Positions 1-64,000 of a stretch of 64,000 bases of DNA are shown one piece after another (positions within the stretch are counted from its first letter, which is position 1; every line of letters starts with the position of its first letter). Made by a program: the position numbers and the translations under genes. The DNA comes from Pseudoxanthomonas sp. (lineage in GTDB: Bacteria; Pseudomonadota; Gammaproteobacteria; Xanthomonadales; Xanthomonadaceae). The notes under the pieces were generated by a model. The model did no database searches and was not told the origin of the DNA. It saw only the letters and a program-made list of their open reading frames with translations. The stretch is taken from positions 1 to 64,000 of the forward strand of contig NZ_JANJUE010000061.1 of NCBI RefSeq assembly GCF_024710765.1, read 5' to 3'.

Positions 1-65
1 TGGCGAGCGGGCTCCCAAGAATGCCGCTCCCCACCCGGTGCGGCGAACCGCACAAGGACACCTGC

Positions 66-695
66 ATGACCCATGTACTCCACGTCAGTGCCTCGCCCGG
101 CGGCGAGGGTTCCCGTTCGAAAGCGCTGGCAAACGCATTCCTCGACGCCTGGAAAAACGCGCATCCCGACGACACGCATGAAACGGTGGATGTCTGGAAT
201 CTGGACCTGCCCGAGTTCGACGCGTCGATGATCGCCGCCAAGTTCGCGGTGCTGCGCGCGCAGGACGCCACCCCGGAACAGCAGGCGCAGTGGGATCGCG
301 CGGTGCAGGTCTCGCGGCAGTTCAACGACGCCGACGTCTACGTCTTCAGCGTGCCGATGTGGAACTACGGCCTGCCGTACCGGCTCAAGCACTACATCGA
401 CATCGTGACCCTGCCCGGGCAGAACTGGCGCTGGTCGCGCGGCGAAGGCTACCAGCCGCTGCTGGGCGGCAAGCGCGCCTTCCTGATGTATTCCAGCGCG
501 GGCGATTTCTCCGAAGGTGCGGTCACCCAGTACGAGGATTTCCAGAAGCCCTACCTGCGCCAATGGTTGCGCTTCCTCGGCATCGAACCGGCAGGCGAGA
601 TCGCATTGGCACCTACCTTGACCGACCCGGATCATCTTGCGCGGGTGCGCGAGGATGCCATCGCGCGGGCACGGGTGCTTGCGACCCGGTCGTGA
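66..695 (+). CDS. NAD(P)H-dependent FMN oxidoreductase, azoreductase-like
   Basis: A 209-residue flavodoxin-fold protein. It starts like the family with a beta strand and phosphate-binding turn (THVLHVSASPGGEGSRSKAL), then has the FMN-contacting segment PMWNYGLPYRLKHYID near residue 100 and a GGKRAFLMYSSAGDF loop near 140. AzoR/MdaB-type enzymes reduce quinones or azo compounds by two electrons using FMN and NAD(P)H in the cytoplasm. The ATG at 66 is preferred over the upstream ATG at 21 because an AAGGA sequence precedes it and homologs begin at this point. It is a paralog of the AzoR at 6261-6857. The substrate cannot be told from sequence. Confidence 0.85.
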   Translation: MTHVLHVSASPGGEGSRSKALANAFLDAWKNAHPDDTHETVDVWNLDLPEFDASMIAAKFAVLRAQDATPEQQAQWDRAVQVSRQFNDADVYVFSVPMWNYGLPYRLKHYIDIVTLPGQNWRWSRGEGYQPLLGGKRAFLMYSSAGDFSEGAVTQYEDFQKPYLRQWLRFLGIEPAGEIALAPTLTDPDHLARVREDAIARARVLATRS

Positions 696-721
696 ACCGG
701 GCGCAAGCGGACGTGGCCGTG

Positions 722-826
722 CTATTCCTCCTCTTCTTCCGCCGGTTCGCGATCGCGCCGGGGATCGGGTTGCGGGGCGGGATCTTCACGCCCGGCCAGC
801 GGCCGGGACTGCGGGTTCGCGTTCAT
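722..826 (-). CDS. Possible small hydrophilic protein (34 aa)
   Basis: A short reading frame in the gap between the reductase and the CBS gene. The product is proline- and charge-rich (LAGREDPAPQPDPRRDREP) and ends in five glutamates. A weak CCGGAG lies about 10 nt before its ATG at 826. Nothing identifies a function. The frame also extends upstream to 922. In DNA of this GC content such a frame could be chance. Confidence 0.3.
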   Translation of the reverse strand: MNANPQSRPLAGREDPAPQPDPRRDREPAEEEEE

Positions 827-981
827 GGGCTGGCTCCGGTGACGCGCGGCGGTCGCCGCGCGCAGCAACGCTGCGCCGGGTGCCATGAAAATCCCGTGAC
901 CTGGAGACATCCGCCGCCTCATGTTCTCGTAACCGGATGCTGCCTACGGTGGCCAAGTCCGCAACGAGAGGAGGAAATCCG

Positions 982-1392
982 ATGATCATCGAAGAGATCA
1001 TGACCCGCGACGTGGCGACCATCCGTCCGGAGCAGTCCCTGCTCGACGCCGCCGAACTCATGCGCAGCCGGGACGTGGGCAGCCTGCCCGTGCACGAGAA
1101 CGACCGGTTGATCGGCATGATCACCGACCGCGACATCGTGGTGCGCGGCCTGACCGACAAGGACATCACCGGCAAGACGGTGCGCGACGTCATGTCCGAG
1201 GAAGTCATGTACTGCCGCGCTGGCGATCAAGTGGAGTCGGTTGCCACCAACATGGCCGATCTGGAGATGCGGCGCTTGCCGGTGGTGGACGAAAACAAGC
1301 GCCTGGTCGGTATCGTGTCGCTGGCCAACATGATGCATTCCAAGCGTACCGCCGCGCAGACCATGGGGCGCGGGGTGGCCACGCCGCACTGA
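982..1392 (+). CDS. CBS-domain protein
   Basis: A 136-residue protein made of two CBS motifs and little else: the first around residues 7-60 (IMTRDVATIRPEQSLLDAAE, then SLPVHENDRLIGMITDRDIV), the second around 70-125 (VMSEEVMYCRAGDQ, then RRLPVVDENKRLVGIVSLAN). Such tandem CBS (Bateman) modules bind adenine nucleotides, and stand-alone forms are usually cytoplasmic energy or stress sensors. A strong GAGAGGAGG sits before the ATG at 982, so the 15 extra residues of the longer frame are not used. No partner enzyme is adjacent, so its target is unknown. Confidence 0.9.
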   Translation: MIIEEIMTRDVATIRPEQSLLDAAELMRSRDVGSLPVHENDRLIGMITDRDIVVRGLTDKDITGKTVRDVMSEEVMYCRAGDQVESVATNMADLEMRRLPVVDENKRLVGIVSLANMMHSKRTAAQTMGRGVATPH

Positions 1393-1471
1393 GGTCCCCC
1401 GCCCGCGATGGCGGACGGAAAACGGTGGAACCCGCGACCGGCGGCGCCGGACGGTGCGGCCGGTTCCGTGC

Positions 1472-1573
1472 CTATTGCATGCACCACCATGCGCCGAGCA
1501 CCAGCGCGAGCAGCGAAACCATGGCGAACAGGCTGAGAACGGCGGATCGAAGCGTGCGAAGACGGTAACGCAT
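1472..1573 (-). CDS. Possible small membrane protein (33 aa)
   Basis: A short frame that reads MRYRLRTLRSAVLSLFAMV and then a hydrophobic run ending GAWWCMQ: a basic N-terminus followed by one transmembrane helix. TGGAG lies about 8 nt before the ATG at 1573; an in-frame ATG at 1588 lacks a good site. The arrangement of basic start plus helix makes it more than random, but no family is recognised. It occupies part of the 364-base gap 1393-1756, in which I see nothing else. Confidence 0.35.
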   Translation of the reverse strand: MRYRLRTLRSAVLSLFAMVSLLALVLGAWWCMQ

Positions 1574-1756
1574 CACGGGCAGCTCCATCGGGAAGCTGCA
1601 CGGAGGCTCCGGGATCACGGTTGGATTGCACCGAGTGCCCGGCGAGGGTAGCGCGGTGCGTGTGAAGGCGAGTTTCCCTGTTTGTCCCGGTACGGGAGTA
1701 CTGCCGGTGCGGGAGGCGAACTGATAGGCTCTGTGCTCCTGGGAAAGCTGGAATGG

Positions 1757-2179
1757 ATGATGAAATCGGCTCCGCGCATGGTTGCGAGCCTGTTGTTGCC
1801 GCTGGGCCTGGTGGCTTGCCTGCATGCAGTGACGGATGCAGGGTCGGGCATGGCGGGTTCGCCACAACTCCCCGATTGGCTGCGCGCGAAGATAACCGAC
1901 TACGAACGCCAGCCGGCGCGGCAGGCGCCCAGCACGATCTGGCGAATCACCCACCAGGGCCAGCCGGCGTACTACCTGGTGTCACCCTGCTGCGATCAGT
2001 TCAATCCACTGCTGGATGCCAACGGCAGGGAAATCTGCAGTCCGTCCGGCGGCTTCACCGGTGCCGGCGATGGAAAGTGCCCGCGGCCGATGGATGCGGG
2101 TACCGATGCGGTCCGGCTGTGGGCACACCCGGAACAACAGGATCCACCCACGACGCCCCCGGGCCTGGGCGCTCCGTGA
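1757..2179 (+). CDS. DUF6970-like lipoprotein
   Basis: A 140-residue exported protein. The N-terminus has basic residues, a hydrophobic stretch and a lipobox ending LVAC (Cys near residue 21), so it should be a lipoprotein. The mature part reads LPDWLRAKITDYERQ, then TIWRITHQGQPAYYLVSPCC and CSPSGGFTGAGDGKCP. This matches the pattern of the small DUF6970-type secreted proteins (CCDQF and GGFTGxGDGKC), which have no known function. The three Cys-containing motifs may form disulfides. Start: ATG-ATG at 1757/1760, chosen because it begins the signal sequence; longer starts add an unlikely leader. Confidence 0.65.
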   Translation: MMKSAPRMVASLLLPLGLVACLHAVTDAGSGMAGSPQLPDWLRAKITDYERQPARQAPSTIWRITHQGQPAYYLVSPCCDQFNPLLDANGREICSPSGGFTGAGDGKCPRPMDAGTDAVRLWAHPEQQDPPTTPPGLGAP

Positions 2180-2260
2180 AGCGTCCCCGGCCATCGGCGA
2201 GCGCGCCACGATGGGCTGGACTAAGATAGCTCGCAGCCTGTTTCTTCCCCGGGTCCCGTC

Positions 2261-2674
2261 ATGGTCCATGCGTTCCTGGCTTCCGTCCTGATCTTCGCCG
2301 CCGTGGTGATGCTGCATGTCCAGCACAGCCGGGCCGGTGATCGGCTCCTGCAGCGATCTTTCGACGGGCTAACCTTTCCGGCCGAGACCGGGACGCTGCG
2401 GGTGGCCGATATCACCGTGGTCAAGCGGGTGACCCACGATGTCTCGCGCCACAGCGATCATGCGCCATTGGCGGCCCTCTGGTATTGCGTCGGCCCGGGC
2501 CCGAGCTATTACGTGGCGGTCGCGCAGTACGTGCGCAACGGTTGGCGGAGCGGACGCTACGACTGGGTCGTGCGCCCGCTCGATGCGGAGCGGATGCGCG
2601 GCGAGCTGGGCAGCGATCAGGAAGCCCTCCACGCGGCATTCGGGGATCACGTGGAAGGCGTGCTGCGCGCCTGA
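2261..2674 (+). CDS. Hypothetical membrane-anchored protein
   Basis: A 137-residue protein with one N-terminal hydrophobic helix (residues about 3-19, AFLASVLIFAAVVMLHV) and a soluble remainder that should lie in the periplasm. The middle contains APLAALWYCVGPGPSYYVAV and NGWRSGRYDWVVRPL. No family is recognised. No clear Shine-Dalgarno is seen before the ATG. It lies 16 bases before the 3' end of the convergent clpP-like gene. Confidence 0.6.
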   Translation: MVHAFLASVLIFAAVVMLHVQHSRAGDRLLQRSFDGLTFPAETGTLRVADITVVKRVTHDVSRHSDHAPLAALWYCVGPGPSYYVAVAQYVRNGWRSGRYDWVVRPLDAERMRGELGSDQEALHAAFGDHVEGVLRA

Positions 2675-2690
2675 GCGCGGAGGGCTGGTC

Positions 2691-3299
2691 TCAGGCGGCC
2701 TGCGCATCGCGGTGCTTGAGCACGCGATCGATCAATCCCCATTCCATGGCCTCGTCGGCACTCATGTAGTGGTCGCGGTCCAGCGTGCGCTCCACTTCCG
2801 CGCAGCTGCGTCCGCAGTGCTCGGCGTACAGGCGGATCACGCGCTCCTTGGTTTTCCGCATCTCCTCGGCGTGGATGAAGATGTCCGAGGCCTGGCCCTG
2901 GAAGCCGCCCAGTGGCTGGTGCACATGCAGGCTGGCGTTGGCCAGCGCCTTGCGCTCGCCGGGTTCGCCGGCCATCAGCAGGAAGGATCCCATCGATCGC
3001 GCCGTCCCCATGCACAGCGTATGCACCGGCGCCTTGATGTATTGCATGGTGTCGTACATCGCCAGTCCGGCGGTGATCAAGCCGCCCGGCGAATTGATGT
3101 AGAGATGGATGGGCTTGTCCGGGTTCTCCGCTTCTAGGAACAGCAGTTGCGCGCACACCAGCGCGGAGACGGTGTCGTTGACCTCGCCATTGAGGAAGAT
3201 GATCCGTTCGCGCAGCAGGCGCGAATAGATGTCGAAGGAACGTTCTCCCCGGCTCGACTGTTCGAGGACCATGGGGACGAGCTGCATCGTTTCGCGCAT
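2691..3299 (-). CDS. ClpP-family serine protease (second-type ClpP)
   Basis: A 202-residue ClpP. The catalytic triad is intact by alignment to E. coli ClpP: Ser102 in [11 protein letters not shown], His127 in HVHQPLGG and Asp176 in [12 protein letters not shown]. Spacings (25 and 74 residues) match the E. coli enzyme. ClpP forms a tetradecameric chamber that degrades proteins unfolded by a Clp ATPase. The segment before Ser is GTAR where housekeeping ClpP has GQAA/GRAA, and no clpX, tig or lon lies nearby, so this looks like an accessory paralog, possibly without its own ATPase. AGGAG lies 7 nt before the ATG at 3299. Confidence 0.88.
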
Positions 3300-3342
3300 G
3301 CGCGAACTCCTGGTTTCCGGACGGTGGAGGGAACGCACGGCC

Positions 3343-3705
3343 TCAGGCCGCGCGCATGAGCACGGGAGCGTCGTCGTTGGCGGCCGGCGCGATGGAGGCA
3401 CCGCGCGCATCCGGCGGCGCGTGGATGATCCGCAACGTGCTGCCGCCATTTTCATTGGGGAGGATCCGGAAGGTCACGACGCTTTCGAGAAAGGGCGGTT
3501 CCTCCTCGCGCACCCGGTAGCGGATTTCCTCCTCGCCGGAGGTGGACACCGGGACGGCGTCGGCCAAGGCGCCTTCCGGCAGCCATTGCTCGCGGAACGC
3601 GGGAATGCTGATGGCGCGCCAGACCTGGGCCGGCGGCGCATCCAGGTCGTATTCGAGCACCAGCCCGGCGTCGCCGGTTGGCGTTTCGGTCGCGGAGTCG
3701 TTCAT
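3343..3705 (-). CDS. SRPBCC (AHSA1-like) domain protein
   Basis: A 120-residue START-like protein. The opening [20 protein letters not shown] and REQWLP are the usual first strand and helix of activator-of-Hsp90-ATPase-like SRPBCC proteins, and [20 protein letters not shown] followed by GSTLRIIH continues the sheet. Such domains enclose a hydrophobic ligand cavity; the ligand here is unknown. It is shorter than the usual 140-160 residues and lacks a typical C-terminal helix. Its start overlaps the stop of the ArsR gene by 4 nt (ATGA), so the two are translationally coupled, a common pairing. Confidence 0.8.
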
Positions 3706-4016
3706 TGGTCCATGTCCTTCAGCAGCGCCTTCAGGGCATCGATCCGGGCCGGCCAGTAGGCGCGGTACTTCGACAGCCAGCGCGCGATCAGTGCGAGACC
3801 GTCCGGATCGACTTCGTAATTCATGAACCGGCCCTCGCGCTCCTCGCGGACCAGGCCCGCATTGCGCAGGACGGCCAGGTGCTGGGACATCGCCGGCTGG
3901 CTGATGTCCAGGCCGCTGCGCAGGGAACTGGCATTCATGCGACCCGCCGCCAGCTTCTCGAAGATCGCGCGGCGGGTCGGATCGGCCAGGGCCTTGAAGA
4001 TGTCGTTTTCGACCAT
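3702..4016 (-). CDS. ArsR-family transcriptional regulator
   Basis: A 104-residue winged-helix protein: FKALADPTRRAIFEKL (helices 1-2), then LDISQPAMSQHLAVLRNAGL (recognition helix) and VREEREGRFMNYEVD (wing). It has no ArsR metal-binding cysteines, so it belongs to the non-metal branch that typically controls an adjacent SRPBCC gene. It should repress its own promoter, where a perfect inverted repeat lies (4017-4050). No ribosome binding site precedes the ATG at 4016, and the predicted -10 ends 7 nt upstream, so the mRNA is probably leaderless. An in-frame GTG at 4025 is less likely. Confidence 0.88.
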   Translation of the reverse strand: MVENDIFKALADPTRRAIFEKLAAGRMNASSLRSGLDISQPAMSQHLAVLRNAGLVREEREGRFMNYEVDPDGLALIARWLSKYRAYWPARIDALKALLKDMDQ

Positions 4017-4050
4017 GCGCAACACATTAGCGACTGCTTATGTGTTGCGC
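4017..4050 (-). promoter_or_regulatory. Promoter and operator of the ArsR-SRPBCC operon
   Basis: A perfect 11-bp inverted repeat (GCGCAACACAT / ATGTGTTGCGC) with a 12-bp spacer directly abuts the ArsR start codon. Read on the minus strand it overlaps TTGCGC (4047-4052) and TAATGT (4024-4029) 17 bp apart, which place transcription start at about the ATG. A repressor bound here would cover the whole promoter. Binding by the ArsR protein is inferred from position and symmetry. Confidence 0.7.
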
Positions 4051-4079
4051 AAGTGCCTTCGCACGGGCGGGGCGGGCGG

Positions 4080-4508
4080 TTAGAAAGTGACCTTCACCGA
4101 CGGCGCGCTGCGCTTCGCTTCACCGTGGTAGACGGCTTCGATGTTGTTGCCGTCGGGATCCAGCGCGAACGCGCCGTAGTAGCCCGGATGGTAGGCGCGT
4201 TCGCCGGGCGCGCCGTTGTCGCGGCCACCATGCGCCAGCGCGACGCGATGGAAGGCCTCCACCATCGCGCGATCCCGCGCCTGGAACGCCAGGTGGTGGC
4301 GGCCGGTGAGCTCGCCCTGCGCGGCCTCGCTGCTGGCGGTGGACACGAACAGCTCGTCGGCCCAGAAATAGTCTTCGCCGCTGCCGCTCATCGGAATCTC
4401 CAGCACATCGAAGACAGCCTGGTAGAAACGGCGGCTGGCATCCAGATCGCGCACCACCAGTTGCAGGTGATCGATCAGGCGCCCGCGGTGGAGTTCGTTG
4501 GTTTCCAT
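4080..4508 (-). CDS. VOC-family (glyoxalase-like) protein
   Basis: A 142-residue single-domain vicinal-oxygen-chelate protein. It begins with RLIDHLQLVVRDLDASRRFY, the typical first beta-alpha-beta unit with a metal-ligand His, then has ELTGRHHLAFQARDRAMVEA in the second unit and ends with the signature YGAFALDPDGNNIEAVYH, where the last Glu is the usual metal ligand. These proteins are metal-dependent lyases, dioxygenases or drug-binding proteins; the substrate is not predictable. GGGAG precedes the ATG at 4508. Confidence 0.85.
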   Translation of the reverse strand: METNELHRGRLIDHLQLVVRDLDASRRFYQAVFDVLEIPMSGSGEDYFWADELFVSTASSEAAQGELTGRHHLAFQARDRAMVEAFHRVALAHGGRDNGAPGERAYHPGYYGAFALDPDGNNIEAVYHGEAKRSAPSVKVTF

Positions 4509-4621
4509 GGAGGATCTCCCGTGGTGGCGTGGAGCCGTCTTATAGCATCGGCGGGCGGCGTGCCGCTTCACGATTTCTTCAAGCCGTTGCCGCGAAGTTT
4601 CAAGGCGGCGGGGAGATGGCG

Positions 4622-5010
4622 ATGCAGCGCGGACGGGTCCCGCAGGAAAGGCTGGCGCGGCTGCGCGTCCTGTGCCTGGAACTGCCGGCGGTATATGAAG
4701 AGGCGGCCTGGGCGGGAACGCGGTGGATGATCGGCAAGCGCAACTTCACCCACGCGGTGATGATCGAGCGTGGCCGGCCACCGCCTACGCGCGCGCGGCC
4801 GCCTCGCCGGGGCCGCTGGCGGTGGTGACGTCCCGGGTGCCGCGGGCCGATGGCGATGCGTCGCGCTTCCGCCAGCGCCCTTACTTCAAGCCGCCATGGT
4901 GGCCGGACATCGTCGGCATCGGCCGGGACGCGGACACCGATTGCGATCGGGTATCCATGCACGTGATCGCAAGCTATCGCCTGCTGGCACCGAAAGCGCT
5001 GTTGCGCTGA
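4622..5010 (+). pseudogene. Frameshifted YjbR/MmcQ (DUF419) gene
   Basis: The first frame (from ATG 4622, GGGAG 6 nt upstream) reads RLARLRVLCLELPAVYEEAA and WAGTRWMIGKRNFTHAVMIE, the usual start of a YjbR/MmcQ protein. Near 4775-4785 the similarity jumps one frame to ATAYARAAASPGPLAVVT, then PYFKPPWWPDIVGIG and SYRLLAPKALLR, the usual end of the family. Adding one G in CCACCGCCTACG would give the expected RPPAYARA junction and a protein of about 129 residues. Either a real loss-of-function mutation or a sequencing error. An intact relative lies at 28465-28878. Confidence 0.75.
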
Positions 5011-5034
5011 ACCGCATGTACGACGCCGCGCGCC

Positions 5035-5778
5035 TCAGGGCGCGCGCAACATCGCCTCGATATGCGCGCGAAGATCGGCCTGCATGTCGGCGCTGAAATC
5101 GTGGGCGACGCCCGGATAGGGCGTGAGGGTCGCATCGAATCCACGCGCATGCAGGGTCTGCACCGCCGCGCGGGTAGGGCCAAGCGGGACCGTCGCATCG
5201 TCGCTGCCGTGCAGGGCGCGCAGCGGCGGGCAGTCCGCGGTACAGGCCGGACGGGCCGGCAGCCAGTCCGGCAGCAGCCGTGCCGCGACCGGGAAGGCGG
5301 CGCGGAAATGGCCGGGATGATCCAGCGCCAGCAGGAAGGCCAGGTCGCCGCCGTAGGACACACCGGTCACGATGGCCTTGCCGGAGCCGGGGTAGCGCGA
5401 CTCCACTGCCTGGATGAAATCGAACAACCGGCGTTCGACATCGCGGGTGACGACGGCCTGCTCGTCGGTGGACCGTTGGCCATGGCCCTGCGGAAACCAG
5501 GAGTGCCCTTGGGGACGGGGATACGGTCCTTCCGGCAATACCACGCGGGCCGGCACCTTCAGATCCTCAAAGGCATCGACGAGCACTTCCGGTCCCGCGC
5601 CCGAGTAGTGCAGGGCGACGATCAACGGCAACGGCTGCTCCGCGCCACCGCCGCCGGTCTCGAACACGAGCTGGCGCAGGCCGCCGGCATGTTCCTCGCG
5701 AGGGGCCGGCGTCCGTGCATCCGCCTCCGGTGCGACTGCCAGCAAGAGCGGAACCAGCAAGGACATGAACAGGCGCAT
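5035..5778 (-). CDS. Secreted alpha/beta hydrolase (esterase/PHB depolymerase-like)
   Basis: A 247-residue protein with an N-terminal signal peptide (MRLFMSLLVPLLLAVAPEADA). The catalytic Ser lies in GVSYGGD near residue 142, with a preceding oxyanion-loop segment LPLIVALHYSGAGPE near residue 52. The acid is likely the Asp in HGSDDATVPLG and the base the His in PGVAHDF near the C-terminus. The overall shape is that of carboxylesterase/dienelactone-hydrolase-like enzymes acting in the periplasm or outside. Substrate unknown. GGAGG lies about 10 nt before the ATG at 5778. Confidence 0.8.
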   Translation of the reverse strand: MRLFMSLLVPLLLAVAPEADARTPAPREEHAGGLRQLVFETGGGGAEQPLPLIVALHYSGAGPEVLVDAFEDLKVPARVVLPEGPYPRPQGHSWFPQGHGQRSTDEQAVVTRDVERRLFDFIQAVESRYPGSGKAIVTGVSYGGDLAFLLALDHPGHFRAAFPVAARLLPDWLPARPACTADCPPLRALHGSDDATVPLGPTRAAVQTLHARGFDATLTPYPGVAHDFSADMQADLRAHIEAMLRAP

Positions 5779-5927
5779 GGCAGACGACCTCCGCGAATGA
5801 ACCGCCACGCTAGCGTCGATGCGGGTGGGCCGCAACGCGGTCCCTTGCCGATTTGACCTGTTCGTCACTGCGCAGCGCGCAGGGTATGGCCTCTGCCGAC
5901 CCCTGCGCGCCGGTCCGGAGAAGTACG

Positions 5928-6248
5928 ATGAAGAGCGCGACCCGTCATGTGTTGCTGTTGGCCGGCATGTTGTGCCTGTGGGCCGGTGCCTATTCCCTGG
6001 GGCGAAGCAGTCCGTCTGAGCCCACCCTGCCGCGCGACCGTGCCTTACCGGCGGGCGAAGTGGGCGTCCTCACGGAACCGGGCGGGCATGCGCCGGACGC
6101 GCCGGGTACCGGCATCGCCGCCCGCACGGTAGGTGCGGATCTGGTCATGCGGGTGCATGCACCGGGTCTCAGGACGGGAGTCGGGGGACGCATGCGCGGT
6201 CATGCTGCGCCTGCTTCTTCGCCACGCCCCCGTCCCGGACCCGGTTAG
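5928..6248 (+). CDS. Hypothetical small exported protein
   Basis: A 106-residue protein with a clear basic-hydrophobic N-terminus (MKSATRHVLLLAGMLCLWAG) acting as signal peptide or anchor. The rest is low in regular secondary structure, rich in Pro, Gly and Arg, and ends in PRPRPGPG. GGAGAAG precedes the ATG. No family is recognised. The N-terminal half looks coding; the C-terminal part could be a run-on. Confidence 0.5.
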   Translation: MKSATRHVLLLAGMLCLWAGAYSLGRSSPSEPTLPRDRALPAGEVGVLTEPGGHAPDAPGTGIAARTVGADLVMRVHAPGLRTGVGGRMRGHAAPASSPRPRPGPG

Positions 6249-6260
6249 CGGCCCCTGCAC

Positions 6261-6857
6261 TCAGGCAGCCTGCAGTTGCGCGACCTGCGCCAGCGCCTGG
6301 CGTAGGGCGACGTCGGCGCGTTCCGGACTGATGCGCACGCCTTCCGCACCGACCACCTCCAGGCGGGTGACGCCCAGGAAGCCGAAGAACGCGCGCAGGT
6401 AACTTTCCTGGTGTTCCAGCGCGGCCATCGGGCTTTCCGGCCCATAGAAACCGCCGCGCGATGACGCGACGATGACGCGCTTGTCGCCAAGCAGACCCTC
6501 GACGCCGTTGGCGCCATAGCGGAACGTCCTGCCCGGCACGGCGAGTGCGTCGAGCCAGGACTTGAGCTGGCTGGGTATGCCGAAGTTGTACATCGGCACG
6601 CCGATGACCAGGATGTTCGCGGCCAATACCTCGTCCAGCGCGGCGGCCAGTGCACGTGCCGCCGGTGTCGGCGCGGCTACCAGATCGACGGCCATCGCGT
6701 CTCCCGAAAACTGCGGCAAAGGCGTGGCGACGACGTCGCGATATGTCAGCTGCGCGTCCGGACGCTGTTCGCGCAGGCGGGTTACGATGGCCGAGGACAG
6801 CGAACGGGTGACGGACTGCTCGCCTTGGATACTGGAATCGATGTGCAGGATGTTCAT
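6261..6857 (-). CDS. azoR: FMN-dependent NADH-azoreductase
   Basis: A 198-residue AzoR: MNILHIDSSIQGEQSVTRSL is the FMN phosphate loop, IGVPMYNFGIPSQLKSWLD near residue 97 is the family signature that contacts the isoalloxazine ring, and VIVASSRGGFY near 140 is the second FMN loop. AzoR is a homodimeric cytoplasmic flavoprotein that reduces azo bonds and quinones with NADH. It is divergent from the HxlR regulator at 6937. HxlR-type regulators very often control such a divergent oxidoreductase in response to electrophiles or quinones, so regulation by that neighbour is likely. Confidence 0.92.
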   Translation of the reverse strand: MNILHIDSSIQGEQSVTRSLSSAIVTRLREQRPDAQLTYRDVVATPLPQFSGDAMAVDLVAAPTPAARALAAALDEVLAANILVIGVPMYNFGIPSQLKSWLDALAVPGRTFRYGANGVEGLLGDKRVIVASSRGGFYGPESPMAALEHQESYLRAFFGFLGVTRLEVVGAEGVRISPERADVALRQALAQVAQLQAA

Positions 6858-6904
6858 GCGTGATTGCTCTGGTGGGGCGCATGAAACTATTGGCGTACCG
6901 CCAT

Positions 6905-6918
6905 TCCTTCAAGAAGGA
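6905..6918. promoter_or_regulatory. Palindrome between azoR and hxlR-type gene (candidate operator)
   Basis: TCCTTCAAGAAGGA is a perfect 14-bp palindrome in the 79-bp gap between two divergent genes. HxlR regulators bind as dimers to inverted repeats in such gaps. The assignment is positional; I could not fix the -10 and -35 elements. Confidence 0.4.
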
Positions 6919-6936
6919 TGCTTTTCAATACCGAGT

Positions 6937-7302
6937 ATGGAAAACCAGACTACCCCCTGCACGGAATCCTACGATGAGGTCGTGGTTCTCCACGCTGAAA
7001 TCCGCACCGCCATCCAGTCGATCGGCGGCAAATGGAAGCTGGAGGTCCTCTGGCTGCTCGGCCAGCGCATGCATCGTTTCAACGAGCTCCGGAGAGCGAT
7101 TCCCGGCATCACCCAGCACATGCTGACGCAGCAGCTGCGTGAACTGGAAGCGGATGGACTGATACATCGAACGGTGTATCCGGAAGTGCCGCCGCGGGTG
7201 GAATACACGCTTGCCGATCACGCGCGCCGGCTGCGCCCGGTGTTCGACGCGCTGTTCACTTGGGTGGCCAGCGGGAAGCCGGATCCGGCCACCCCGGCGT
7301 GA
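6937..7302 (+). CDS. HxlR-family transcriptional regulator
   Basis: A 121-residue winged-helix regulator: IQSIGGKWKLEVLWLLGQRM (helices 1-2), RFNELRRAIPGITQHMLTQQ (helix-turn-helix), LRELEADGLIHRTVYPEVPP (recognition helix and wing) and RVEYTLADHARRLRPVFDAL (dimer helix) match the HxlR domain along its length. A Cys at residue 8, before the domain, could serve as a redox or electrophile sensor as in related regulators, but that is inference. The divergent azoR gene is the likely target. The ATG at 6937 was chosen because it starts just before the domain; no strong ribosome binding site is visible. Confidence 0.9.
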   Translation: MENQTTPCTESYDEVVVLHAEIRTAIQSIGGKWKLEVLWLLGQRMHRFNELRRAIPGITQHMLTQQLRELEADGLIHRTVYPEVPPRVEYTLADHARRLRPVFDALFTWVASGKPDPATPA

Positions 7303-7354
7303 CGACCGCGGGCTGCGTGGCCTGCGGTGGCCCACTGGGGCATGCCGAACGGCG

Positions 7355-7374
7355 GGAGCGACGCAAGTCGCGAC
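7355..7374 (+). repeat. REP-like element, single copy with imperfect dyad
   Basis: This element begins GGAGCGACG and ends AGTCGCGAC. It differs by two bases from the arms of the large inverted repeat at 56502-56568 and resembles the copy at 11490-11513. It lies just downstream of the HxlR gene. It appears to be one member of a dispersed intergenic repeat family. Confidence 0.5.
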
Positions 7375-7436
7375 GCGCACCCGAACCACGGCAGCCTGTC
7401 CCTGCCTTGCGTTCTTTTTCCCGGGCGCCGTCCGGC

Positions 7437-7697
7437 CTAGGCGTTGCCAGCCGCCAACGCGCCCAGTCGAAAGCCAAGCTGGAACGCCGCCTGTGGATCC
7501 CGGTGGCGCACACTGCCGGCCTGGCTGTCCGGGAGCGCGTCCAGATCCAGCCGGAAATGCGCATCACCCCGCTCGCCCGCCGCGTATCCCAGTTCGTACG
7601 CGCAACCCGCGCAACGATGGCGGCCCGGATAACCCTGGTCCTCGGGCAGCGACTCGAAGCGGACGTCGTAGCGGTGCGCCTGATTGCAGATGCTCAT
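7437..7697 (-). CDS. Hypothetical small protein with CxxC motif
   Basis: An 86-residue soluble protein containing HRYDVRFESLPEDQGYPGRH, then RCAGCAYELGYAAGERG, and near the end AAFQLGFRLGALAAG. The CAGC pair plus an N-terminal Cys and several His residues could bind zinc. No family is recognised. GGGAAG 5 nt before the ATG and good codon bias support it as a real gene. It lies downstream of the lipase-like gene on the other side of a 127-base gap. Confidence 0.6.
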   Translation of the reverse strand: MSICNQAHRYDVRFESLPEDQGYPGRHRCAGCAYELGYAAGERGDAHFRLDLDALPDSQAGSVRHRDPQAAFQLGFRLGALAAGNA

Positions 7698-7824
7698 CGG
7701 ATCTTCCCTGTGTTGTGAGGGCTTCCCGCTGGAAGCGCTGCCATTCCATCCACTTGTGCGTCGTGGTGCAAGTGGCGCGGCAAGTGGCGCCGACGCCAGG
7801 GTAGGCATCGGCGCCGTCATGGAT

Positions 7825-9447
7825 TCACTGCCAGGCTGAAATCCGCAAGCGCACCTTGCCGCGGATGCCCGGCACGCTGGGCTGCCGGCTGCCGTCGGCG
7901 GCGACCGTATGGCTGTCGAAGGGAATGGCGATTTCCACTTCCTCGCCGCTGATCTTCTTTGCGTCGATCTCGGTGTGCGCCGCCGCCACGCCAGCGTCCT
8001 GCCAGGCGTAGCTGATCTTCCACTTGCCACCGGCCTGGGTCGGTGGCGTCAGGTCGAGGATCAGGGAATTGCGGAACAGATAGCCGCCCTCGTAGTGCTC
8101 GTTGATCCACAGCTTGCGTTCGATCTCGTAGTCCGGCACGCGCACGCCCAGGGTCATGCCGTAGGACAGGGAACGACGGTCGGGATTGACCCGCGCGCGG
8201 TTGGCCAGGAACACGCTGGAAAGATAGTGCGACCTCTGCTGTTTCCATTCGGCCTGCGAGAAGCACGAGACCGAATCCTCCTCGGACATGCGCCGGGTCA
8301 GGTACCACAGTTTTCCGCGCGGCGATGCGAGTGCCTCGACCTGGTACAGCGCGTCGACCTGGCGGCCCTGATCGACCGCCTTCTGCACGGGCTCGGGCAG
8401 GCGGATTTCGTCCACGTCCAGCCACACGTCCACGCGGACGTCGCCGAACAGGAAACGGGCCAGGTTCTGGAACGCCTCCTCGCTGTTGACGATGCCGAAG
8501 AATCCCGAATGCGCGCGATAGGCAAACGCCTTGGCGCAATACGCGCCGATGGAACCGTCGGCATTCAGGCCGCGCAGGGTCGCGTTCTTGATCAGCACCA
8601 GGCCATCGCTGCCATGCCCGACGAAGGTCCGCGAGAGCCCGGCGGCGGTGGTGTAGTCCATCCGGTTGGTGCCGACCATGCAGAACACCCGCCGCGACGG
8701 AAAGCGATCCTCGGGAATCAGGTCCACGCGCTTGTGCTGTTTCGCCGCCGCCTTGAGATCCAGGTATTCCGGCATCCGCTTGTCGCGGTCGAAATTGTTC
8801 ATGTCGAAGGCCGACAGCCATTGCGGCACGTTGACCCCGGCCACGTCGATGCCGTTGTGCGGGGTGGCGTAGGTGAACAGCTTGTCCACGTACCTGCGCG
8901 CCTGTTTCGGATCCAGGGCCGGGTTCTGCAGGAAGGCGCGGCAAACCAGCCCGCCCATCGAATGGGCAACCAGGTAGCAGCGGAAGTCGGCCGGCTTCAC
9001 GCCGTTGTCGGGATTGCCGCAGATGAGGTCCCGGGTCTTGACGATCAGATCGCCCAGCTCGCGGGCGAAGGTCTCGATCTTCGGCGTGGTGCCGGTACCG
9101 AACAGGCCCGAGGCGTTGTCGTAGTAGCGATGGATGATGATGGAGCGGCTGCCCAGGCGGTTTCGGGTCGGCTGGCCTTCGGCGTCGGTCTCCCACTCCG
9201 GATCCAGGATGTCGCGACCATCCTCGTACACGTCCGAGTAGCCGAACTCGGACATCAACCGCACGATCGGCGATTCGAACACGTACTTGCGCGGCTTGCG
9301 CGAAGGATCCGAGACCGCGCGATACACGGTCGAACCCAGGTTGAATCCGCAGAACGGGTCCGCGGTGGTCTCGTCGATTTCACCGCGGGTCATCGCATAA
9401 CCGCGGACGTAGATGATCGGGTAGTAGGGCGCTTCCATCTTGGCCAT
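7825..9447 (-). CDS. Large alpha/beta hydrolase (lipase/PGAP1-like)
   Basis: A 540-residue protein without signal peptide. It opens with PYYPIIYVRGYAMT, a strand plus oxyanion loop, and has the nucleophile elbow CYLVAHSMGGLVCRAF near residue 165, as in lipases and PGAP1-type acyl hydrolases. LFTYATPHNGIDVAGV follows in the usual place. A candidate catalytic His occurs in FVGHGSDGLVLI or YRAHSGFFG. The last 200 residues are beta-rich and may be a separate domain. AGGAG lies 6 nt before the ATG. It is probably cytoplasmic or exported without a Sec signal. Substrate unknown. Confidence 0.75.
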   Translation of the reverse strand: MAKMEAPYYPIIYVRGYAMTRGEIDETTADPFCGFNLGSTVYRAVSDPSRKPRKYVFESPIVRLMSEFGYSDVYEDGRDILDPEWETDAEGQPTRNRLGSRSIIIHRYYDNASGLFGTGTTPKIETFARELGDLIVKTRDLICGNPDNGVKPADFRCYLVAHSMGGLVCRAFLQNPALDPKQARRYVDKLFTYATPHNGIDVAGVNVPQWLSAFDMNNFDRDKRMPEYLDLKAAAKQHKRVDLIPEDRFPSRRVFCMVGTNRMDYTTAAGLSRTFVGHGSDGLVLIKNATLRGLNADGSIGAYCAKAFAYRAHSGFFGIVNSEEAFQNLARFLFGDVRVDVWLDVDEIRLPEPVQKAVDQGRQVDALYQVEALASPRGKLWYLTRRMSEEDSVSCFSQAEWKQQRSHYLSSVFLANRARVNPDRRSLSYGMTLGVRVPDYEIERKLWINEHYEGGYLFRNSLILDLTPPTQAGGKWKISYAWQDAGVAAAHTEIDAKKISGEEVEIAIPFDSHTVAADGSRQPSVPGIRGKVRLRISAWQ

Positions 9448-9539
9448 CGTGAACTCCTGTCGGCGGGGAACCGTAGCGCGGGACAGCTTAGTCCCAGAGA
9501 TGGCTACGGATTTGGACGCCGGTCACGGCCATGCCGTCT

Positions 9540-10364
9540 TCAGTGGCGCGCGGCCTCGTCGGCCAGGCGCCGGCAGAACGCGGCGGTGGCATCGTCCATC
9601 GGGAAGCAGCATTCGATGCGCAGTTCGTCCAGGGTGACGTCGCGTGGCGCGGCGAACACGGTGATGCTGGAGAAGAACTGCAGGCGCTGGCCATCGCGCT
9701 CGAAGATGGTGGTCAGCAAGGGCGATGGCCGCTGGCCGGGATCACGCTGGCGCCAGCCCTGCGGCACGCCGGGGTGGGCGAGGATCTCTTCCAGCAACCG
9801 GCGTGGCACCGGATCCGAGGGATGCGCGGCGATCTCGTTGTGCAGATGGTGGATGAGGTCGCCGGCCACGTCCTCCCAGTTGACCAGTGCCGCGCGCAGA
9901 TCGGCCGGATCGAACACGTGCCGCAGCATGTTGGCGTGTGGGCTGGGGCGCCCGGCCAGCAGGAAGCCATTGACCCGCGCGGCGGCGGCGTTGGCCTGCA
10001 CGATGTCCCAGTGCCGGTTGATGACGAACGCCGGATACGGTTCCTGCTGGGCGATGATGAAATCGATGGCGCGCTGGATGCGGGCCAGCTCGGGCGCCGC
10101 CAGCGGCGTTTCCGGGTAGTGCGCCGCGTAGCCCGCCGCCTGCAGCAGGACGTTGCGTTCGCGCAGCGGCAGGCCCAGCGCGTCGGCCAGCCGCACCACC
10201 ATCTCACGGCTCGGCCGGGACTTGCCGGTTTCCACATAGCTGAGGTGGCGCGCGGAGATGTCCGCCGCCAGGGCCAGGTCCAACTGGCTGAAGCGGCGCG
10301 TGGTACGCCATTCGCGGAGCAGGGATCCCAGGCCGTGGGCGGGGGTGTCGGGCGCGGTGTTCAT
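9540..10364 (-). CDS. XRE-family regulator with MmyB-like ligand-binding domain
   Basis: A 274-residue protein. Residues about 10-75 form a Cro/CI helix-turn-helix (LLREWRTTRRFSQLDLALAA, then ISARHLSYVETGKSRPSREM). The rest is an MmyB-type PAS-like domain (PAFVINRHWDIVQANAAAAR, NMLRHVFDPADLRAALVNWE, FFSSITVFAAPRDVTLDELR), which in solved relatives binds a fatty-acid-like ligand. This family often represses a neighbouring enzyme gene; the divergent hydrolase at 10479 is the obvious candidate. No ribosome binding site is seen, and TATGCT lies 7 nt before the ATG, suggesting a leaderless mRNA. Confidence 0.9.
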   Translation of the reverse strand: MNTAPDTPAHGLGSLLREWRTTRRFSQLDLALAADISARHLSYVETGKSRPSREMVVRLADALGLPLRERNVLLQAAGYAAHYPETPLAAPELARIQRAIDFIIAQQEPYPAFVINRHWDIVQANAAAARVNGFLLAGRPSPHANMLRHVFDPADLRAALVNWEDVAGDLIHHLHNEIAAHPSDPVPRRLLEEILAHPGVPQGWRQRDPGQRPSPLLTTIFERDGQRLQFFSSITVFAAPRDVTLDELRIECCFPMDDATAAFCRRLADEAARH

Positions 10365-10387
10365 GGCGGCGAGCATAGCGGCGCGAT

Positions 10388-10406
10388 GGTCATCGTCGCC
10401 ATGACC
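10388..10406. promoter_or_regulatory. Inverted repeat upstream of the XRE gene (candidate operator)
   Basis: GGTCAT and ATGACC face each other across a 7-bp spacer, 24 bp upstream of the XRE start and 73 bp upstream of the divergent hydrolase. This is a plausible site for a dimeric helix-turn-helix protein serving both genes. Six-bp arms can occur by chance. Confidence 0.35.
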
Positions 10407-10478
10407 TCCGAGGTAATTGAGCGCGGATGTGGACACGCCCATCCTGCCGCCACCGGATGACGGCATTGGAGAACGAAG

Positions 10479-11462
10479 ATGCAACGCAGAGACGTGTTGA
10501 AGCTGGGAATGGGCACGATGGCGGCGGTGGCCGCCGGTTGGGCCGGACGTGCCTGGAGCGGCGGTCTGGTGGGCGGCGGGCGAGCCGCCGCCGGGATGGG
10601 AACGCTCGACGCGGTCGCATGGGCAGCCGCGCGGCAATGGACGCCGACGCCGTTCGGCCGGATCGCCCACGTGGAGCGCGGCAGCGGCCCGGCCGCGCTA
10701 TTCCTCCACGGTTTCCCGCTCAACGGTTTCCAGTGGCGCGGCGCGCTGGAGCGGCTGTCCGCGCATCGACGCTGCATCGCGCCGGACATGCTGGGACTGG
10801 GCTACACCGAAGTGGCCGAAGGCCAGGGCGTGACCCCGGCCGATCAGGTGCGGATGCTGGCGGATCTGCTGGATCGGCTGGGCGTGGACAGCGTGGATCT
10901 GGTCGCCAACGACAGTGGCGGCGCGGTGGCGCAGCTGTTCGCGGCGGCGCATCCGCGGCGCGTGCGCAGCCTGCTGCTGACCAACTGCGACGCCGAGACC
11001 GATTGCCCGCCGCCGGCGCTGAAGCCGGTCATCGAGCTGGCACGCGCGGATCGCTTCGTCACCGAATGGCTGGCCCCGTGGCTGGCGGATCACGCGCTGG
11101 CGCGCTCGCCGCAGGGACTGGGCGGCATGACCTTCACCTATCCGCACAACCCGACCGACGAGGCGATCGAGATGTACCTGCGCCCGCTGGTCGAGCATCC
11201 GCCGCGCACGCACGCCTATGCCATCGGCCTGGACAGCAACGTGCTGGCCGGCGTGGAGGCCACCCTGAAGCGCAGTCGTTTTCCGACCCGCATCCTGTGG
11301 GGCACCGGCGACGATATCTTCTCGAAGGACAGCCCGGACTACCTGGCCGGCGTGTTCGGCGACTCGCGCGGCGTGCGGCGCGTGGAAGGCGCGCGCCTGT
11401 TCTGGCCGGAGGAGTTTCCGGAACTGGTCGCGGAGGAAGCCCGCCGCTTGTGGGGCGTGTAG
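10479..11462 (+). CDS. Tat-exported alpha/beta hydrolase, Asp-nucleophile type
   Basis: A 327-residue protein. The N-terminus QRRDVLKLGMGTMAAVAAG is a twin-arginine signal, so it should be folded before export. The core follows haloalkane-dehalogenase-like hydrolases: FLHGFPLNGFQWRGAL (oxyanion loop), then LVANDSGGAVAQLF, where the elbow residue is Asp rather than Ser. ILWGTGDDIF supplies a second acidic position. The C-terminal stretch (RRVEGARLFWPEEFPELVAE) carries Arg-Leu-Phe where the catalytic His is expected, and I find no His after this point. It may be catalytically altered. GGAGAACGA precedes the ATG. It is likely controlled by the divergent XRE protein. Confidence 0.82.
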   Translation: MQRRDVLKLGMGTMAAVAAGWAGRAWSGGLVGGGRAAAGMGTLDAVAWAAARQWTPTPFGRIAHVERGSGPAALFLHGFPLNGFQWRGALERLSAHRRCIAPDMLGLGYTEVAEGQGVTPADQVRMLADLLDRLGVDSVDLVANDSGGAVAQLFAAAHPRRVRSLLLTNCDAETDCPPPALKPVIELARADRFVTEWLAPWLADHALARSPQGLGGMTFTYPHNPTDEAIEMYLRPLVEHPPRTHAYAIGLDSNVLAGVEATLKRSRFPTRILWGTGDDIFSKDSPDYLAGVFGDSRGVRRVEGARLFWPEEFPELVAEEARRLWGV

Positions 11463-11489
11463 CGGCGTCCCCACCTTCCGTCGCCGCCC

Positions 11490-11513
11490 GTCGCGGCTCA
11501 CGCCGCTCCTGCA
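11490..11513 (-). repeat. REP-like element copy
   Basis: The stretch starting GTCGCGGCTCACG and ending CCGCTCCTGCA matches the right arm of the inverted repeat at 56502-56568 with two substitutions. It lies in the 105-base gap between the hydrolase and the epimerase genes. Confidence 0.5.
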
Positions 11514-11567
11514 GCCACCCCTCCCCTGCGTTGTAGGATCCCCGGCAACGCAACAAGGTCATGGCGC

Positions 11568-12563
11568 ATGTACGGCAAGGTATTGGTGACGGGCAGTTCC
11601 GGGCATCTGGGCGAAGCCTTGGTGGCCACATTGCAGGCGCAGGGGTATGAGGTCGTCGGCGTGGATCTGCTGCCCGGTCCGCACACGCACCGGGTGGGCA
11701 CGATCGCCGATCGCGCGTTCGTGCGCGAAGCGATGGCCGGCGTGGACGTGGTGCTGCACCCGGCCACCCTGCACAAGCCGCACGTGGCGACCCATTCGCG
11801 GCAGGCATTCATCGACACCAACCTGACCGGCACGCTCAACCTGCTGGAAGAGGCGGTGGCCGGCGGCGTGCGCGCGTTCGTCTACACCAGCACCACCAGC
11901 GTGTTCGGCGATGCGCTGGTGCCGCCGCCCGGCGAGCCGGCGGCCTGGATCACCGAGGATGTGCGGCCGGAACCGAAGAACATCTACGGCGTCACCAAGG
12001 CCGCGGCCGAGGATCTGTGCCAACTGTTCCGGCGCAACCAGAAGTTGCCCTGCATCGTCCTGCGCACCTCGCGCTTCTTCGCCGAGGAAGACGATGACCG
12101 CAACGCGCGGGCGCGCTTCACCGACGCCAACCTGAAGGCCAACGAGTTCCTGTACCGGCGGGTCGACATCGAGGACGTGGTGGACGCGCACCTGCGCGCC
12201 GTCGAACGCGCGCCCACGCTGGGCTTCGGCCGCTACATCATCAGCGCGACCACGCCGTTCGGTCAGGAAGACATGCCGCGCCTGCGCGGCGACATGGGAA
12301 GCGTGCTGCGTGAGCGTGTGCCGGCGTTCGAGGCCGAGTACGCGCGACGCGGCTGGCGCCTGCCGGCCGGCATCGACCGCGTCTACGTCAATGCGCGGGC
12401 GCGCGAGGAACTGGGCTGGCGGCCCCGCCACGATTTCTCCACCGTGCTGCGGCGCGTGCGCGAGGGCGGCGAGGTACTCAGTCCGCTGGCGCAGCGCATC
12501 GGCGCCAAGGGCTATCACGCCGAATCGTTCGAGGACGGACCGTATCCGGTCGAAAGCCACTGA
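11568..12563 (+). CDS. NAD-dependent epimerase/dehydratase (extended SDR)
   Basis: A 331-residue extended short-chain dehydrogenase. The Rossmann motif is VLVTGSSGHLGEALVATL at residues 5-22, the active-site triad is Ser in YTSTTSVFG (near 107) and YGVTK (Tyr near 143, Lys four residues on), and VLRTSRFF follows as in nucleotide-sugar epimerases. The acceptor sugar or ketone is not predictable. It stands alone and is followed by two hairpins that separate it from the convergent wrbA. Confidence 0.85.
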   Translation: MYGKVLVTGSSGHLGEALVATLQAQGYEVVGVDLLPGPHTHRVGTIADRAFVREAMAGVDVVLHPATLHKPHVATHSRQAFIDTNLTGTLNLLEEAVAGGVRAFVYTSTTSVFGDALVPPPGEPAAWITEDVRPEPKNIYGVTKAAAEDLCQLFRRNQKLPCIVLRTSRFFAEEDDDRNARARFTDANLKANEFLYRRVDIEDVVDAHLRAVERAPTLGFGRYIISATTPFGQEDMPRLRGDMGSVLRERVPAFEAEYARRGWRLPAGIDRVYVNARAREELGWRPRHDFSTVLRRVREGGEVLSPLAQRIGAKGYHAESFEDGPYPVESH

Positions 12564-12605
12564 GCGACGGCATGGCCGCCGTGGTCGCCTGCGCGAACAG
12601 GCGAG

Positions 12606-12639
12606 GGTGATGACGCCCGCGGGGGCGGACGTCATCACC
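12606..12639 (+). terminator. Hairpin after the epimerase gene
   Basis: Perfect 10-bp arms GGTGATGACG and CGTCATCACC enclose a 14-nt GC-rich loop in the gap between convergent genes. No T-run follows, so it could be a repeat or RNA-stability element rather than a Rho-independent terminator. Confidence 0.45.
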
Positions 12640-12643
12640 GCAT

Positions 12644-12666
12644 CCTTCTCCCGCTATGGGAGAAGG
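12644..12666. terminator. Hairpin in the epimerase-wrbA convergent gap
   Basis: Perfect 9-bp arms CCTTCTCCC and GGGAGAAGG with a 5-nt GCTAT loop. Position between convergent stops suggests bidirectional termination. No clear T-run. The sequence resembles short GGGAGAAGG repeats common in xanthomonad intergenic DNA (general knowledge). Confidence 0.5.
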
Positions 12667-12679
12667 CAAGAAGCAGCGA

Positions 12680-13279
12680 TCACCCGAACAGCTTGTTGCT
12701 GACTTCGGCGATATGACGCCCCTGGTAGCGCGCGCCTTCCAGTTCGTTGTCGCTGGGCTGGCGCGAACCGTCGCCGCCGGTGATGGTGCTGGCGCCGTAC
12801 GGGCTGCCGCCGGTCACTTCGTCCAGGCGCATCTGGCCCTGGAAGCTGTAAGGCAGGCCGACGGTGACCAGGCCGAAGTGCAGCAGGTTGGTCAGGATCG
12901 AGAACAGGGTCATTTCCTGTCCGCCGTGCTGGGTGGCGGTGGAGGTGAACGCGCCGCCGACCTTGCCGTTGAGTGCGCCCTTGGCCCACAGGCCGCCGGC
13001 CTGATCCAGGAAGTTGGCCATCTGCGAGGCCATGCGGCCAAAGCGGGTGCCGGTGCCGACGATGATCGCATCGTAGTTCGCCAGATCCTCGATCTTCGCG
13101 ATCGGGGCGGCCTGGTCGAGCTTGTAGTGGGAGGCCTTGGCGACGTCTTCCGGCACCAGTTCGGGCACGCGCTTGATGTCGACGGTGGCGCCGGTGGAGC
13201 GCGCGCCTTCGGCGACGGCTTCGGCCATCTTCTCGATATGGCCGTAGGCGGAGTAATAGAGGACGAGGATCTTGGACAT
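12680..13279 (-). CDS. wrbA: NAD(P)H:quinone oxidoreductase WrbA
   Basis: A 199-residue WrbA. Motifs in order: [20 protein letters not shown] (FMN phosphate loop, residues 3-22), [20 protein letters not shown] near 75-94 and [18 protein letters not shown] near 110-128, the WrbA-specific loop, and [20 protein letters not shown] near 160. It is a tetrameric cytoplasmic flavoprotein that reduces quinones by two electrons, which limits redox cycling. GGAG precedes the ATG at 13279. The length is exactly that of the family. Confidence 0.95.
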
Positions 13280-13524
13280 GGAAATCTCCACGGGTGGCAG
13301 GAGGGGAAGCCGGTCGCGATGCGGCAAGCGCGGTGACTATAGGCCAGGCGCCGTCGCGGGATTGAGGCCCGTGGCGGAACTGGATTGTTCCATCCGTGCG
13401 GATAGTGGGCGTTGCCGCGCCCTGTCGTACGCACCGGAAAGGACGCGTGCACCGGCGTCCGACCGCTGGCGCCGATGCTGCGCACCGGCGTATCGGATGC
13501 GGTTTCATCGTGCGTCCGGCACGC

Positions 13525-14093
13525 TCAAAGGGGACGACGCCCGACGATGCGGCTGATCTTGTAGTTCACGTGCAGGGACGGGAAGCAGGATGACCAGAAG
13601 CCGGGGAACCAGTCGGGTGAACCGGGCCGGAAACCGTAGTACGCGTTGAGTCGGGATCGGAAGATATCAACCAGATGGAATGCATGAGCAGCCAGCGCAA
13701 CGGCCATGTGTTCCCGGGCACCCCGACGGCAGTCGCCGCGCCGGCGCTCAATGGCAGGAACCACGGCGCCGCAACGGGCGCCAGCGACGCATCGCCCATG
13801 ATCAGCACGCGATGCGAGGCGGCCAGCAGTTGCCTGCCCTCGTCCTCCGGCAGACAGGGAGCCAGGGCACGCGTCTGGCGCAAGGTGTAGTGGCCGTAGT
13901 AGACGCCGAGCGCGATGAAGGCCGGGAACAGCAGCAGCCAGGTGCTCCGGGGACGAAAACGGGCGATGGGTCGCCCGCCCCGGCCGGGCGGGGGGATTCG
14001 GACGAGATCGATTGGAAATGCAGGTTCAGGAGAAACCGGGCACTCCAGGAACGGAGTACCTGCCCGAATATCGGAAACGCCCGAAACATCCAT
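13525..14093 (-). pseudogene. Probable frameshifted membrane-anchored protein, function unknown
   Basis: Two overlapping frames together look like one protein. The upstream frame (from ATG 14093) contains a membrane helix (STWLLLFPAFIALGVYYGHY), then LAPCLPEDEGRQLLAASHRV and TWPLRWLLMHSIWL, after which it turns to low-complexity residues. The other frame from about 13700 continues with RSRLNAYYGFRPGSPDWFPG and FWSSCFPSLHVNYKISRIVG and stops at 13525. A single-base shift near 13690-13720 would join them. No family is securely recognised. It could instead be chance frames in GC-rich DNA. Confidence 0.4.
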
Positions 14094-14275
14094 GCCCGCA
14101 CGCACCCGGGCCGACTGGCCGGCCGGCGGGCCGCGCCGGAAGGCAGGCGCGCGGCGCGACGTACTTTGCTACATTCGGCCATCCTCGATGGCGGCAGGGT
14201 CGGGCGCCGGGCGACCTTCCGGATACGGATACGCCTTCCCCATCGCGGCATTTGTCCACGGAAGAACGATTGCCC

Positions 14276-15484
14276 ATGCCAGCAGCCGATGCACCGGTCA
14301 GCCCCGAAGATCGCCATCACCTCATCGACGCCCTGCGCGGCTTCGCGCTTGCCGGCGTGCTGCTCGCCAACCTGGGTTATCTCAGCCTCTACAACCTGCT
14401 GACCGAACCGGCGCGCGCCGCCTTGCCGACCGCCCGTTTCGACACGGTCGCGATCGGTGTCATCGAATGGCTGGTCAGCGCCAAGGCCATCACCGTGTTC
14501 TCCCTGCTGTTCGGATTGGGATTTGCCATCCAGATCGAGCGTGCGCAGGCGCGCGGCGCGGGAATGTCGCGTTTCGTGCGCCGGCTGTGCTGGCTGCTGG
14601 TGATCGGCACGGCGCACAGTTATTTCATCTGGTGGGGCGACATCCTGATGACTTATGCGCTGATCGGCCTGCTGCTGGTGCTGTTCCGGCGCGCGTCCGA
14701 TGGCGCGCTGCTGTGGGGTGGCCTGTTCATCGCGCTGGTCCTGCCCACCCTGCTCGTGCCCTGGCTGGGCGGGGGATTTCCCGGCCTGCCACCGCGCAGC
14801 GAGATCGATGCGTCGACCCTGCAGGCTTTCCGCACGGGCGACTGGCAGCGGGTGTTCGCCGCCAACGCGGCGATGGTGAACTGGACCCGGTTGTCCGGCG
14901 GCATGCTGATCTGTTTCGTGCTGGGCCGCTTCCTGCTGGGCTACTGGGCCGGTAGGAAACGATTGCTGCAGCAGCCGCGGACTCACCGGGACCTGTTCCG
15001 GAAGCTGTTCTGGGGTAGCCTGGCGATTGCGATCGCGGGCACGCTGATCCAACTGGCGAAAGCGCACCTGGGCTGGGGTGCGGACTTCCTCCCGCGCTGG
15101 ATCAACGGATTCCTGTTCCGCCTCGACTCCTTGGCCTTGGGCGTCACCTGGGCCAGCGGCTTCGTCCTGCTGTTCCTGCAGCCACGCGGCGAGCGCCTGC
15201 TCGGCGTGCTGGCGCCGGTCGGACGGATGGCGTTGAGCCATTACCTGGCGCAGAGCGTGCTGGGCATCTCCCTGTTCTATGGCATCGGCCTGGGCCTGGG
15301 ACCGGATACCGGCGCGGTCGGCTGGCTGCTGGCCTGGATCGGCATCTTCGGCGCGCAGATCCTGTTCAGCCACTGGTGGCTGGCGCGTTTCCGCTACGGT
15401 CCCTGTGAATGGCTGTGGCGCAGCCTGACGTACGGTGCCAGGCAGCCGATGCGCCTGCCGCGCGAGGCGCTTCCCGCTTCGTGA
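14276..15484 (+). CDS. DUF418-family membrane protein
   Basis: A 402-residue integral membrane protein with about nine hydrophobic segments. The start HHLIDALRGFALAGVLLANL is the hallmark opening of DUF418/YeiB-like proteins, followed by AKAITVFSLLFGLGFAIQIE. The C-terminal DUF418 block contains VGRMALSHYLAQSVLGISLF and ends in FRYGPCEWLWRSLTYG, the conserved GPxEWLWR box. The role is unknown; relatives are suspected to be transporters or acyltransferase-like proteins. GGAAG lies before either ATG 14276 or the in-frame TTG at 14270; the TTG has the better spacing. Confidence 0.88.
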   Translation: MPAADAPVSPEDRHHLIDALRGFALAGVLLANLGYLSLYNLLTEPARAALPTARFDTVAIGVIEWLVSAKAITVFSLLFGLGFAIQIERAQARGAGMSRFVRRLCWLLVIGTAHSYFIWWGDILMTYALIGLLLVLFRRASDGALLWGGLFIALVLPTLLVPWLGGGFPGLPPRSEIDASTLQAFRTGDWQRVFAANAAMVNWTRLSGGMLICFVLGRFLLGYWAGRKRLLQQPRTHRDLFRKLFWGSLAIAIAGTLIQLAKAHLGWGADFLPRWINGFLFRLDSLALGVTWASGFVLLFLQPRGERLLGVLAPVGRMALSHYLAQSVLGISLFYGIGLGLGPDTGAVGWLLAWIGIFGAQILFSHWWLARFRYGPCEWLWRSLTYGARQPMRLPREALPAS

Positions 15485-15582
15485 TGGGCGCCACGGAACG
15501 CCACGCCACGCTTACGAATCGCTACGGTCTTCTTAACGCCTCGCGGACTAGGCTCGCTTGCCGTCGCCGAGAGGAGGCAAGC

Positions 15583-15795
15583 ATGAATACCGACTACTTC
15601 TTCGCCCAGGACGACGCGGGCAACCGCTGCCGCGTCGATGTGCTGCGTGCCTGCGATGTCCGCGATCGCGAGGCCACGCTGCACGACAATGCTCCCATCT
15701 ATCTTCTGGAAGATGGTTCGCGCCTGCATCGGCTCGATCGAGACACCTTCCGGGTGCTGGGCACCGGCGCCTACGTCACGGTGCTGCGCGATTGA
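15583..15795 (+). CDS. Hypothetical small protein
   Basis: A 70-residue soluble protein, acidic, containing DAGNRCRVDVLRACDVRDRE and YLLEDGSRLHRLDRDTFRVL, which looks like a small beta-rich fold. An excellent GAGAGGAGG lies 6-8 nt before the ATG, arguing for strong translation. No family is recognised. Confidence 0.65.
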   Translation: MNTDYFFAQDDAGNRCRVDVLRACDVRDREATLHDNAPIYLLEDGSRLHRLDRDTFRVLGTGAYVTVLRD

Positions 15796-15875
15796 ACGCG
15801 CGCACGCGGGAAGCGGACCGATAGACCATCGCCGCATGCAGCCGATCCGGCATCGCCGGACCGGCCACGGCGGCG

Positions 15876-16700
15876 TCAGGATTGCAGGAACGCCAGCAGA
15901 TCCGCGTTGACCCGATCCTTGTGGGTGTCGGTGAGGCCATGCGGCGCGCCCGGGTATTCGATCAGGCGCGCCTGCGGGATCAACTTGGCCGATGCGCGTC
16001 CGGCGGCATCGATGGGCACCACCTGATCGTCGTCGCCGTGGATGATCAGGGTCGGGATGTCGAACTTCTTCAGATCCTCGGTGAAGTCGGTTTCCGAGAA
16101 CGCCTTGATCGAATCGTAGGTGTTCTTGTGCCCGCCCATCATGCCCTGCATCCACCAGGCATCGATCAAACCCTGCGAGGGTTCCGCGCCGGGACGGTTG
16201 AAGCCGTAGAACGGCCCGCTCGGCACATCCCGGTAGAACTGCGAGCGGTTGGCGCGCTGCGCTGCGCGCAGGCCGTCGAAGACGTCCCGCGGCAGTCCCC
16301 CCGGATTGCGTTCGGTCTTCAGCATCAGCGGCGGCACCGCCGAGATGAGCCCGGCTTTCTTCACCCGGCCGGTGCCGTGGCGTCCGATGTAGCGCGCCAC
16401 CTCGCCACCGCCGGTGGAGAAACCGAACAGGGTCGCGTCGCGCACGTCGAGGTGCTCCAGCAACTCGGCCAGATCGTCGGCGTAGTGATCCATGTCGTTG
16501 CCGTCCCACGGCTGGCTGGAGCGCCCATGCCCGCGCCGATCGTGGGCGATGCAGCGGTAGCCGTGTTCGGCCAGGAACAGCATTTGCGATTCCCAGCTGT
16601 CCGAGTTGAGTGGCCAGCCGTGGCAGAACACGACCGCGGGGCCGTTGCCCCAATCCTTGTAGTAAAGCTCCACGCCGGCTTGGGTGGTGAACAGGCTCAT
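15876..16700 (-). CDS. Alpha/beta hydrolase, non-heme chloroperoxidase/arylesterase type
   Basis: A 274-residue hydrolase close to bacterial perhydrolases. Order of motifs: [20 protein letters not shown] (oxyanion loop), [20 protein letters not shown] near residue 55, nucleophile Ser in [19 protein letters not shown] near 95, acid in [13 protein letters not shown] near 222, and His in [13 protein letters not shown] near 252. Such enzymes hydrolyse aryl esters and can form peracids from short carboxylates and peroxide. Cytoplasmic, no signal peptide. GGAG precedes the ATG at 16700. Physiological substrate unknown. Confidence 0.9.
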
Positions 16701-16805
16701 CGAGGTACTCCGTTGGGGGAAGGGAAACGACGGCACGACCGCCAGCGCGGCCGATGTACTGCGGGAAGGCACATTGTCTGATCGGCGGATGTCGCCGCGA
16801 TGTCT

Positions 16806-17312
16806 TCAGGCGGTCGCGGGCAGGGCTCTGCGGCGCGCGCGCAGGCGCAACGCCTGGTAGCTGGCGCCGATCACGAACAGGACGAACACGACCGACACCA
16901 GGCCTAGCACCAGGGGCGACTGAGGTCCCTCCGCCAGCGGCCGCGACGGTGGCACCCGCCGCAAGGTCTCGTTGATGGCCGGAATGAACAGCAGCATGTA
17001 GCTGAAGGACAGACTGAGGTTCTGCAGGTACTCGGCGCCGCTTCCCAGCCACGCGTAGCGGCGCGCGCTGAAGCCCACCGCCAGTGCCAGCAGCGCGACG
17101 ATGCCGAGCGCGTGCGCTTCGTTGAAGCCGCCGGTGCTGGAAAGACCGAAGGACGTGAATATCGAAACCAGCATGCCGGCCAGATAGGCCTTGCCGGTGC
17201 GCGAGGCGGGTTCGATGCGGCCGTCGCGAATCAGCGCGATCGCGCCGAACACGACGGGCAGCAGGCTGAGAAGGGTATGGACGATGCCGAGCGGCGAGAA
17301 TGAAGGCGTCAT
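16806..17312 (-). CDS. Hypothetical multi-pass membrane protein
   Basis: A 168-residue protein with four to five membrane helices: residues about 8-28 (VHTLLSLLPVVFGAIALI), 42-60, 68-84 (ALGIVALLALAVGFSA), 98-114 (LSFSYMLLFIPAIN) and 132-154. It ends in a basic tail LRARRRALPA that should be cytoplasmic. GGAAGGA precedes the ATG. I do not recognise a named family with confidence. Confidence 0.65.
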   Translation of the reverse strand: MTPSFSPLGIVHTLLSLLPVVFGAIALIRDGRIEPASRTGKAYLAGMLVSIFTSFGLSSTGGFNEAHALGIVALLALAVGFSARRYAWLGSGAEYLQNLSLSFSYMLLFIPAINETLRRVPPSRPLAEGPQSPLVLGLVSVVFVLFVIGASYQALRLRARRRALPATA

Positions 17313-17494
17313 GGCGCGTGTCCTTCCGGAGAGAGGAAAAGGAAATCGACCTGCCGCGTGGGAATGTCCCCGTCGTCGTGCCTTCCCCCCGGACGGTCAC
17401 CGCGCGTTCGCGCAGCCTATGCCGGACGCGACCGTGCCGCCAGTACCGCCGGGCGGACGCGCCGGCGTGGGCGCGCCCGGCCGCGATGTCGGGT

Positions 17495-18364
17495 TCAGGG
17501 CTTTGCCGGCCAGCGCAGTTCGGCGGTCACCGGGAAGTGATCGGACGGATAGCGGCCATTCTGCTGGTCGGTGACGGTGGTGACCGGGCCGACCTCGAAG
17601 CCGCGCACCAGGATCCAGTCGATGCGGCGATCGGCATTGCCGGTGAAAGCGTGGAAGGTGGCTTCCTGGCCTGCGCGCTGGCGGCTGCGTTCCCAGGCAT
17701 CGATCAGATCGCCGGTGAGGCGCGCATGCACGCCGCTGTCCGGACCGGTGTTGAAATCGCCGGTGACCACCACCGGCACATCGGCCGGCAGCGCGGACAG
17801 CCGCTGCAGCAGCAGCGCGGCGCCGCGTTCGCGGATCGGTTCGTCCTGATCGCGGTAGGGCAGGTGGGTGTTGAACAAGTAGAAGCGGCGGCCGTCGGCG
17901 ATGCGTTCGAACAATGCCCAGGTGACCATGCGCGGATACAGGTTGCCCCAGGTGATGCTGCCGGCCACGTCCGGGGTGTCGGACAGCCAGAAGTCGCCGG
18001 ATTCGATCACCTTCAGTTCGTCGCGCAGGTAGAACACGCCCATGTGTTCGTCGCCGGCGCCTTCGGCGTCGCCGCGACGGCCCACGCCGAACCAGGCGTA
18101 CTGGGGCAGGTGCCGGACGATGTAGTCGCCCTGTTCGGCGAACAGTTCCTGGGTGCCGAACACCGCCGGCTGCTGGGCGCGGATGGTGTCGACCAGGATG
18201 TCCTTGCGCGCCTGCCAGCGGTTGTCGCCATCGGCGTCGGTGGGCAGGCGCACGTTGAAGGTCATGACCTTCAGCGGCGCGGCGGCGCCTTCGTCGGCCG
18301 CGGACGCGGTGACGCCGGCCAGGGCGGTGGAGAGGACGAGCAGCAGGGCGGCGAGTCGGCGCAT
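17495..18364 (-). CDS. Secreted endonuclease/exonuclease/phosphatase-family protein
   Basis: A 289-residue EEP-fold protein with a Sec signal peptide (MRRLAALLLVLSTALAGVTA). Catalytic motifs: MTFNVRLPTDADGDNRW (metal and active-site Asn), GTQELF (Glu metal ligand), FNTHLPYRD (catalytic His), VVTGDFNTGPDS (Asp and Asn) and a final YPSDHFPV (Asp-His pair). All expected EEP residues are present, so it should be an active phosphodiesterase or phosphatase in the periplasm or outside. Whether the substrate is nucleic acid, phospholipid or a sugar phosphate is open. Confidence 0.88.
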   Translation of the reverse strand: MRRLAALLLVLSTALAGVTASAADEGAAAPLKVMTFNVRLPTDADGDNRWQARKDILVDTIRAQQPAVFGTQELFAEQGDYIVRHLPQYAWFGVGRRGDAEGAGDEHMGVFYLRDELKVIESGDFWLSDTPDVAGSITWGNLYPRMVTWALFERIADGRRFYLFNTHLPYRDQDEPIRERGAALLLQRLSALPADVPVVVTGDFNTGPDSGVHARLTGDLIDAWERSRQRAGQEATFHAFTGNADRRIDWILVRGFEVGPVTTVTDQQNGRYPSDHFPVTAELRWPAKP

Positions 18365-18482
18365 GGTTCCGGGTTCGTGCGGGGGAGCGCCGGAGTGTAA
18401 CCGCGGCCCGCGGGCCCCTCATGACGGCGCGCAGCATCCCCGGGACAGGTCGGTCACGGCCGGGTTGTGCCCGGTGTTGCAT

Positions 18483-18506
18483 GATTGTGCATGTTTATGC
18501 ACAATC
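18483..18506. promoter_or_regulatory. Perfect operator-like inverted repeat upstream of the HAD-DeoR-MFS operon
   Basis: Perfect 10-bp arms GATTGTGCAT and ATGCACAATC surround a 4-bp GTTT centre. A TTGCAT at 18477-18482 and CACAAT at 18500-18505, 17 bp apart, form a weak promoter whose spacer is this repeat. Position upstream of an operon that encodes a DeoR regulator suggests autoregulation. Binding is inferred. Confidence 0.65.
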
Positions 18507-18541
18507 AGGCGCGAATCCGCACAGGCCACCCCCATTCCCCC

Positions 18542-19207
18542 ATGCCCCTCCCGGACACCGCGCCTCCGTCGGCGCCCGTCATCGACGCCGTCGTCTTCGA
18601 TCTGGGCGGCGTGCTCGTCGACTGGAATCCACGCTACCTGTATCGCCAACTGTTCAGCGATGACGTCGCCGGCATGGAATGGTTCCTGGCCGAGGTATGC
18701 AGCCCGGCCTGGAACGCGGCGCAGGATGCCGGCCGCAGCTGGGACGAGGCGGTGGACGAGGCGATCGCGCGACATCCGGACCAGGCGGCGCGCATCCGCG
18801 CCTACCGCGACCGCTGGATCGAAACCCTGGGCGAGGCGCTGGCGCCGACCGTGCAACTGCTGGACGAATTGCGCGATGGCGATTGCCGGCTGTACGCGCT
18901 GACCAACTGGTCGGGCGAGACCTTCCCGCACGCACTGGAACGCTATCCGTTCCTGGGCTGGTTCGACGGCATCGTGGTGTCCGGCCAAGAGCGCCTGGCC
19001 AAGCCGGATCCCGCCATCTTCCTCCTGCTGATGGAACGGCATGACCTGCGCGCCGAGCGCACGGTGTTCATCGACGACATGGCGTACAACGTCGAGGCCG
19101 CGGCACGGCTGGGCATGCGGGCGATCCATTTCCGCGATGCGGCGCAGCTGCGCCGGGACCTGGCGCGCCTGGGCGTGGCGCCGCTGGCGACGGCGCCGAC
19201 GCCATGA
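18542..19207 (+). CDS. HAD-family (subclass IA) hydrolase
   Basis: A 221-residue HAD hydrolase resembling YihX. Motif I is VVFDLGGVLVDWNPRYLY with the nucleophile Asp (the usual second Asp is Gly, as in YihX), motif II is LYALTNWSGET, motif III is the Lys in ERLAKPDPAIF, and motif IV is FIDDMAYNVEAA. It probably dephosphorylates a sugar phosphate in the cytoplasm. First gene of an operon: its stop overlaps the deoR-type start by 4 nt (ATGA). ATG 18542 is preferred because the longer frame runs through the operator region. Confidence 0.85.
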   Translation: MPLPDTAPPSAPVIDAVVFDLGGVLVDWNPRYLYRQLFSDDVAGMEWFLAEVCSPAWNAAQDAGRSWDEAVDEAIARHPDQAARIRAYRDRWIETLGEALAPTVQLLDELRDGDCRLYALTNWSGETFPHALERYPFLGWFDGIVVSGQERLAKPDPAIFLLLMERHDLRAERTVFIDDMAYNVEAAARLGMRAIHFRDAAQLRRDLARLGVAPLATAPTP

Positions 19208-19992
19208 GCACGATCCCCAGCATCGACCTGCTGCCGGAAGAACGCCAGCAGCGCATCCTCCAGCGCCTGCATGCGCAGGGGCGGGTGCTGGCGGCGGAAC
19301 TGGCGCAGGAATTCGCGGTGTCGGAAGACTCGATCCGCCGCGATCTGCGCGAACTGGCCGCGCGCGGCCTGTGCCGGCGCATCTACGGCGGCGCGCTGCT
19401 GCACGCGCCGGAGGTGAAGCCGCTGCTGCAACGCCAGGGACAGGACTCCGAGCGCAAGCAGCTGCTGGCGCGGACCGCGCTGGGCCTGCTGCGCAAGGGC
19501 CAGACGATCATCCTGGATGCCGGTTCCACCAACAGCGCCCTCGCCGATGCCCTGCCGCGGAATTTCGAGCTGACCGTGGTCACCAATGCACCGGACATCG
19601 CTTTCCGGCTGATGGAGCGCGCGGACGTCGAGGTGCTGGTCATCGGCGGACGCATCGAGCACCGGATCGGCGCGGCCATCGGCGCGCAGGCGGTGCAGGA
19701 ACTGCGACGGGTGCGCGCCGACCTGTGTTTCCCCGGCACCTGCGCGGTCGACATCGACAGCGGCCTGTGGGGCAATGACGCCGAGGAATCGCTGTTCAAG
19801 CGCGCGATGATCGAATGCAGCGGCGAGACCGCGGTGGTGGTGATGAACGAGAAGTTCGGCGCCGACGCGCGCTTCCAGTTCGCCTCCCCGCACCAGATTG
19901 ATCACCTGATCGTCGAACACGATGCGCGGGAAAGCCTGTGCAACGCCTTCGAACAGCAGGAAATCGCCGTGCATCGCGCCGACCGGCGCTGA
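19204..19992 (+). CDS. DeoR/GlpR-family transcriptional repressor
   Basis: A 262-residue regulator. Residues 12-65 form the DeoR winged helix: ERQQRILQRLHAQGRVLAAE, then FAVSEDSIRRDLRELAARGL and CRRIYGGAL. The C-terminal DeoRC sensor domain contains IILDAGSTNSALADALP, VVTNAPDIA, VLVIGGRIE and LCFPGTCAVDIDSGLWG. This domain binds sugar phosphates in the isomerase-like fold. It is translationally coupled to the HAD gene and 39 nt before the MFS gene. Its ligand is probably the phosphorylated form of what the MFS protein moves. Confidence 0.92.
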   Translation: MSTIPSIDLLPEERQQRILQRLHAQGRVLAAELAQEFAVSEDSIRRDLRELAARGLCRRIYGGALLHAPEVKPLLQRQGQDSERKQLLARTALGLLRKGQTIILDAGSTNSALADALPRNFELTVVTNAPDIAFRLMERADVEVLVIGGRIEHRIGAAIGAQAVQELRRVRADLCFPGTCAVDIDSGLWGNDAEESLFKRAMIECSGETAVVVMNEKFGADARFQFASPHQIDHLIVEHDARESLCNAFEQQEIAVHRADRR

Positions 19993-20031
19993 TCGTCCTT
20001 CCCCCGTTTCCACCCAGGAGCATTGCCCCCG

Positions 20032-21177
20032 ATGGCTTCCATCGCCACCGCCGCGCCCATTTCCCGCGCCGAATTCCGTGCCACCCGGTTGCTGTTCTTC
20101 GCCGCCGGCTGCGCGGTGGCGGTGTGGGCGGCGCTGGTGCCGTTCGCCAAGGCGCGCACCGGCTTGAATGAAGCCTCGCTGGGCGCGCTGCTGCTGTGCC
20201 TGGGCATGGGTTCGCTGATTGCGATGCCGCTGGCCGGTGCCTGGACCACGCGGCAGGGCTGCCGGATCGTGCTGGTCGCCTGCACGATCGTATCGAGCCT
20301 GATGTTGCCGCTGCTGGCGTGGGTGCCTTCGGTGATCGCGCTGGGCGCGGTGCTGTTCGTGTTCGGCGCAGCGATTGGCGCGGCCGACTGCGCCTTCAAC
20401 GTGCAGGCGGTGATCGTGGAGGAAGCGGCGGGGCGCCCGATGATGTCGGGTTTCCACGGCTTCTTCAGCCTGGGCGGCATCGTCGGCGCGGCCGGTGCGG
20501 CCGGCATGATGTCGCTGGGCATGGCGCCGCTGGCGATGACGGTGATCTGGACGGCCTTCATCCTGCTGCTGCTGGCCTTCAACTGGCGCGGCCTGTTGCC
20601 GTATGGCAGTCCGCACGAGGGGCCGTTGTTCGCCGTTCCGCACGGATTCGTGCTGCTGCTGGGGGTGCTGGGTTTCGTGGTGTTCCTCACCGAGGGCGCG
20701 ATGCTGGACTGGAGCGCGGTGTTCCTGACCGAGCAGCGCGGCATGGCCTCGGCGCAGGCCGGATTCGGCTATGCCTGCTTCGCCCTGGCGATGACAGCAG
20801 GCCGCTTCGCCGGTGACGCCATCGTCGCCCGTCTCGGCCCCTCGCGGGTGGTCTGGCAGGGTGGCCTGCTGGCCGCGGCGGGCATCACCCTGTCGGCGCT
20901 GCTGCCCGAATGGCAGTGGTCACTGCTGGGCTACACCCTGGTTGGCCTGGGATGTTCGAACATCGTGCCGGTGCTGTTCACCGCCGCCGGCCGGCAGAAG
21001 GTCATGCCGCAGGCGCTGGCGGTGCCGGCGATGACCACGATCGCCTACGCAGGCGTGCTGACCGGCCCGGCCGGCATCGGCTTCATCGCCCACCACAGCA
21101 GCTTGCCGACCGCGTTCCTGTTGCTGGCCGCGATGATGGTCGGCGTGGCGACGTGCGGGCGCGCGGTGCGGACCTGA
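20032..21177 (+). CDS. MFS transporter (YbjJ-like)
   Basis: A 381-residue 12-helix major facilitator. After TRLLFFAAGCAVAVWAALVP (helix 1) comes the loop FAKARTGLNEASLGALLLCL and GAWTTRQGCRIVL, a variant of the MFS loop 2-3 motif. FHGFFSLGGIVGAAGAAGM is typical of the YbjJ/FucP-like subgroup. Last gene of the HAD-DeoR-MFS operon, so it probably carries a sugar or related small molecule across the inner membrane. AGGAG lies 11 nt before the ATG at 20032; an in-frame TTG at 20023 is too close to the site. Confidence 0.88.
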   Translation: MASIATAAPISRAEFRATRLLFFAAGCAVAVWAALVPFAKARTGLNEASLGALLLCLGMGSLIAMPLAGAWTTRQGCRIVLVACTIVSSLMLPLLAWVPSVIALGAVLFVFGAAIGAADCAFNVQAVIVEEAAGRPMMSGFHGFFSLGGIVGAAGAAGMMSLGMAPLAMTVIWTAFILLLLAFNWRGLLPYGSPHEGPLFAVPHGFVLLLGVLGFVVFLTEGAMLDWSAVFLTEQRGMASAQAGFGYACFALAMTAGRFAGDAIVARLGPSRVVWQGGLLAAAGITLSALLPEWQWSLLGYTLVGLGCSNIVPVLFTAAGRQKVMPQALAVPAMTTIAYAGVLTGPAGIGFIAHHSSLPTAFLLLAAMMVGVATCGRAVRT

Positions 21178-21213
21178 TCCGCACGGCGGCCTCGCCCCAA
21201 CGCGACAACGGTA

Positions 21214-23499
21214 CTAACGCAGCAGCGGCACGTCGATATGGCTGCTGCCCGCCCAGCGGATCTCCAGCGGCTTGCCCGCATCGGCCACGGTTTCGTCACT
21301 GACTTCCTTGCCGCTGCCGAGGTTGATCTGCATGTCGCGCTGCTTGTTGACGCCCAGCACCACCACCAGCCGGCTGCCCGGCTGCAACCGGCGGCTGGTC
21401 AGGCGCTCGCTGCGGAACGCGATGGATTGCGGCTTGCCGGGCGCCAGCAGTTCACGCCGGCTGCGGTCGCGCGCATGGCTGGCACGGCCCAGGTGCCAGG
21501 ACAGCAGCAAATAGCGGCCATCCGGCAATTGCTCGTACAGCGCCAGGTTGAGGTCGAAGTCGCGCTTGTTGGTGATGAAATCCAACCGGCCGGAGAACAG
21601 ACCGGACAGTTCCGCTGGCGCGGTCAGCGGCGCACCGCGGAATACCAGCGCGGCATGCGGATCCAGCGCGTCCAGCATCGACAGGGTGGGCGGATTCCAG
21701 TCGACATCGCTGCGATCGGCCAGATCCAGGGTCAGCAGTGTGCTCTCCCCGCGCTTGCCCGCGGGGTGTTCCGAGAGCAGGCCCTCGGCGCCCGTCGCGG
21801 CGGGCCGCAGGTACAGGCGCTGGCGCTGGTTGGCCATGGCGTCGAGGGACGCGGCGTGTTTCCACGCGTTGGCACCCATCACCTGGTAGTTGACCCGATC
21901 CTTCAGCAGGGGCGGACGCGGCGCGCCGCGCAGGACGTGATCGAACCACTGGAAGCGCAGCGCGGGCAGATCGATCAGGGCGACCGGATCCACTTCGTAG
22001 CCTTCCTGGACGCGCGCCGCGCCGGCCTGCATCGAGAAATGGTTGTAAGGCCCGATCAGCAGGGTGTGATCGGCTTTCGGGTTGTTCCGGATATGCTCGT
22101 CGAAGTAGTGCTGAACGCCCACGCGCGCGCCGTCGAAATAACCGGTGACCGCCAGCACCGGGATGTCGATGCCGGCGAATTCATCGCCCTGTGGCGTCAT
22201 CGCCTGCCAATAGGCGTCGTAGGCCGGGTGCTCCATCCAGCGCGAGAACCAGGGATTCGGATGGCCGTCGATGGCGGGCAGGTCGCGGTAGGCGCGGCCA
22301 CTGCCGTACCAGGCGGCATCCAGGCGCCGCCAGCGTTGCTCGTCGCCGTAACTGTCGCCATCCAGGGTCGCGTTGCCGGCGGTCCACAAGGGCCACGGAT
22401 ACAGGAAATTGAGGAAGACGTTGCCCTGCATCGGAATATCGATGCCCGGCGCGGTCGAGGCCGAGGTCAGCATCGCCTTCAGCGCCGGCGGGCGATGCTT
22501 GGCGGCAGCCCACTGGGTGAAGCTGTTGTAGCTGTTGCCGTACATGCCGACGCGGCCATCGCACCAGGGCTGCCGGCTGATCCAGTCGATGGCGGCGGCG
22601 GCATCCTCGCCGTCGTGTTCGTAGGGCACCGGCGTGCCCGGCGCCCCGGCCTTGCCGCGGGTGTAGGCGAACACACCGACATAGCCGTGCGCGGCGGCGG
22701 CCTTGGCGTCGGACAGGCTCCAGTCGTCGTTGACGTAGATGGTGAACGCCAGCAGCGCCGGCTGCGGCGCGGTCATCTTCCGCGGTCGAACCACCAGTCC
22801 GCGAAGACTCGTGCCGTCCGCGCCGGGAATGACGACGTCGCGTTCGATGAGGTAGCGGTTGGCCTCGTCTTCGGCCAGCAGGTCGGGTAGAACCGGCAGC
22901 AATGACGCATAGACCGCGTGGAACTGGTACAGCCGGATCAGTTCGAGCGCGTCGGCTTGTTCGATGGCGACCTTGCCGTGCTGTTTCTGCAGCGCGGCAT
23001 CGAGATCGCGGCGCGCGCGCGGCAGATCCGCGCCCATCACCGGTAGCGTACGGGCCGCCTGCCGATCGTCCAACCGCGCGAACGCGCGACGGAACGCGGC
23101 TGCGGGATTGGCCTCGCCGCGCACATGCGCATCGGCATCGATTTCATATTGGATGAACAGCACCTCGGCCTGTTCCGGCGCGGTGGCCCTGCGCACTTCA
23201 CGCAGCGCGGCGATGCTGGCCAACGCGGCCTTCGGTTGCCCGGCCACCCGCTGCAGGCGCACCCGGTTGATGAGTTCGCGTTCGCGATCGGGGTCCTGGT
23301 AAGCGGCCAGCAGTTTGCGGGCAAGCACCGGTACCTGCCGTTCCAGCGCGGCGTTGGAATCCAGCGGCTTGTCCGGCCATGCGAGGGTCTGTGCGTGGAC
23401 ACCGAGGGGAATCAGCAGCCATGCGACGACCAGCCATCCCGCCGTCGCCAGCCTCCCTGCCCAATCCTGCTTCCCTTCCTCCCGGTTCCGCGTCCGCAT
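21214..23499 (-). CDS. Secreted CocE/NonD-family hydrolase (S15-like)
   Basis: A 761-residue exported protein. The signal peptide ends near GVHAQ (residue 37). Residues about 40-215 form a helical N-terminal region not usual in cocaine esterase. The S15-type alpha/beta core follows: IPGADGTSLRGLVVRPRKM, VGVFAYTRGKAGAPGT, the nucleophile Ser in GMYGNSYNSFTQW (GxSYx elbow) and the candidate His in LIGPYNHFSMQAG. The C-terminal jelly-roll domain contains LSGLFSGRLDFITNKRDFDL. Such enzymes cleave acyl or peptidyl bonds in the periplasm. Substrate unknown. Confidence 0.88.
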   Translation of the reverse strand: MRTRNREEGKQDWAGRLATAGWLVVAWLLIPLGVHAQTLAWPDKPLDSNAALERQVPVLARKLLAAYQDPDRERELINRVRLQRVAGQPKAALASIAALREVRRATAPEQAEVLFIQYEIDADAHVRGEANPAAAFRRAFARLDDRQAARTLPVMGADLPRARRDLDAALQKQHGKVAIEQADALELIRLYQFHAVYASLLPVLPDLLAEDEANRYLIERDVVIPGADGTSLRGLVVRPRKMTAPQPALLAFTIYVNDDWSLSDAKAAAAHGYVGVFAYTRGKAGAPGTPVPYEHDGEDAAAAIDWISRQPWCDGRVGMYGNSYNSFTQWAAAKHRPPALKAMLTSASTAPGIDIPMQGNVFLNFLYPWPLWTAGNATLDGDSYGDEQRWRRLDAAWYGSGRAYRDLPAIDGHPNPWFSRWMEHPAYDAYWQAMTPQGDEFAGIDIPVLAVTGYFDGARVGVQHYFDEHIRNNPKADHTLLIGPYNHFSMQAGAARVQEGYEVDPVALIDLPALRFQWFDHVLRGAPRPPLLKDRVNYQVMGANAWKHAASLDAMANQRQRLYLRPAATGAEGLLSEHPAGKRGESTLLTLDLADRSDVDWNPPTLSMLDALDPHAALVFRGAPLTAPAELSGLFSGRLDFITNKRDFDLNLALYEQLPDGRYLLLSWHLGRASHARDRSRRELLAPGKPQSIAFRSERLTSRRLQPGSRLVVVLGVNKQRDMQINLGSGKEVSDETVADAGKPLEIRWAGSSHIDVPLLR

Positions 23500-23594
23500 G
23501 CGCCATTCCCGTGTTCTCCGGCCGACGGCCGGAAGGTCGGCGGATGATGCCGGAAGCCACGGCGGCCCGCATCTGCCGCAGGGGGTAATCCGGC

Positions 23595-24311
23595 TTACCG
23601 GCGAGTCGGCGCGCGTACGCCCAGCACCAGCAACCACAGGCAGGTGCCGATTTCGCCCAGCGTGGCGGGCAGGGTGATATAGCCCGCGGCGGCGGTCTCG
23701 GCGAAGCCGGGCATCAGCAGGTGCGCGAACACGTCGATGACATAACCCAGGCAGCCCAGCATCAGCAGGATGCCCAGCACCCGCGGCAGCAGGCGCGAGG
23801 TGAACACCAGCCAGCCGAACGGCAGCAGCCACAGTCCCCAGAACAGCTTGGACACCAGGATGCCGTTGGCATAGCCCTTGAGCGCCAGCATCACCTGCGC
23901 GTTCAACACCTCGGGGGTGAACGCGCGCAGGTAGTCGGCATTGTCCAGCAGGCTCAGCACGTCAAGCTTGTGCAGCAGGTTGAAGAACGACAGCGGCACG
24001 CTCGCCACGGCCAGCGCCACCATCAGCGTGGCGGCGGTCCTGCCATGCGGCGCGAGCAGGCGGTACAGCGCCAGCGGCAGCAGCAGGAAGGCGACATAGC
24101 AGACCAGCCCGGCGGCGATGCCGAGCCGGAACAATCCCTCGTTCGCGGTGATCTTCGCCACGGTCGCCGCGGCGTCGCCGGCCACCTGCGTCTGCGAAGG
24201 AACGTAGGCGATGCTGAAGATGCCGGCCAGCACCACGATCAGGTACAGCAGCCCGGCGATGCGGGCGGTGGTGCGCGGATGCGGCAGGACGAGGGTGGAT
24301 TCCATGTTCAC
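23595..24311 (-). CDS. DUF4386-family membrane protein
   Basis: A 238-residue protein with six membrane helices. RTTARIAGLLYLIVVLAGIF at the N-terminus is the typical DUF4386 opening, and KLFWGLWLLPFGWLVFTSRL with LPRVLGILLMLGCLGYVIDV matches its C-terminal half. Function unknown. GGGAAG lies 5 nt before the GTG at 24311 and 11 nt before the ATG at 24305; the GTG has the better spacing. It lies 19 nt after the DUF6326-like gene on the same strand, so the two membrane proteins form a likely operon. Confidence 0.85.
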   Translation of the reverse strand: MNMESTLVLPHPRTTARIAGLLYLIVVLAGIFSIAYVPSQTQVAGDAAATVAKITANEGLFRLGIAAGLVCYVAFLLLPLALYRLLAPHGRTAATLMVALAVASVPLSFFNLLHKLDVLSLLDNADYLRAFTPEVLNAQVMLALKGYANGILVSKLFWGLWLLPFGWLVFTSRLLPRVLGILLMLGCLGYVIDVFAHLLMPGFAETAAAGYITLPATLGEIGTCLWLLVLGVRAPTRR

Positions 24312-24330
24312 GGTGGCTTCCCGGAGGATG

Positions 24331-24762
24331 TCAGGGCGCGTGGCGTGGCCATCTCAGGGCCAGCACGACGATGGTCAGCGACAGCAGGATCTCGATGACG
24401 CCCAGCAACTGGTAGAAGCGCCAGGCGCCGGGCATGGTCAGCATCATGATCGCGGCGTAGACCAGTCCCAGCAGCACGTTCACCCAGCGGCTGAGGACGG
24501 GCTTCATCGCCAGCGACAGGAACACCATCAGCGCAGGTATCGCCATCATGATCGCGGTGCCGATCAGCACACCCTCGGTGACCGCGCCCAGCGGCCCCAT
24601 CCTGCCGTCGGTCATGTTCTGCAGCTTGCCCGGCACATACAACCCGAAATAGTCGCCATAGACGTAGCACAGCATCAGGCTGGTCCACAGCGCGGCCAGC
24701 TTGATTTTCACCGGGATCTTCGCGTCCTCCAGCGGAGGCGCGATCTGTTTCGACGATGCCAT
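24331..24762 (-). CDS. DUF6326-like membrane protein
   Basis: A 143-residue protein with four membrane helices. KIPVKIKLAALWTSLMLCYV followed by YGDYFGLYVPGKLQNM is the feature by which I place it in the DUF6326 group. The following helices read TEGVLIGTAIMMAIPALMVF, WVNVLLGLVYAAIMM and LGVIEILLSLTIVVLAL. The function of the family is not known. AAGGGGAA precedes the ATG at 24762. First gene of the operon with the DUF4386 protein. Confidence 0.75.
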   Translation of the reverse strand: MASSKQIAPPLEDAKIPVKIKLAALWTSLMLCYVYGDYFGLYVPGKLQNMTDGRMGPLGAVTEGVLIGTAIMMAIPALMVFLSLAMKPVLSRWVNVLLGLVYAAIMMLTMPGAWRFYQLLGVIEILLSLTIVVLALRWPRHAP

Positions 24763-24993
24763 GGATTCCCCTTGCCGGAAGATGCCGCGTGACGAACAGG
24801 AGTCGCGAGAAACGGAAGCGTCATGACCGGCCCCGCCATCGAAAGGGCGGATCGGTGGAAGAGCCGACAACGGGCAGGCCAGGCGTCTCTCCTCGCGCGT
24901 CCACGCCCGTTGTGGCCGGGGCGACGTTAGCACGCGGGCGGGGACGGTCCATATGCCGGAAGGAACAGCGACCTTCGTCGGGGCGGCCGGGCG

Positions 24994-25443
24994 TCAGCGC
25001 CCGTAGGTGCGCCAATGCAGCATGTGGCGACCGTCGCGGCGCATTCCGACGAACTCGAACCCGGTGCGTGCGGCCGGACAGGTGAAGAAAGTGTACTGCG
25101 AGGCCAGAACGGCTTGCCGCGGCCACCAGCGGCGTTCGAACGGGCCGGGCAGGGTTTCGGCGTAGTGGGTGGAGAGGCAGCCCTCGGGCAACGCCACCTT
25201 CACGTCGGGGGGAAGCTCGAACGCCAGCGCGCTCGTATTGTCGTCCACGTCATGCACTTCCTTGAGCGCGATGGCGCCTTCGGGCACCCAACCGGGAATC
25301 CAGCCGCGCTCTACCAGCCCGGCTTCGCGCGCGGCGGCAAGCGTGTCGAATGACGTGTCGAGGGTGTCCGAGGCCAGGCAACCGGCCAGCAGCAGCGTGC
25401 TGGCCATCGGGGTCAGCCAGCGGAGATAAACGGAACTTGCCAT
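24994..25443 (-). CDS. Hypothetical lipoprotein
   Basis: A 149-residue protein with a lipoprotein signal: the hydrophobic stretch ends in LLLAGC (Cys near residue 22). The mature part has AREAGLVERGWIPGWVPEGA and IALKEVHDVDDNTSALAFEL, a pattern I have seen in small conserved lipoproteins of unknown role, and two Cys (CLST, CPAA) that could form a disulfide. It should sit in the outer or inner membrane facing the periplasm. No close operon partner. Confidence 0.7.
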   Translation of the reverse strand: MASSVYLRWLTPMASTLLLAGCLASDTLDTSFDTLAAAREAGLVERGWIPGWVPEGAIALKEVHDVDDNTSALAFELPPDVKVALPEGCLSTHYAETLPGPFERRWWPRQAVLASQYTFFTCPAARTGFEFVGMRRDGRHMLHWRTYGR

Positions 25444-25512
25444 CGTGCGTGCCGGGCGGACTGAACGTTGCGGGCATTGTCACGCACCGGATCGCCCGGG
25501 GAAGGGAAATGA

Positions 25513-26115
25513 CTAGTCGGCAAAGCTGCGGTGATACCAGGTCGTACCGGGTGCCTCATCGGCGGGTTCCAGTGCATGGCCACCACCCTCCGCCTCGATG
25601 AACAATCGATCCGTTGGAGATCCCGGATCAATCGGGCAGGAAAGAGCATCGTCCTGTTCGCTCCGGCACCGCCGCTGGATGAGCGCGGCCAATCGGATGA
25701 CGGCCTGGGTGGCTGGCAGATCGAGTCGATAGGACTCTCCATGGGACATCCCGGAGACGTACTGGCCGACTTCCAGCACCGGCACGCCGCCCAGGGTGGC
25801 GGCGCCTGGCGCGAGACGGGCGGTGATCCGGATGGCAACAAGCTGCGGGTCTTCGTTGCCGATGCATTCCGCCTCCAGCGACTGCACGAGCTCATGCCAG
25901 GGTTCGTGCAGGGATGAACGCGGGGCCGCCACCAGATCATCGCTGCCGCATCCGGGCGCGGCGCCGGATGCAACGTCCGCGGGGCGGGCCAGCATGGGGA
26001 ATGGAAGGTCGTCCAGAGCGACGGGCGGGTGCGGGGGAGATGCGCAGGCCGATGGCGACAGGAATGCGGACAGCGATGCCGTCAGGAGCATGGCGAAGAC
26101 GCGCGGCGTGATCAT
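25513..26115 (-). CDS. Hypothetical secreted protein
   Basis: A 200-residue protein with a signal peptide (MITPRVFAMLLTASLSAFLS, cleavage near ACA-SPP). The mature part contains HEPWHELVQSLEAECIGNED, then QLVAIRITARLAPGAATLGG and RLAALIQRRCRSEQDD, and ends YHRSFAD. Three Cys could pair in the periplasm. No family is recognised. The ATG at 26115 begins the signal peptide; upstream extension to 26376 runs into repeat DNA and is rejected. Confidence 0.6.
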   Translation of the reverse strand: MITPRVFAMLLTASLSAFLSPSACASPPHPPVALDDLPFPMLARPADVASGAAPGCGSDDLVAAPRSSLHEPWHELVQSLEAECIGNEDPQLVAIRITARLAPGAATLGGVPVLEVGQYVSGMSHGESYRLDLPATQAVIRLAALIQRRCRSEQDDALSCPIDPGSPTDRLFIEAEGGGHALEPADEAPGTTWYHRSFAD

Positions 26116-26248
26116 GCCGCCATGCTGCGGGTTCCGCCCGCGGATGGCTATCGGATTCGTCCCAATCAGGGCGACGTATGAGCGATCTGCGCGACGCGCG
26201 CCCATGCGCTCGCGCGTCGCGACCTGGGTATTCCGCTCAAGTCGAAAT

Positions 26249-26404
26249 GGATTCCAGCGTGCGCTGGAATGACGGGAGGGGAATGGGGAAGTTGTCGGTG
26301 GGACGGGAACCCGTCGTCCCAGCGAAGGCTGGGACCCAAGTGGTCGTTTGCGTGGTGTATCGGGGAAGAAGCCCAATGGATTCGGGCATGCGCTGGAATG
26401 ACGG
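26249..26404. repeat. Cluster of three REP-like inverted repeats
   Basis: This stretch fills much of the 349-base gene-free gap 26116-26464. At 26251-26270 ATTCCAGCG and CGCTGGAAT face each other across TG. At 26316-26335 GTCCCAGC and GCTGGGAC enclose GAAG. At 26378-26403 a degenerate copy of the first (TGGATTCGGGCATGCGCTGG and AATGACG) recurs. The GGATTCC/GGAATGACGG borders match repeats common between genes in this bacterial family (general knowledge). They may stabilise mRNA or bind nucleoid or REP-related transposase proteins. Confidence 0.65.
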
Positions 26405-26464
26405 CAATCGAACCTTCGGCGACGAAGAACGATGTGGGCGATGGAGCCGAGGAGGACGGCGGGA

Positions 26465-26983
<519 letters not shown>

Positions 26984-27031
26984 CGGCGGACTCGTCGGGC
27001 GGGGACCGCGATGCTAGCGCGTCGAGGCGCG

Positions 27032-27063
27032 CAAAAGAAAACCGCCGGACGGACCGGCGGTTT
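27032..27063 (-). terminator. Rho-independent terminator of the outer-membrane barrel gene
   Basis: Arms AAACCGCCGG and CCGGCGGTTT (10 bp) with a 5-nt loop. On the minus strand the stem is followed by TTTTCTTTTG. It lies 21 nt past the stop of the gene ending at 27084. Confidence 0.85.
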
Positions 27064-27083
27064 CCACGGAGAAGCAGCGGTGG

Positions 27084-27626
27084 TCAGAAGTCGTAGCGGA
27101 CCTGCAACTGCGCCAGATCCACGTCGGCGTCCTCGATCTCGAAGCGGCTGTACTCGCCGCGCAGCGCCACCTTGTCGGTGAAGCGGTACTGCAGGCCCAC
27201 GCCGTAGGTGGCGTCGGTGCCGCTGTCGTCGCGGGTGCGGGTCACTTCCGGCAGGGCGCGATCCAGATCCCAGCGCTGCACGCCGGCCTTGGCGTAGCCG
27301 GAGAACCTGTCGGTGAAGGGCACGGTGGCGACCGCGGTCAGCGACACGCTGCTGGCCTCCAGCGGGCGGCCCAGGTGGCCGCGCGGTTCGAGCTTGCCGA
27401 GATCCGAATAGCCCGCTTCCAGGCCGAACCAGCCGTTGAACTGGTAACCGCCGAACACCGAGAACGCGGTGTCCTCGTCGTCGTAGCGCTGCTCGTCCAC
27501 GCTGGACTGGCCGGCGCCGACGCCGGCATAGAAGCCCTTGGGCTCGGCGGCCTGCGCGCCGAAGGCGATACCGCCCAGCAGCACGGCGGAAAGGAGGGCA
27601 CGGGACAGCTTGTTGTTGTTCTTCAT
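27084..27626 (-). CDS. OmpX/Ail-like outer-membrane beta-barrel protein
   Basis: A 180-residue protein with a signal peptide (NKLSRALLSAVLLGGIAFGA, cleavage after AQA) and about eight amphipathic strands: GFYAGVGAGQSSVDEQ, AFSVFGGYQFNGWFGLEAGY, SVSLTAVATVPFTDRFSGYA, ATYGVGLQYRFTDKVALRGE and a final LAQLQVRYDF. A C-terminal Phe is the sorting signal recognised by the BAM complex. It belongs to the OmpA-like transmembrane/OmpX-type small barrels. AGGAG precedes the ATG and a strong terminator follows. Role in adhesion or membrane stability is only a guess. Confidence 0.88.
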   Translation of the reverse strand: MKNNNKLSRALLSAVLLGGIAFGAQAAEPKGFYAGVGAGQSSVDEQRYDDEDTAFSVFGGYQFNGWFGLEAGYSDLGKLEPRGHLGRPLEASSVSLTAVATVPFTDRFSGYAKAGVQRWDLDRALPEVTRTRDDSGTDATYGVGLQYRFTDKVALRGEYSRFEIEDADVDLAQLQVRYDF

Positions 27627-27970
27627 GGGGGAACTCCTGCATGCATCGCGCGGGAGAGGGAGCTGCGATGCGTGGGCGACGGGTCCTGGCGGAATGCCTG
27701 GGCAGCCGTCGTGCGAAGCAGAGATAGGTACGCGAACGCGGGAACAAACGGCCGCGCGGGCGATGCAGTTTCCCGCCGATGGAACGAGGGATTGGTGTGC
27801 CGGCACTGGACTTTTCCAGTGGTTTTCGCGCAACGCGCGCCCGGGCTATCCGAGTGCGCTCCGCTCGCGGGCGCAGCACGCGATTCGGGATGGACTCTCC
27901 CGCCGGGACGGACTAATCACCGGAATCGGACTTGTCTAAGCTGCGCGCTTCCCTGTCCCGAGCCACCGCC
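27627..27970. other. Gene-free gap between the barrel gene and DUF1993 gene
   Basis: A 344-base divergent intergenic region that must hold promoters for both neighbours. I see a weak TTGTTC (27742-27747) and TATCTC (27721-27726) pair on the minus strand, but the spacer is only 15 bp. CATCGC/GCGATG form a short dyad close to the barrel gene. Reading frames on the minus strand here are extensions of the barrel gene and look non-coding. Confidence 0.4.
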
Positions 27971-28486
27971 ATGAGCGAGCCGCTGTCGATGTACCAGGCC
28001 TCCGTGCCCGTCCTGAGCCGCGCCCTGCGCAACTTCAAGCACATCCTCGCCAAGGGCCACGCGCATGCGCTGGCGCAGGGCTACGACCCGGCGGTACTGC
28101 TGCAGTCGCGGTTGTATCCTGACATGCTGCCGCTGATGCGCCAGGTGCAGATCGCCACCGATACCGCCAAGTTCGCCCCGGCGCGCCTGGCCGGCGTGGA
28201 TTCACCGCGTTTCGAGGACAACGAAACCACCTTCGAGGAATTGCAGGCACGGCTGGACCGCGCGCTGGAATTCCTTGGTGGCTTCAGCGCGGCGCAGATC
28301 GACGGCAGCGAGGGCAAGGAGGTGGTGCTGCCGCGCCGCACTGGCGACCAGCACTTCAGCGGCCGCGACTACCTGCTGGGTTTCGTGCTGCCCAACCTGC
28401 TGTTCCATGTCGGCATCGCCTACGCCATCCTGCGCCACAACGGCGTGCCGCTGGGCAAGATGGACTACCTCGTCGGCGAAGGCTGA
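27971..28486 (+). CDS. DUF1993-family protein
   Basis: A 171-residue helical protein. SMYQASVPVLSRALRNFKHI, LQSRLYPDMLPLMRQVQIAT, DTAKFAPARLAGVD and then TFEELQARLDRALEFL follow the DUF1993 pattern through its length, as does LLGFVLPNLLFHVGIAYAIL and RHNGVPLGKMDYL near the end. The fold is DinB-like four-helix; no enzymatic role is established. The ATG at 27971 is chosen over a TTG at 27932. The last 22 nt overlap the convergent YjbR gene. Confidence 0.9.
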   Translation: MSEPLSMYQASVPVLSRALRNFKHILAKGHAHALAQGYDPAVLLQSRLYPDMLPLMRQVQIATDTAKFAPARLAGVDSPRFEDNETTFEELQARLDRALEFLGGFSAAQIDGSEGKEVVLPRRTGDQHFSGRDYLLGFVLPNLLFHVGIAYAILRHNGVPLGKMDYLVGEG

Positions 28487-28878
28487 CGCTTCCGGCGACC
28501 GGGAGGCGCCGCCACCGGCGCTTCGCCGGTGATCCGTGCCTGCCGTGTTCGGCTGAGGGTGGCCAGGGCCGCGCGGTACGACCAGCGGATCAGCGACTGC
28601 AGTTCCTCGTCCGGCACGGTGCGCACGTCCACCACGGTCACCCAGCGGTAGCGGCCCAGCCAGCGCGCCGGCTTGAAACCGGGCTGGTCGGTCAGTTCGA
28701 GGAAGCGTTCCGGCGCCACCTTGAAGCTGAAGCGCCAGCGCTCCGGATCGCTGGTCTTGAAGTGGGCGAAGCGCTTGCCGCCGACGAAGTACGCCAGCAG
28801 GTTGGCCGGTTCGCCCCACTCGGTGGCGGTCACGCCGGGGAGGGTGGCGCAGAAGTCGCGGGTCTGGGTGGCGTCCAT
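28465..28878 (-). CDS. YjbR/MmcQ-family (DUF419) protein
   Basis: A 137-residue protein. TRDFCATLPGVTATEWGEPA, then LLAYFVGGKRFAHFKTSD, WRFSFKVAPERFLELTDQPG, RWLGRYRWVTVVD and ELQSLIRWSYRAALATL follow the YjbR (CyaY-like fold) pattern. These small proteins are thought to bind DNA or nucleotides, without a proven role. The C-terminal 25 residues are basic and proline-rich. It is the intact relative of the frameshifted gene at 4622-5010. The ATG at 28878 is used; longer frames would enter the promoter of the divergent CPBP gene. Confidence 0.85.
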   Translation of the reverse strand: MDATQTRDFCATLPGVTATEWGEPANLLAYFVGGKRFAHFKTSDPERWRFSFKVAPERFLELTDQPGFKPARWLGRYRWVTVVDVRTVPDEELQSLIRWSYRAALATLSRTRQARITGEAPVAAPPGRRKRQPSPTR

Positions 28879-28936
28879 GGCTGCGGTTCGGGGGACAAGC
28901 TGGCATGATGCCACCGGGGCCCCTCGAGTCGTCGTC

Positions 28937-29815
28937 ATGATGCGTCGTCATCCCGTGGTGTTGTTCCTGCTGTTGACGTTCGTTTTCTGCCTTCCCTTCT
29001 ACCTGTTGCTCAACCTGTCCTTCGCCAACGCGGAAGGGCGGCGCCTGTACGTCACCGGCCTGATGTGGGGGCCGGCGCTGGCGGCACTGCTCACCTGCCT
29101 GCTGGCGCGGATACCGCTGGCCACCCTGGGCTGGCGCTGGCCCGGCGGACGCGCCGCCTGGCTCAGCTACCTGCTGCCCATCGGCTATGGCCTGTTTGCC
29201 TACGGGATCATCTGGATCACCGGCATGGGCAAGTTCTCCACCGAGATCTACCTGCCCTACGCGCGGCGGGTGATCGGCCTGCCGGAAGCGCCGGACGGCG
29301 CGATCATCGCGATGATGCTGGCGTTGCAGCTGAGCATGAGCTTCGTCCTCAACGCCGTGATGGCACTGGGCGAGGAGATCGGCTGGCGCGGTTTCCTGGG
29401 CCCGCGTCTGGTGCGCCGGTTCGGCTTCGGTGCCGGCGTGCTGTTCACCGGATTGATCTGGGCGGTGTGGCATTACCCGGTGCTGTTCTGGTTGAACTTC
29501 CCCGGTGATCCGCCCAAGCCTTTCGCGATGGCGTGCTTCACGATCATGGTGACCGGCCTGAGCTACGTGTACGCCTGGTTGCGCGAAACCACCGGCAGCG
29601 TCTGGACCGCCGTGTTCCTGCATGGCAGCCACAATGCGGTGATCAGCCTGGTGTTCACCCTGCTGACGGTCGAGACCGGACCCATCACCGTGTACGCGGT
29701 CGACGAATTCGGTTTCATGCTGGCGATCACCAGCGTGCTGATGGCCTTGTGGTGCTGGCGGCACCGTGCGCGCCAGGCGGCCATGCAGGTGGCGTCGGCG
29801 GACGCGCCCTCCTGA
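28937..29815 (+). CDS. CPBP-family intramembrane metalloprotease
   Basis: A 292-residue polytopic membrane protein with about eight helices. The CAAX-protease/bacteriocin-processing motifs are intact: EEIGWRGFLGPRLVRRFG near residue 148 (EExxxR), then IWAVWHYPVLFW (first His) and FLHGSHNAVISL near 234 (HxxxN). Members are glutamic-type or metal intramembrane proteases that act in prenyl-protein processing, self-immunity or signalling. The target is unknown. ATGATG at 28937/28940 follows the divergent YjbR start by 58 nt. Confidence 0.9.
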   Translation: MMRRHPVVLFLLLTFVFCLPFYLLLNLSFANAEGRRLYVTGLMWGPALAALLTCLLARIPLATLGWRWPGGRAAWLSYLLPIGYGLFAYGIIWITGMGKFSTEIYLPYARRVIGLPEAPDGAIIAMMLALQLSMSFVLNAVMALGEEIGWRGFLGPRLVRRFGFGAGVLFTGLIWAVWHYPVLFWLNFPGDPPKPFAMACFTIMVTGLSYVYAWLRETTGSVWTAVFLHGSHNAVISLVFTLLTVETGPITVYAVDEFGFMLAITSVLMALWCWRHRARQAAMQVASADAPS

Positions 29816-29916
29816 GCGACACGGCAGGTGATGCGGACCTGCGACATTTCGTCGCACGGTTGCCGGATCAGCCACTTGCGGGGCGCGCGGTGCGCGCATC
29901 ATGCCGCGCCGGCGAC

Positions 29917-29922
29917 TAGAAT
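29917..29922 (+). promoter_or_regulatory. Putative -10 (TAGAAT) of the DUF2946 cluster
   Basis: TAGAAT ends 6 nt before the GTG start at 29929, and no ribosome binding site lies between. This suggests a transcript that begins at or next to the start codon. No convincing -35 is seen, so activation by a regulator is possible. Confidence 0.4.
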
Positions 29923-29928
29923 CGCGTC

Positions 29929-30327
29929 GTGATCCGGCATCCCGCCCTTTTCCGTTCCCTGGCCCGGCTGGCGCTCTGCGCCATCCTGTTGCTGGCGCTC
30001 GCGCCGGCGGTGAGCCGGGTGCTCGGCGCCGGCGCGTCCGGGAGGATGGCCGGCTGGATAGAACTGTGCACGACGAGCGGCCTGACGTGGGTGGACGCGG
30101 CCGGCATCGCCGGTGACGACGCGCCCATGTCCACGCCTGCCGGCGCGGACGGAGACTGCGCCTATTGCCCGCTGGCGACCGCATTGCCGTGGGTATCGCT
30201 GGCACTCGCGTTGCTGTTGCCGTTGCTGCCCCGGCCCTGGATTCGCCCCCACTGGCGCGAACCGATCCTGCGCGCATCGATCCGGCCGCGCGGACTAGGC
30301 GGGCAGGGGCCGCCGCCGATCTTCTGA
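29929..30327 (+). CDS. DUF2946-family protein, first copy
   Basis: A 132-residue protein with two hydrophobic segments: residues 10-33 (signal or anchor) and about 83-103. Between them a periplasmic loop carries WIELCTTSGLTWV (Cys47) and DGDCAYCPL (Cys77, Cys80), the conserved cysteines of DUF2946. This family is found beside copper-transport genes and is presumed to bind or handle copper, not proven. A second copy lies at 31827-32201, with a Cys-rich lipoprotein gene between them and a TonB receptor after. Start is GTG. Confidence 0.85.
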   Translation: MIRHPALFRSLARLALCAILLLALAPAVSRVLGAGASGRMAGWIELCTTSGLTWVDAAGIAGDDAPMSTPAGADGDCAYCPLATALPWVSLALALLLPLLPRPWIRPHWREPILRASIRPRGLGGQGPPPIF

Positions 30328-30387
30328 ACCACGAGAACCGAGTTGTTCCCGCGGCCGCAGGGCCGCGCACGTGTTTTGGAGAATGCC

Positions 30388-31794
30388 ATGTCCATCCGAG
30401 TATCGATGCGTCGGATCGCATCGCGGTTTGTCGTCCGTCCGGGCCTTCGCGGCCGGCTTGCTTCGTTCGATCGTGCAGGTGCGAGCATCAACGCGGTGAT
30501 CCGCTTGCGGCCACGCGGGCATTGGAGTGTGCTGTGCCTGTCGGGCCTGCTGGTGGCCTGTGGCGGACAGGAGACCGCGCCGCCGGCGCAACCGGCAGCC
30601 GCGCTGCCGCCCGCACTGACCCAGGTGCGCGAATGGCCCCTGCCGGCGCCGACGGGCGCGGCGCAGCCGGATCTGATCGTCGCTCCGGATGGGCGGCGCC
30701 TGCTGAGCTGGGTGGAACCGGTGGCGGGAGGCGGACACCGTCTGCAGCTGGCGTGGGCGGAGCGGGAAGGCTGGCAGGCGCCCATCACCGTCGCGCAGGG
30801 AACGGACTGGTTCCTCAACTGGGCCGATACCCCGCACGTGCAGGCGCTGCCGGACGGTTCGCTGTGGGCGCACTGGCTGCGCAGCACGGGGCCGTCGCGG
30901 ATGGACTACGGCATCGATCTGGTGCGCTCCGGCGATGGTGGCCGCAACTGGACGCCGCCGCGACTGGTGCATCCGGCCGGCACCCGTGGCGACCATGGTT
31001 TCGTGACCTTCTGGGCGCAGGCCGAGGATCAACTCGGCATCGCCTGGCTGGACAGCCGGCAGAAGGCGGCGGCGCCGGTATCGGCCACGGCGCGCGACGA
31101 CAGCCACCACGACGGTCACCATGGCGGTGGCGCGATGATGCTGCGTGCCGCGCTGTATGGTGCGCAGGCACGGCAGCAGGCCGAGTGGCCGCTGGATGCG
31201 TCGACCTGCGACTGCTGCACCACGTCCTCGGCGATCACCCGCCGCGGCGTAGTGGTCGTTTACCGCGGGCGCGGCGCGGGCGAGATCCGCGACACCCGCA
31301 TCGTCCGTTTCGACGGCAAGGCGTGGACCACGCCACGCGATGTGCACGCCGATGGCTGGCACATGCCGGCTTGTCCGGTGAACGGTCCGGTGGTGGCCGC
31401 GCACGGCGACGACGTGTGGGTGGCGTGGTACACCGAAGCTGGCGGCGTGCCGGAACTGCGCGCGGCCCATTCGGCCGACGCGGGCGACCGCTTCGATGCG
31501 CCGGTCACGCTCGCGCGCGGCGGCCAGGTGCTCGGCCGGCTGGGCATGGCCTTCACCGGTGATCGCCTGCTGGCGACCTGGCTGGAGGAAACCGGCGCGG
31601 GTGAACAGCGCATCGTGCTGGGCACCTACGATCTGCGCTGGCGCCAGGCCGGACGCGTCGATGTCGCCACGCTGGCCGCGCGCGGTCGCGCCAGCGGCAT
31701 GCCGCGCCTGCGCTGGGCCGGAGATGCGGCCTGGCTGGTGTGGACCGATGTTCACGACGGCAAGCCACGGCTTACCGGGGCTTCCGTGCGCTGA
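30388..31794 (+). CDS. Sialidase-like beta-propeller lipoprotein with CDCC and His-rich motifs
   Basis: A 468-residue protein from ATG 30388 (GGAG 6 nt upstream). A lipobox LLVAC lies about 55 residues in. An in-frame GTG at 30496 would give an ordinary lipoprotein signal (VIRLRPRGHWSVLCLSGLLV), so the true start is uncertain. The mature protein has repeated propeller elements (DGGRNWTPPRLV, ADAGDRFDAPVTL), hence exo-alpha-sialidase labels, but no sialidase FRIP or Arg triad is evident. Distinctive are STCDCCTTSS (Cys274, 276, 277), HMPACPVNGP (Cys329) and DDSHHDGHHGGG (His240, 241, 244, 245). These suggest metal binding. Sits between two DUF2946 genes. Confidence 0.8.
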   Translation: MSIRVSMRRIASRFVVRPGLRGRLASFDRAGASINAVIRLRPRGHWSVLCLSGLLVACGGQETAPPAQPAAALPPALTQVREWPLPAPTGAAQPDLIVAPDGRRLLSWVEPVAGGGHRLQLAWAEREGWQAPITVAQGTDWFLNWADTPHVQALPDGSLWAHWLRSTGPSRMDYGIDLVRSGDGGRNWTPPRLVHPAGTRGDHGFVTFWAQAEDQLGIAWLDSRQKAAAPVSATARDDSHHDGHHGGGAMMLRAALYGAQARQQAEWPLDASTCDCCTTSSAITRRGVVVVYRGRGAGEIRDTRIVRFDGKAWTTPRDVHADGWHMPACPVNGPVVAAHGDDVWVAWYTEAGGVPELRAAHSADAGDRFDAPVTLARGGQVLGRLGMAFTGDRLLATWLEETGAGEQRIVLGTYDLRWRQAGRVDVATLAARGRASGMPRLRWAGDAAWLVWTDVHDGKPRLTGASVR

Positions 31795-31826
31795 CGCCGA
31801 CGGACGTGCGCCACCCGTTTCCACGC

Positions 31827-32201
31827 ATGCGGTACATGACGCGGCTGGCGGTGCTGGCCGCGCTGCTGATCGCGCTTGCCCCTTCGATCAGCCGCGTGCT
31901 GGGCAGCCGTGGCGGCGAGCCACTGGCCGGTTGGGCTGAACTGTGTACGCCGGCGGGATTGACCTGGGTGGACATCGCCGCGGCGAAGGCGCGAGAAACG
32001 GCGCCCGCGTCCGGCTGGCCGGACGAGGGCGATGCCTGTCCGCAATGCCCGCTGGCCGCGACGATGCCGCCGCCGCCGGACGCATTCCGCCTGCCATTGC
32101 CATGGCTTCCGCCGACAGCGAATCCCGAGTCGGAAGCCCCGTTGCCTGCACAAGGCACGCCGCCGGCGGGACCGGGGTGCCGGGGACCGCCGTCGGTGTA
32201 G
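31827..32201 (+). CDS. DUF2946-family protein, second copy
   Basis: A 124-residue paralog of the protein at 29929. It has an N-terminal helix (TRLAVLAALLIALAPSISRV), the loop WAELCTPAGLTWV and the motif DACPQCPLAA, so all three family cysteines are kept. After the second helix the tail is proline-rich. The similarity (SRVLG, AGW-ELC, LTWVD) points to an old tandem duplication around the propeller gene. ATG 31827 is 32 nt after the propeller stop and 58 nt before the TonB receptor, so all four genes probably share a transcript. Confidence 0.85.
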   Translation: MRYMTRLAVLAALLIALAPSISRVLGSRGGEPLAGWAELCTPAGLTWVDIAAAKARETAPASGWPDEGDACPQCPLAATMPPPPDAFRLPLPWLPPTANPESEAPLPAQGTPPAGPGCRGPPSV

Positions 32202-32259
32202 CGCGCTCCTCACCGAACCCTTTCCCCGGCGCTGAACGCGTCGACCCCGGAGTTTTCCC

Positions 32260-34461
32260 ATGTCGATTTCCCGCTGCGGGACGCCACGTGCGTCGCGCCT
32301 GTCCCTGGCCGTGTTCGCGGCCCTGGTCGTCCTTTCCTCCGCGCATGCCGCCGAGGCCGATTCACCCGTTCCTCCCCCGCAAGCCACCACGCTCGACGCC
32401 ATCCGCGTCGAAGGCCGCCGCGCGGCGCTGGACGCGCCGGCGGGCACCGGTACCCGCCTGGCCTTGAGCGTGATGGAAACGCCCGCCGCGATCACCGTCA
32501 TCGATCGCCAGACCCTCGATGCGCGCGGCGTGCGCACGACCCAGGAAGCGCTGTCCGGGATTCCCGGCCTGACCGTGGCTTCGCCGCCGGGCAATGGCAA
32601 CGCGGTCACCCTGCGCGGTTTTTCCGGTAGCCAGATCACCCAGTTGTTCAATGGCATCGACGTGCAGTACGCCTCGATCGCCGCGCGTCCGGTCGATGCC
32701 TGGCAATACGAGCGGGTGGAAGCGATCGGCGGTCCGTCGAGCTTTCTCCATGGTGCGGGCGCGGTCGGCGGCAGCATCAACTACGTCACCCGGCTGGCGC
32801 AGCTGCACGACGACGACGCGCGCTGGCAGGCCAGCATCGGATCCTTCCGCGATCGCACCCTGGCGATGGGCGCCAACCTGCGCCTGGGTGGCGATGCGGC
32901 GCGGCAGGCGCTGCGGGTGGATGTCAGCACCCGCGACGCCGACAGCGCGTTCGATGGCCAGCGGCGACAGGCGACGACCGCGGCGGCGTCATGGCTGGTG
33001 CAATGGACGCCCGCGCTGCGGCATACCCTGGCGCTGGAGCACCAACGCGAGGACAACGATCGTCCCTACTGGGGCACGCCGGTGCGCCAGCCCGCGCAGG
33101 GACGCCTGTCGGTGCTGCCGGGCACCGAGCGGCGCAACTACAACGTGGCCGATGGCTATTACGGACAGGACATCCTGTGGGCGCGCTCGATCCTGGAATG
33201 GTCGCCGGGCGAGGCGGACACCGTGCGCAACACGCTGTACCACTACGACGCGCTGCGCGACTATCGCAACGTCGAGAGCTATCGCCTGGACGCGGCCAAC
33301 CGTGGCGTGATCCGGTCCGGCGCATTGCTGCAACGGCACGATCAACAGCTCTACGGCAATCGCCTGGAATGGACGCACGCCGGCACGCTGGGCCGGTTGC
33401 CTTCGCAATGGAACCTGGGCCTGGACGCCAGCTACAACCGCCAGACGCGGTTTCCGCTGTCGCTGCCCGCGACCATCGACACGGTGCCGCTGGACGCGAT
33501 CACGCCGGGCCATTTCCTCGACGTGCCCGGTGCGACGCGGATCCATCGTCCCGATCGCACCAATCGCCTGCACACCCGGGCGCTGTACCTGGAAAACCTG
33601 ACCAGGCTGACCCCGGCCCTGTCGTTGCTGACCGGAGTGCGCCGCGATCGGATCCGCCTGGACGTGCTCAACCACCGCACCCCCAGCGCCAGCAATCCGG
33701 CCCGGTTCGAACGCGAGTACACGCCCACCACCGGCCGCGTGGCGTTGAACCGGGCGATCAGCCCGCAGGCAAGCGTGTACGCGCAGTACAGCACCGCCGC
33801 CGATCCGCCGGCCGGCATCCTCAGCACCGCCAACTTCGGCACCCTGCGCGATTTCGATCTCACCACCGGACGCCAGGGCGAACTGGGCGCCAAGTTCCAA
33901 TCGCGCGACGGCCGCCACTACGCGACATTGGCTGCGTACCGCATCGTGCGCCGCAATCTGGCCATCAGCGATCCGGCCAATCCCGGCCAGACCGTGCCGG
34001 TGGGCCGGCAGTCGGCGCGGGGCGTGGAGGCGAGTTTCGGCTGGCAGCCCTGGCAGGGCCTGGAAGTGCAGGGCAACCTGGCCTGGGTGGACGCCCGCCT
34101 CGATGATTTCTTCGAGAATGCCGGTGGCGTGCCCGTGTCGCGTGCCGGCAATCGTCCGGCCAACACGCCCGCGCGGGTCGGCAACCTGTGGGTGGACTAC
34201 GCTTTCGATGATCGCTGGTCGGCCGGCGTCGATCTGCGCGGGGTGTCGTCGCGCTACGCCAACGCGGCCAATACGCTGTCCACCGCCGGCTACGCGCTGT
34301 GGGGCGCGCACCTGAGCTGGCGCTGGCAGCCGCGCACCCGGCTCACCCTGCGCGGCCGCAACCTGGGCGACCGCACCCACGTGGTGTACGCGTTGAACGA
34401 CGGCATGGTGTACCTGGGTGATCCGCGCAGCTGGGAGGTTGTACTGCAGCAGTCGTTCTGA
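32260..34461 (+). CDS. TonB-dependent receptor, siderophore/metallophore type
   Basis: A 733-residue outer-membrane receptor. The signal peptide ends near SSAHA-AEA. The plug domain (about 45-160) contains ATTLDAIRVEGRRAALDAPA as TonB-box region, ETPAAITVIDRQTLDARGVR, TTQEALSGIPGLTVA and GNAVTLRGFSGSQITQLFNG, typical of TonB-siderophore receptors. A 22-strand barrel follows with the C-terminal SWEVVLQQSF ending in Phe. The context with DUF2946 proteins suggests transport of copper or a copper-metallophore rather than ferric siderophore. GGAG precedes the ATG. Confidence 0.92.
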   Translation: MSISRCGTPRASRLSLAVFAALVVLSSAHAAEADSPVPPPQATTLDAIRVEGRRAALDAPAGTGTRLALSVMETPAAITVIDRQTLDARGVRTTQEALSGIPGLTVASPPGNGNAVTLRGFSGSQITQLFNGIDVQYASIAARPVDAWQYERVEAIGGPSSFLHGAGAVGGSINYVTRLAQLHDDDARWQASIGSFRDRTLAMGANLRLGGDAARQALRVDVSTRDADSAFDGQRRQATTAAASWLVQWTPALRHTLALEHQREDNDRPYWGTPVRQPAQGRLSVLPGTERRNYNVADGYYGQDILWARSILEWSPGEADTVRNTLYHYDALRDYRNVESYRLDAANRGVIRSGALLQRHDQQLYGNRLEWTHAGTLGRLPSQWNLGLDASYNRQTRFPLSLPATIDTVPLDAITPGHFLDVPGATRIHRPDRTNRLHTRALYLENLTRLTPALSLLTGVRRDRIRLDVLNHRTPSASNPARFEREYTPTTGRVALNRAISPQASVYAQYSTAADPPAGILSTANFGTLRDFDLTTGRQGELGAKFQSRDGRHYATLAAYRIVRRNLAISDPANPGQTVPVGRQSARGVEASFGWQPWQGLEVQGNLAWVDARLDDFFENAGGVPVSRAGNRPANTPARVGNLWVDYAFDDRWSAGVDLRGVSSRYANAANTLSTAGYALWGAHLSWRWQPRTRLTLRGRNLGDRTHVVYALNDGMVYLGDPRSWEVVLQQSF

Positions 34462-34510
34462 ACGGCTGGCCGGGTGAGTCGCGCGTTCGCGGACAACCGC
34501 GACGCGCGGT

Positions 34511-35404
34511 TCAACCGGGGCGGGCCAGCAGGTCGCGCAGCGCGTCTTCCAGTTCCGGGAAACGGAAGCGGAAACCTTCCACCAGCGCATGCATGGGGAT
34601 CACGCGCTGGCCGGTGAGCATCAGTTGCGCGGCTTCGCCCAGCGCCAGCCGCAGCAGCGGGGTAGGCACCGGCAACAGCGCGGGCCGATGCAGGACCCGG
34701 CCCAGGCGGCGCGCGAAGTCGCGGTTGCGCACCGGTTCGGGTGCGGTGCCGTTGTAGGCGCCGCCGGCGGATTCCTGTTCCAGCAGCCACACGATCAGGG
34801 ACACCAGATCCTCGCGATGGATCCAGCTCATCCATTGGCGGCCGTCGCCCATCGGCCCGCCCAGCCCCCAGCGGAATGGCGGCAGCATTTTCCCCAGCGC
34901 GCCACCGTCCGCGCCCAGCACGATGCCGGTGCGCAGGCGACACACCCGCAGGCCCAGATCCTCGGCCTGCATGGCCGCGTATTCCCAATCCCGGCAAAGG
35001 GTGGCGGCGAAGTCGTCGCCGGGCACGGTCGATTCGTCCAGCAGGACGTCGTCGTGCGGGCCGTAGTAGCCGATCGCCGACCCGGACACCAGCACGTGCG
35101 GCCGCCGCAGCTGCGGCGTCATCCAGCGGATCAGCTTGGCGGTGGTGCCCAGGCGCGAATCGCGGATGAGCTGCTTCTGGCGCACGTTCCAGCGCCGCCC
35201 CACCAGGGGTTCGCCGGCCAGGTTGACCACCGCCTCGATTTCGCCCGCCTCGGCCAGGTCTTCGATGACCGCCACCCCGGGCAGGCGCTGCCGGGCCAGG
35301 GCCGGCCGGCGCGACCAGACGGTCAGGCGATGGCCGCCCGCCAGCAGGCGGGCACACAGGGCGCGGCCGATGAATCCGGTGCCGCCGGTAAGCAGGATGC
35401 GCAT
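34511..35404 (-). CDS. TIGR01777-family epimerase (YfcH-like)
   Basis: A 297-residue atypical SDR. LLTGGTGFIGRALCARLLAG is the NAD(P) loop; VVNLAGEPLVGRRWN and QLIRDSRLGTT are diagnostic of TIGR01777; VSGSAIGYYG carries the active-site region, and DWEYAAMQAEDLGLRVCRLR follows. The DUF1731 C-terminal domain (PTPLLRLALGEAAQLMLTGQ, then FRFPELEDALRDLL) is complete. Cytoplasmic; substrate unknown. It ends convergent to the TonB receptor. Confidence 0.92.
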   Translation of the reverse strand: MRILLTGGTGFIGRALCARLLAGGHRLTVWSRRPALARQRLPGVAVIEDLAEAGEIEAVVNLAGEPLVGRRWNVRQKQLIRDSRLGTTAKLIRWMTPQLRRPHVLVSGSAIGYYGPHDDVLLDESTVPGDDFAATLCRDWEYAAMQAEDLGLRVCRLRTGIVLGADGGALGKMLPPFRWGLGGPMGDGRQWMSWIHREDLVSLIVWLLEQESAGGAYNGTAPEPVRNRDFARRLGRVLHRPALLPVPTPLLRLALGEAAQLMLTGQRVIPMHALVEGFRFRFPELEDALRDLLARPG

Positions 35405-35499
35405 GCGGTTGGGGCGAGATGGGGACCTCCAGCCTACGCCCGGAGGCGTGTTCCGCCCGTGGAAAGCACCGTGCGCTCGGCTTCCGCGCTCCGGGCGAC

Positions 35500-35505
35500 T
35501 AAAAT
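35500..35505 (+). promoter_or_regulatory. Putative -10 (TAAAAT) of the hydrolase at 35512
   Basis: TAAAAT ends 6 nt before the ATG at 35512, with no ribosome binding site between. This is the clearest of several leaderless-looking starts in this window. Confidence 0.5.
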
Positions 35506-35511
35506 TCGCGC

Positions 35512-36219
35512 ATGTCCGATTTGCCCCCGCGCCTTCCCGTCCTGCTGCTCCCCGGCCTGCTGTGCGATGCGCGGTTGTGGCGGGACCAGGTGGCCGGCCT
35601 GGCCGATATCGCCGAGGTCGCGGTGCCGGATTTGACCCGGGACGACAGCGTCGGCGCGCTGGCCGCGCGCGTGCTGGCGGACGCGCCTGAGCGGTTCGCG
35701 CTGGGTGCGCTGTCGATGGGCGGCTACGTGGCCTTCGAAATCCTGCGCCAGGCGCCGCAGCGGGTCACCCGGCTGGCGCTGCTGGCGACCAGCGCGCGCG
35801 CCGATCCGCCCAAGCGGGCGGCGGTGCGCCGGGCCAGCCTGGCGATGGCCGAACGCGGCCGTTTCGCCGGCGTCACCCGCAAGCTGCTGCCGCAGCTGGT
35901 GCACGCCAGCCAGGTCGACACGCCGGTGGGCGAGGAGGTGATGGCGATGGCCGAACGGGTCGGCCGCGACGCCTTCCTGCGCCAGCAGCGCGCGATCCTG
36001 GAACGCCCCGATTCGCTGCCGCTGCTGCCGGCACTGGCGATGCCGACGGTGATTGGCGTCGGCGACGACGACCGCATGACCGCGCCGGAGGAATCGCGGA
36101 TCCTGCGCGACGGCATCGCCGGAGCGCGGCTGCATGTATTCACCGGATGCGGACACCTGCCGCCGATGGAAAAACCGCAGGAAACCACGGAATTGCTGCG
36201 TGCCTGGCTGACCGCCTGA
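35512..36219 (+). CDS. Alpha/beta hydrolase
   Basis: A 235-residue cytoplasmic hydrolase. PVLLLPGLLCDARLWRDQVA forms the oxyanion region, the nucleophile Ser is in FALGALSMGGYVAFEIL near residue 70, the acid is in VGDDDRMTAPEES near 182, and the His in GCGHLPPMEKPQE near 213. This is a compact family of about 230 residues related to 3-oxoadipate enol-lactonase-like enzymes. Its real substrate is unknown. Leaderless start probable. Confidence 0.88.
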   Translation: MSDLPPRLPVLLLPGLLCDARLWRDQVAGLADIAEVAVPDLTRDDSVGALAARVLADAPERFALGALSMGGYVAFEILRQAPQRVTRLALLATSARADPPKRAAVRRASLAMAERGRFAGVTRKLLPQLVHASQVDTPVGEEVMAMAERVGRDAFLRQQRAILERPDSLPLLPALAMPTVIGVGDDDRMTAPEESRILRDGIAGARLHVFTGCGHLPPMEKPQETTELLRAWLTA

Positions 36220-36264
36220 GCCGCGTTCCCTCCACCCCCTCACTTTCGAAACTCAGGAGCATTT

Positions 36265-37167
36265 ATGGAACTGGCAATGATCGGCTTGGGCCGCATGGGC
36301 GCCAACATGGCCGAACGCCTGACCCGCGGCGGACACCGCGTGCACGGCTACGACCCCGGCGAACCGGCGCGCCGGCAGGCGGCCGAACGTGGAATCGCCA
36401 TTGCCGAGTCGCTGCAGGCGGCGGTCGCCGCGTTGCCGTCGCCGCGCATCGTCTGGGTGATGGTGCCGGCCGGCGTGGTCGATGACACCCTGGACGCGCT
36501 GTTGCCGCTGCTGGCGGCCGGTGACACCGTCATCGACGGCGGCAACTCCAACTACAAGGAAACCATGCGCCGCGGCGCGCGCCTGGCCGAGGCCGGCGTG
36601 CACTACGTGGACAGCGGCACCAGCGGCGGCGTATGGGGCCTGGCCGAAGGCTACAGCCTGATGATCGGCGGCGACGCCGGCGCGGTGGAAGCGCTGCGCC
36701 CGGTGTTCGAGACCCTCGCGCCGGCCGCCGATCGCGGCTGGGGCCATGTCGGCCCGTCCGGCGCCGGCCACTTCACCAAGATGATCCACAACGGCATCGA
36801 GTACGGAATGATGCAGGCCTTCGCCGAAGGCTTCGCCATCCTGGAACGCAAGGAAGCCTTCCACATCGATCTGCAGCAGGTCGCCGAGATCTGGCGTCAC
36901 GGCAGCGTGGTGCGGTCCTGGTTGCTGGACCTGACCTCCGATGCGCTGAAGAAGAATCCGACCCTGGCCGGCATCGCGCCCTACGTCGAGGATTCGGGCG
37001 AAGGTCGCTGGACGGTCGCCGAGGCGATCGACCTGGACGTGTCCGCGCCGGTGATCACGATGTCGTTGCTGGAACGCCTGCGTTCGCGCGAGGACGATTC
37101 GTTCGCCGACAAGCTGCTGGCGGCGATGCGCAACGAGTTCGGCGGCCATCGCATCAAGCAGGGCTGA
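36265..37167 (+). CDS. gnd: 6-phosphogluconate dehydrogenase, decarboxylating (short GndA/YqeC type)
   Basis: A 300-residue enzyme. MELAMIGLGRMGANMAERL is the dinucleotide fold, DGGNSNYKETMRRG near residue 92 is the 6PGDH substrate loop, SGTSGGVWGLAEGYSLMIGG near 117 follows, and HVGPSGAGHFTKMIHNGIEY near 163 carries the catalytic Lys and the Asn. The short length is typical of the NAD-preferring type that lacks the long C-terminal domain. It oxidises 6-phosphogluconate to ribulose 5-phosphate. AGGAG precedes the ATG. A GC-rich hairpin follows the gene. Confidence 0.95.
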   Translation: MELAMIGLGRMGANMAERLTRGGHRVHGYDPGEPARRQAAERGIAIAESLQAAVAALPSPRIVWVMVPAGVVDDTLDALLPLLAAGDTVIDGGNSNYKETMRRGARLAEAGVHYVDSGTSGGVWGLAEGYSLMIGGDAGAVEALRPVFETLAPAADRGWGHVGPSGAGHFTKMIHNGIEYGMMQAFAEGFAILERKEAFHIDLQQVAEIWRHGSVVRSWLLDLTSDALKKNPTLAGIAPYVEDSGEGRWTVAEAIDLDVSAPVITMSLLERLRSREDDSFADKLLAAMRNEFGGHRIKQG

Positions 37168-37173
37168 GCGCGC

Positions 37174-37203
37174 GTGGCGGCGGGCCGGTAACGCCGCCGC
37201 CAC
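37174..37203 (+). terminator. Hairpin after gnd
   Basis: GTGGCGGCG and CGCCGCCAC (9 bp) enclose a 12-nt loop, 7 nt after the gnd stop. No T-run follows, so termination would depend on Rho or the hairpin may protect the mRNA end. Confidence 0.4.
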
Positions 37204-37270
37204 ATCGCCATGACCCGCGCTTAGCGTCCGCGCTGCTAGCGTCGCGTTTTCCCCCGAAGGAGCCCGGATC

Positions 37271-37948
37271 ATGAAGATCCTGATGGTGTTGACCTCGCAC
37301 GACCAGTTGGGCGAAACCGGCAAGAAGACCGGTTTCTGGCTGGAGGAGTTCGCCGCGCCGTACTACGTGTTCAAGGACGCCGGCGCGGACGTCGTGCTGG
37401 CCTCGCCGCGCGGCGGCCAGCCGCCGCTGGATCCGAAGAGCGATGCCGCCGACGCGCAAACCCCGGCGACGGTGCGCTTCAACAACGACACCACCGCCAT
37501 CGCCGAGCTGGCGCTGACGCGCCCACTGGCCGAGGTGCTGGACGAGGACGTGGACGCGGTGTTCTATCCCGGCGGACACGGACCATTGTGGGACCTGGCC
37601 GAGGATGCGGATTCAATCCGCCTGATCGAAAACCATTTCGCCGCCGGCCGGCCGATCGCCGCGGTGTGCCACGGGCCGGCGGTGCTGCGGCATGCGCAGG
37701 GCACGCTCAGCCAGCCACTGGTCAAGGACAAGCGGCTCACCGGGTTCACCAATGCCGAGGAAGCGGCGGTGGAACTCACCAACGTGGTGCCGTTCCTGCT
37801 GGAGGACGAACTGAAGGCCAAGGGTGCGAAGTTCGAGGCCGGCCCGCTGTTCCAGCCGCACGTGGTCGTGGATGGCAAGCTGGTCACCGGCCAGAATCCC
37901 GCATCCTCCGAACCGGCCGCGCGCGCGCTGCTCGAACTGATCGAATGA
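37271..37948 (+). CDS. DJ-1/PfpI-family type 1 glutamine-amidotransferase-like protein
   Basis: A 225-residue protein. MKILMVLTSHDQLGETGKKT with FWLEEFAAPYYVFKDAGADV is the Hsp31-like opening, VFYPGGHGPLWDL near residue 98 forms the oxyanion segment, and the nucleophile Cys is in IAAVCHGPAVLRHA near 136 followed by His. Relatives act as glyoxalase III, deglycase or chaperone. The tail ends LVTGQNPASSEPAARALLEL, as in the family. AAGGAG precedes the ATG. Confidence 0.9.
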   Translation: MKILMVLTSHDQLGETGKKTGFWLEEFAAPYYVFKDAGADVVLASPRGGQPPLDPKSDAADAQTPATVRFNNDTTAIAELALTRPLAEVLDEDVDAVFYPGGHGPLWDLAEDADSIRLIENHFAAGRPIAAVCHGPAVLRHAQGTLSQPLVKDKRLTGFTNAEEAAVELTNVVPFLLEDELKAKGAKFEAGPLFQPHVVVDGKLVTGQNPASSEPAARALLELIE

Positions 37949-38020
37949 ATTCCGGCGACCTTCACGGCTGCTTATCGCCCCGGCGCTAGAGTGGGGCCGT
38001 CCCTCCCTGGAGCGACGGCC

Positions 38021-38308
38021 ATGATTGAAGTACCGCAGACGTTGTACACGCGGCAGGCCGACATCGACCGGCTCGAGGCGATGGTGCAGGCGCTGCCGGA
38101 CGAAGCGGTGGTGGAACTGCGCCTGGTCGATGGCGGCACGCTGACCGGCACCATTTCCACGCGCCCGAGCGTGCAGGTATTCCGCGACGCCGACGGCATG
38201 GAAGGTTTCAACGCGGTGGTGCGGCTGGACGACCAGCGCGATCCCGCGCACGCGCACTACCTGTGGATGGACCGGATCCGCGAGATCGTCCAGATCGGTT
38301 CGGCCTGA
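38021..38308 (+). CDS. DUF3247-family protein
   Basis: A 95-residue acidic protein. [20 protein letters not shown] is an N-terminal helix, then [30 protein letters not shown] and a long strand, ending [14 protein letters not shown]. The beta-rich core with a [10 protein letters not shown] turn looks Sm-like. DUF3247 is known mainly from xanthomonads, which supports the assignment of the host. Function unknown. TGGAGCG lies before the ATG. It is 14 nt before the zinc-ribbon gene, probably one operon. Confidence 0.88.
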
Positions 38309-38322
38309 GCCGGTTCGCCCGC

Positions 38323-38517
38323 ATGCCGCAACTTCCATCCACCGACATCGCCTGTCCCTACTGCGGCGAGCTGATCACGCTGTTCGTCGACGAATCGGCG
38401 GGCGAGCAGGATTACATCGAGGACTGCCAGGTGTGCTGCCGGCCAATCGAGATTCGCGTCGGCATCGACGAGGACGGCGTGCCGGCGGTGGCGGTGCGGC
38501 GCCAGGACGATACCTGA
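38323..38517 (+). CDS. CPXCG-motif zinc-ribbon protein
   Basis: A 64-residue protein. [20 protein letters not shown] followed by [17 protein letters not shown] provides two CxxC knuckles for one zinc. This CPXCG family is small, cytoplasmic and of unknown role. It is close behind the DUF3247 gene. Confidence 0.9.
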
Positions 38518-38584
38518 GCCGGCCTTGACGCGGCGTTCGCCCGCGGCGATCCAGTATGCGGCGTCTTTTCCGAGGAGCGCGGCC

Positions 38585-39889
38585 ATGTGCATCCGGAAGA
38601 TCCTGGGCGGAGCCCTGTTGCTGCTGGCCACGGCATGCACGCCCGGCGCCGCGCAGCAGACGAGCGAAATCGGACCGAACCCGCGCTTGCCGGCGCCGCA
38701 GAAGCGCTGGCTTCCGACGGTGAACATCGCGCCGGCGGTCGGTTGGCCGGAAGGCGCGACGCCAGCCGCGGCCGAGGGACTGGCCGTGCAGGCATTCGCC
38801 CGTGGCCTGGATCATCCACGCTGGCTGTACGTGCTGCCCAACGGCGACGTGCTGGTGGCGGAGACCAATGCACCACCCAAGCCCGGCGAAAAGGGCGGAC
38901 TGCGCAACTGGTTCATGAAGCGGACGATGGCCAAGGCCGGCGCCGGCGTGCCCAGTGCCAACCGCATCACCCTGCTGCGCGATGCCGATGGCGATGGCAT
39001 CGCCGAAACCCGGCACGTACTGCTTTCGGATCTGTTCTCGCCGTTCGGCATGGCGCTGGTCGGCGACCAGCTCTACGTCGCCAATGCCGATGCGGTGGTG
39101 CGCGTCCCGTACCGCACGGGACAGACCCGCATCGACGCCAGGCCGGTGAAGGTGACGGATCTGCCCGGCGGCCCCATCAATCACCATTGGACCAAGAGCC
39201 TGGTCGCCAGCGCCGATGGACGGACGCTGTACGTGGGCGTGGGCTCCAACAGCAACGTCGGCGAGAACGGCATGGCGAATGAAACCGATCGCGCCGCGGT
39301 GCTGGCGATCGATATCGCCAGCGGACAGCGGCGGATGTACGCGTCCGGCCTGCGCAATCCGGTCGGACTGGCCTTTGAACCCGGCACCGGCGCGTTGTGG
39401 GTGGTGGTGAACGAGCGCGACGAAATCGGCGATCAACTGGTGCCGGACTACCTGACCCGCGTCCGCGAAGGCGCGTTCTACGGTTGGCCCTACAGTTACT
39501 ACGGCGCGCACGTGGATGCGCGGGTGAAGCCACAGGAACCGGCGCGGGTGGCGCGGGCGATCGCGCCGGATTACGCGCTTGGCGCGCATGTCGCCGCGCT
39601 CGGTCTTGCGTTCGCGCGGGGCGACGCACTGCCGGAGCGCTTCCGCGAAGGCGCCTTCATCGGCCTGCACGGTTCCTGGAATCGTTCCGAACCTTCCGGC
39701 TACAAGGTGGTGTTCGTGCCGTTCGCGCACGGCCAGCCGGCGGGCTCGCCGATTGATTTGTTGAGCGGCTTCCTCGACGCCGATGGCAACGCGCGCGGAC
39801 GACCGGTCGGCGTGGCATTCGATCGCACGGGCGCACTGCTGGTGGCGGACGACGTGGGCAACGTCGTCTGGCGGGTCGCGCCACGCTGA
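38585..39889 (+). CDS. PQQ-dependent sugar (sorbosone-type) dehydrogenase lipoprotein
   Basis: A 434-residue protein with a lipobox ([11 protein letters not shown], Cys near residue 19), so it is lipid-anchored in the periplasm. The six-bladed soluble GDH-like propeller is seen in [75 protein letters not shown] and [15 protein letters not shown]. Family members oxidise aldoses or sorbosone with PQQ and Ca, although many orphans have no proven substrate. GAGGAG precedes the ATG at 38585. Confidence 0.88.
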
Positions 39890-39960
39890 GGATGTAAGCG
39901 CAATGACAGTCCGCCGGGCGTATGCTCCCGTCGTCCCACATCCTGGGGAGGGGAGGGCAT

Positions 39961-40398
39961 ATGAACGGCACCATGGAGATTCCGCGTTCCAAGGGATTCT
40001 GGCTGGTGGCCATCATCGCGCTGGTCTGGAATCTGCTCGGCGTGGCGATGTTCTGGATGCAGGTCAACATGGGCGCCGAGGCCTTGGCGCGGATGACCGA
40101 GGCGCAACGGCAGGTCTACGAGGCCACACCGGCCTGGCTCAACGTAGCGTTCGCGATCGCCGTGTTCGGTGGCGTGCTCGGTGCATTGGGCATGCTGATG
40201 GGAAAGCGCTGGGCGGTGACGATGTTCTTCGTCTCCTTGCTGGCACTGCTGGTGCAGATGATCGGCGCCTACCTGGTCACGCCGGCCTGGGACGCCTACG
40301 GCCCCGCGGGACTGGTGATGCCGGTGGTGCTGATCCTCATCGCGCTGCTGTTCTGGCGCTACGCGCAGAAGTGCGTGGTGCGGGGCTGGCTGGTGTAG
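39961..40398 (+). CDS. Hypothetical four-helix membrane protein
   Basis: A 145-residue protein with helices at about residues 12-32 (GFWLVAIIALVWNLLGVAMF), 62-80 (NVAFAIAVFGGVLGALGMLM), 85-105 (AVTMFFVSLLALLVQMIGAY) and 118-135. MTEAQRQVYEATPAWLN lies in the loop. This combination is a common conserved membrane family sometimes labelled sugar transporter without proof. A GGGGAGGGGAGGG stretch lies just before the ATG. Confidence 0.75.
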   Translation: MNGTMEIPRSKGFWLVAIIALVWNLLGVAMFWMQVNMGAEALARMTEAQRQVYEATPAWLNVAFAIAVFGGVLGALGMLMGKRWAVTMFFVSLLALLVQMIGAYLVTPAWDAYGPAGLVMPVVLILIALLFWRYAQKCVVRGWLV

Positions 40399-40427
40399 GG
40401 AAGAACAGGAGCGAATCCCCCTCAATC

Positions 40428-40698
40428 CCCCTTTTGCAAAAGGGGAGGTAAAAGCCATGTACGAAGCAGCCCCCTTTTGTAAAGGTGGCGGTAAAAGCCG
40501 ATGCACGAAACAGCCCCCTTTGCAAAAGGGGGCGGGCATCTGCGTAGCAGATGACGGGGGATTTGCTCCTGGCGCGAAAAGCAAATCCCCCTCAGTCCCC
40601 CTTTGACCAGCCATTCGGCTGTTGAAAAGCGCTGCAAAGGGGGAGGCAGAAGCAGCATTCCCCGAATCCCGAATCCCGAATCCCGAATCCCGAATCCC
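40428..40698. repeat. Nest of inverted repeats and a 7-bp tandem repeat
   Basis: This fills the 305-base gap 40399-40703. Four copies of a CCCCCTTT(T)GCAAAAGGGGG-type dyad are seen: a perfect palindrome at 40428-40445, a degenerate one near 40474-40492, one near 40514-40532, and a split one near 40596-40644 whose arms CCCCCTTTG and CAAAGGGGG enclose about 30 bases. CATCTGC/GCAGATG form another hairpin at 40537-40553. Five exact GAATCCC units follow at 40664-40698. It contains no gene. Confidence 0.85.
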
Positions 40699-40703
40699 GG
40701 CCC

Positions 40704-42548
40704 TCAATCCACCTCGGCCACATCCAGCCCGATGAAGCCGCCGGATTGCCGGCGCCACAGCGCCGCATACAGACCGTCGCGCTGCAGCAACTCGTCGTGG
40801 CTGCCGGTTTCGATGATGCGGCCCTGATCCATCACCACCAGCCGGTCCAGCACGGCGATGGTGGACAGGCGATGGGCGATCGCGATGACGGTCTTGCCTT
40901 CCATCAGCGCGTACAGTTGTTCCTGGATGGCGGCCTCGACCTCCGAGTCCAGCGCCGACGTGGCCTCGTCCAGCACCAGGATCGGCGCGTCCTTCAGCAG
41001 CACGCGCGCGATCGCCACGCGCTGGCGCTGGCCGCCGGACAGCTTCACCCCGCGCTCGCCGACGTGGGTGTCATAGCCGCTGCGGCCCTTGGCATCGGTC
41101 AGGGTGCGGATGAATTCGTCGGCATGCGCGCGCCGCGAGGCTTCGACGATCTGCGCCTCGCTCGCGTCGGGCCGGCCATAGCGGATGTTGTCGCGGATGG
41201 AGCGGTGCAGCAGGGAAGTGTCCTGGGTGACCATGCCGACATTGCGGCGCAGCGACTCCTGCCGGACGCCGGCAATGTCCTGGCCATCGACCAGGATCCG
41301 CCCGCCTTCCAGGTCGTAGAAGCGCAGCAGCAGGTTGACCAGGGTCGACTTGCCGGCGCCCGAGCGACCGACGATGCCGACCTTCTCGCCGGGACGGATG
41401 ACCAGCGACAGATCCTCGATGACCTTGGACTGGCGGCCGTAGTGGAACTGCAGGTGCTCGAAACGGATTTCGCCGCGGCTGACTTCCAGATCGCGCGCGC
41501 CGTCGCCATCGGTGATCGCCAGCGGCTGGGCGATCGTGTTCATGCCGTCCTCGACCGTGCCGATGTTCTCGAACAGGCTGGCGACCTCCCACAGGATCCA
41601 ATCCGACATCGAGCGGATGCGCATCACCAGCGCGATGGCGACCGCGATCGCGCCCAGCGAAATCGACCCCTGAAGCCAGGCCATCACCGCCAGGCCGCCG
41701 ACGCCGGCCAGCAACAGCGCGTTGATGCTGTGCAGGCTGACGGTCAGCTGGGTGACCAGGCGCATCTGCCGGTGCACGGTAACCATGAACTCGTCCATCG
41801 CGTCGCGCGCATAGTCCTGTTCGCGCATGGTGTGGGCGAACAGCTTGATGGTCTGGATGTTGGTGTAGCTGTCGACGATCCGGCCGGTCATCTGCGCGCG
41901 GGCGTCGGACTGGGCCATCGATACCCGCTGCAGGCGCGGGACGAACCAGAACAGGATGACCAGGTAGCCGACCAGCCACAGCGCCAGGGGCAGGATCAGG
42001 CGCAGGTCCGCGCGCCCGACCAGGATCACCGTGCCGACGAAGTAGACGAGGACGTAGACGAACACGTCCATCAGCTTCATCACCGTCTCGCGGATCGCCA
42101 GCGCGGTCTGCATGACCTTCTGCGAGATGCGGCCGGCGAACTCATCCTGGAAGAACGACACGCTCTGCCGCAGCAGGTAGCGGTGCGACAGCCAGCGGGC
42201 GATCATCGGATAGTTGCCGAAGATGGTCTGGTGGATGACCAGCGATTGCACCAGCACCAGCAGCGGGTACGCCACCACCACCAGCGCGCCCATCCACAGC
42301 AGGGTGGAGCCGTGGGTGGCCAGGAAGGTCGCGCGGTCGGCGCTGCCGAGCCAGTCGACCAGATCGCCCATGAAATCGAAGAACAGGATTTCAAGCGCCG
42401 AGATGGTGCCGGTCAGCACCGACATCAGCAGCAGCCACGGCAACAGCGGCCGCGAGTAGTGCAGCAGGAATGCGAACAGCTTGCGCGGCGGCGTGGCGGG
42501 CTCGCCGGCGGGGTAGGGATCAATCCGCTTTTCGAAGAATCGGAACAT
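40704..42548 (-). CDS. ABC exporter, fused permease and ATPase (MsbA-like)
   Basis: A 614-residue half-transporter. Six membrane helices occupy about residues 35-320. The nucleotide-binding domain has Walker [19 protein letters not shown] near 395-412, Q-loop [12 protein letters not shown], signature [16 protein letters not shown] and Walker [15 protein letters not shown] followed by the H-loop IAHRLSTIA. It should dimerise and export a lipid, drug or peptide. The true MsbA usually sits with lpxK, which is absent, so this is a general exporter. The repeat nest lies behind its stop. Confidence 0.93.
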
Positions 42549-42622
42549 GGGTCGGGTCTTCCATGTGCAGGGGGCACGTCAGGGGGAGTGTCGGGCACGA
42601 CGCCATCGGCATCGCCGGACCG

Positions 42623-43195
42623 TCACCGCGCCGGATAGGGCCAGGCCGCGCGCGCCTGGCGCAGGGCATGGCCCAGCCAGGCCAACTGGTCGAGCATGGT
42701 GGAGGCGGCCTGCGCGCAGGCCGCCGCGTCGCGCGGCTGCCCGTCGGCGCCGAACCGATCCCACGCCATCGGAAACAATATCGAATTGCGCACCGTGCAG
42801 GCGTGCAGTCCGGAGAACACCTGGCGCAGTTGCTCCACCGCGCGCGAACCGCCACTGACGCCGCCATACGCGACGAACGCCACCGGCTTGGCCTGCCAAT
42901 GTTCCTGGACCGAATCGATCAGGAACTTCAGCGCCGCGGGATAGCCGTAATTGTACTCCGGCACCACCAGCAGGAAGGCATCGGCGCGCCAGATCCGCTG
43001 CTGCAGGTTCACCAGGTCGGGCGAGGGGGTCATCCCGTGCCGGTGCGGCAGATCCATCAGCGCCGGATCGACCACGTCCACGGTGTAGTCGCGGCGGCGG
43101 TCGATCTGGCCGCGGATCCAGTTGGCGACCACGTCGCAGAAGCGGCCTTCACGGTTGCTGCCATAGATCAGGGCCAGTTCGAGGGGAGGGGTCAT
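42623..43195 (-). CDS. NADPH-dependent FMN reductase, SoxR-box controlled
   Basis: A 190-residue flavodoxin-fold reductase. [20 protein letters not shown] is the FMN phosphate loop and [20 protein letters not shown] near residue 80 is the ring-contact signature; [20 protein letters not shown] near 108 is the second loop. Such enzymes reduce FMN or quinones with NADPH. It diverges from soxR, and its promoter contains a SoxR box. That suggests it is induced by redox-cycling agents, like the SoxR-linked oxidoreductases in other bacteria. No ribosome binding site is clear before the ATG at 43195. Confidence 0.9.
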
Positions 43196-43237
43196 GACGG
43201 AACAGGGACTTGCAGGGAGAGGCCGTCCAGGGTAAAA

Positions 43238-43255
43238 CCTCAATCAATATTGAGG
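43238..43255 (-). promoter_or_regulatory. SoxR box in the FMN reductase promoter
   Basis: CCTCAATCAATATTGAGG is an 18-bp site with perfect 7-bp arms (8 bp if the flanking A/T pair is counted), close to the known SoxR site CCTCAA-N6-TTGAGG. On the minus strand it sits in TTGACC-19 bp-TACCCT. The over-long 19-bp spacer is the MerR/SoxR class feature. It lies only 16 bp upstream of soxR, so autoregulation is possible. Confidence 0.85.
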
Positions 43256-43270
43256 TCAAGCGAGCGTGTC

Positions 43271-43753
43271 ATGTCCGCGCAAGCCAACCCGGCGATGGCA
43301 AGGAAAAAAAAGGCGAACGTCTGCATGGAACTGACCGTGGGCGAGGTGGCGGCGCGGGCCGGCGTGGCGGTGTCCACCCTGCATTTCTACGAGAGCAAGG
43401 GACTCATCCACAGTTGGCGCAATGCCGGCAACCAGCGCCGCTATCCGCGTGAAGTGCTGCGCCGGGTCGCGATCATCAAGGTGGCGCAGCGGACCGGGAT
43501 TCCGCTGGCCGAGATCCGTGACGCGCTGTCGTCGCTGCCGGAAGGGCGCACGCCCACCGCCGCGGACTGGCGCAAGCTGTCCGCGCGCTGGCAGGCGGAT
43601 CTGGACGACCGCATCGAACGCCTGACCCGCCTGCGCGATCACATGGACAGCTGCATCGGCTGTGGCTGCCTGTCGCTGAAGGTCTGTCCGCTGCGCAACC
43701 CGCTGGACGAACTGTCCGAGGAAGGCCCGGGACCCCGCCTGCTGGATCCCTGA
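43271..43753 (+). CDS. soxR: Redox-sensitive transcriptional activator SoxR
   Basis: A 160-residue MerR-family protein. The helix-turn-helix is [20 protein letters not shown] with [20 protein letters not shown] (residues 21-60), nearly identical in pattern to E. coli SoxR. The [2Fe-2S] cluster cysteines are Cys128, Cys131, Cys133 and Cys139 in [16 protein letters not shown] (CX2CXCX5C). Oxidation of the cluster by redox-cycling compounds or superoxide twists DNA and turns on target promoters. No soxS is seen, so as in pseudomonads it probably acts directly on effector genes (see 43238 and 53159). Confidence 0.96.
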
Positions 43754-43780
43754 GGCGAATCCAGGCGGAACGGTCCCGCC

Positions 43781-44824
43781 CTACGCGCAGGGAATTTCGC
43801 GGTGTTCCCCGGCGCTGCGGCTGCCCAGCTCGATCAGCCGCATCACCGCAATGGCTTCCTCCGGGGTGACCGGCGGCGGCGCGCCATCGACGATGGCCGC
43901 GCGCATGGCGCTGTAGTAGTGCCGGTAATCGCCGGACAGGCTGTCCACCGCCTGGGTGATCAAGGCGCCGTCCTGGCCGGCCAGGATCAACTCGCCCGGA
44001 CGGGGATCCGAACCCCAGCCGGCATCGCCGGGCATGCCGCCGGCGCGCAGCCGGTCTTCCTGCGCGTCCAGGCCATGCTTCAGGTAACTGCCGCGCTCGC
44101 CATGCACCGCGAAACGCAGGCCGTTGCCGGCCACCAGTGAACCGGCATGCAGGTGCACGCGGGTACGCGGGTAGCGCAGCTGCACGTGGAAATAATCGGT
44201 GGCGCGCGCGCCCGCGCGCTGCCTGGCCAGGTCCGCCTGCACCGCCAGCGGCGTGCCGAACAACTGCAACGCCTGGTCGACCAGGTGTGGTCCGAGGTCG
44301 TACCAGAGCCCGGCACCGGGCACGTCGCTCTCGCGCCAGCGCTGCGCAACCTGCGGACGATAGCGATCGAAATGGGAGTGGAATTCCGCCACGTCGCCGA
44401 GCGTGCCGTCTCCCAGCAACTGGCGCACGGTCAGGAAATCCGCATCCCAGCGCCGGTTCTGGAACACGCTGACCAGGCGCCGGCGGGCCCTGGCCTGGGC
44501 GATGACCCGCTCGGCTTCGTCCAGGGTGACGGTGAACGGCTTGTCCACCACCACGTGCTTGCCCTGCGCGAGCGCGGCGATCGCCAGCGGCGCGTGGGTT
44601 TCGTTGGGCGTGGCGACCACCACCAGATCGATGGCGGGATCGGCGAAGGCTTCGCCCGCGTCCGCCACCACGCGCACCTGCGGCAGATCCGCATGCACCT
44701 TGCCGGCGTCGCGCGAGACCACCGTGTGCAGAACCAGCCCCGGCGTGCGGCTCAGCAAGGGCGCGTGGAACACCTTGCCGACAAAGCCATAACCGAGCAG
44801 GGCGACATTGAGTGAACTGGACAT
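43781..44824 (-). CDS. Gfo/Idh/MocA-family oxidoreductase
   Basis: A 347-residue enzyme. LNVALLGYGFVGKVFHAPLL is the dinucleotide fold, VVVATPNETHAPLAIAALAQ and GKHVVVDKPFTVTLDEAERV (Lys-Pro motif near residue 90) are the Gfo/Idh hallmarks, and LWYDLGPHLVDQALQLFGTP near 170 gives the catalytic Asp-x-x-x-His segment. Similar to E. coli YdgJ. It oxidises a sugar or cyclitol with NAD(P). It ends 27 nt from soxR, convergent. GGAAG precedes the ATG at 44824. Confidence 0.9.
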   Translation of the reverse strand: MSSSLNVALLGYGFVGKVFHAPLLSRTPGLVLHTVVSRDAGKVHADLPQVRVVADAGEAFADPAIDLVVVATPNETHAPLAIAALAQGKHVVVDKPFTVTLDEAERVIAQARARRRLVSVFQNRRWDADFLTVRQLLGDGTLGDVAEFHSHFDRYRPQVAQRWRESDVPGAGLWYDLGPHLVDQALQLFGTPLAVQADLARQRAGARATDYFHVQLRYPRTRVHLHAGSLVAGNGLRFAVHGERGSYLKHGLDAQEDRLRAGGMPGDAGWGSDPRPGELILAGQDGALITQAVDSLSGDYRHYYSAMRAAIVDGAPPPVTPEEAIAVMRLIELGSRSAGEHREIPCA

Positions 44825-44989
44825 GGATGGTCTTCCGCAAGGACAAGCACCGGCGCGGACCATCTTAACGCCTGCTTGGCGCAACTGAATGGCACGTCAC
44901 GCGTGCGCGGAAATGATCATCCTCTTCACGCCTGCTGTACGTCGGCGTGGCAAGACTGGCCCCGCGTTCCCGCAAAGGCAGGAGGCACC

Positions 44990-45358
44990 ATGAAACATTC
45001 GAACACGATCCTTTTCCGTCTTCCGTTCGCCGCGGTCCTTGCCGCCGGCGTCGCGCTGGCGAGCTTCGGCGCGTCGGCCCAGCAGCAGACCGAGCCGGAA
45101 GAACAACAAAGCGCGCAGCAGGGCGACTCGAGCCAGCCCGTCAATGACACCTGGATTACCACCAAGGTCAAGACCGAACTGCTGGCCGCCGAGGACGTCT
45201 CCGGCCTGGACATCAAGGTCGAGACCACCAATGGCGAAGTGAAGCTGTCCGGCCGCGTCGACAACCAGGCCCAGATCGACAAGGCCGTGGCGGTCGCGCG
45301 TGGCGTCAAGGGCGTCGGCAAGGTCGACAGCAGCGGCCTGAGCGTGGGCACCAGGTAA
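44990..45358 (+). CDS. Periplasmic BON-domain protein
   Basis: A 122-residue protein. The signal peptide (PFAAVLAAGVALASFGASAQ) is followed by a Gln/Glu-rich linker and one BON domain from residue 52 to 120: NDTWITTKVKTELLAAEDVS, then GLDIKVETTNGEVKLSGRVD and KAVAVARGVKGVGKVDS. BON domains bind phospholipid or other membranes and are induced by osmotic stress in OsmY. AGGAGG precedes the ATG. A strong terminator follows. Confidence 0.92.
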   Translation: MKHSNTILFRLPFAAVLAAGVALASFGASAQQQTEPEEQQSAQQGDSSQPVNDTWITTKVKTELLAAEDVSGLDIKVETTNGEVKLSGRVDNQAQIDKAVAVARGVKGVGKVDSSGLSVGTR

Positions 45359-45418
45359 CGCCGCGTCGCTCGCCCGGAACATCTGCCGGCCATCGCCGGC
45401 GCATCGCTTGTGGCACGG

Positions 45419-45457
45419 AGCGGGTGCATCCCAGCGCAGGATGCACCCGCTTCTTTT
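45419..45457 (+). terminator. Rho-independent terminator after the BON gene
   Basis: AGCGGGTGCATCC and GGATGCACCCGCT (13 bp) enclose a 7-nt loop, followed by TCTTTT. It lies 60 nt past the stop codon. Confidence 0.9.
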
Positions 45458-45519
45458 CCATGCGTTGATGAGAACGGAACCGCAGGAAACGGTGCGATGG
45501 CGTCTCCGCCGATCGGCGC

Positions 45520-45867
45520 TCATTCCTGGAGGAAGTCCAGCAGCGCCCGGCGCTTGCGCGCACTCAGCCGGTTGAGCAGGTTCAGCAGGCGGCGCTGTTC
45601 GCCGGGAATCCGGTAGGACGCCCCCGGTTCGGAAACCTGGCGGCGATGCTGGCCATCGCCGGTTTCCAGCCAGTACGCATCGACGCCGAGCACGTGGGCG
45701 AGCGAACCGATCTTGGAAGTGCTTTTGCTGATGCCGCGTTCGAGCGCGGAATAGCTCGGTTGGGTGATGCCCACCGCCCGCGCGACCTGTTCCTGTGACA
45801 TGCCGATCGCTGCACGCGCGTGCGTGAGTCGCTGGGCGAGAGTGGGGCCTGTCTTGACCATGCGCAT
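45520..45867 (-). CDS. XRE-family helix-turn-helix protein
   Basis: A 115-residue protein. Residues about 10-68 form the Cro/CI helix-turn-helix (LAQRLTHARAAIGMSQEQVA, VGITQPSYSALERGISKSTS, KIGSLAHVLGVDAYWLETGD), as in phage repressors. The rest is a short basic C-terminal part (RLLNLLNRLSARKRRALLDF). It has no peptidase domain. Start is ATG 45867 or ATG 45861; neither has a ribosome binding site. It diverges from the XAC0095 gene and may control it. Confidence 0.85.
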   Translation of the reverse strand: MRMVKTGPTLAQRLTHARAAIGMSQEQVARAVGITQPSYSALERGISKSTSKIGSLAHVLGVDAYWLETGDGQHRRQVSEPGASYRIPGEQRRLLNLLNRLSARKRRALLDFLQE

Positions 45868-45891
45868 ACGCTAACGGTCGTGCCCGGTGGC

Positions 45892-45927
45892 AGGCAAACA
45901 GGCTTGCCTATCGAGGGTGCATATGCA
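45892..45927. promoter_or_regulatory. Dyads upstream of the XRE gene (candidate operators)
   Basis: AGGCAA and TTGCCT face each other over 6 bp (45892-45909), and TGCATATGCA at 45918-45927 is a 10-bp palindrome. Both lie in the divergent gap between the XRE and XAC0095 genes, in a local AT-richer stretch. Either may be the repressor site. Confidence 0.35.
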
Positions 45928-46022
45928 AGGCTCTCTAACGAACGAAGCGTGCGTTTTTCCAGTGTTATTTTTCACTTTTACCTGCGCGCGTGATGCAAGG
46001 ATTGCTGACAGGAGAAACCAAG

Positions 46023-46262
46023 ATGCAGGCACGCGGAGTACCGGAAGCGGATCCCGGTTACCACCTTCCGGAAGAAGCGCAGCTGCAGTTGCAACAGGTG
46101 CGGGATCAACTGGAAATGATGGCGGCGATGGTGATGCCGGGGCAGCGGCGCGATGACGCCATCGACGCCCTGTGCCTGCAGCCTTCGGCGCTGGCGCACC
46201 GCTTCCGCCAGCTCGCACGCGAGATGAGCGACGCACTCGCCACCGCGCGCTGGCGCGATTGA
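46023..46262 (+). CDS. XAC0095-family protein
   Basis: A 79-residue protein. DPGYHLPEEAQLQLQQVRDQ followed by LEMMAAMVMPG matches the opening of XAC0095-type proteins, known almost only from xanthomonads. The rest is helical (HRFRQLAREMSDALATARW). Function unknown. AGGAG 8 nt before the ATG at 46023 decides the start over an ATG at 45990. Confidence 0.7.
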   Translation: MQARGVPEADPGYHLPEEAQLQLQQVRDQLEMMAAMVMPGQRRDDAIDALCLQPSALAHRFRQLAREMSDALATARWRD

Positions 46263-46269
46263 AATAAGC

Positions 46270-46296
46270 GGGGCCGGGTCCACCCGACCCGGCCCC
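46270..46296 (+). terminator. GC-rich hairpin after the XAC0095 gene
   Basis: GGGGCCGGGTC and GACCCGGCCCC (11 bp) enclose CACCC, 7 nt past the stop. No T-run. It lies between convergent genes and may stop transcription from both sides. Confidence 0.55.
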
Positions 46297-46345
46297 ACGC
46301 CATCCCTGACATCACCGGCTCCGCCGATGGCTTTTCCCTGTGCGT

Positions 46346-47818
46346 TCAGCGCTGCACGAGCGTGGTATCGTTCCCGGCCCGCGGTGCGGGCTCGCCGATC
46401 TCGCGCTTGACCGTGGCCAGCGCCGGATCCACATCGGGTTCGCCCCAACCGCCGAGCGACTTGTACACCGCGACCACGCCGACGTTGACGCCGGCTTCGG
46501 CCTGCGCGAGCGCATCGTCGGCCGCCAGCTGCGTACGCTGCGCATCCAGCAGGGTGAGGAAGTCCGACGCACCGACCCGGTAACGGGCCTCGGCCAGTTC
46601 CGCGGCCCGGCGGGCGGCGGTGGCCTGCTCGTTCACGCGCAGCAACTGGGTCTGCCGCTTGGCATAGCCCAGCAGCGCGTTCTCGGTGTCTTCCAGCGCA
46701 CCCAGCACCGCCTTCTCGTACTCGGCCACGGCACCATCGTTCTGCGCCTGCACCGCACGCAGGCGCGCACGCACGCTGCCGAGATCGAACGCGGCCCAGC
46801 TGATCGACGGCGTCACCGACCAGGCCTTGTTGTCACCGTTGATCAGGCCGCTGAAGTCACCGGCGAGGAAGCCGACGAAGCCGCGGATGCTGACCCGCGG
46901 AAACAGGTCCGCGGTGGCGACGCCGACCCGCGCGGTGGCCGAGGCCAGGCGGCGTTCGGCGGCGCGCACGTCCGGACGTTGCCGCAGCAGCGTGCCGGTG
47001 TCGCCGATCGGCAGCACCTTCACCAGTGCCGGCGTTTCCCGTGGCGCCAGCAGCGCGTCGAGCGTGCCGGGCCGGCGTCCGGTCAGCACTTCGATGCGAT
47101 GGCGCGATTGCGCCTCGGCGGTTTCCAGCACCGGCAGGGTCGCCTCGATCGCCTTCATTCGCGCCAGGCTGCTCTGCACCTCCAGCTCGGTGCCGGCGCC
47201 GAGTTCCCAGCGCGACTCGGTCAGCCGCTGGGTCTCGCCCAGGTTGCCCAGGGTCTTGCGGGCCACGTCCAGGCGCTTCTGCGCGCCGCGCAGTTCGAAG
47301 TAGTTGCGCGCGACCTCCGCCGCCACGCTGACCTGCATGGCGGTCATGTCGTTGCGCTGTGCCTGCAGATCCGCGTGCGCGGCCTCGGCGGACCGGCGCA
47401 GGCGACCGAATAGATCCAGTTCCCAGGCGGCGTCGAAGCCGACGCTGTCGGTCTCGGTCTCCACCCGGCCCTGATCGGCGACCGGCTGCTTGCTGCGGGT
47501 CTGTTCGACGCCCAACTGCACGTGCGGGGCCAGATCCAGCCGGCGCTCGCTGAACACCGCGCGTGCTTCCTGCACCCGGGCCGCGGCGATCCACAGATCG
47601 GGATTGGCGGCCAGGGCGTCGGCGATCAGCTGATCGAGGGTGGCGTCTTCGAACTGCGACCACCAGTTGGCGACCGGGCGGGTGTCGCTGAACGCGGCTT
47701 CGCTGGCGCTGGGCAGTGTCGCCGGCGCCAGTTCGGGAGCGCGATAGTCGGGGCCGACCGTGGCGCAGGCGGCCAGCAGCGCCGAGGCGATGCCGACGAC
47801 GAGGGTACGGATCACCAT
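46346..47818 (-). CDS. RND efflux outer-membrane factor (OprM/OprN-type)
   Basis: A 490-residue lipoprotein (lipobox ASALLAAC, Cys18). ATVGPDYRAPEL is the typical NodT start. Two OEP repeats: about 60-250 (WWSQFEDATLDQLIADALAA, NPDLWIAAARVQEARAVFSE) and 280-470 (RPGTLDALLAPRETPALVKV, RQRPDVRAAERRLASATARV, NEQATAARRAAELAEARYRV). It forms a trimeric channel that links the RND pump to the outside. It is the last gene of the efflux operon and overlaps the SDR gene stop by 7 nt. Confidence 0.93.
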   Translation of the reverse strand: MVIRTLVVGIASALLAACATVGPDYRAPELAPATLPSASEAAFSDTRPVANWWSQFEDATLDQLIADALAANPDLWIAAARVQEARAVFSERRLDLAPHVQLGVEQTRSKQPVADQGRVETETDSVGFDAAWELDLFGRLRRSAEAAHADLQAQRNDMTAMQVSVAAEVARNYFELRGAQKRLDVARKTLGNLGETQRLTESRWELGAGTELEVQSSLARMKAIEATLPVLETAEAQSRHRIEVLTGRRPGTLDALLAPRETPALVKVLPIGDTGTLLRQRPDVRAAERRLASATARVGVATADLFPRVSIRGFVGFLAGDFSGLINGDNKAWSVTPSISWAAFDLGSVRARLRAVQAQNDGAVAEYEKAVLGALEDTENALLGYAKRQTQLLRVNEQATAARRAAELAEARYRVGASDFLTLLDAQRTQLAADDALAQAEAGVNVGVVAVYKSLGGWGEPDVDPALATVKREIGEPAPRAGNDTTLVQR

Positions 47819-48546
47819 GGCAGCACCTCCTCGCGATGGAAGAAACCGCCCTGCGGGCCGTTGTCGTCGATCAGTGCCAGGGCGACGCTGGTGCGCGCGC
47901 CATCGGCGATGTCCAGCTCGCCTTCGCCGGCATTCATGTCGGTCTTCACGTAGCCGGGATGGATGGTGTTGACCTTGATCCGGCTGTCGCGCAGTTCATA
48001 GGCCAGCTGCACCGTCCAGGCGTTCACCGCGCTCTTGGACACGTTGTAGGCGGGCACCTTGAAGTCGTAGATGGGCGAGGCGGGATCCGCGTTCAACGCG
48101 ACCGAGCCCAGGATGCTGGACACGTTGACGATGCGGCCGGCGTTGGACTTGTGCAGCAGCGGCAGGAACGCCTGGGTCACCGCGATCAGGCCGAACACGT
48201 TGGTGTCGAAGGTCGTGCGCCAGGTCGAAGCGGTCTGCTCGGACACCTTCTTGCCGGACTCGTCGACCAGGATGCCGGCGTTGTTGACCAGGATGTCCAG
48301 ACGGCCGTGGCGCGCCGCGACGGTGCTCACCGCCTCGGCGATGCTGGCATCGCTGGTGACGTCCAGCGCGATCGCTTCCACCGGCAGGCCATCGGCCTGC
48401 AACTTGAGCGCGGCCTCGACCGCGCGGTTGCGATCGCGTCCGGCCAGCAGCGTGTGCACGCCGGCCTCGGCCAGCTGGCGCACGGTCTGCAGGCCGATGC
48501 CGCGGGTGGCGCCGGTGACCAGCGCGATGCGGGATGTGTCTTGCAT
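47812..48546 (-). CDS. SDR-family oxidoreductase inside the RND operon
   Basis: A 244-residue classical short-chain dehydrogenase. ALVTGATRGIGLQTVRQLAE is the NADP loop, LDILVNNAGILVDE the NNAG motif, IVNVSSILG the catalytic Ser, and YNVSKSAVNAWTVQLAYELR holds the YxxxK pair. HPGYVKTDM follows, as in carbonyl reductases. It lies between the pump and outer-membrane genes (50 nt after the RND stop; 7-nt overlap with the next gene), so it is co-expressed and may modify the exported compound. Confidence 0.93.
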   Translation of the reverse strand: MQDTSRIALVTGATRGIGLQTVRQLAEAGVHTLLAGRDRNRAVEAALKLQADGLPVEAIALDVTSDASIAEAVSTVAARHGRLDILVNNAGILVDESGKKVSEQTASTWRTTFDTNVFGLIAVTQAFLPLLHKSNAGRIVNVSSILGSVALNADPASPIYDFKVPAYNVSKSAVNAWTVQLAYELRDSRIKVNTIHPGYVKTDMNAGEGELDIADGARTSVALALIDDNGPQGGFFHREEVLPW

Positions 48547-48596
48547 GGGATTCTCCAGTAAATGGGGGAGGGAGAAACGAACCGGGGAAGGAAGGA

Positions 48597-51500
48597 TCAG
48601 GCGTGGGCGTCACCGGCCGCGTGCGCCGGGGCGTGCGAGACCAACGGGCGATGCGCGAGCTTGCGCAGCGCCACGTAGAACACCGGGGTCAGGAACAGGC
48701 CGAACAGGGTCACGCCCAGCATGCCGGCGAACACGGTGATGCCGGTGACCGAGCGGACTTCCGCACCGGCGCCGGTCGACAGCACCAGCGGCACGGTGCC
48801 GGCGATGAACGCCACCGAGGTCATGATGATCGGGCGCAGGCGCAGGCGGCAGGCTTCCAGCGCCGACTCCACGATGCTCTTGCCCTGCAGTTCCAGTTCG
48901 CGGGCGAACTCGACGATCAGGATCGCGTTCTTGCACGCCAGGCCCATCAGCACCACCAGGCCGACCTGCACGAACACGTTGTTGTCGCCACCGGTCAACC
49001 AGACGCCGGCCAGCGCGGACAGCAGCGTCATCGGCACGATCAGGATCACCGCCAGCGGCAGGGTCCAGCTTTCGTACAGCGCGGCAAGCACCAGGAAGGC
49101 CAGCATGACCGCCAGCGGGAACACCACCAGCGCGGCCTTGCCCTGGGTGGCCTGCTGGTAGCTCAGGTCGCTCCAGTCGATGCCCATGCCGGTCGGCAGG
49201 ACCTTCTCGGCCAGTTCGGTGACCTTGGCCATCGCTTCGCCGGAAGAGAGCACGCGCGGGTCGGCTTCACCCAGCAGGTCGGCGGCCGGATAGCCGTTGA
49301 AGCGGATCACCGGATCCGGACCGTAGGTCTGCTTGATGTTGACCATGCTGCCGACCGGGACCATTTCGCCGTTGGCATTGCGGGTACGCAGGTTGGCGAT
49401 ATCCTCGACGCTGTCGCGGAACGGGCCGTCGGCCTGCGCGACCACCTGCCAGGTGCGGCCGAACATGTTGAAGTCGTTGACGTAGGCCGAACCCAGGTAG
49501 GTCTGCAGGGTGTCGAACAGCTCGGTCAGCGGCACGCCCTGGGCCTTGGCCTTGACGCGATCGACCTCGGCGTCCAGCTGCGGCACGTTGGCCTGGTAGC
49601 TGCTGATCGGGAAGCCCATGCCCGGCGTCTGCGACGCCGCGCCCTGGAACGCCTGCACCGCGTTCTGCAACTCGCCGTAACCCAGGCGGGTGCGGTCCTC
49701 GATGAACAGCGACCAGCCCGAACCGTTGCCCAGGCCCTGGATGGGCGGCGGCATGAGCGCGAAGGTGAAGCCTTCCTGGATGGAGGAGAACTTCTGGTTC
49801 AGCTCGGCGGTGATCTGCTCGGCGCTGTTCTTGCGCTCACCGAACGGCTTGAGGTTGAAGAACACCACGCCGCTGTTGGGCGTATTGGTGAACTGCAGCG
49901 GATTCAGGCCGGGGAAGGCGATTTCGTCCTGCACGCCTTCCACTTCCATCGCCATCTTGGCCATTTTCTTCAGCACCGCGTCGGTGCGTTCGATGGACGC
50001 GCCTTCCGGCATCTTCACGCCGGCGATGATGTACAGCTTGTCCTGCAGCGGAATGAAGCCCGCCGGCACCGCCTTGAACATCACGCCCGCGCCGATCAGC
50101 AGCACCACGTACACCGCGAACACCGCGCCGCGACGGCCCAGCGCACGCGAGACCGCGCCTTCATAGCGTTCGGAACTGCGCTTGAAGAACCGGTTGAACG
50201 GACGGAACAGCCAGCCGAACAGGCGGTCGATGATCCGCGCCGGGGCGTCCTTGGGTGCGCCGTGCGGCTTCAGCAGCTTGGCGGCCAGCGCCGGCGACAG
50301 GGTCAGCGAGTTGATCGCCGAGATCACGGTGGAGATGGCGATGGTGACCGCGAACTGCTTGTAGAACTGGCCGGTCACGCCGGTCAGGAACGCCATCGGC
50401 ACGAACACCGCGCACAGCACCAGCGCGATCGCGATGATCGGGCCGGACACTTCCTTCATCGCCAGGTGCGCCGCTTGCAGCGGCGTTGCGCCTTCCTCGA
50501 TATGGCGTTCGACGTTTTCCACCACCACGATGGCGTCGTCCACCACGATGCCGATGGCCAGCACCAGGCCGAACAGGGTAAGCGTGTTGATCGAATAGCC
50601 CAGCAGGTAGAGCACGGCGAAGGTGCCCACCACCGATACCGGCACCGCCAGCAGCGGGATGATCGAGGCGCGCCAGGTCTGCAGGAACAGGATCACCACC
50701 AACACCACCAGCAGGGTGGCTTCCAGCAGCGTGGTGATCACCGACTTGATCGAATCGCGCACGAACACCGTGGTGTCGTACACCGAGGTGATCTCCACGC
50801 CCGGCGGCAGCTTCTTGCGGATCTCGGCCATCTTCTCGACGACCGAATCGCGGATGTTGAGCGCGTTGGCGCCCGGGGCCTGGAAGATGCCCAGCGCGGC
50901 GGCGTTCATGCCATTCAGGCGCGCGCGCAGGGTGTAGTCGCCCGCGGCCAGTTCAATCCGGGCCACGTCCGACAGGCGCACGATTTCGCCTTCGTTGCCG
51001 CTCTTGAGCACGATGTCGCCGAATTCCTCGGGAGTTTCGAGGCGACCCTTGGCATTGATCGGCAGCAGGAAGTCGCTGCCGTTGGGCATCGGCTCGGCAC
51101 CGAGCTGGCCGGCCGAGACCTGCACGTTCTGCTCGCGCACCGAACGCAGCACGTCGCTGGCGGTCAGGCCGCGCGAGGCGACCTTGTCCGGATCCAGCCA
51201 GATGCGCATGGCGTAGTCGCCGCCACCGAAGGCCTGGGCGTCGCCGACGCCGGCGATGCGCGCCATTTCGTCCTTCACGTGCAGGCGCATGTAGTTGCGC
51301 AGGTACAGCGAGTCGTACTTGCCGTCCTTGGACACGAGGTGGACGACCATCAGGAACACCGGCGACTGCTTCTGGGTGGTCACGCCCTGGCGGCGGACAT
51401 CCTCGGGCAGGCGTGCCTGCGCCTGGGCGACGCGGTTCTGCACGCGCACCGCGGCCTCGTCCGGGTCGGTGCCCGGCTTGAAGGTCACGGTCAGCTGCAG

Positions 51501-51767
51501 CACGCCGTCGGAGCCGGCGACGGACTTGATGTACATCATGTCCTCGACGCCGTTGATGGCTTCTTCCAGCGGGGTGGCGACGGTTTCGGCGATGACCTTG
51601 GGATTGGCGCCGGGATAGACCGTGCGCACGACCACCGAGGGCGGCACCACTTCGGGGTACTCGCCGATCGGCAGCATCGGGATCGAGATCAGGCCGGCGG
51701 CGAAGATCACGATCGACAACACCGCGGCGAAGATCGGCCGGTCGATGAAGAATCTTGAGAAGTCCAT
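48597..51767 (-). CDS. RND efflux transporter, MexF/OqxB-like (HAE1)
   Basis: A 1056-residue inner-membrane proton antiporter with 12 helices and two periplasmic loops. The start DFSRFFIDRPIFAAVLSIVI with EYPEVVPPSVVVRTVYPGAN is MexF-like rather than AcrB-like. The proton-relay Asp pair is in GIVVDDAIVVVENVERHIEE near residue 405, and the RND motif GASIERTDAVLKKMAKM and FALMPPPIQGLGNGSG lie in the second loop. The pump trimer expels hydrophobic drugs and redox-active compounds. AAGGAA precedes the ATG at 51767. Confidence 0.95.
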   Translation of the reverse strand: MDFSRFFIDRPIFAAVLSIVIFAAGLISIPMLPIGEYPEVVPPSVVVRTVYPGANPKVIAETVATPLEEAINGVEDMMYIKSVAGSDGVLQLTVTFKPGTDPDEAAVRVQNRVAQAQARLPEDVRRQGVTTQKQSPVFLMVVHLVSKDGKYDSLYLRNYMRLHVKDEMARIAGVGDAQAFGGGDYAMRIWLDPDKVASRGLTASDVLRSVREQNVQVSAGQLGAEPMPNGSDFLLPINAKGRLETPEEFGDIVLKSGNEGEIVRLSDVARIELAAGDYTLRARLNGMNAAALGIFQAPGANALNIRDSVVEKMAEIRKKLPPGVEITSVYDTTVFVRDSIKSVITTLLEATLLVVLVVILFLQTWRASIIPLLAVPVSVVGTFAVLYLLGYSINTLTLFGLVLAIGIVVDDAIVVVENVERHIEEGATPLQAAHLAMKEVSGPIIAIALVLCAVFVPMAFLTGVTGQFYKQFAVTIAISTVISAINSLTLSPALAAKLLKPHGAPKDAPARIIDRLFGWLFRPFNRFFKRSSERYEGAVSRALGRRGAVFAVYVVLLIGAGVMFKAVPAGFIPLQDKLYIIAGVKMPEGASIERTDAVLKKMAKMAMEVEGVQDEIAFPGLNPLQFTNTPNSGVVFFNLKPFGERKNSAEQITAELNQKFSSIQEGFTFALMPPPIQGLGNGSGWSLFIEDRTRLGYGELQNAVQAFQGAASQTPGMGFPISSYQANVPQLDAEVDRVKAKAQGVPLTELFDTLQTYLGSAYVNDFNMFGRTWQVVAQADGPFRDSVEDIANLRTRNANGEMVPVGSMVNIKQTYGPDPVIRFNGYPAADLLGEADPRVLSSGEAMAKVTELAEKVLPTGMGIDWSDLSYQQATQGKAALVVFPLAVMLAFLVLAALYESWTLPLAVILIVPMTLLSALAGVWLTGGDNNVFVQVGLVVLMGLACKNAILIVEFARELELQGKSIVESALEACRLRLRPIIMTSVAFIAGTVPLVLSTGAGAEVRSVTGITVFAGMLGVTLFGLFLTPVFYVALRKLAHRPLVSHAPAHAAGDAHA

Positions 51768-51805
51768 GGGTGGATTTCCTTGGGAAATTGAAAGCAACAG
51801 ACTTG

Positions 51806-51825
51806 CCCCTCCCCCGGGGGAGGGG
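51806..51825. repeat. Perfect 20-bp palindrome between the MFP and RND genes
   Basis: CCCCTCCCCC joined to GGGGGAGGGG without a loop, in the 121-nt gap between two genes of one operon. It resembles short GGGGAGGGG repeats common between genes of this group. Confidence 0.6.
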
Positions 51826-51856
51826 AGGAGGGAGGAGCAGCACGCAAGGGGGGAAA

Positions 51857-51883
51857 CACCCGTCCGCATCCGGCGGACGGGTG
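51857..51883 (-). terminator. Hairpin just after the MFP gene (attenuator-like)
   Basis: CACCCGTCCGC and GCGGACGGGTG (11 bp) enclose ATCCG, 5 nt past the MFP stop. On the minus strand it is followed by TTTCCCCCC, so there is only a weak T-run. It could reduce read-through into the pump gene or protect the upstream mRNA. Confidence 0.5.
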
Positions 51884-51888
51884 GACCA

Positions 51889-53109
51889 TCACTTCATCGC
51901 AACGGCGTCGGGCGCGGGCGCCTTGTCTTCAGGCTTGGCATCCATCGCGACCACCTTGGCGTTGACCGGCATGCCCGGGAAGAACACCTTCTGCACGCCA
52001 CTGATGATCACGCGGTCACCGGCGACCAGGCCCTGTTCGACGATCCGCAGGCCCTGGACAACCCGGCCCAGCTTCACGTCGCGGCGCTGGGCTTTGCCTT
52101 CCTTGTCGACCACGTAGACGTAGCGGCGATCCTGGTCGGTGAGCACGGCCTTGTCGTCGACCAGCGCGGCCTTGAACTCGCCGCTGCCCAGCAGGCGCAC
52201 GCGCGCATACAGGCCGGGCGTGAACAGGCGGTCCTTGTTGTCCAGCACCGCGCGGGCGCGGATGGTGCCGGTGCTGCGATCGACCTGGTTGTCCAGGAAG
52301 TCGACGGTGCCGGCATGCGGGAAGCCCTGATCGTCGGCCAGCGCGACCTGCACCGGTACCTTGCCGTCACGCTCGCTCGGGCGTTCGCCCTTGCGCGCCA
52401 TCTCGGCGTAGCGCAGGAACGCGCGCTCGTCGGCATCGAAGTGCACGTGCACCTTGTCCAGCGACACCAGCGTGGTCAGCACGCTGGCGCTGTCGCCGGC
52501 GGTGACCAGGTTGCCGGCGGTCACCAGCGCACGGCCGGCGCGGCCGTCGATCGGGGCGCGCACCTGGGTCCATTCCAGGTTGAGGCGGGCCGAGTCCACC
52601 GCGGCCTGGGCGGCGGCGACATTTGCCTGCGCCTGGGCGGCGGCGGCGCGACGCTGCTCGTATTCCTCGGTGGAGATGGCCTGCAGTTCGGACAGCTTGC
52701 GCGCGCGCTCGGCTTCGCTGCGACCGAGTTCTGCCTGGGTGCGGGCACGTGCCAGCTCGGCCTGCGCGCGTGCCAGATCGGCGCGGTAGCTGCGCGCGTC
52801 GATGGTGAAGAGGACATCGCCCTTCTTCACTTCCTGGCCTTCGGTGTAGCTGACGCGATCGATGTAACCGGACACGCGCGGACGCAGCTCGACGTTTTCG
52901 ATCGCCTCGATGCGGCCACTGAATTCGTCCCATTGGCTGACCGGCTTGATCAGCACCGGGGCGACGCTGACCGAAGGCGGCGGCGGCGCGCCGGCTTCGC
53001 TGGCCTGGCCGCCGCTGCAGCCGGCCAGGATGGCCAGCGACAGCGCGCTGGCCGCGCCCAGGGCAAGGAATCGTCGCGTACGCGGAGCGATGTCGATGTA
53101 CTTGTTCAT
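51889..53109 (-). CDS. RND efflux periplasmic adaptor (MexE-like membrane fusion protein)
   Basis: A 406-residue lipoprotein (lipobox SLAILAGC, Cys near residue 31). After a short linker, PVLIKPVSQWDEFSGRIEAI and VELRPRVSGYIDRVSYTEGQ with VKKGDVLFTIDARSYRADLA form the lipoyl domain, a long coiled-coil hairpin (RAQAELARARTQAELGRSEA to AAAQAAVDSARLNL) follows, then the beta-barrel and membrane-proximal domains. It joins pump and outer-membrane channel. First gene of the operon, under the SoxR-box promoter. ATG 53109 is set by the lipoprotein signal. Confidence 0.94.
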   Translation of the reverse strand: MNKYIDIAPRTRRFLALGAASALSLAILAGCSGGQASEAGAPPPPSVSVAPVLIKPVSQWDEFSGRIEAIENVELRPRVSGYIDRVSYTEGQEVKKGDVLFTIDARSYRADLARAQAELARARTQAELGRSEAERARKLSELQAISTEEYEQRRAAAAQAQANVAAAQAAVDSARLNLEWTQVRAPIDGRAGRALVTAGNLVTAGDSASVLTTLVSLDKVHVHFDADERAFLRYAEMARKGERPSERDGKVPVQVALADDQGFPHAGTVDFLDNQVDRSTGTIRARAVLDNKDRLFTPGLYARVRLLGSGEFKAALVDDKAVLTDQDRRYVYVVDKEGKAQRRDVKLGRVVQGLRIVEQGLVAGDRVIISGVQKVFFPGMPVNAKVVAMDAKPEDKAPAPDAVAMK

Positions 53110-53158
53110 GGAAGTCTCGTGGGTGGTGGGGAAGGGACAACGGGCGTGAAGCCTAAGA

Positions 53159-53176
53159 CCTGAACTTAAGTTGAGG
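53159..53176 (-). promoter_or_regulatory. SoxR box in the RND efflux operon promoter
   Basis: CCTGAACTTAAGTTGAGG differs from a perfect CCTCAA-N6-TTGAGG site by one base. On the minus strand it lies in TTGACC (53174-53179), a 19-bp spacer and TAGGCT (53149-53154), the same architecture as the FMN reductase promoter. It is 50 nt upstream of the adaptor start and abuts the stop codon of the preceding SDR gene. Confidence 0.85.
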
Positions 53177-53950
53177 TCAAGCGGGGGCGGCATCGCCCCA
53201 GCGGGAAGCGGGAAAATCCGAAAACAGGGTCCGGGTCGGCGCTTCCGCCAGCTCCTTGGAGTAGGAGACGATCGGGAGCGGCTTGCCGTGACGGCTCAGC
53301 AGCGATACCGCGTTGCGTCCGACCGCCAGTGCGTTGGGCCATTCGGCGCAGGCATTTACGGCGTTGGCCGGCGTGCAGATGGGTTTGTCCACCGACAGCA
53401 ACTGCACCCGCACGCCCATCGCGTGCGCTTCCTCGTGCAGCACCTGCGCCATCATCCGCATGGTCGCCCCGGTGACCGAGGCGTGCCCGTAGCCGGACCA
53501 GCCGCGTTCGGCGAACGGACCGCCGACCAGGATGTAGTGCGTGGTGCCGCCGGACTCGGCCAGGAGCGGCAACAGATGCCGGGCCGCCGCCAGGTGCGGA
53601 ATCACGTCCATCTCCAGCTTGTGGCGCAGCACGTCGCTGGACTTGTCCAGCAGGCGTCCCGCTTCCAGCGGACTGGTCAGGCTGGCGAACACCGCGCGCA
53701 GCGGGCGGCCACGCGCGCGGATGTCCCGCGCCAGCCGCGCCGCATCGTCATCGCTGAAGATGCAGCCGCTGTGCATCAGCTCCAGTCCCGGCTCGTCGCT
53801 GAAACGCTCGGCCAGCGCCCGCATGCGCGGTCCTTCGCGCCCGATCGCCAGCACCGGGCTTCCGACTTCGAGCAGCGCGCCGACCACGCCGGCACCGACC
53901 GTGCCGGCGGCGCCCAGCACCAGCGCCTGCGGATGCGCGGCGGCTTTCAC
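53177..53950 (-). CDS. SDR-type NAD(P)-dependent oxidoreductase, atypical
   Basis: A 257-residue protein. ALVLGAAGTVGAGVVGALLE is a Rossmann loop; LRHKLEMDVIPHLAAARHLL and THYILVGGPFAERGWSGYGH follow the SDR layout with Tyr in GYGHASVTG, but the usual YxxxK Lys is not present at +4, so catalysis is uncertain. It ends against the SoxR box of the efflux operon and begins with a 4-nt overlap (ATGA) with the upstream gene. The downstream promoter suggests it is transcribed separately from the pump genes. Confidence 0.75.
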   Translation of the reverse strand: MKAAAHPQALVLGAAGTVGAGVVGALLEVGSPVLAIGREGPRMRALAERFSDEPGLELMHSGCIFSDDDAARLARDIRARGRPLRAVFASLTSPLEAGRLLDKSSDVLRHKLEMDVIPHLAAARHLLPLLAESGGTTHYILVGGPFAERGWSGYGHASVTGATMRMMAQVLHEEAHAMGVRVQLLSVDKPICTPANAVNACAEWPNALAVGRNAVSLLSRHGKPLPIVSYSKELAEAPTRTLFSDFPASRWGDAAPA

Positions 53951-54426
53951 GACCGGCTCCTGCGCGGACCGGTCAGCAGGGCGCGCTGGCCGAATGCGCG
54001 GGCGCGCACCACGGTCGCGGCGCCCGCCTGCATGCGGCGCGGCACGGTGAACTCACGGAAACCCGACACCGGTGGCCGCGGGGACAGGCGCGAACGCGAC
54101 GCTTCGGTCTGCGTGTCGGCGGACTGTCCCCGGGACCAGCGGCGCCACCAGCCGGCCAACCAACCGGACACGCCGCCGCGCGTGGGGAGGGAGGGGGCGG
54201 CGGTACGGTCCGGGTTGGCGGCCTTCTCCGCGTCGGCGGGGGAGGATTCCGACGTGGGGGAAAGTGTGGAACGACGGGGCGGGAGACCGATATCCGGATC
54301 CTGCGGCGTGATTGCCCGATCCTGCGGGGCCTGCGCACTGGCCCGGGACGGGATGGTCGCGGCCAGGTTCAGCCGCAGGGGCGCAAGCGCCTGTCCGGCG
54401 AGCGCGTGGGCGAGTGTCCCGCTCAT
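53947..54426 (-). CDS. Hypothetical Pro/Arg-rich protein
   Basis: A 159-residue protein without signal peptide. It is rich in Pro, Ser, Arg and Ala, apparently mostly disordered, with a Trp-rich patch GWLAGWWRRWSRG near residue 91 and an Arg-rich tail. The C-terminal part (GFREFTVPRRMQAGAATVVR) looks more ordered. GGGAG lies before the ATG. Its stop overlaps the SDR start by 4 nt, so the two are coupled. No family is recognised. Confidence 0.6.
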   Translation of the reverse strand: MSGTLAHALAGQALAPLRLNLAATIPSRASAQAPQDRAITPQDPDIGLPPRRSTLSPTSESSPADAEKAANPDRTAAPSLPTRGGVSGWLAGWWRRWSRGQSADTQTEASRSRLSPRPPVSGFREFTVPRRMQAGAATVVRARAFGQRALLTGPRRSRS

Positions 54427-54779
54427 GGGATGTTTTCTCCCATGTCCGGGACAATCGTGGACGACAGCCAGAACGTGGCCATCGCAGGCGTCCCGCCGTG
54501 ACCGGCCTCCACCGTTTCCTGCCGACGGCGGGGACGCAGCCGGATTTCCACGCCAGGCGCGTGCCGACCCAGCGCAAACGACCGCATGGCCGAAGTTTCG
54601 GGCAGGCGACGAATAGCCAGGGGGAGGCGGGTTGGCGAGGAGAAAAGCATGAGGTCGGTCACTGCGATAGGAGCAGGGCGCCTACCTTATGCCGACAAAG
54701 GGGACTTGATTAGTCCAGATTTAGGGGAATAATCATCCCGCTGGCGGTCCAATCCGGACCGACCTCCCCCGGAGTTCCC
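54427..54779. other. Divergent gap with LysR promoter
   Basis: A 353-base gap between the Pro/Arg-rich gene and lysR. TGATTA (54707-54712) and TAATCA (54730-54735) are inverted over 17 bp; overlapping TTGATT (54706-54711) and AATAAT (54728-54733) look like a promoter for the LysR gene. This is where a LysR protein would bind to regulate itself. The frame 54423-54662 on the minus strand starts with an ATG but has no ribosome binding site and unlikely composition, so it is not called. Confidence 0.5.
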
Positions 54780-55832
54780 ATGAGCCACGATCTGAACGAC
54801 ACGCTGATCTTCGTCAAGGTGGTCGAGCAGGGCAGCTTCATCGCCGCCGCCAAGACGCTCGGCCTGCCGAAAACCACGGTCAGCCGCAAGGTGCAGGAAC
54901 TGGAAACGCGCCTGGGCGCGCAGTTGCTGCACCGGACCACCCGCAAGCTCGGCCTCACCGAGGCGGGCAACATCTATTACGAACATTGCCAGCGAATCGC
55001 GCGCGAATTGAGCGAGGCCGAGAGCGCGGTCAATCAGTTGCAGGGCGGTCCTCGCGGCTGGCTGCGCTTCACCACGCCGTATTCGATCGGCATCGACAAG
55101 ATTGCGCCGCTGCTCGGCGAATTCCACGCGCAGTACCCGGAGATCCGGGTGGAGATGCTGCTGAGCAACGAGCCGCTGGATCTGATCGGCGGTGAGATCG
55201 ATGTCGCCCTGCGGTTGGGCAACCTGCCCGATTCCAACCTGGTCGCACGCCGGCTGGGCGTGCTGCGCACCCAGGTCTACGCGAGCAAGAGCTACCTGGC
55301 CCGCTACGGCGAACCACTGGGGCCGGATGATCTGCAGCATCACCGCGCGCTGGCGATGCCCAAGCACCGGCGGGGGGGCGGCAGCTTCTGCTGGAGCCTC
55401 AACGATGGCAACCAGGACAAGGACTTCGCGATCAATCCGATCCTGATCGCCAACGATCCGGCCGCGCTGAAAGGCGCGCTGCTGTGCGGCGAGGGCTTGA
55501 TGGTGGCGGCGGACGTGATGGTCAGGCCGTATCTGGAACAGGGCTATGTGCAGCGCGTGCTGGCCGGCTGGACCGGACCGGAGTTCGAGTTCAACGCGGT
55601 GTTCCCGCGTGGCCGCATGATGTCGCCGAAAGTGCGTGCGTTCGTCGACTTCCTGGTCGAACGGTTGAAGTTCGACATGGATTACATGATGGAACACTGC
55701 CCGGTCTACCTGAAGCAGCAGGCCGAGGCCTGCGCGAGCGCGCTGGCCGAATCGGTGCGCCGCGAGACCGAGGCGGAGAAAGCGGCGGAAATCGCTGACG
55801 GCCGCCGTGTGCTGGCCGAAGTGGTGAACTGA
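54780..55832 (+). CDS. LysR-family transcriptional regulator
   Basis: A 350-residue regulator. The N-terminal helix-turn-helix reads LNDTLIFVKVVEQGSFIAAA, KTLGLPKTTVSRKVQELETR and LGAQLLHRTTRKLGLTEAG. The effector domain follows (LRFTTPYSIGIDKIAPLLGE, VALRLGNLPDSNLVARRLGV). It is about 40 residues longer than usual owing to a C-terminal tail rich in Ala and Glu. The target may be the divergent 54426-53177 operon or a distant gene. GGAG lies 8 nt before the ATG. Confidence 0.93.
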   Translation: MSHDLNDTLIFVKVVEQGSFIAAAKTLGLPKTTVSRKVQELETRLGAQLLHRTTRKLGLTEAGNIYYEHCQRIARELSEAESAVNQLQGGPRGWLRFTTPYSIGIDKIAPLLGEFHAQYPEIRVEMLLSNEPLDLIGGEIDVALRLGNLPDSNLVARRLGVLRTQVYASKSYLARYGEPLGPDDLQHHRALAMPKHRRGGGSFCWSLNDGNQDKDFAINPILIANDPAALKGALLCGEGLMVAADVMVRPYLEQGYVQRVLAGWTGPEFEFNAVFPRGRMMSPKVRAFVDFLVERLKFDMDYMMEHCPVYLKQQAEACASALAESVRRETEAEKAAEIADGRRVLAEVVN

Positions 55833-55915
55833 GTTCGGCCCTTCCGCGTCGTCGCCATCCACCGGCTAACATGCCGGCGGTGGCGCGACGCCCGCGCCTT
55901 GCCCGGAGGCGAACG

Positions 55916-56491
55916 ATGAAGACGTGGATTCCCCTGATCGCGGCACTGCTGCTGGCCGCCTGCAAACCCGCGGCGGAACCGGTACCCGCGGAACCCGCCG
56001 CTGCCGACGCCCCGGCCGCGGATGCATCCGCGCAAGCCGCACCGGAGCCGATCGCGCAGACCCATGGCGGCGCGGCCGCGCCGACGCCCACCGCCGCCGG
56101 CGAAACCGACGACCATGCCGAGGTCAACCGGCGCATCGGCCAGATGCTGGGCGATGCCACCCGCTATGAAACCGCGATCCTGGCGTTCCAGCAGGCCGTC
56201 GCGCAGAAGGATGCCGCCACCGTCGCGGCGATGATCGATTTCCCGTTCAGGGCCACCGTCGGCGGCGAGCCGGCCACCATCAAGGACGCACCCGAATTCA
56301 TTGCCCAGTACGGTCGCATCGTCACCCCGGAGATGGCGGAAGTGATCGTGCGGCAGCGCTACTCGGACTTGTTCGTCAACGGCAAGGGCGTGATGTTCGG
56401 CAGCGGCGAGGCCTGGATCAACGGCATCTGCGTGGACAAGGCCTGCAACTCGTTCAACGTGCGGGTGGTGGCCTTGCAGCCGACCGGGTAG
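55916..56491 (+). CDS. Hypothetical lipoprotein with NTF2-like domain
   Basis: A 191-residue lipoprotein (MKTWIPLIAALLLAAC, Cys16), followed by an Ala/Pro-rich linker to about residue 60 and a compact domain: ETAILAFQQAVAQKDAATVA, AMIDFPFRATVGGEPATIKD, FIAQYGRIVTPEMAEVIVRQ and WINGICVDKACNSFNVRVVA. The order helix-IDFP-sheet looks like an NTF2/SnoaL-type fold. Two Cys near the end probably form a disulfide. Function unknown. GGAGG precedes the ATG. Confidence 0.75.
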   Translation: MKTWIPLIAALLLAACKPAAEPVPAEPAAADAPAADASAQAAPEPIAQTHGGAAAPTPTAAGETDDHAEVNRRIGQMLGDATRYETAILAFQQAVAQKDAATVAAMIDFPFRATVGGEPATIKDAPEFIAQYGRIVTPEMAEVIVRQRYSDLFVNGKGVMFGSGEAWINGICVDKACNSFNVRVVALQPTG

Positions 56492-56501
56492 TCCTGACGT
56501 T

Positions 56502-56568
56502 GGAGCGACGTGAGTCGCGACCTTTGCTATTCTCCTGCCTGGAATGTGGTCGCGACTCACGTCGCTCC
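56502..56568. repeat. REP-like inverted repeat with perfect 21-bp arms
   Basis: The left arm (56502-56522, GGAGCGACGTGAGTCGCGAC plus C) and right arm (56548-56568) are exact reverse complements around a 25-nt loop. Related single arms occur at 7355-7374 and 11490-11513. It begins 10 nt past the lipoprotein stop. It probably represents the paired form of a dispersed element and could fold strongly in RNA or in extruded DNA. Confidence 0.8.
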
Positions 56569-56591
56569 TGCAAGGCGGCATCCGGAACAAG

Positions 56592-56618
56592 ACAGGGCGG
56601 CCATGGCCGCCCTGTTTC
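56592..56618. terminator. Bidirectional terminator between the lipoprotein gene and hppA
   Basis: ACAGGGCGGCCA and TGGCCGCCCTGT form a perfect 24-bp palindrome (56592-56615), followed by TTTC on the plus strand and preceded by AACAAG. It lies between convergent stops. Confidence 0.7.
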
Positions 56619-56643
56619 GTCGCGCCGGTACATCCCGGCCGCG

Positions 56644-59079
<2,436 letters not shown>

Positions 59080-59330
59080 GACCCCTCCCAAGGTTGATGG
59101 ATGACGTCCGGCGAATGCGTGACCGGTCGAAACCCGGGTGGGGCGGTGATCCCGATGGAGCCTGTCGAACGGGATACAGCCACTGCGGCGGGGCCGCGCG
59201 GATACCGACGTGTTCAGACAATCCCTGGAGCAACCCGAGTATGACCCGAGCCCGGTCCGCCCGCCAACCGCGAGGCGGGGTTCAGGCGGGCCGTGCCAGC
59301 CTTGCCCGGTCGTTTTTCCGAGGTTGCCCG

Positions 59331-59855
59331 ATGCGTCCGATTTCCCCCCTCGTGCTGGCCGCCCTCCTGGCCACGACCGCCGTCACGCCTGCGTTTGCGG
59401 CCGATCCGCAGCCGGAGATCAAGCGGCCCGCCGCCGCCGCCCAGGCGGTGGGTACGGTCCATACCATCCGCCAGATTCCGGAAGCGTGTGCCCGCTTCGA
59501 AGGCATGTTCACCGGTGATGCCGCGCAGCCCTACCGCTTCAGCGTGGTCCGGACCAGCGCCCAGTGCCAGCCGCGCGCGCGCCTGCTGGATGCCGCCAAG
59601 GCCAAGCCGGACACCGCTTCGGGCTGGCTGCTCAACGATGTCATCCGCATCCCCAGCGCCGCCTGCGCGTCGCAACAGGCGGTGGTGCGCGTCTGGCGCA
59701 AGCCGGTCGCGGTCAGCACGCCGGACAAGGACGGCCAGGGCCAGGCCCGCATCTACCTGGAAGACGCCAGGCAGGACATCGCCGCCGGCAAGATCGCGCA
59801 GGCGAAGATCCCGCTGTTCGCCACGGAAATGAAGGTCGAGGGCAAGTGCCCGTAA
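59331..59855 (+). CDS. Hypothetical secreted protein
   Basis: A 174-residue exported protein. The signal peptide [20 protein letters not shown] ends near AFA-ADP. The mature domain has [20 protein letters not shown] and [20 protein letters not shown], with Cys at four positions that may pair. It looks like one small beta-sheet domain. No family is recognised. It diverges from hppA and is followed by a strong terminator, so it is an independent transcription unit. Confidence 0.7.
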
Positions 59856-59883
59856 GGATGGCTGGAAACGCCTTGCCGCAAGA

Positions 59884-59921
59884 AAAGCGACCTCGCCCAT
59901 CGGCGAGGTCGCTTTAATTTT
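59884..59921. terminator. Rho-independent terminator
   Basis: AAAGCGACCTCGCC and GGCGAGGTCGCTTT (14 bp) enclose CATC, followed by AATTTT. Thirty bases past the secreted-protein stop; the A-rich left side could also stop the convergent pfp transcript. Confidence 0.88.
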
Positions 59922-60007
59922 GCCCCGGGATGCAGGCCAGCTCACGCGTGGAACGCCGCAAAGCGCGGCAGGAGCAGGGCGGTATCAGGATTACCGCCCG
60001 ACGTGGC

Positions 60008-61264
60008 TCACCCTTCCCACTTGGGCAACTTCTGCTTCACCGCCACGTTCTTAAGCGCCACGTACTTGGGCAACCCGTCGCGACCGAATTCGGGATAGGC
60101 CTCGCCGCGGATCAGCGGCTCCAGGTATTTGCGCGCGGCGGCGGTGATGCCATAGCCGTCCTTGCGCAGGAAACCATTCGGCATCTTCTTTTCGTGGTTG
60201 GCGACCTTTTCCAGCGGCGCGGCTTCGATCTTCCAGCGATACGGCGCATCGGAAGTGCGCACGATCACCGGCATCACCGCGTTGCGGCCCTTCAGCGCGT
60301 ACTGCACCGCGGCCTTGCCGACCGCCTGCGCCTGCTCCCAGTCGGTCTTCGAGGCGATGTGGCGGGCCGAGCGCTGCAGGTAGTCGGGCAGGGTCCAGTG
60401 GACCTTGAAGCCCAGTTGATCCTTGACCCGGCCGGCCAGGTAGGACGCGACGCCGCCGAGCTGGGTGTGCCCGAACGAATCCTTGCCGCCGCCGGCGTCG
60501 GCGACGAAGCGGCCGTCGGCGTACTGGATGCCTTCGCTGGCCACCACCACGCACCAGCCGACCTTGGCGACGACCTTCTTCACCTGCGCCAGGAACGCGG
60601 CCTCGTCGTAGGCGCGCTCGGGGAACAGGATGATCTGGGGCGCGTCGTCCGGCGACTGCCCGGCCAGTCCGGCCGCCGCGGCCAGCCAGCCGGCGTGCCG
60701 GCCCATGGCCTCGTACACGAACACCTTGGTCGAGGTCTCGGCCATCGCCGCCACGTCCAACGCGGCCTCGCGCACGGATACCGCGGTGTACTTGGCCGCC
60801 GAACCGAAGCCGGGGCAGGTGTCGGTCACGGCCAGATCGTTGTCCACCGTCTTGGGCACGCCGATACAGGTCAGTGGGTAGTCGAAGGCCTTGGCCAACT
60901 GGGACACCTTGAGCGCGGTGTCGGCCGAGTCGTTGCCGCCGTTGTAGAGGAACCAGCGCACGTCATGGGCCTTGAACACGGCCAGCAGGCGCTCGTAGCG
61001 CGCGCGATCGGCTTCCAGCGACTTCAGCTTGACCCGGCACGAGCCGAACGCGCCGCCGGGGGTCTGGGCGAGGGCGCGGATGGCTGCCGCCGACTCCTTG
61101 CTGGTGTCGATCAGCTCCTCGCGCAGGGCGCCCAGGATGCCGTTGCGGGCCGCCAAGACCTTGATTTTACGGGCGCGGGCTTCGCCGATGACGGCCGCCG
61201 CGGTGGCGTTGATGACGGCGGTGACACCGCCGGACTGCGCATAAAGTAGGGTGCCCTGGGTCAT
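60008..61264 (-). CDS. pfp: PPi-dependent 6-phosphofructokinase
   Basis: A 418-residue enzyme interconverting fructose 6-phosphate and fructose 1,6-bisphosphate with PPi in place of ATP, reversible, in the cytoplasm. LLYAQSGGVTAVINATAAAV is the phosphate-binding start, FLYNGGNDSADTALKV replaces the ATP-type GGDGS by GGND, and IGVPKTVDNDLAVTDTCPGF has the Lys that marks PPi use and the catalytic Asp. YEAMGRHAGWLAAAAGLA is the substrate loop. It belongs to the beta-type/PfpB-like group of proteobacteria. Divergent from adk, near hppA. Confidence 0.95.
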   Translation of the reverse strand: MTQGTLLYAQSGGVTAVINATAAAVIGEARARKIKVLAARNGILGALREELIDTSKESAAAIRALAQTPGGAFGSCRVKLKSLEADRARYERLLAVFKAHDVRWFLYNGGNDSADTALKVSQLAKAFDYPLTCIGVPKTVDNDLAVTDTCPGFGSAAKYTAVSVREAALDVAAMAETSTKVFVYEAMGRHAGWLAAAAGLAGQSPDDAPQIILFPERAYDEAAFLAQVKKVVAKVGWCVVVASEGIQYADGRFVADAGGGKDSFGHTQLGGVASYLAGRVKDQLGFKVHWTLPDYLQRSARHIASKTDWEQAQAVGKAAVQYALKGRNAVMPVIVRTSDAPYRWKIEAAPLEKVANHEKKMPNGFLRKDGYGITAAARKYLEPLIRGEAYPEFGRDGLPKYVALKNVAVKQKLPKWEG

Positions 61265-61385
61265 GGGGGATTCGTTCCGGGTTGCCTGGATGCGGTAAGC
61301 TTCACACAGATGACGCGGTGCAGCGAGGCGCGGTGGATCCCGCCGCCCGGCGCCGCCAGCAGGATTCTAGTTCGGGAGTTACACA

Positions 61386-61964
61386 ATGCGATTGGTTCTA
61401 CTGGGCCCCCCCGGGTCGGGCAAGGGCACTCAGGCAGCGCGTCTGAAGGAATATCTGCAGGTTCCGCACATTTCCACCGGTGATCTGCTCCGCGCCGAAG
61501 TGGCCGCGGGCTCCCCCCTCGGCCTGCAGGCCAAGGAGATCATGGCGCGTGGCGATTTCGTCAGCGACGAGATCCTGCTGGGCATGTTGGAGGACCGGTT
61601 CGCCCGTCCGGATACCGCCAACGGTTTCATCCTGGATGGCTATCCCCGCAACCTGGTCCAGGCCGATGCCCTGGGCGTGCTGCTGGACAAGATCCGCCAG
61701 CCGATGGATTTCGCGGTGCAACTGGAAGTGCCCACCGATCTGCTGGTGGAGCGGATTGCCGGCCGGGCCAAGGCCGAGGGCCGCGACGACGATTCCCCGG
61801 AGGTGGTCCGCAATCGCCTGGACAAGTACACCAGCCAGACCGCACCGGTGATCGACTACTACCGCCAGCACGGCCAGTTGACCGTCGTCGACGGCGTGGG
61901 CTCGCTGGACGATGTGTTCAGCCGCCTGATCGAGGCGCTGTCGCCGGCCAAGGAAGTCGGCTGA
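61386..61964 (+). CDS. adk: Adenylate kinase
   Basis: A 192-residue short-form enzyme that balances ATP, ADP and AMP. MRLVLLGPPGSGKGTQAARL is the P-loop, HISTGDLLRAEVAAGSPLG and the GFILDGYPRNLVQADAL segment form the AMP site, and the LID is short (RAKAEGRDDDSPEVVRNRLD, without the four zinc Cys). Arg residues for catalysis are in place. GGGAG lies 7 nt before the ATG. First gene of a probable adk-mpl-LON gene string on the plus strand. Confidence 0.97.
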   Translation: MRLVLLGPPGSGKGTQAARLKEYLQVPHISTGDLLRAEVAAGSPLGLQAKEIMARGDFVSDEILLGMLEDRFARPDTANGFILDGYPRNLVQADALGVLLDKIRQPMDFAVQLEVPTDLLVERIAGRAKAEGRDDDSPEVVRNRLDKYTSQTAPVIDYYRQHGQLTVVDGVGSLDDVFSRLIEALSPAKEVG

Positions 61965-62161
61965 GGCCGGCTTCCGCGGAGTCCGGTTCGCTGCCCGCGC
62001 GGCGACCGGCCCGCGCGGGGCGTGGCGCCGGTTTCATCCGGACTCCGGCCCATTCCTGATCCCCGCACCGCGTGCCGGTGCATGACTTCCGCCCGGGTCC
62101 GCCCCGTGCCGAAATCCGGGCGCTGGGCTACAGTCTCATCGTTCACCACGGAAGCGTCGTC

Positions 62162-63526
62162 TTGAAGATCCACATTCTGGGAATCGCCGGTACCTTCATG
62201 GGCGGCGTGGCCGCGCTCGCGCGCGAGCTCGGGCATGAGGTCGAAGGCAGCGACCAGGCCATCTATCCGCCGATGTCCACGCAGTTGGAGCAGCTCGGCA
62301 TCGCGCTCGCGCAGGGCTATCTTCCGCGCAACATTTCCCCGGATTGCGACGAGATCGTGATCGGCAACGCGCTCTCGCGCGGCAACGACGCGGTCGAGAC
62401 GGTGCTTGACGAGGGACGGCGCTACACCTCCGGCGCGCAGTGGCTGTCCGAGCGGGTATTGCCCGGGCGCGACACGCTCGCGGTGGCCGGCACCCATGGC
62501 AAGACCACCACCACGACCATCCTGACCTATCTGCTGGAAGCGGCCGGGCGTTCGCCGGGCTTCCTGATCGGCGGGGTGGCCGAGGATTTCGGTGTATCGG
62601 CGCGGGTCGGCCAGGGCCGCGAATTCGTGGTGGAGGCGGACGAGTACGACACCGCCTTCTTCGACAAGCGCAGCAAGTTCGTCCATTACCGCCCGCTGGT
62701 GGCGATCCTCAACAACCTGGAATACGACCACGCCGACATCTTTCCCGACGTGGCCGCCATCCAGCGCCAGTTCCACCATCTGGTCCGCACGGTGCCGCGG
62801 CGTGGCCGCCTGATCGTCAATGGCGAGGACGAGCGCCTGGCGGAAGTACTGGCAATGGGCTGCTGGACACCGGTGGAACGGTTCGGCTTCGACCCGGCGC
62901 TGGAATGGAGCGCGCGCCTGATCCGCGAGGACGGCAGCGCCTTCGCCGTGTGCCACCAGGGGCGTGAACTCGGGGAAGTCCATTGGCCCCTGCTGGGGCG
63001 CCACAACGTGCTCAACGGGCTGGCCGCGCTGGCGGCGGTGAACGCGGTCGGTGTGGATCCGGCGTCGGTGATGCCGGCACTGGCGCGCTTCCGCAGCGTC
63101 AAGCGACGCCTGGAAGTCATCGGCGAGGCCGATGGCATCACCCTGTACGACGATTTCGCGCATCACCCGACCGCCATCCACACCACCCTGGAAGGATTGC
63201 GGGCGAAGGTGGGCGACGCCCGCATCGTGGTGGCGATGGAGCCGCGCAGCAATTCGATGCGGCTGGGCGCGCACGCCGACGCGCTCGCGCCTTCGCTGGC
63301 GCTGGCCGATGCGGTGGTATTCCTGCATCGTCCGGAATTGCCGTGGGATGCCGGCAAGGTGGTCGCGGCGATCCGGGGCGATGCGCGCACGGTGGCGGAC
63401 GTCGATGCCCTGATTGCCGCGCTGCGGTCGATTGCGCGCCCGGGCGACCACGTGGTGTTCATGTCCAACGGCGGTTTCGACGGCGCACCGCGCCGCTTCC
63501 TGGCGGCACTGCGCGAAACCGCGTAG
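62162..63526 (+). CDS. mpl: UDP-MurNAc:L-alanyl-gamma-D-glutamyl-meso-DAP ligase
   Basis: A 454-residue Mur ligase of peptidoglycan recycling that reattaches the released tripeptide to UDP-MurNAc with ATP. KIHILGIAGTFMGGVAALAR is the N-terminal nucleotide fold, VAGTHGKTTTTTILTYLLEA the ATP P-loop, EADEYDTAFFDKRSKFVHYR the metal and carbamate region, and YDDFAHHPTAIHTTLEGLRA with EPRSNSMRLG the C-terminal domain. The start is the TTG at 62162: the protein reads as Mpl from that codon, and GGAAG lies 8 nt upstream. ATG and GTG codons further upstream would add residues with no similarity. Confidence 0.95.
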   Translation: MKIHILGIAGTFMGGVAALARELGHEVEGSDQAIYPPMSTQLEQLGIALAQGYLPRNISPDCDEIVIGNALSRGNDAVETVLDEGRRYTSGAQWLSERVLPGRDTLAVAGTHGKTTTTTILTYLLEAAGRSPGFLIGGVAEDFGVSARVGQGREFVVEADEYDTAFFDKRSKFVHYRPLVAILNNLEYDHADIFPDVAAIQRQFHHLVRTVPRRGRLIVNGEDERLAEVLAMGCWTPVERFGFDPALEWSARLIREDGSAFAVCHQGRELGEVHWPLLGRHNVLNGLAALAAVNAVGVDPASVMPALARFRSVKRRLEVIGEADGITLYDDFAHHPTAIHTTLEGLRAKVGDARIVVAMEPRSNSMRLGAHADALAPSLALADAVVFLHRPELPWDAGKVVAAIRGDARTVADVDALIAALRSIARPGDHVVFMSNGGFDGAPRRFLAALRETA

Positions 63527-63616
63527 GGTGGGCCACGGCCTGCCATTGCATTGATGACCGAGCCACGGCTGGATTCTTCCGGCACGCCACCGTGGACCGT
63601 GGCTGATGGAGAACCG

Positions 63617-64000
63617 ATGACCGAAACCCTGCCGCTGTTCCCCCTGCATGCCGTGTTGCTGCCCGGTGCGGGACTGGGTCTGCGGGTGTTCGAGCGGCGT
63701 TATCTGGACCTGGTACGCGACTGCGGGCGGGCCGGGCGCGGTTTCGGGGTCTGCCTGATCCTGGAAGGCGAGGAAGCCGGTCAGCCGGCGGTTCCGGCCG
63801 CCCATGGCACCGAGGCGGTGATCGAGGATTTCGATACCGGCCCCGACGGCTTGCTGGCATTGCGCGTGCGTGGCGCGCGCCGGTTCCGGGTGATGCGCAC
63901 GCGGGTGCGCGACAACGGTCTGGTGGTGGGGGAAGTGCAGTGGTGTGATTCCGATCCCGATGACGAACTGTTGCCGCAACACGGCCTGCTGGCGACGCTG
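63617..64000 (+). CDS. LON N-terminal (substrate-binding) domain protein, partial
   Basis: The window ends inside this gene after 128 codons. MTETLPLFPLHAVLLPGAGL followed by GLRVFERRYLDLVRDCGRAG, RGFGVCLILEGEEAG and HGTEAVIEDFDTGPDGLLAL is the LON substrate-binding domain as found in single-domain proteins of about 190 residues; nothing suggests that a full Lon protease follows. These stand-alone forms have no proven role. GGAG lies before the ATG. It follows mpl by 90 nt. Confidence 0.85.
   Translation, partial: MTETLPLFPLHAVLLPGAGLGLRVFERRYLDLVRDCGRAGRGFGVCLILEGEEAGQPAVPAAHGTEAVIEDFDTGPDGLLALRVRGARRFRVMRTRVRDNGLVVGEVQWCDSDPDDELLPQHGLLATL

Follow-up and report, generated by a model that had tools for sequence, protein, structure and literature searches.

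The closest known counterpart of the operon analysed here is smeU1VWU2X of Stenotrophomonas maltophilia. It encodes the SmeVWX pump, which contributes to the multidrug resistance of this species. The published layout is smeU1VWU2X together with the regulator gene smeRv, and superoxide stress raises expression of the operon through SoxR (PMC12189255). According to the discussion of PMC11356428, which cites a 2018 paper among others, SmeRv and AzoR act directly and oxidised SoxR raises smeRv. One review describes the smeVWX operon as silent in its default state and switched on by oxidative stress (PMC8300704). Another ascribes the induction of SmeVWX by menadione to thiol reactivity (PMC11200565).

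SoxR is also known at other promoters of S. maltophilia. Its binding to the mfsA promoter was demonstrated by gel shift; there the SoxR box lies between the -35 and -10 elements, which are separated by a 19-bp spacer, and this one box serves both soxR and the divergent target (PMC4411124). A further SoxR box lies near the sodA1 promoter (PMC6479884). In Pseudomonas aeruginosa, mexGHI-opmD is an RND pump activated by SoxR (PMC8859910). An earlier note on the present DNA had pointed to this precedent, and rightly so. MexGHI-OpmD belongs to another RND subclass, and its operon is not known to have a leading SDR gene.

Because SoxR-dependent induction of smeU1VWU2X has been published, the control of a MexEF-class pump by SoxR is by itself no novelty. 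No statement about a box between smeU1 and smeV was found in the literature searched, a body of text that most subscription papers fall outside. What is proposed here is therefore direct activation of V, W, U2 and X by SoxR, bypassing U1.

The window is the whole stretch of Pseudoxanthomonas DNA that was analysed, 64,000 nucleotides long. The pump genes and the promoter under study are arranged in it as follows.

54780 to 55832, plus strand: LysR-type regulator, divergent from U1 and the counterpart of SmeRv (profile matches and comparison with S. maltophilia D457)
53177 to 53950, minus strand: U1, SDR-like, 257 amino acids (adh_short E 3.8e-5, 23.7 bits, below the Pfam cut-off of 26.6)
53150 to 53180, minus strand: SoxR-type promoter, -35 TTGACC at 53180-53175, 19-bp spacer, -10 TAGGCT at 53155-53150
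51889 to 53109, minus strand: V, RND periplasmic adaptor of the MexE/OqxA/SmeV class (OqxA model 563.5 bits, MexE model 440.8)
48597 to 51767, minus strand: W, RND permease of the OqxB/MexF/SmeW class (OqxB model 1878.1 bits; start ATG at 51767, searches run with one extra codon)
47812 to 48546, minus strand: U2, SDR oxidoreductase (adh_short 177.6 bits)
46346 to 47818, minus strand: X, outer membrane factor (TIGR01845 333.9 bits)

This order of divergent LysR gene, SDR U1 (a weak match to that family), adaptor, RND permease, SDR U2 and outer membrane factor is the order of smeU1VWU2X. The same order is found in S. maltophilia D457, where identity to the window's proteins is 70% for LysR, 48% for U1, 75% for V, 81% for W, 69% for U2 and 63% for X. 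By gene order and similarity, the operon is smeU1-V-W-U2-X-like, and its LysR gene is divergent. The gene spacing is compatible with a single transcript from U1 to X.

The earlier note called the pump MexF-like. It does belong to the MexEF class, but by model score it is closest to OqxAB within that class. The oqxAB models score best among the named ones for both V and W, though below both NCBIfam cut-offs (563.5 against 835 bits for OqxA, 1878.1 against 2200 for OqxB). The MexE cut-off is not reached either (440.8 against 714), and mexEF-oprN represents the same broad class only. Against solved structures the permease gives 1784 and 1778 bits for the best two, and 862 for MexB. For oqxAB, no U1, U2 or SoxR box is known. 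The nearest named genome found is that of Pseudoxanthomonas beigongshangi, whose adaptor is 98% identical.

The site of SoxR type within TTGACC-19 bp-TAGGCT that the earlier note reported upstream of the pump genes is indeed present. The string CCTGAACTTAAGTTGAGG occupies 53159-53176 of the plus strand. Read on the minus strand from 53176 to 53159 it is an 18-bp SoxR box with the dyad CCTCAACTTAAGTTCAGG; the CCTCAA-N6-TTGAGG dyad lies between a -35 and a -10 element with a 19-bp spacer, as in mfsA-soxR (PMC4411124). The box matches 15 of the 16 defined positions of TTGACCTCAA-N6-TTGAGG. From TAGGCT to the ATG of the adaptor gene at 53109 there are 40 nt.

The earlier note had placed this promoter upstream of the operon. 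It precedes the adaptor gene, but it lies between U1 and V. The stop codon of U1, TGA at 53179-53177, forms bases 2-4 of the -35 hexamer; since U1 ends within the -35, the promoter lies inside the operon and not ahead of it. In D457 the SoxR box is likewise at the U1-V junction, with the U1 stop within the -35. This was counted as support, as D457 belongs to a species with published SoxR-mediated induction of the operon (PMC12189255).

A soxR gene and a second site of the same type are found about 10 kb from the pump operon.

43271 to 43753, plus strand: soxR (TIGR01950 232.1 bits, cut-off 116.9; cysteine motif; match to the solved SoxR 2zhg over 148 residues; start set at 43271, further ATGs at 43295 and 43325)
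43229 to 43259, minus strand: second SoxR-type promoter at the junction of soxR and the FMN reductase gene, TTGACC at 43259-43254, 19 bp, TACCCT at 43234-43229
42623 to 43195, minus strand: NADPH-dependent FMN reductase, probable SoxR target (FMN_red 121.2 bits)

The four cysteines of the [2Fe-2S] cluster align with those of 2zhg. In the second site, the 18-bp box at 43255-43238 stands upstream of the FMN reductase gene. In S. maltophilia soxR lies instead beside mfsA (PMC4411124), which encodes an MFS pump and not an RND pump.

Both sites begin with the same string and share the 19-bp spacing, as the earlier note had observed. GCTTGACCT occurs twice in the window, just at these two sites, where 0.32 occurrences are expected; 3 of 100 shuffles reached two. 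When up to two mismatches to TTGACCTNAANNTNANNTNAGG are allowed, the window has three matches where 0.01 are expected: the two sites, one of which is read on both strands.

A genome-wide motif search, which the earlier note had suggested as a check, gave six matches at five places with up to two mismatches. At three mismatches the search returns background, with 16 matches in all against 26 for a backward control. Outside the window there are three places: one on contig C314, and two (C371:2220-2241 and C92:33423-33444) with a start codon 36 and 38 nt past the box, belonging to an MFS transporter and an arylamine N-acetyltransferase. Since the places are few and two of these three precede start codons, the motif is not scattered at random. 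The MFS transporter, the arylamine N-acetyltransferase and the FMN reductase look like a small regulon for redox-active drugs, and the box before an MFS gene recalls mfsA of S. maltophilia.

A similar palindrome, at C389:8386-8407 of the window's genome, stands directly before a MerR-family gene whose product scores 64 bits, under the SoxR cut-off. It is possibly the operator of that gene itself.

Conservation was followed in 113 genomes, namely 111 of the 266 family genomes that have an adaptor match, plus G003 and G006. G003 is 89% complete, and the soxR status of G003 and G006 comes from a single search. The sample holds all 35 genomes of the window's genus (code g1) and all 31 of code g42 with an adaptor match, and 47 sampled from other codes; G272, G010 and G410, g1 genomes in which no adaptor matched, stand outside it. 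Genus here means a grouping code, and g42 is read as Stenotrophomonas from its match to D457. To count, a site had to match at 13 of 16 positions or better and lie no more than 1000 bp upstream of the adaptor match. A set of 79 named loci, of which 14 have a site of at least 13/16, overlaps the examined genomes and was kept out of the counts.

Of the genomes with SoxR, 50 of 53 carry the U1-V site: all 25 in the window's genus and 25 of the 28 Stenotrophomonas-like ones. Among SoxR-negative genomes it is present in 1 of 10 and 0 of 3, together 1 of 13. Fisher p values for site against SoxR, which ignore relatedness, are 1.4e-7 for the window's genus, 0.0044 for g42 and 1.1e-9 for both. Tree-corrected pairs in the two genera number 2 for, 0 against and 2 without difference, few events that give a sign test p of 0.5. 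On all 92 rows of the tree, which covers codes g1, g42, g24, g20 and g30 and omits the 21 genomes of other codes, the pairs are 2 for, 0 against and 5 without difference. No significance is claimed, since the Fisher values take no account of relatedness and the tree test rests on too few events. The co-occurrence of site and SoxR is striking but not statistically established, and relatedness inflates the contrast.

G005, the sister of the window's clade, has neither soxR nor the site, in keeping with this pattern. Other genomes depart from it. In G011 there is no SoxR over the cut-off; the full palindrome is kept, which counts against direct control by SoxR, though the -35 is changed to TCGACC. 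So do three SoxR-positive Stenotrophomonas-like genomes that lack the site and also lack U1. The site was found in none of the 47 sampled genomes of other codes, 29 of them SoxR-positive, which again counts against a direct role. SoxR control of the pump as a trait of the whole family is rejected on the same count. Some g24 genomes are Pseudoxanthomonas by name (P. suwonensis DSM 17175, P. kaohsiungensis, P. sp. J31), so that not all of the named Pseudoxanthomonas have the site. A MexEF-class pump appears to belong to the SoxR regulon in certain genera only.

A Stenotrophomonas-like subclade of six genomes (loci L133, L138, L139, L143, L166 and L201) has neither U1 nor a SoxR site. In the five that were measured, some 510-580 bp separate V from the LysR match.

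In the window's genus, soxR and the adaptor gene are 7.9-10.3 kb apart on one contig in 19 of the 25 SoxR-positive genomes, the window's included. In G020 they are on two contigs, and in G004, G007, G009, G015 and G017 the two genes are either distant from each other or carried by different contigs. Two Stenotrophomonas-like genomes (G221 and G335) each encode a second SoxR over the cut-off; its gene shares a contig with the smeV-like gene, at distances of 13 and 15 kb.

Within the site, conservation exceeds that of its surroundings. For the window's genus, an alignment of 26 sites gives 1.61 bits per column in the 22 bp from the -35 onwards, and 0.48 and 0.60 in the flanks. For 25 sites of the Stenotrophomonas-like genus the value is 1.72, with 1.24 and 0.69 in the flanks. 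The A2 and T6 of the -10 are kept across the 26 sites of the window's genus. In these, the U1 stop lies inside the -35 in 6, before the box in 17, and U1 reads into the box in 3. In the Stenotrophomonas-like genus it lies inside the -35 in all 25, as in D457. The shared register of stop and -35 suggests one inherited feature rather than two gains; the tree itself is blind to gain versus loss.

A palindrome that arose by chance or is a relic, and serves no function today, would fit the lineages without the site and the six mobile-looking pump loci in which the box is shortened. This reading is scarcely credible here, given the 0.01 matches expected in the window, conservation above the flanks and constant spacing in the aligned sites. 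In 100 loci (L088-L187) searched at 13/16 or better, 64 matches represent 38 distinct sites, 26 of them matched on the other strand too, and reversed sequences gave none; at 12/16 the reversed sequences gave 11. A chance palindrome is rejected on the window expectation, the genome search and these reversed-sequence controls.

Another MerR-family regulator could own the box in place of SoxR. The window's genome has five MerR-family matches, only one of them over the SoxR cut-off, and G011 retains the palindrome without SoxR. Still, the half-sites are those of the SoxR boxes of S. maltophilia mfsA and of E. coli (PMC4411124), the same box flanks soxR itself, and the site follows SoxR in the two genera, with the caveat of relatedness. 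Ownership by a different regulator is accordingly regarded as highly improbable.

The site is very probably an internal, SoxR-activated promoter of the smeU1VWU2X-type operon. Basal and LysR-controlled transcription would probably start in front of U1. Redox-cycling compounds would oxidise the [2Fe-2S] cluster of SoxR, and SoxR on the box would then remodel the over-long 19-bp spacer. RNA polymerase could thereby initiate just upstream of V, so that V, W, U2 and X would be made and U1 omitted. Binding by SoxR, activation and the set of co-transcribed genes are here inferred from established SoxR biochemistry.

The published account differs in that SmeRv and AzoR are the direct regulators and SoxR stands upstream of smeRv; the box points instead to SoxR acting directly, downstream of U1. 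On an indirect model, oxidised SoxR raises SmeRv, which activates the whole operon ahead of U1, and the box between U1 and V is minor. The discussion of PMC11356428 states such a route with reference to the 2018 paper and others, and this counts against a direct role. It leaves the position-specific conservation of the box unexplained. Moreover, the smeRv-smeU1 interval of D457 has no box of at least 12/16 on either strand, and the sole site in the 11-kb D457 locus is at U1-V. A box ahead of U1 or of the LysR gene was rejected for the window on the same threshold. That the indirect route operates with a minor box is therefore considered unlikely; direct and indirect control by SoxR can hold together.

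A conserved direct SoxR promoter at smeU1/smeV would offer a simple, testable mechanism of induction. A switch common to the operons of Pseudoxanthomonas and S. maltophilia could explain activation of the pump by redox-active chemicals. Transcription from a promoter between smeU1 and smeV would be missed if smeU1 alone were measured.

The earlier note had further proposed that a different RND subclass has come under SoxR control. The box, its 19-bp spacer, the nearby soxR, the conserved position and the co-occurrence lend this support at the level of sequence; its novelty does not stand, as the S. maltophilia counterpart is published. A broader reading is held with some preference, and less firmly than the internal promoter itself. 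SoxR itself would drive the superoxide response of SmeVWX in Stenotrophomonas and Pseudoxanthomonas, acting directly at an internal promoter; in many of these species the -35 of this promoter holds the smeU1 stop. The pump and SmeU2 would be made without SmeU1, and two transcripts would answer two signals, a LysR ligand or SoxR. Coupling of SoxR-family regulators to pumps of the MexEF-OqxAB class would have arisen more than once; in Pseudomonas, Achromobacter and Rudaea this would also have involved soxR-like genes that are divergent and have another operator.

Such divergent genes can be found in five of the 79 named loci, some of which are too short upstream to tell. In L061, L072, L073, L075 and L076 (about 4300-5000 of each), a SoxR-family gene is divergent from a MexE/OqxA-like adaptor gene. 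The hosts are a Rhodanobacteraceae bacterium, Rudaea, two Pseudomonas (one P. chlororaphis) and Achromobacter. The products score 169-178 bits, over the cut-off. A variant operator of the type TTGACTT..AGTT..CTTTAACTT, with 19-bp spacing, occurs in these five alone among the loci compared. The divergent genes may form a SoxR subfamily dedicated to the pump, and the pairings, together with the mobile-looking and Variovorax loci described below, suggest that SoxR and MexEF-class pumps were joined more than once.

Two further candidates were rejected. The pumps of plasmids pALIDE201 and pMCBF6 (2 of 356 matched plasmid records) have no box of at least 12/16 in the stretches examined. For LexABC of Lysobacter antibioticus, its paper puts LexB near MexI and describes LexR as not similar to SoxR.

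Six copies of a mobile-looking pump locus (L041 and L043-L047, about 4760-4800) carry a shortened SoxR box. They come from S. maltophilia D457, as a second pump locus, the Tistrella plasmid pTM3, Pusillimonas, Lampropedia, Achromobacter and Bordetella. In Variovorax WDL1 (L035), an intact box precedes a related pump and a second box precedes a gene that, judged by eye, is superoxide dismutase-like (3877 and about 3528).
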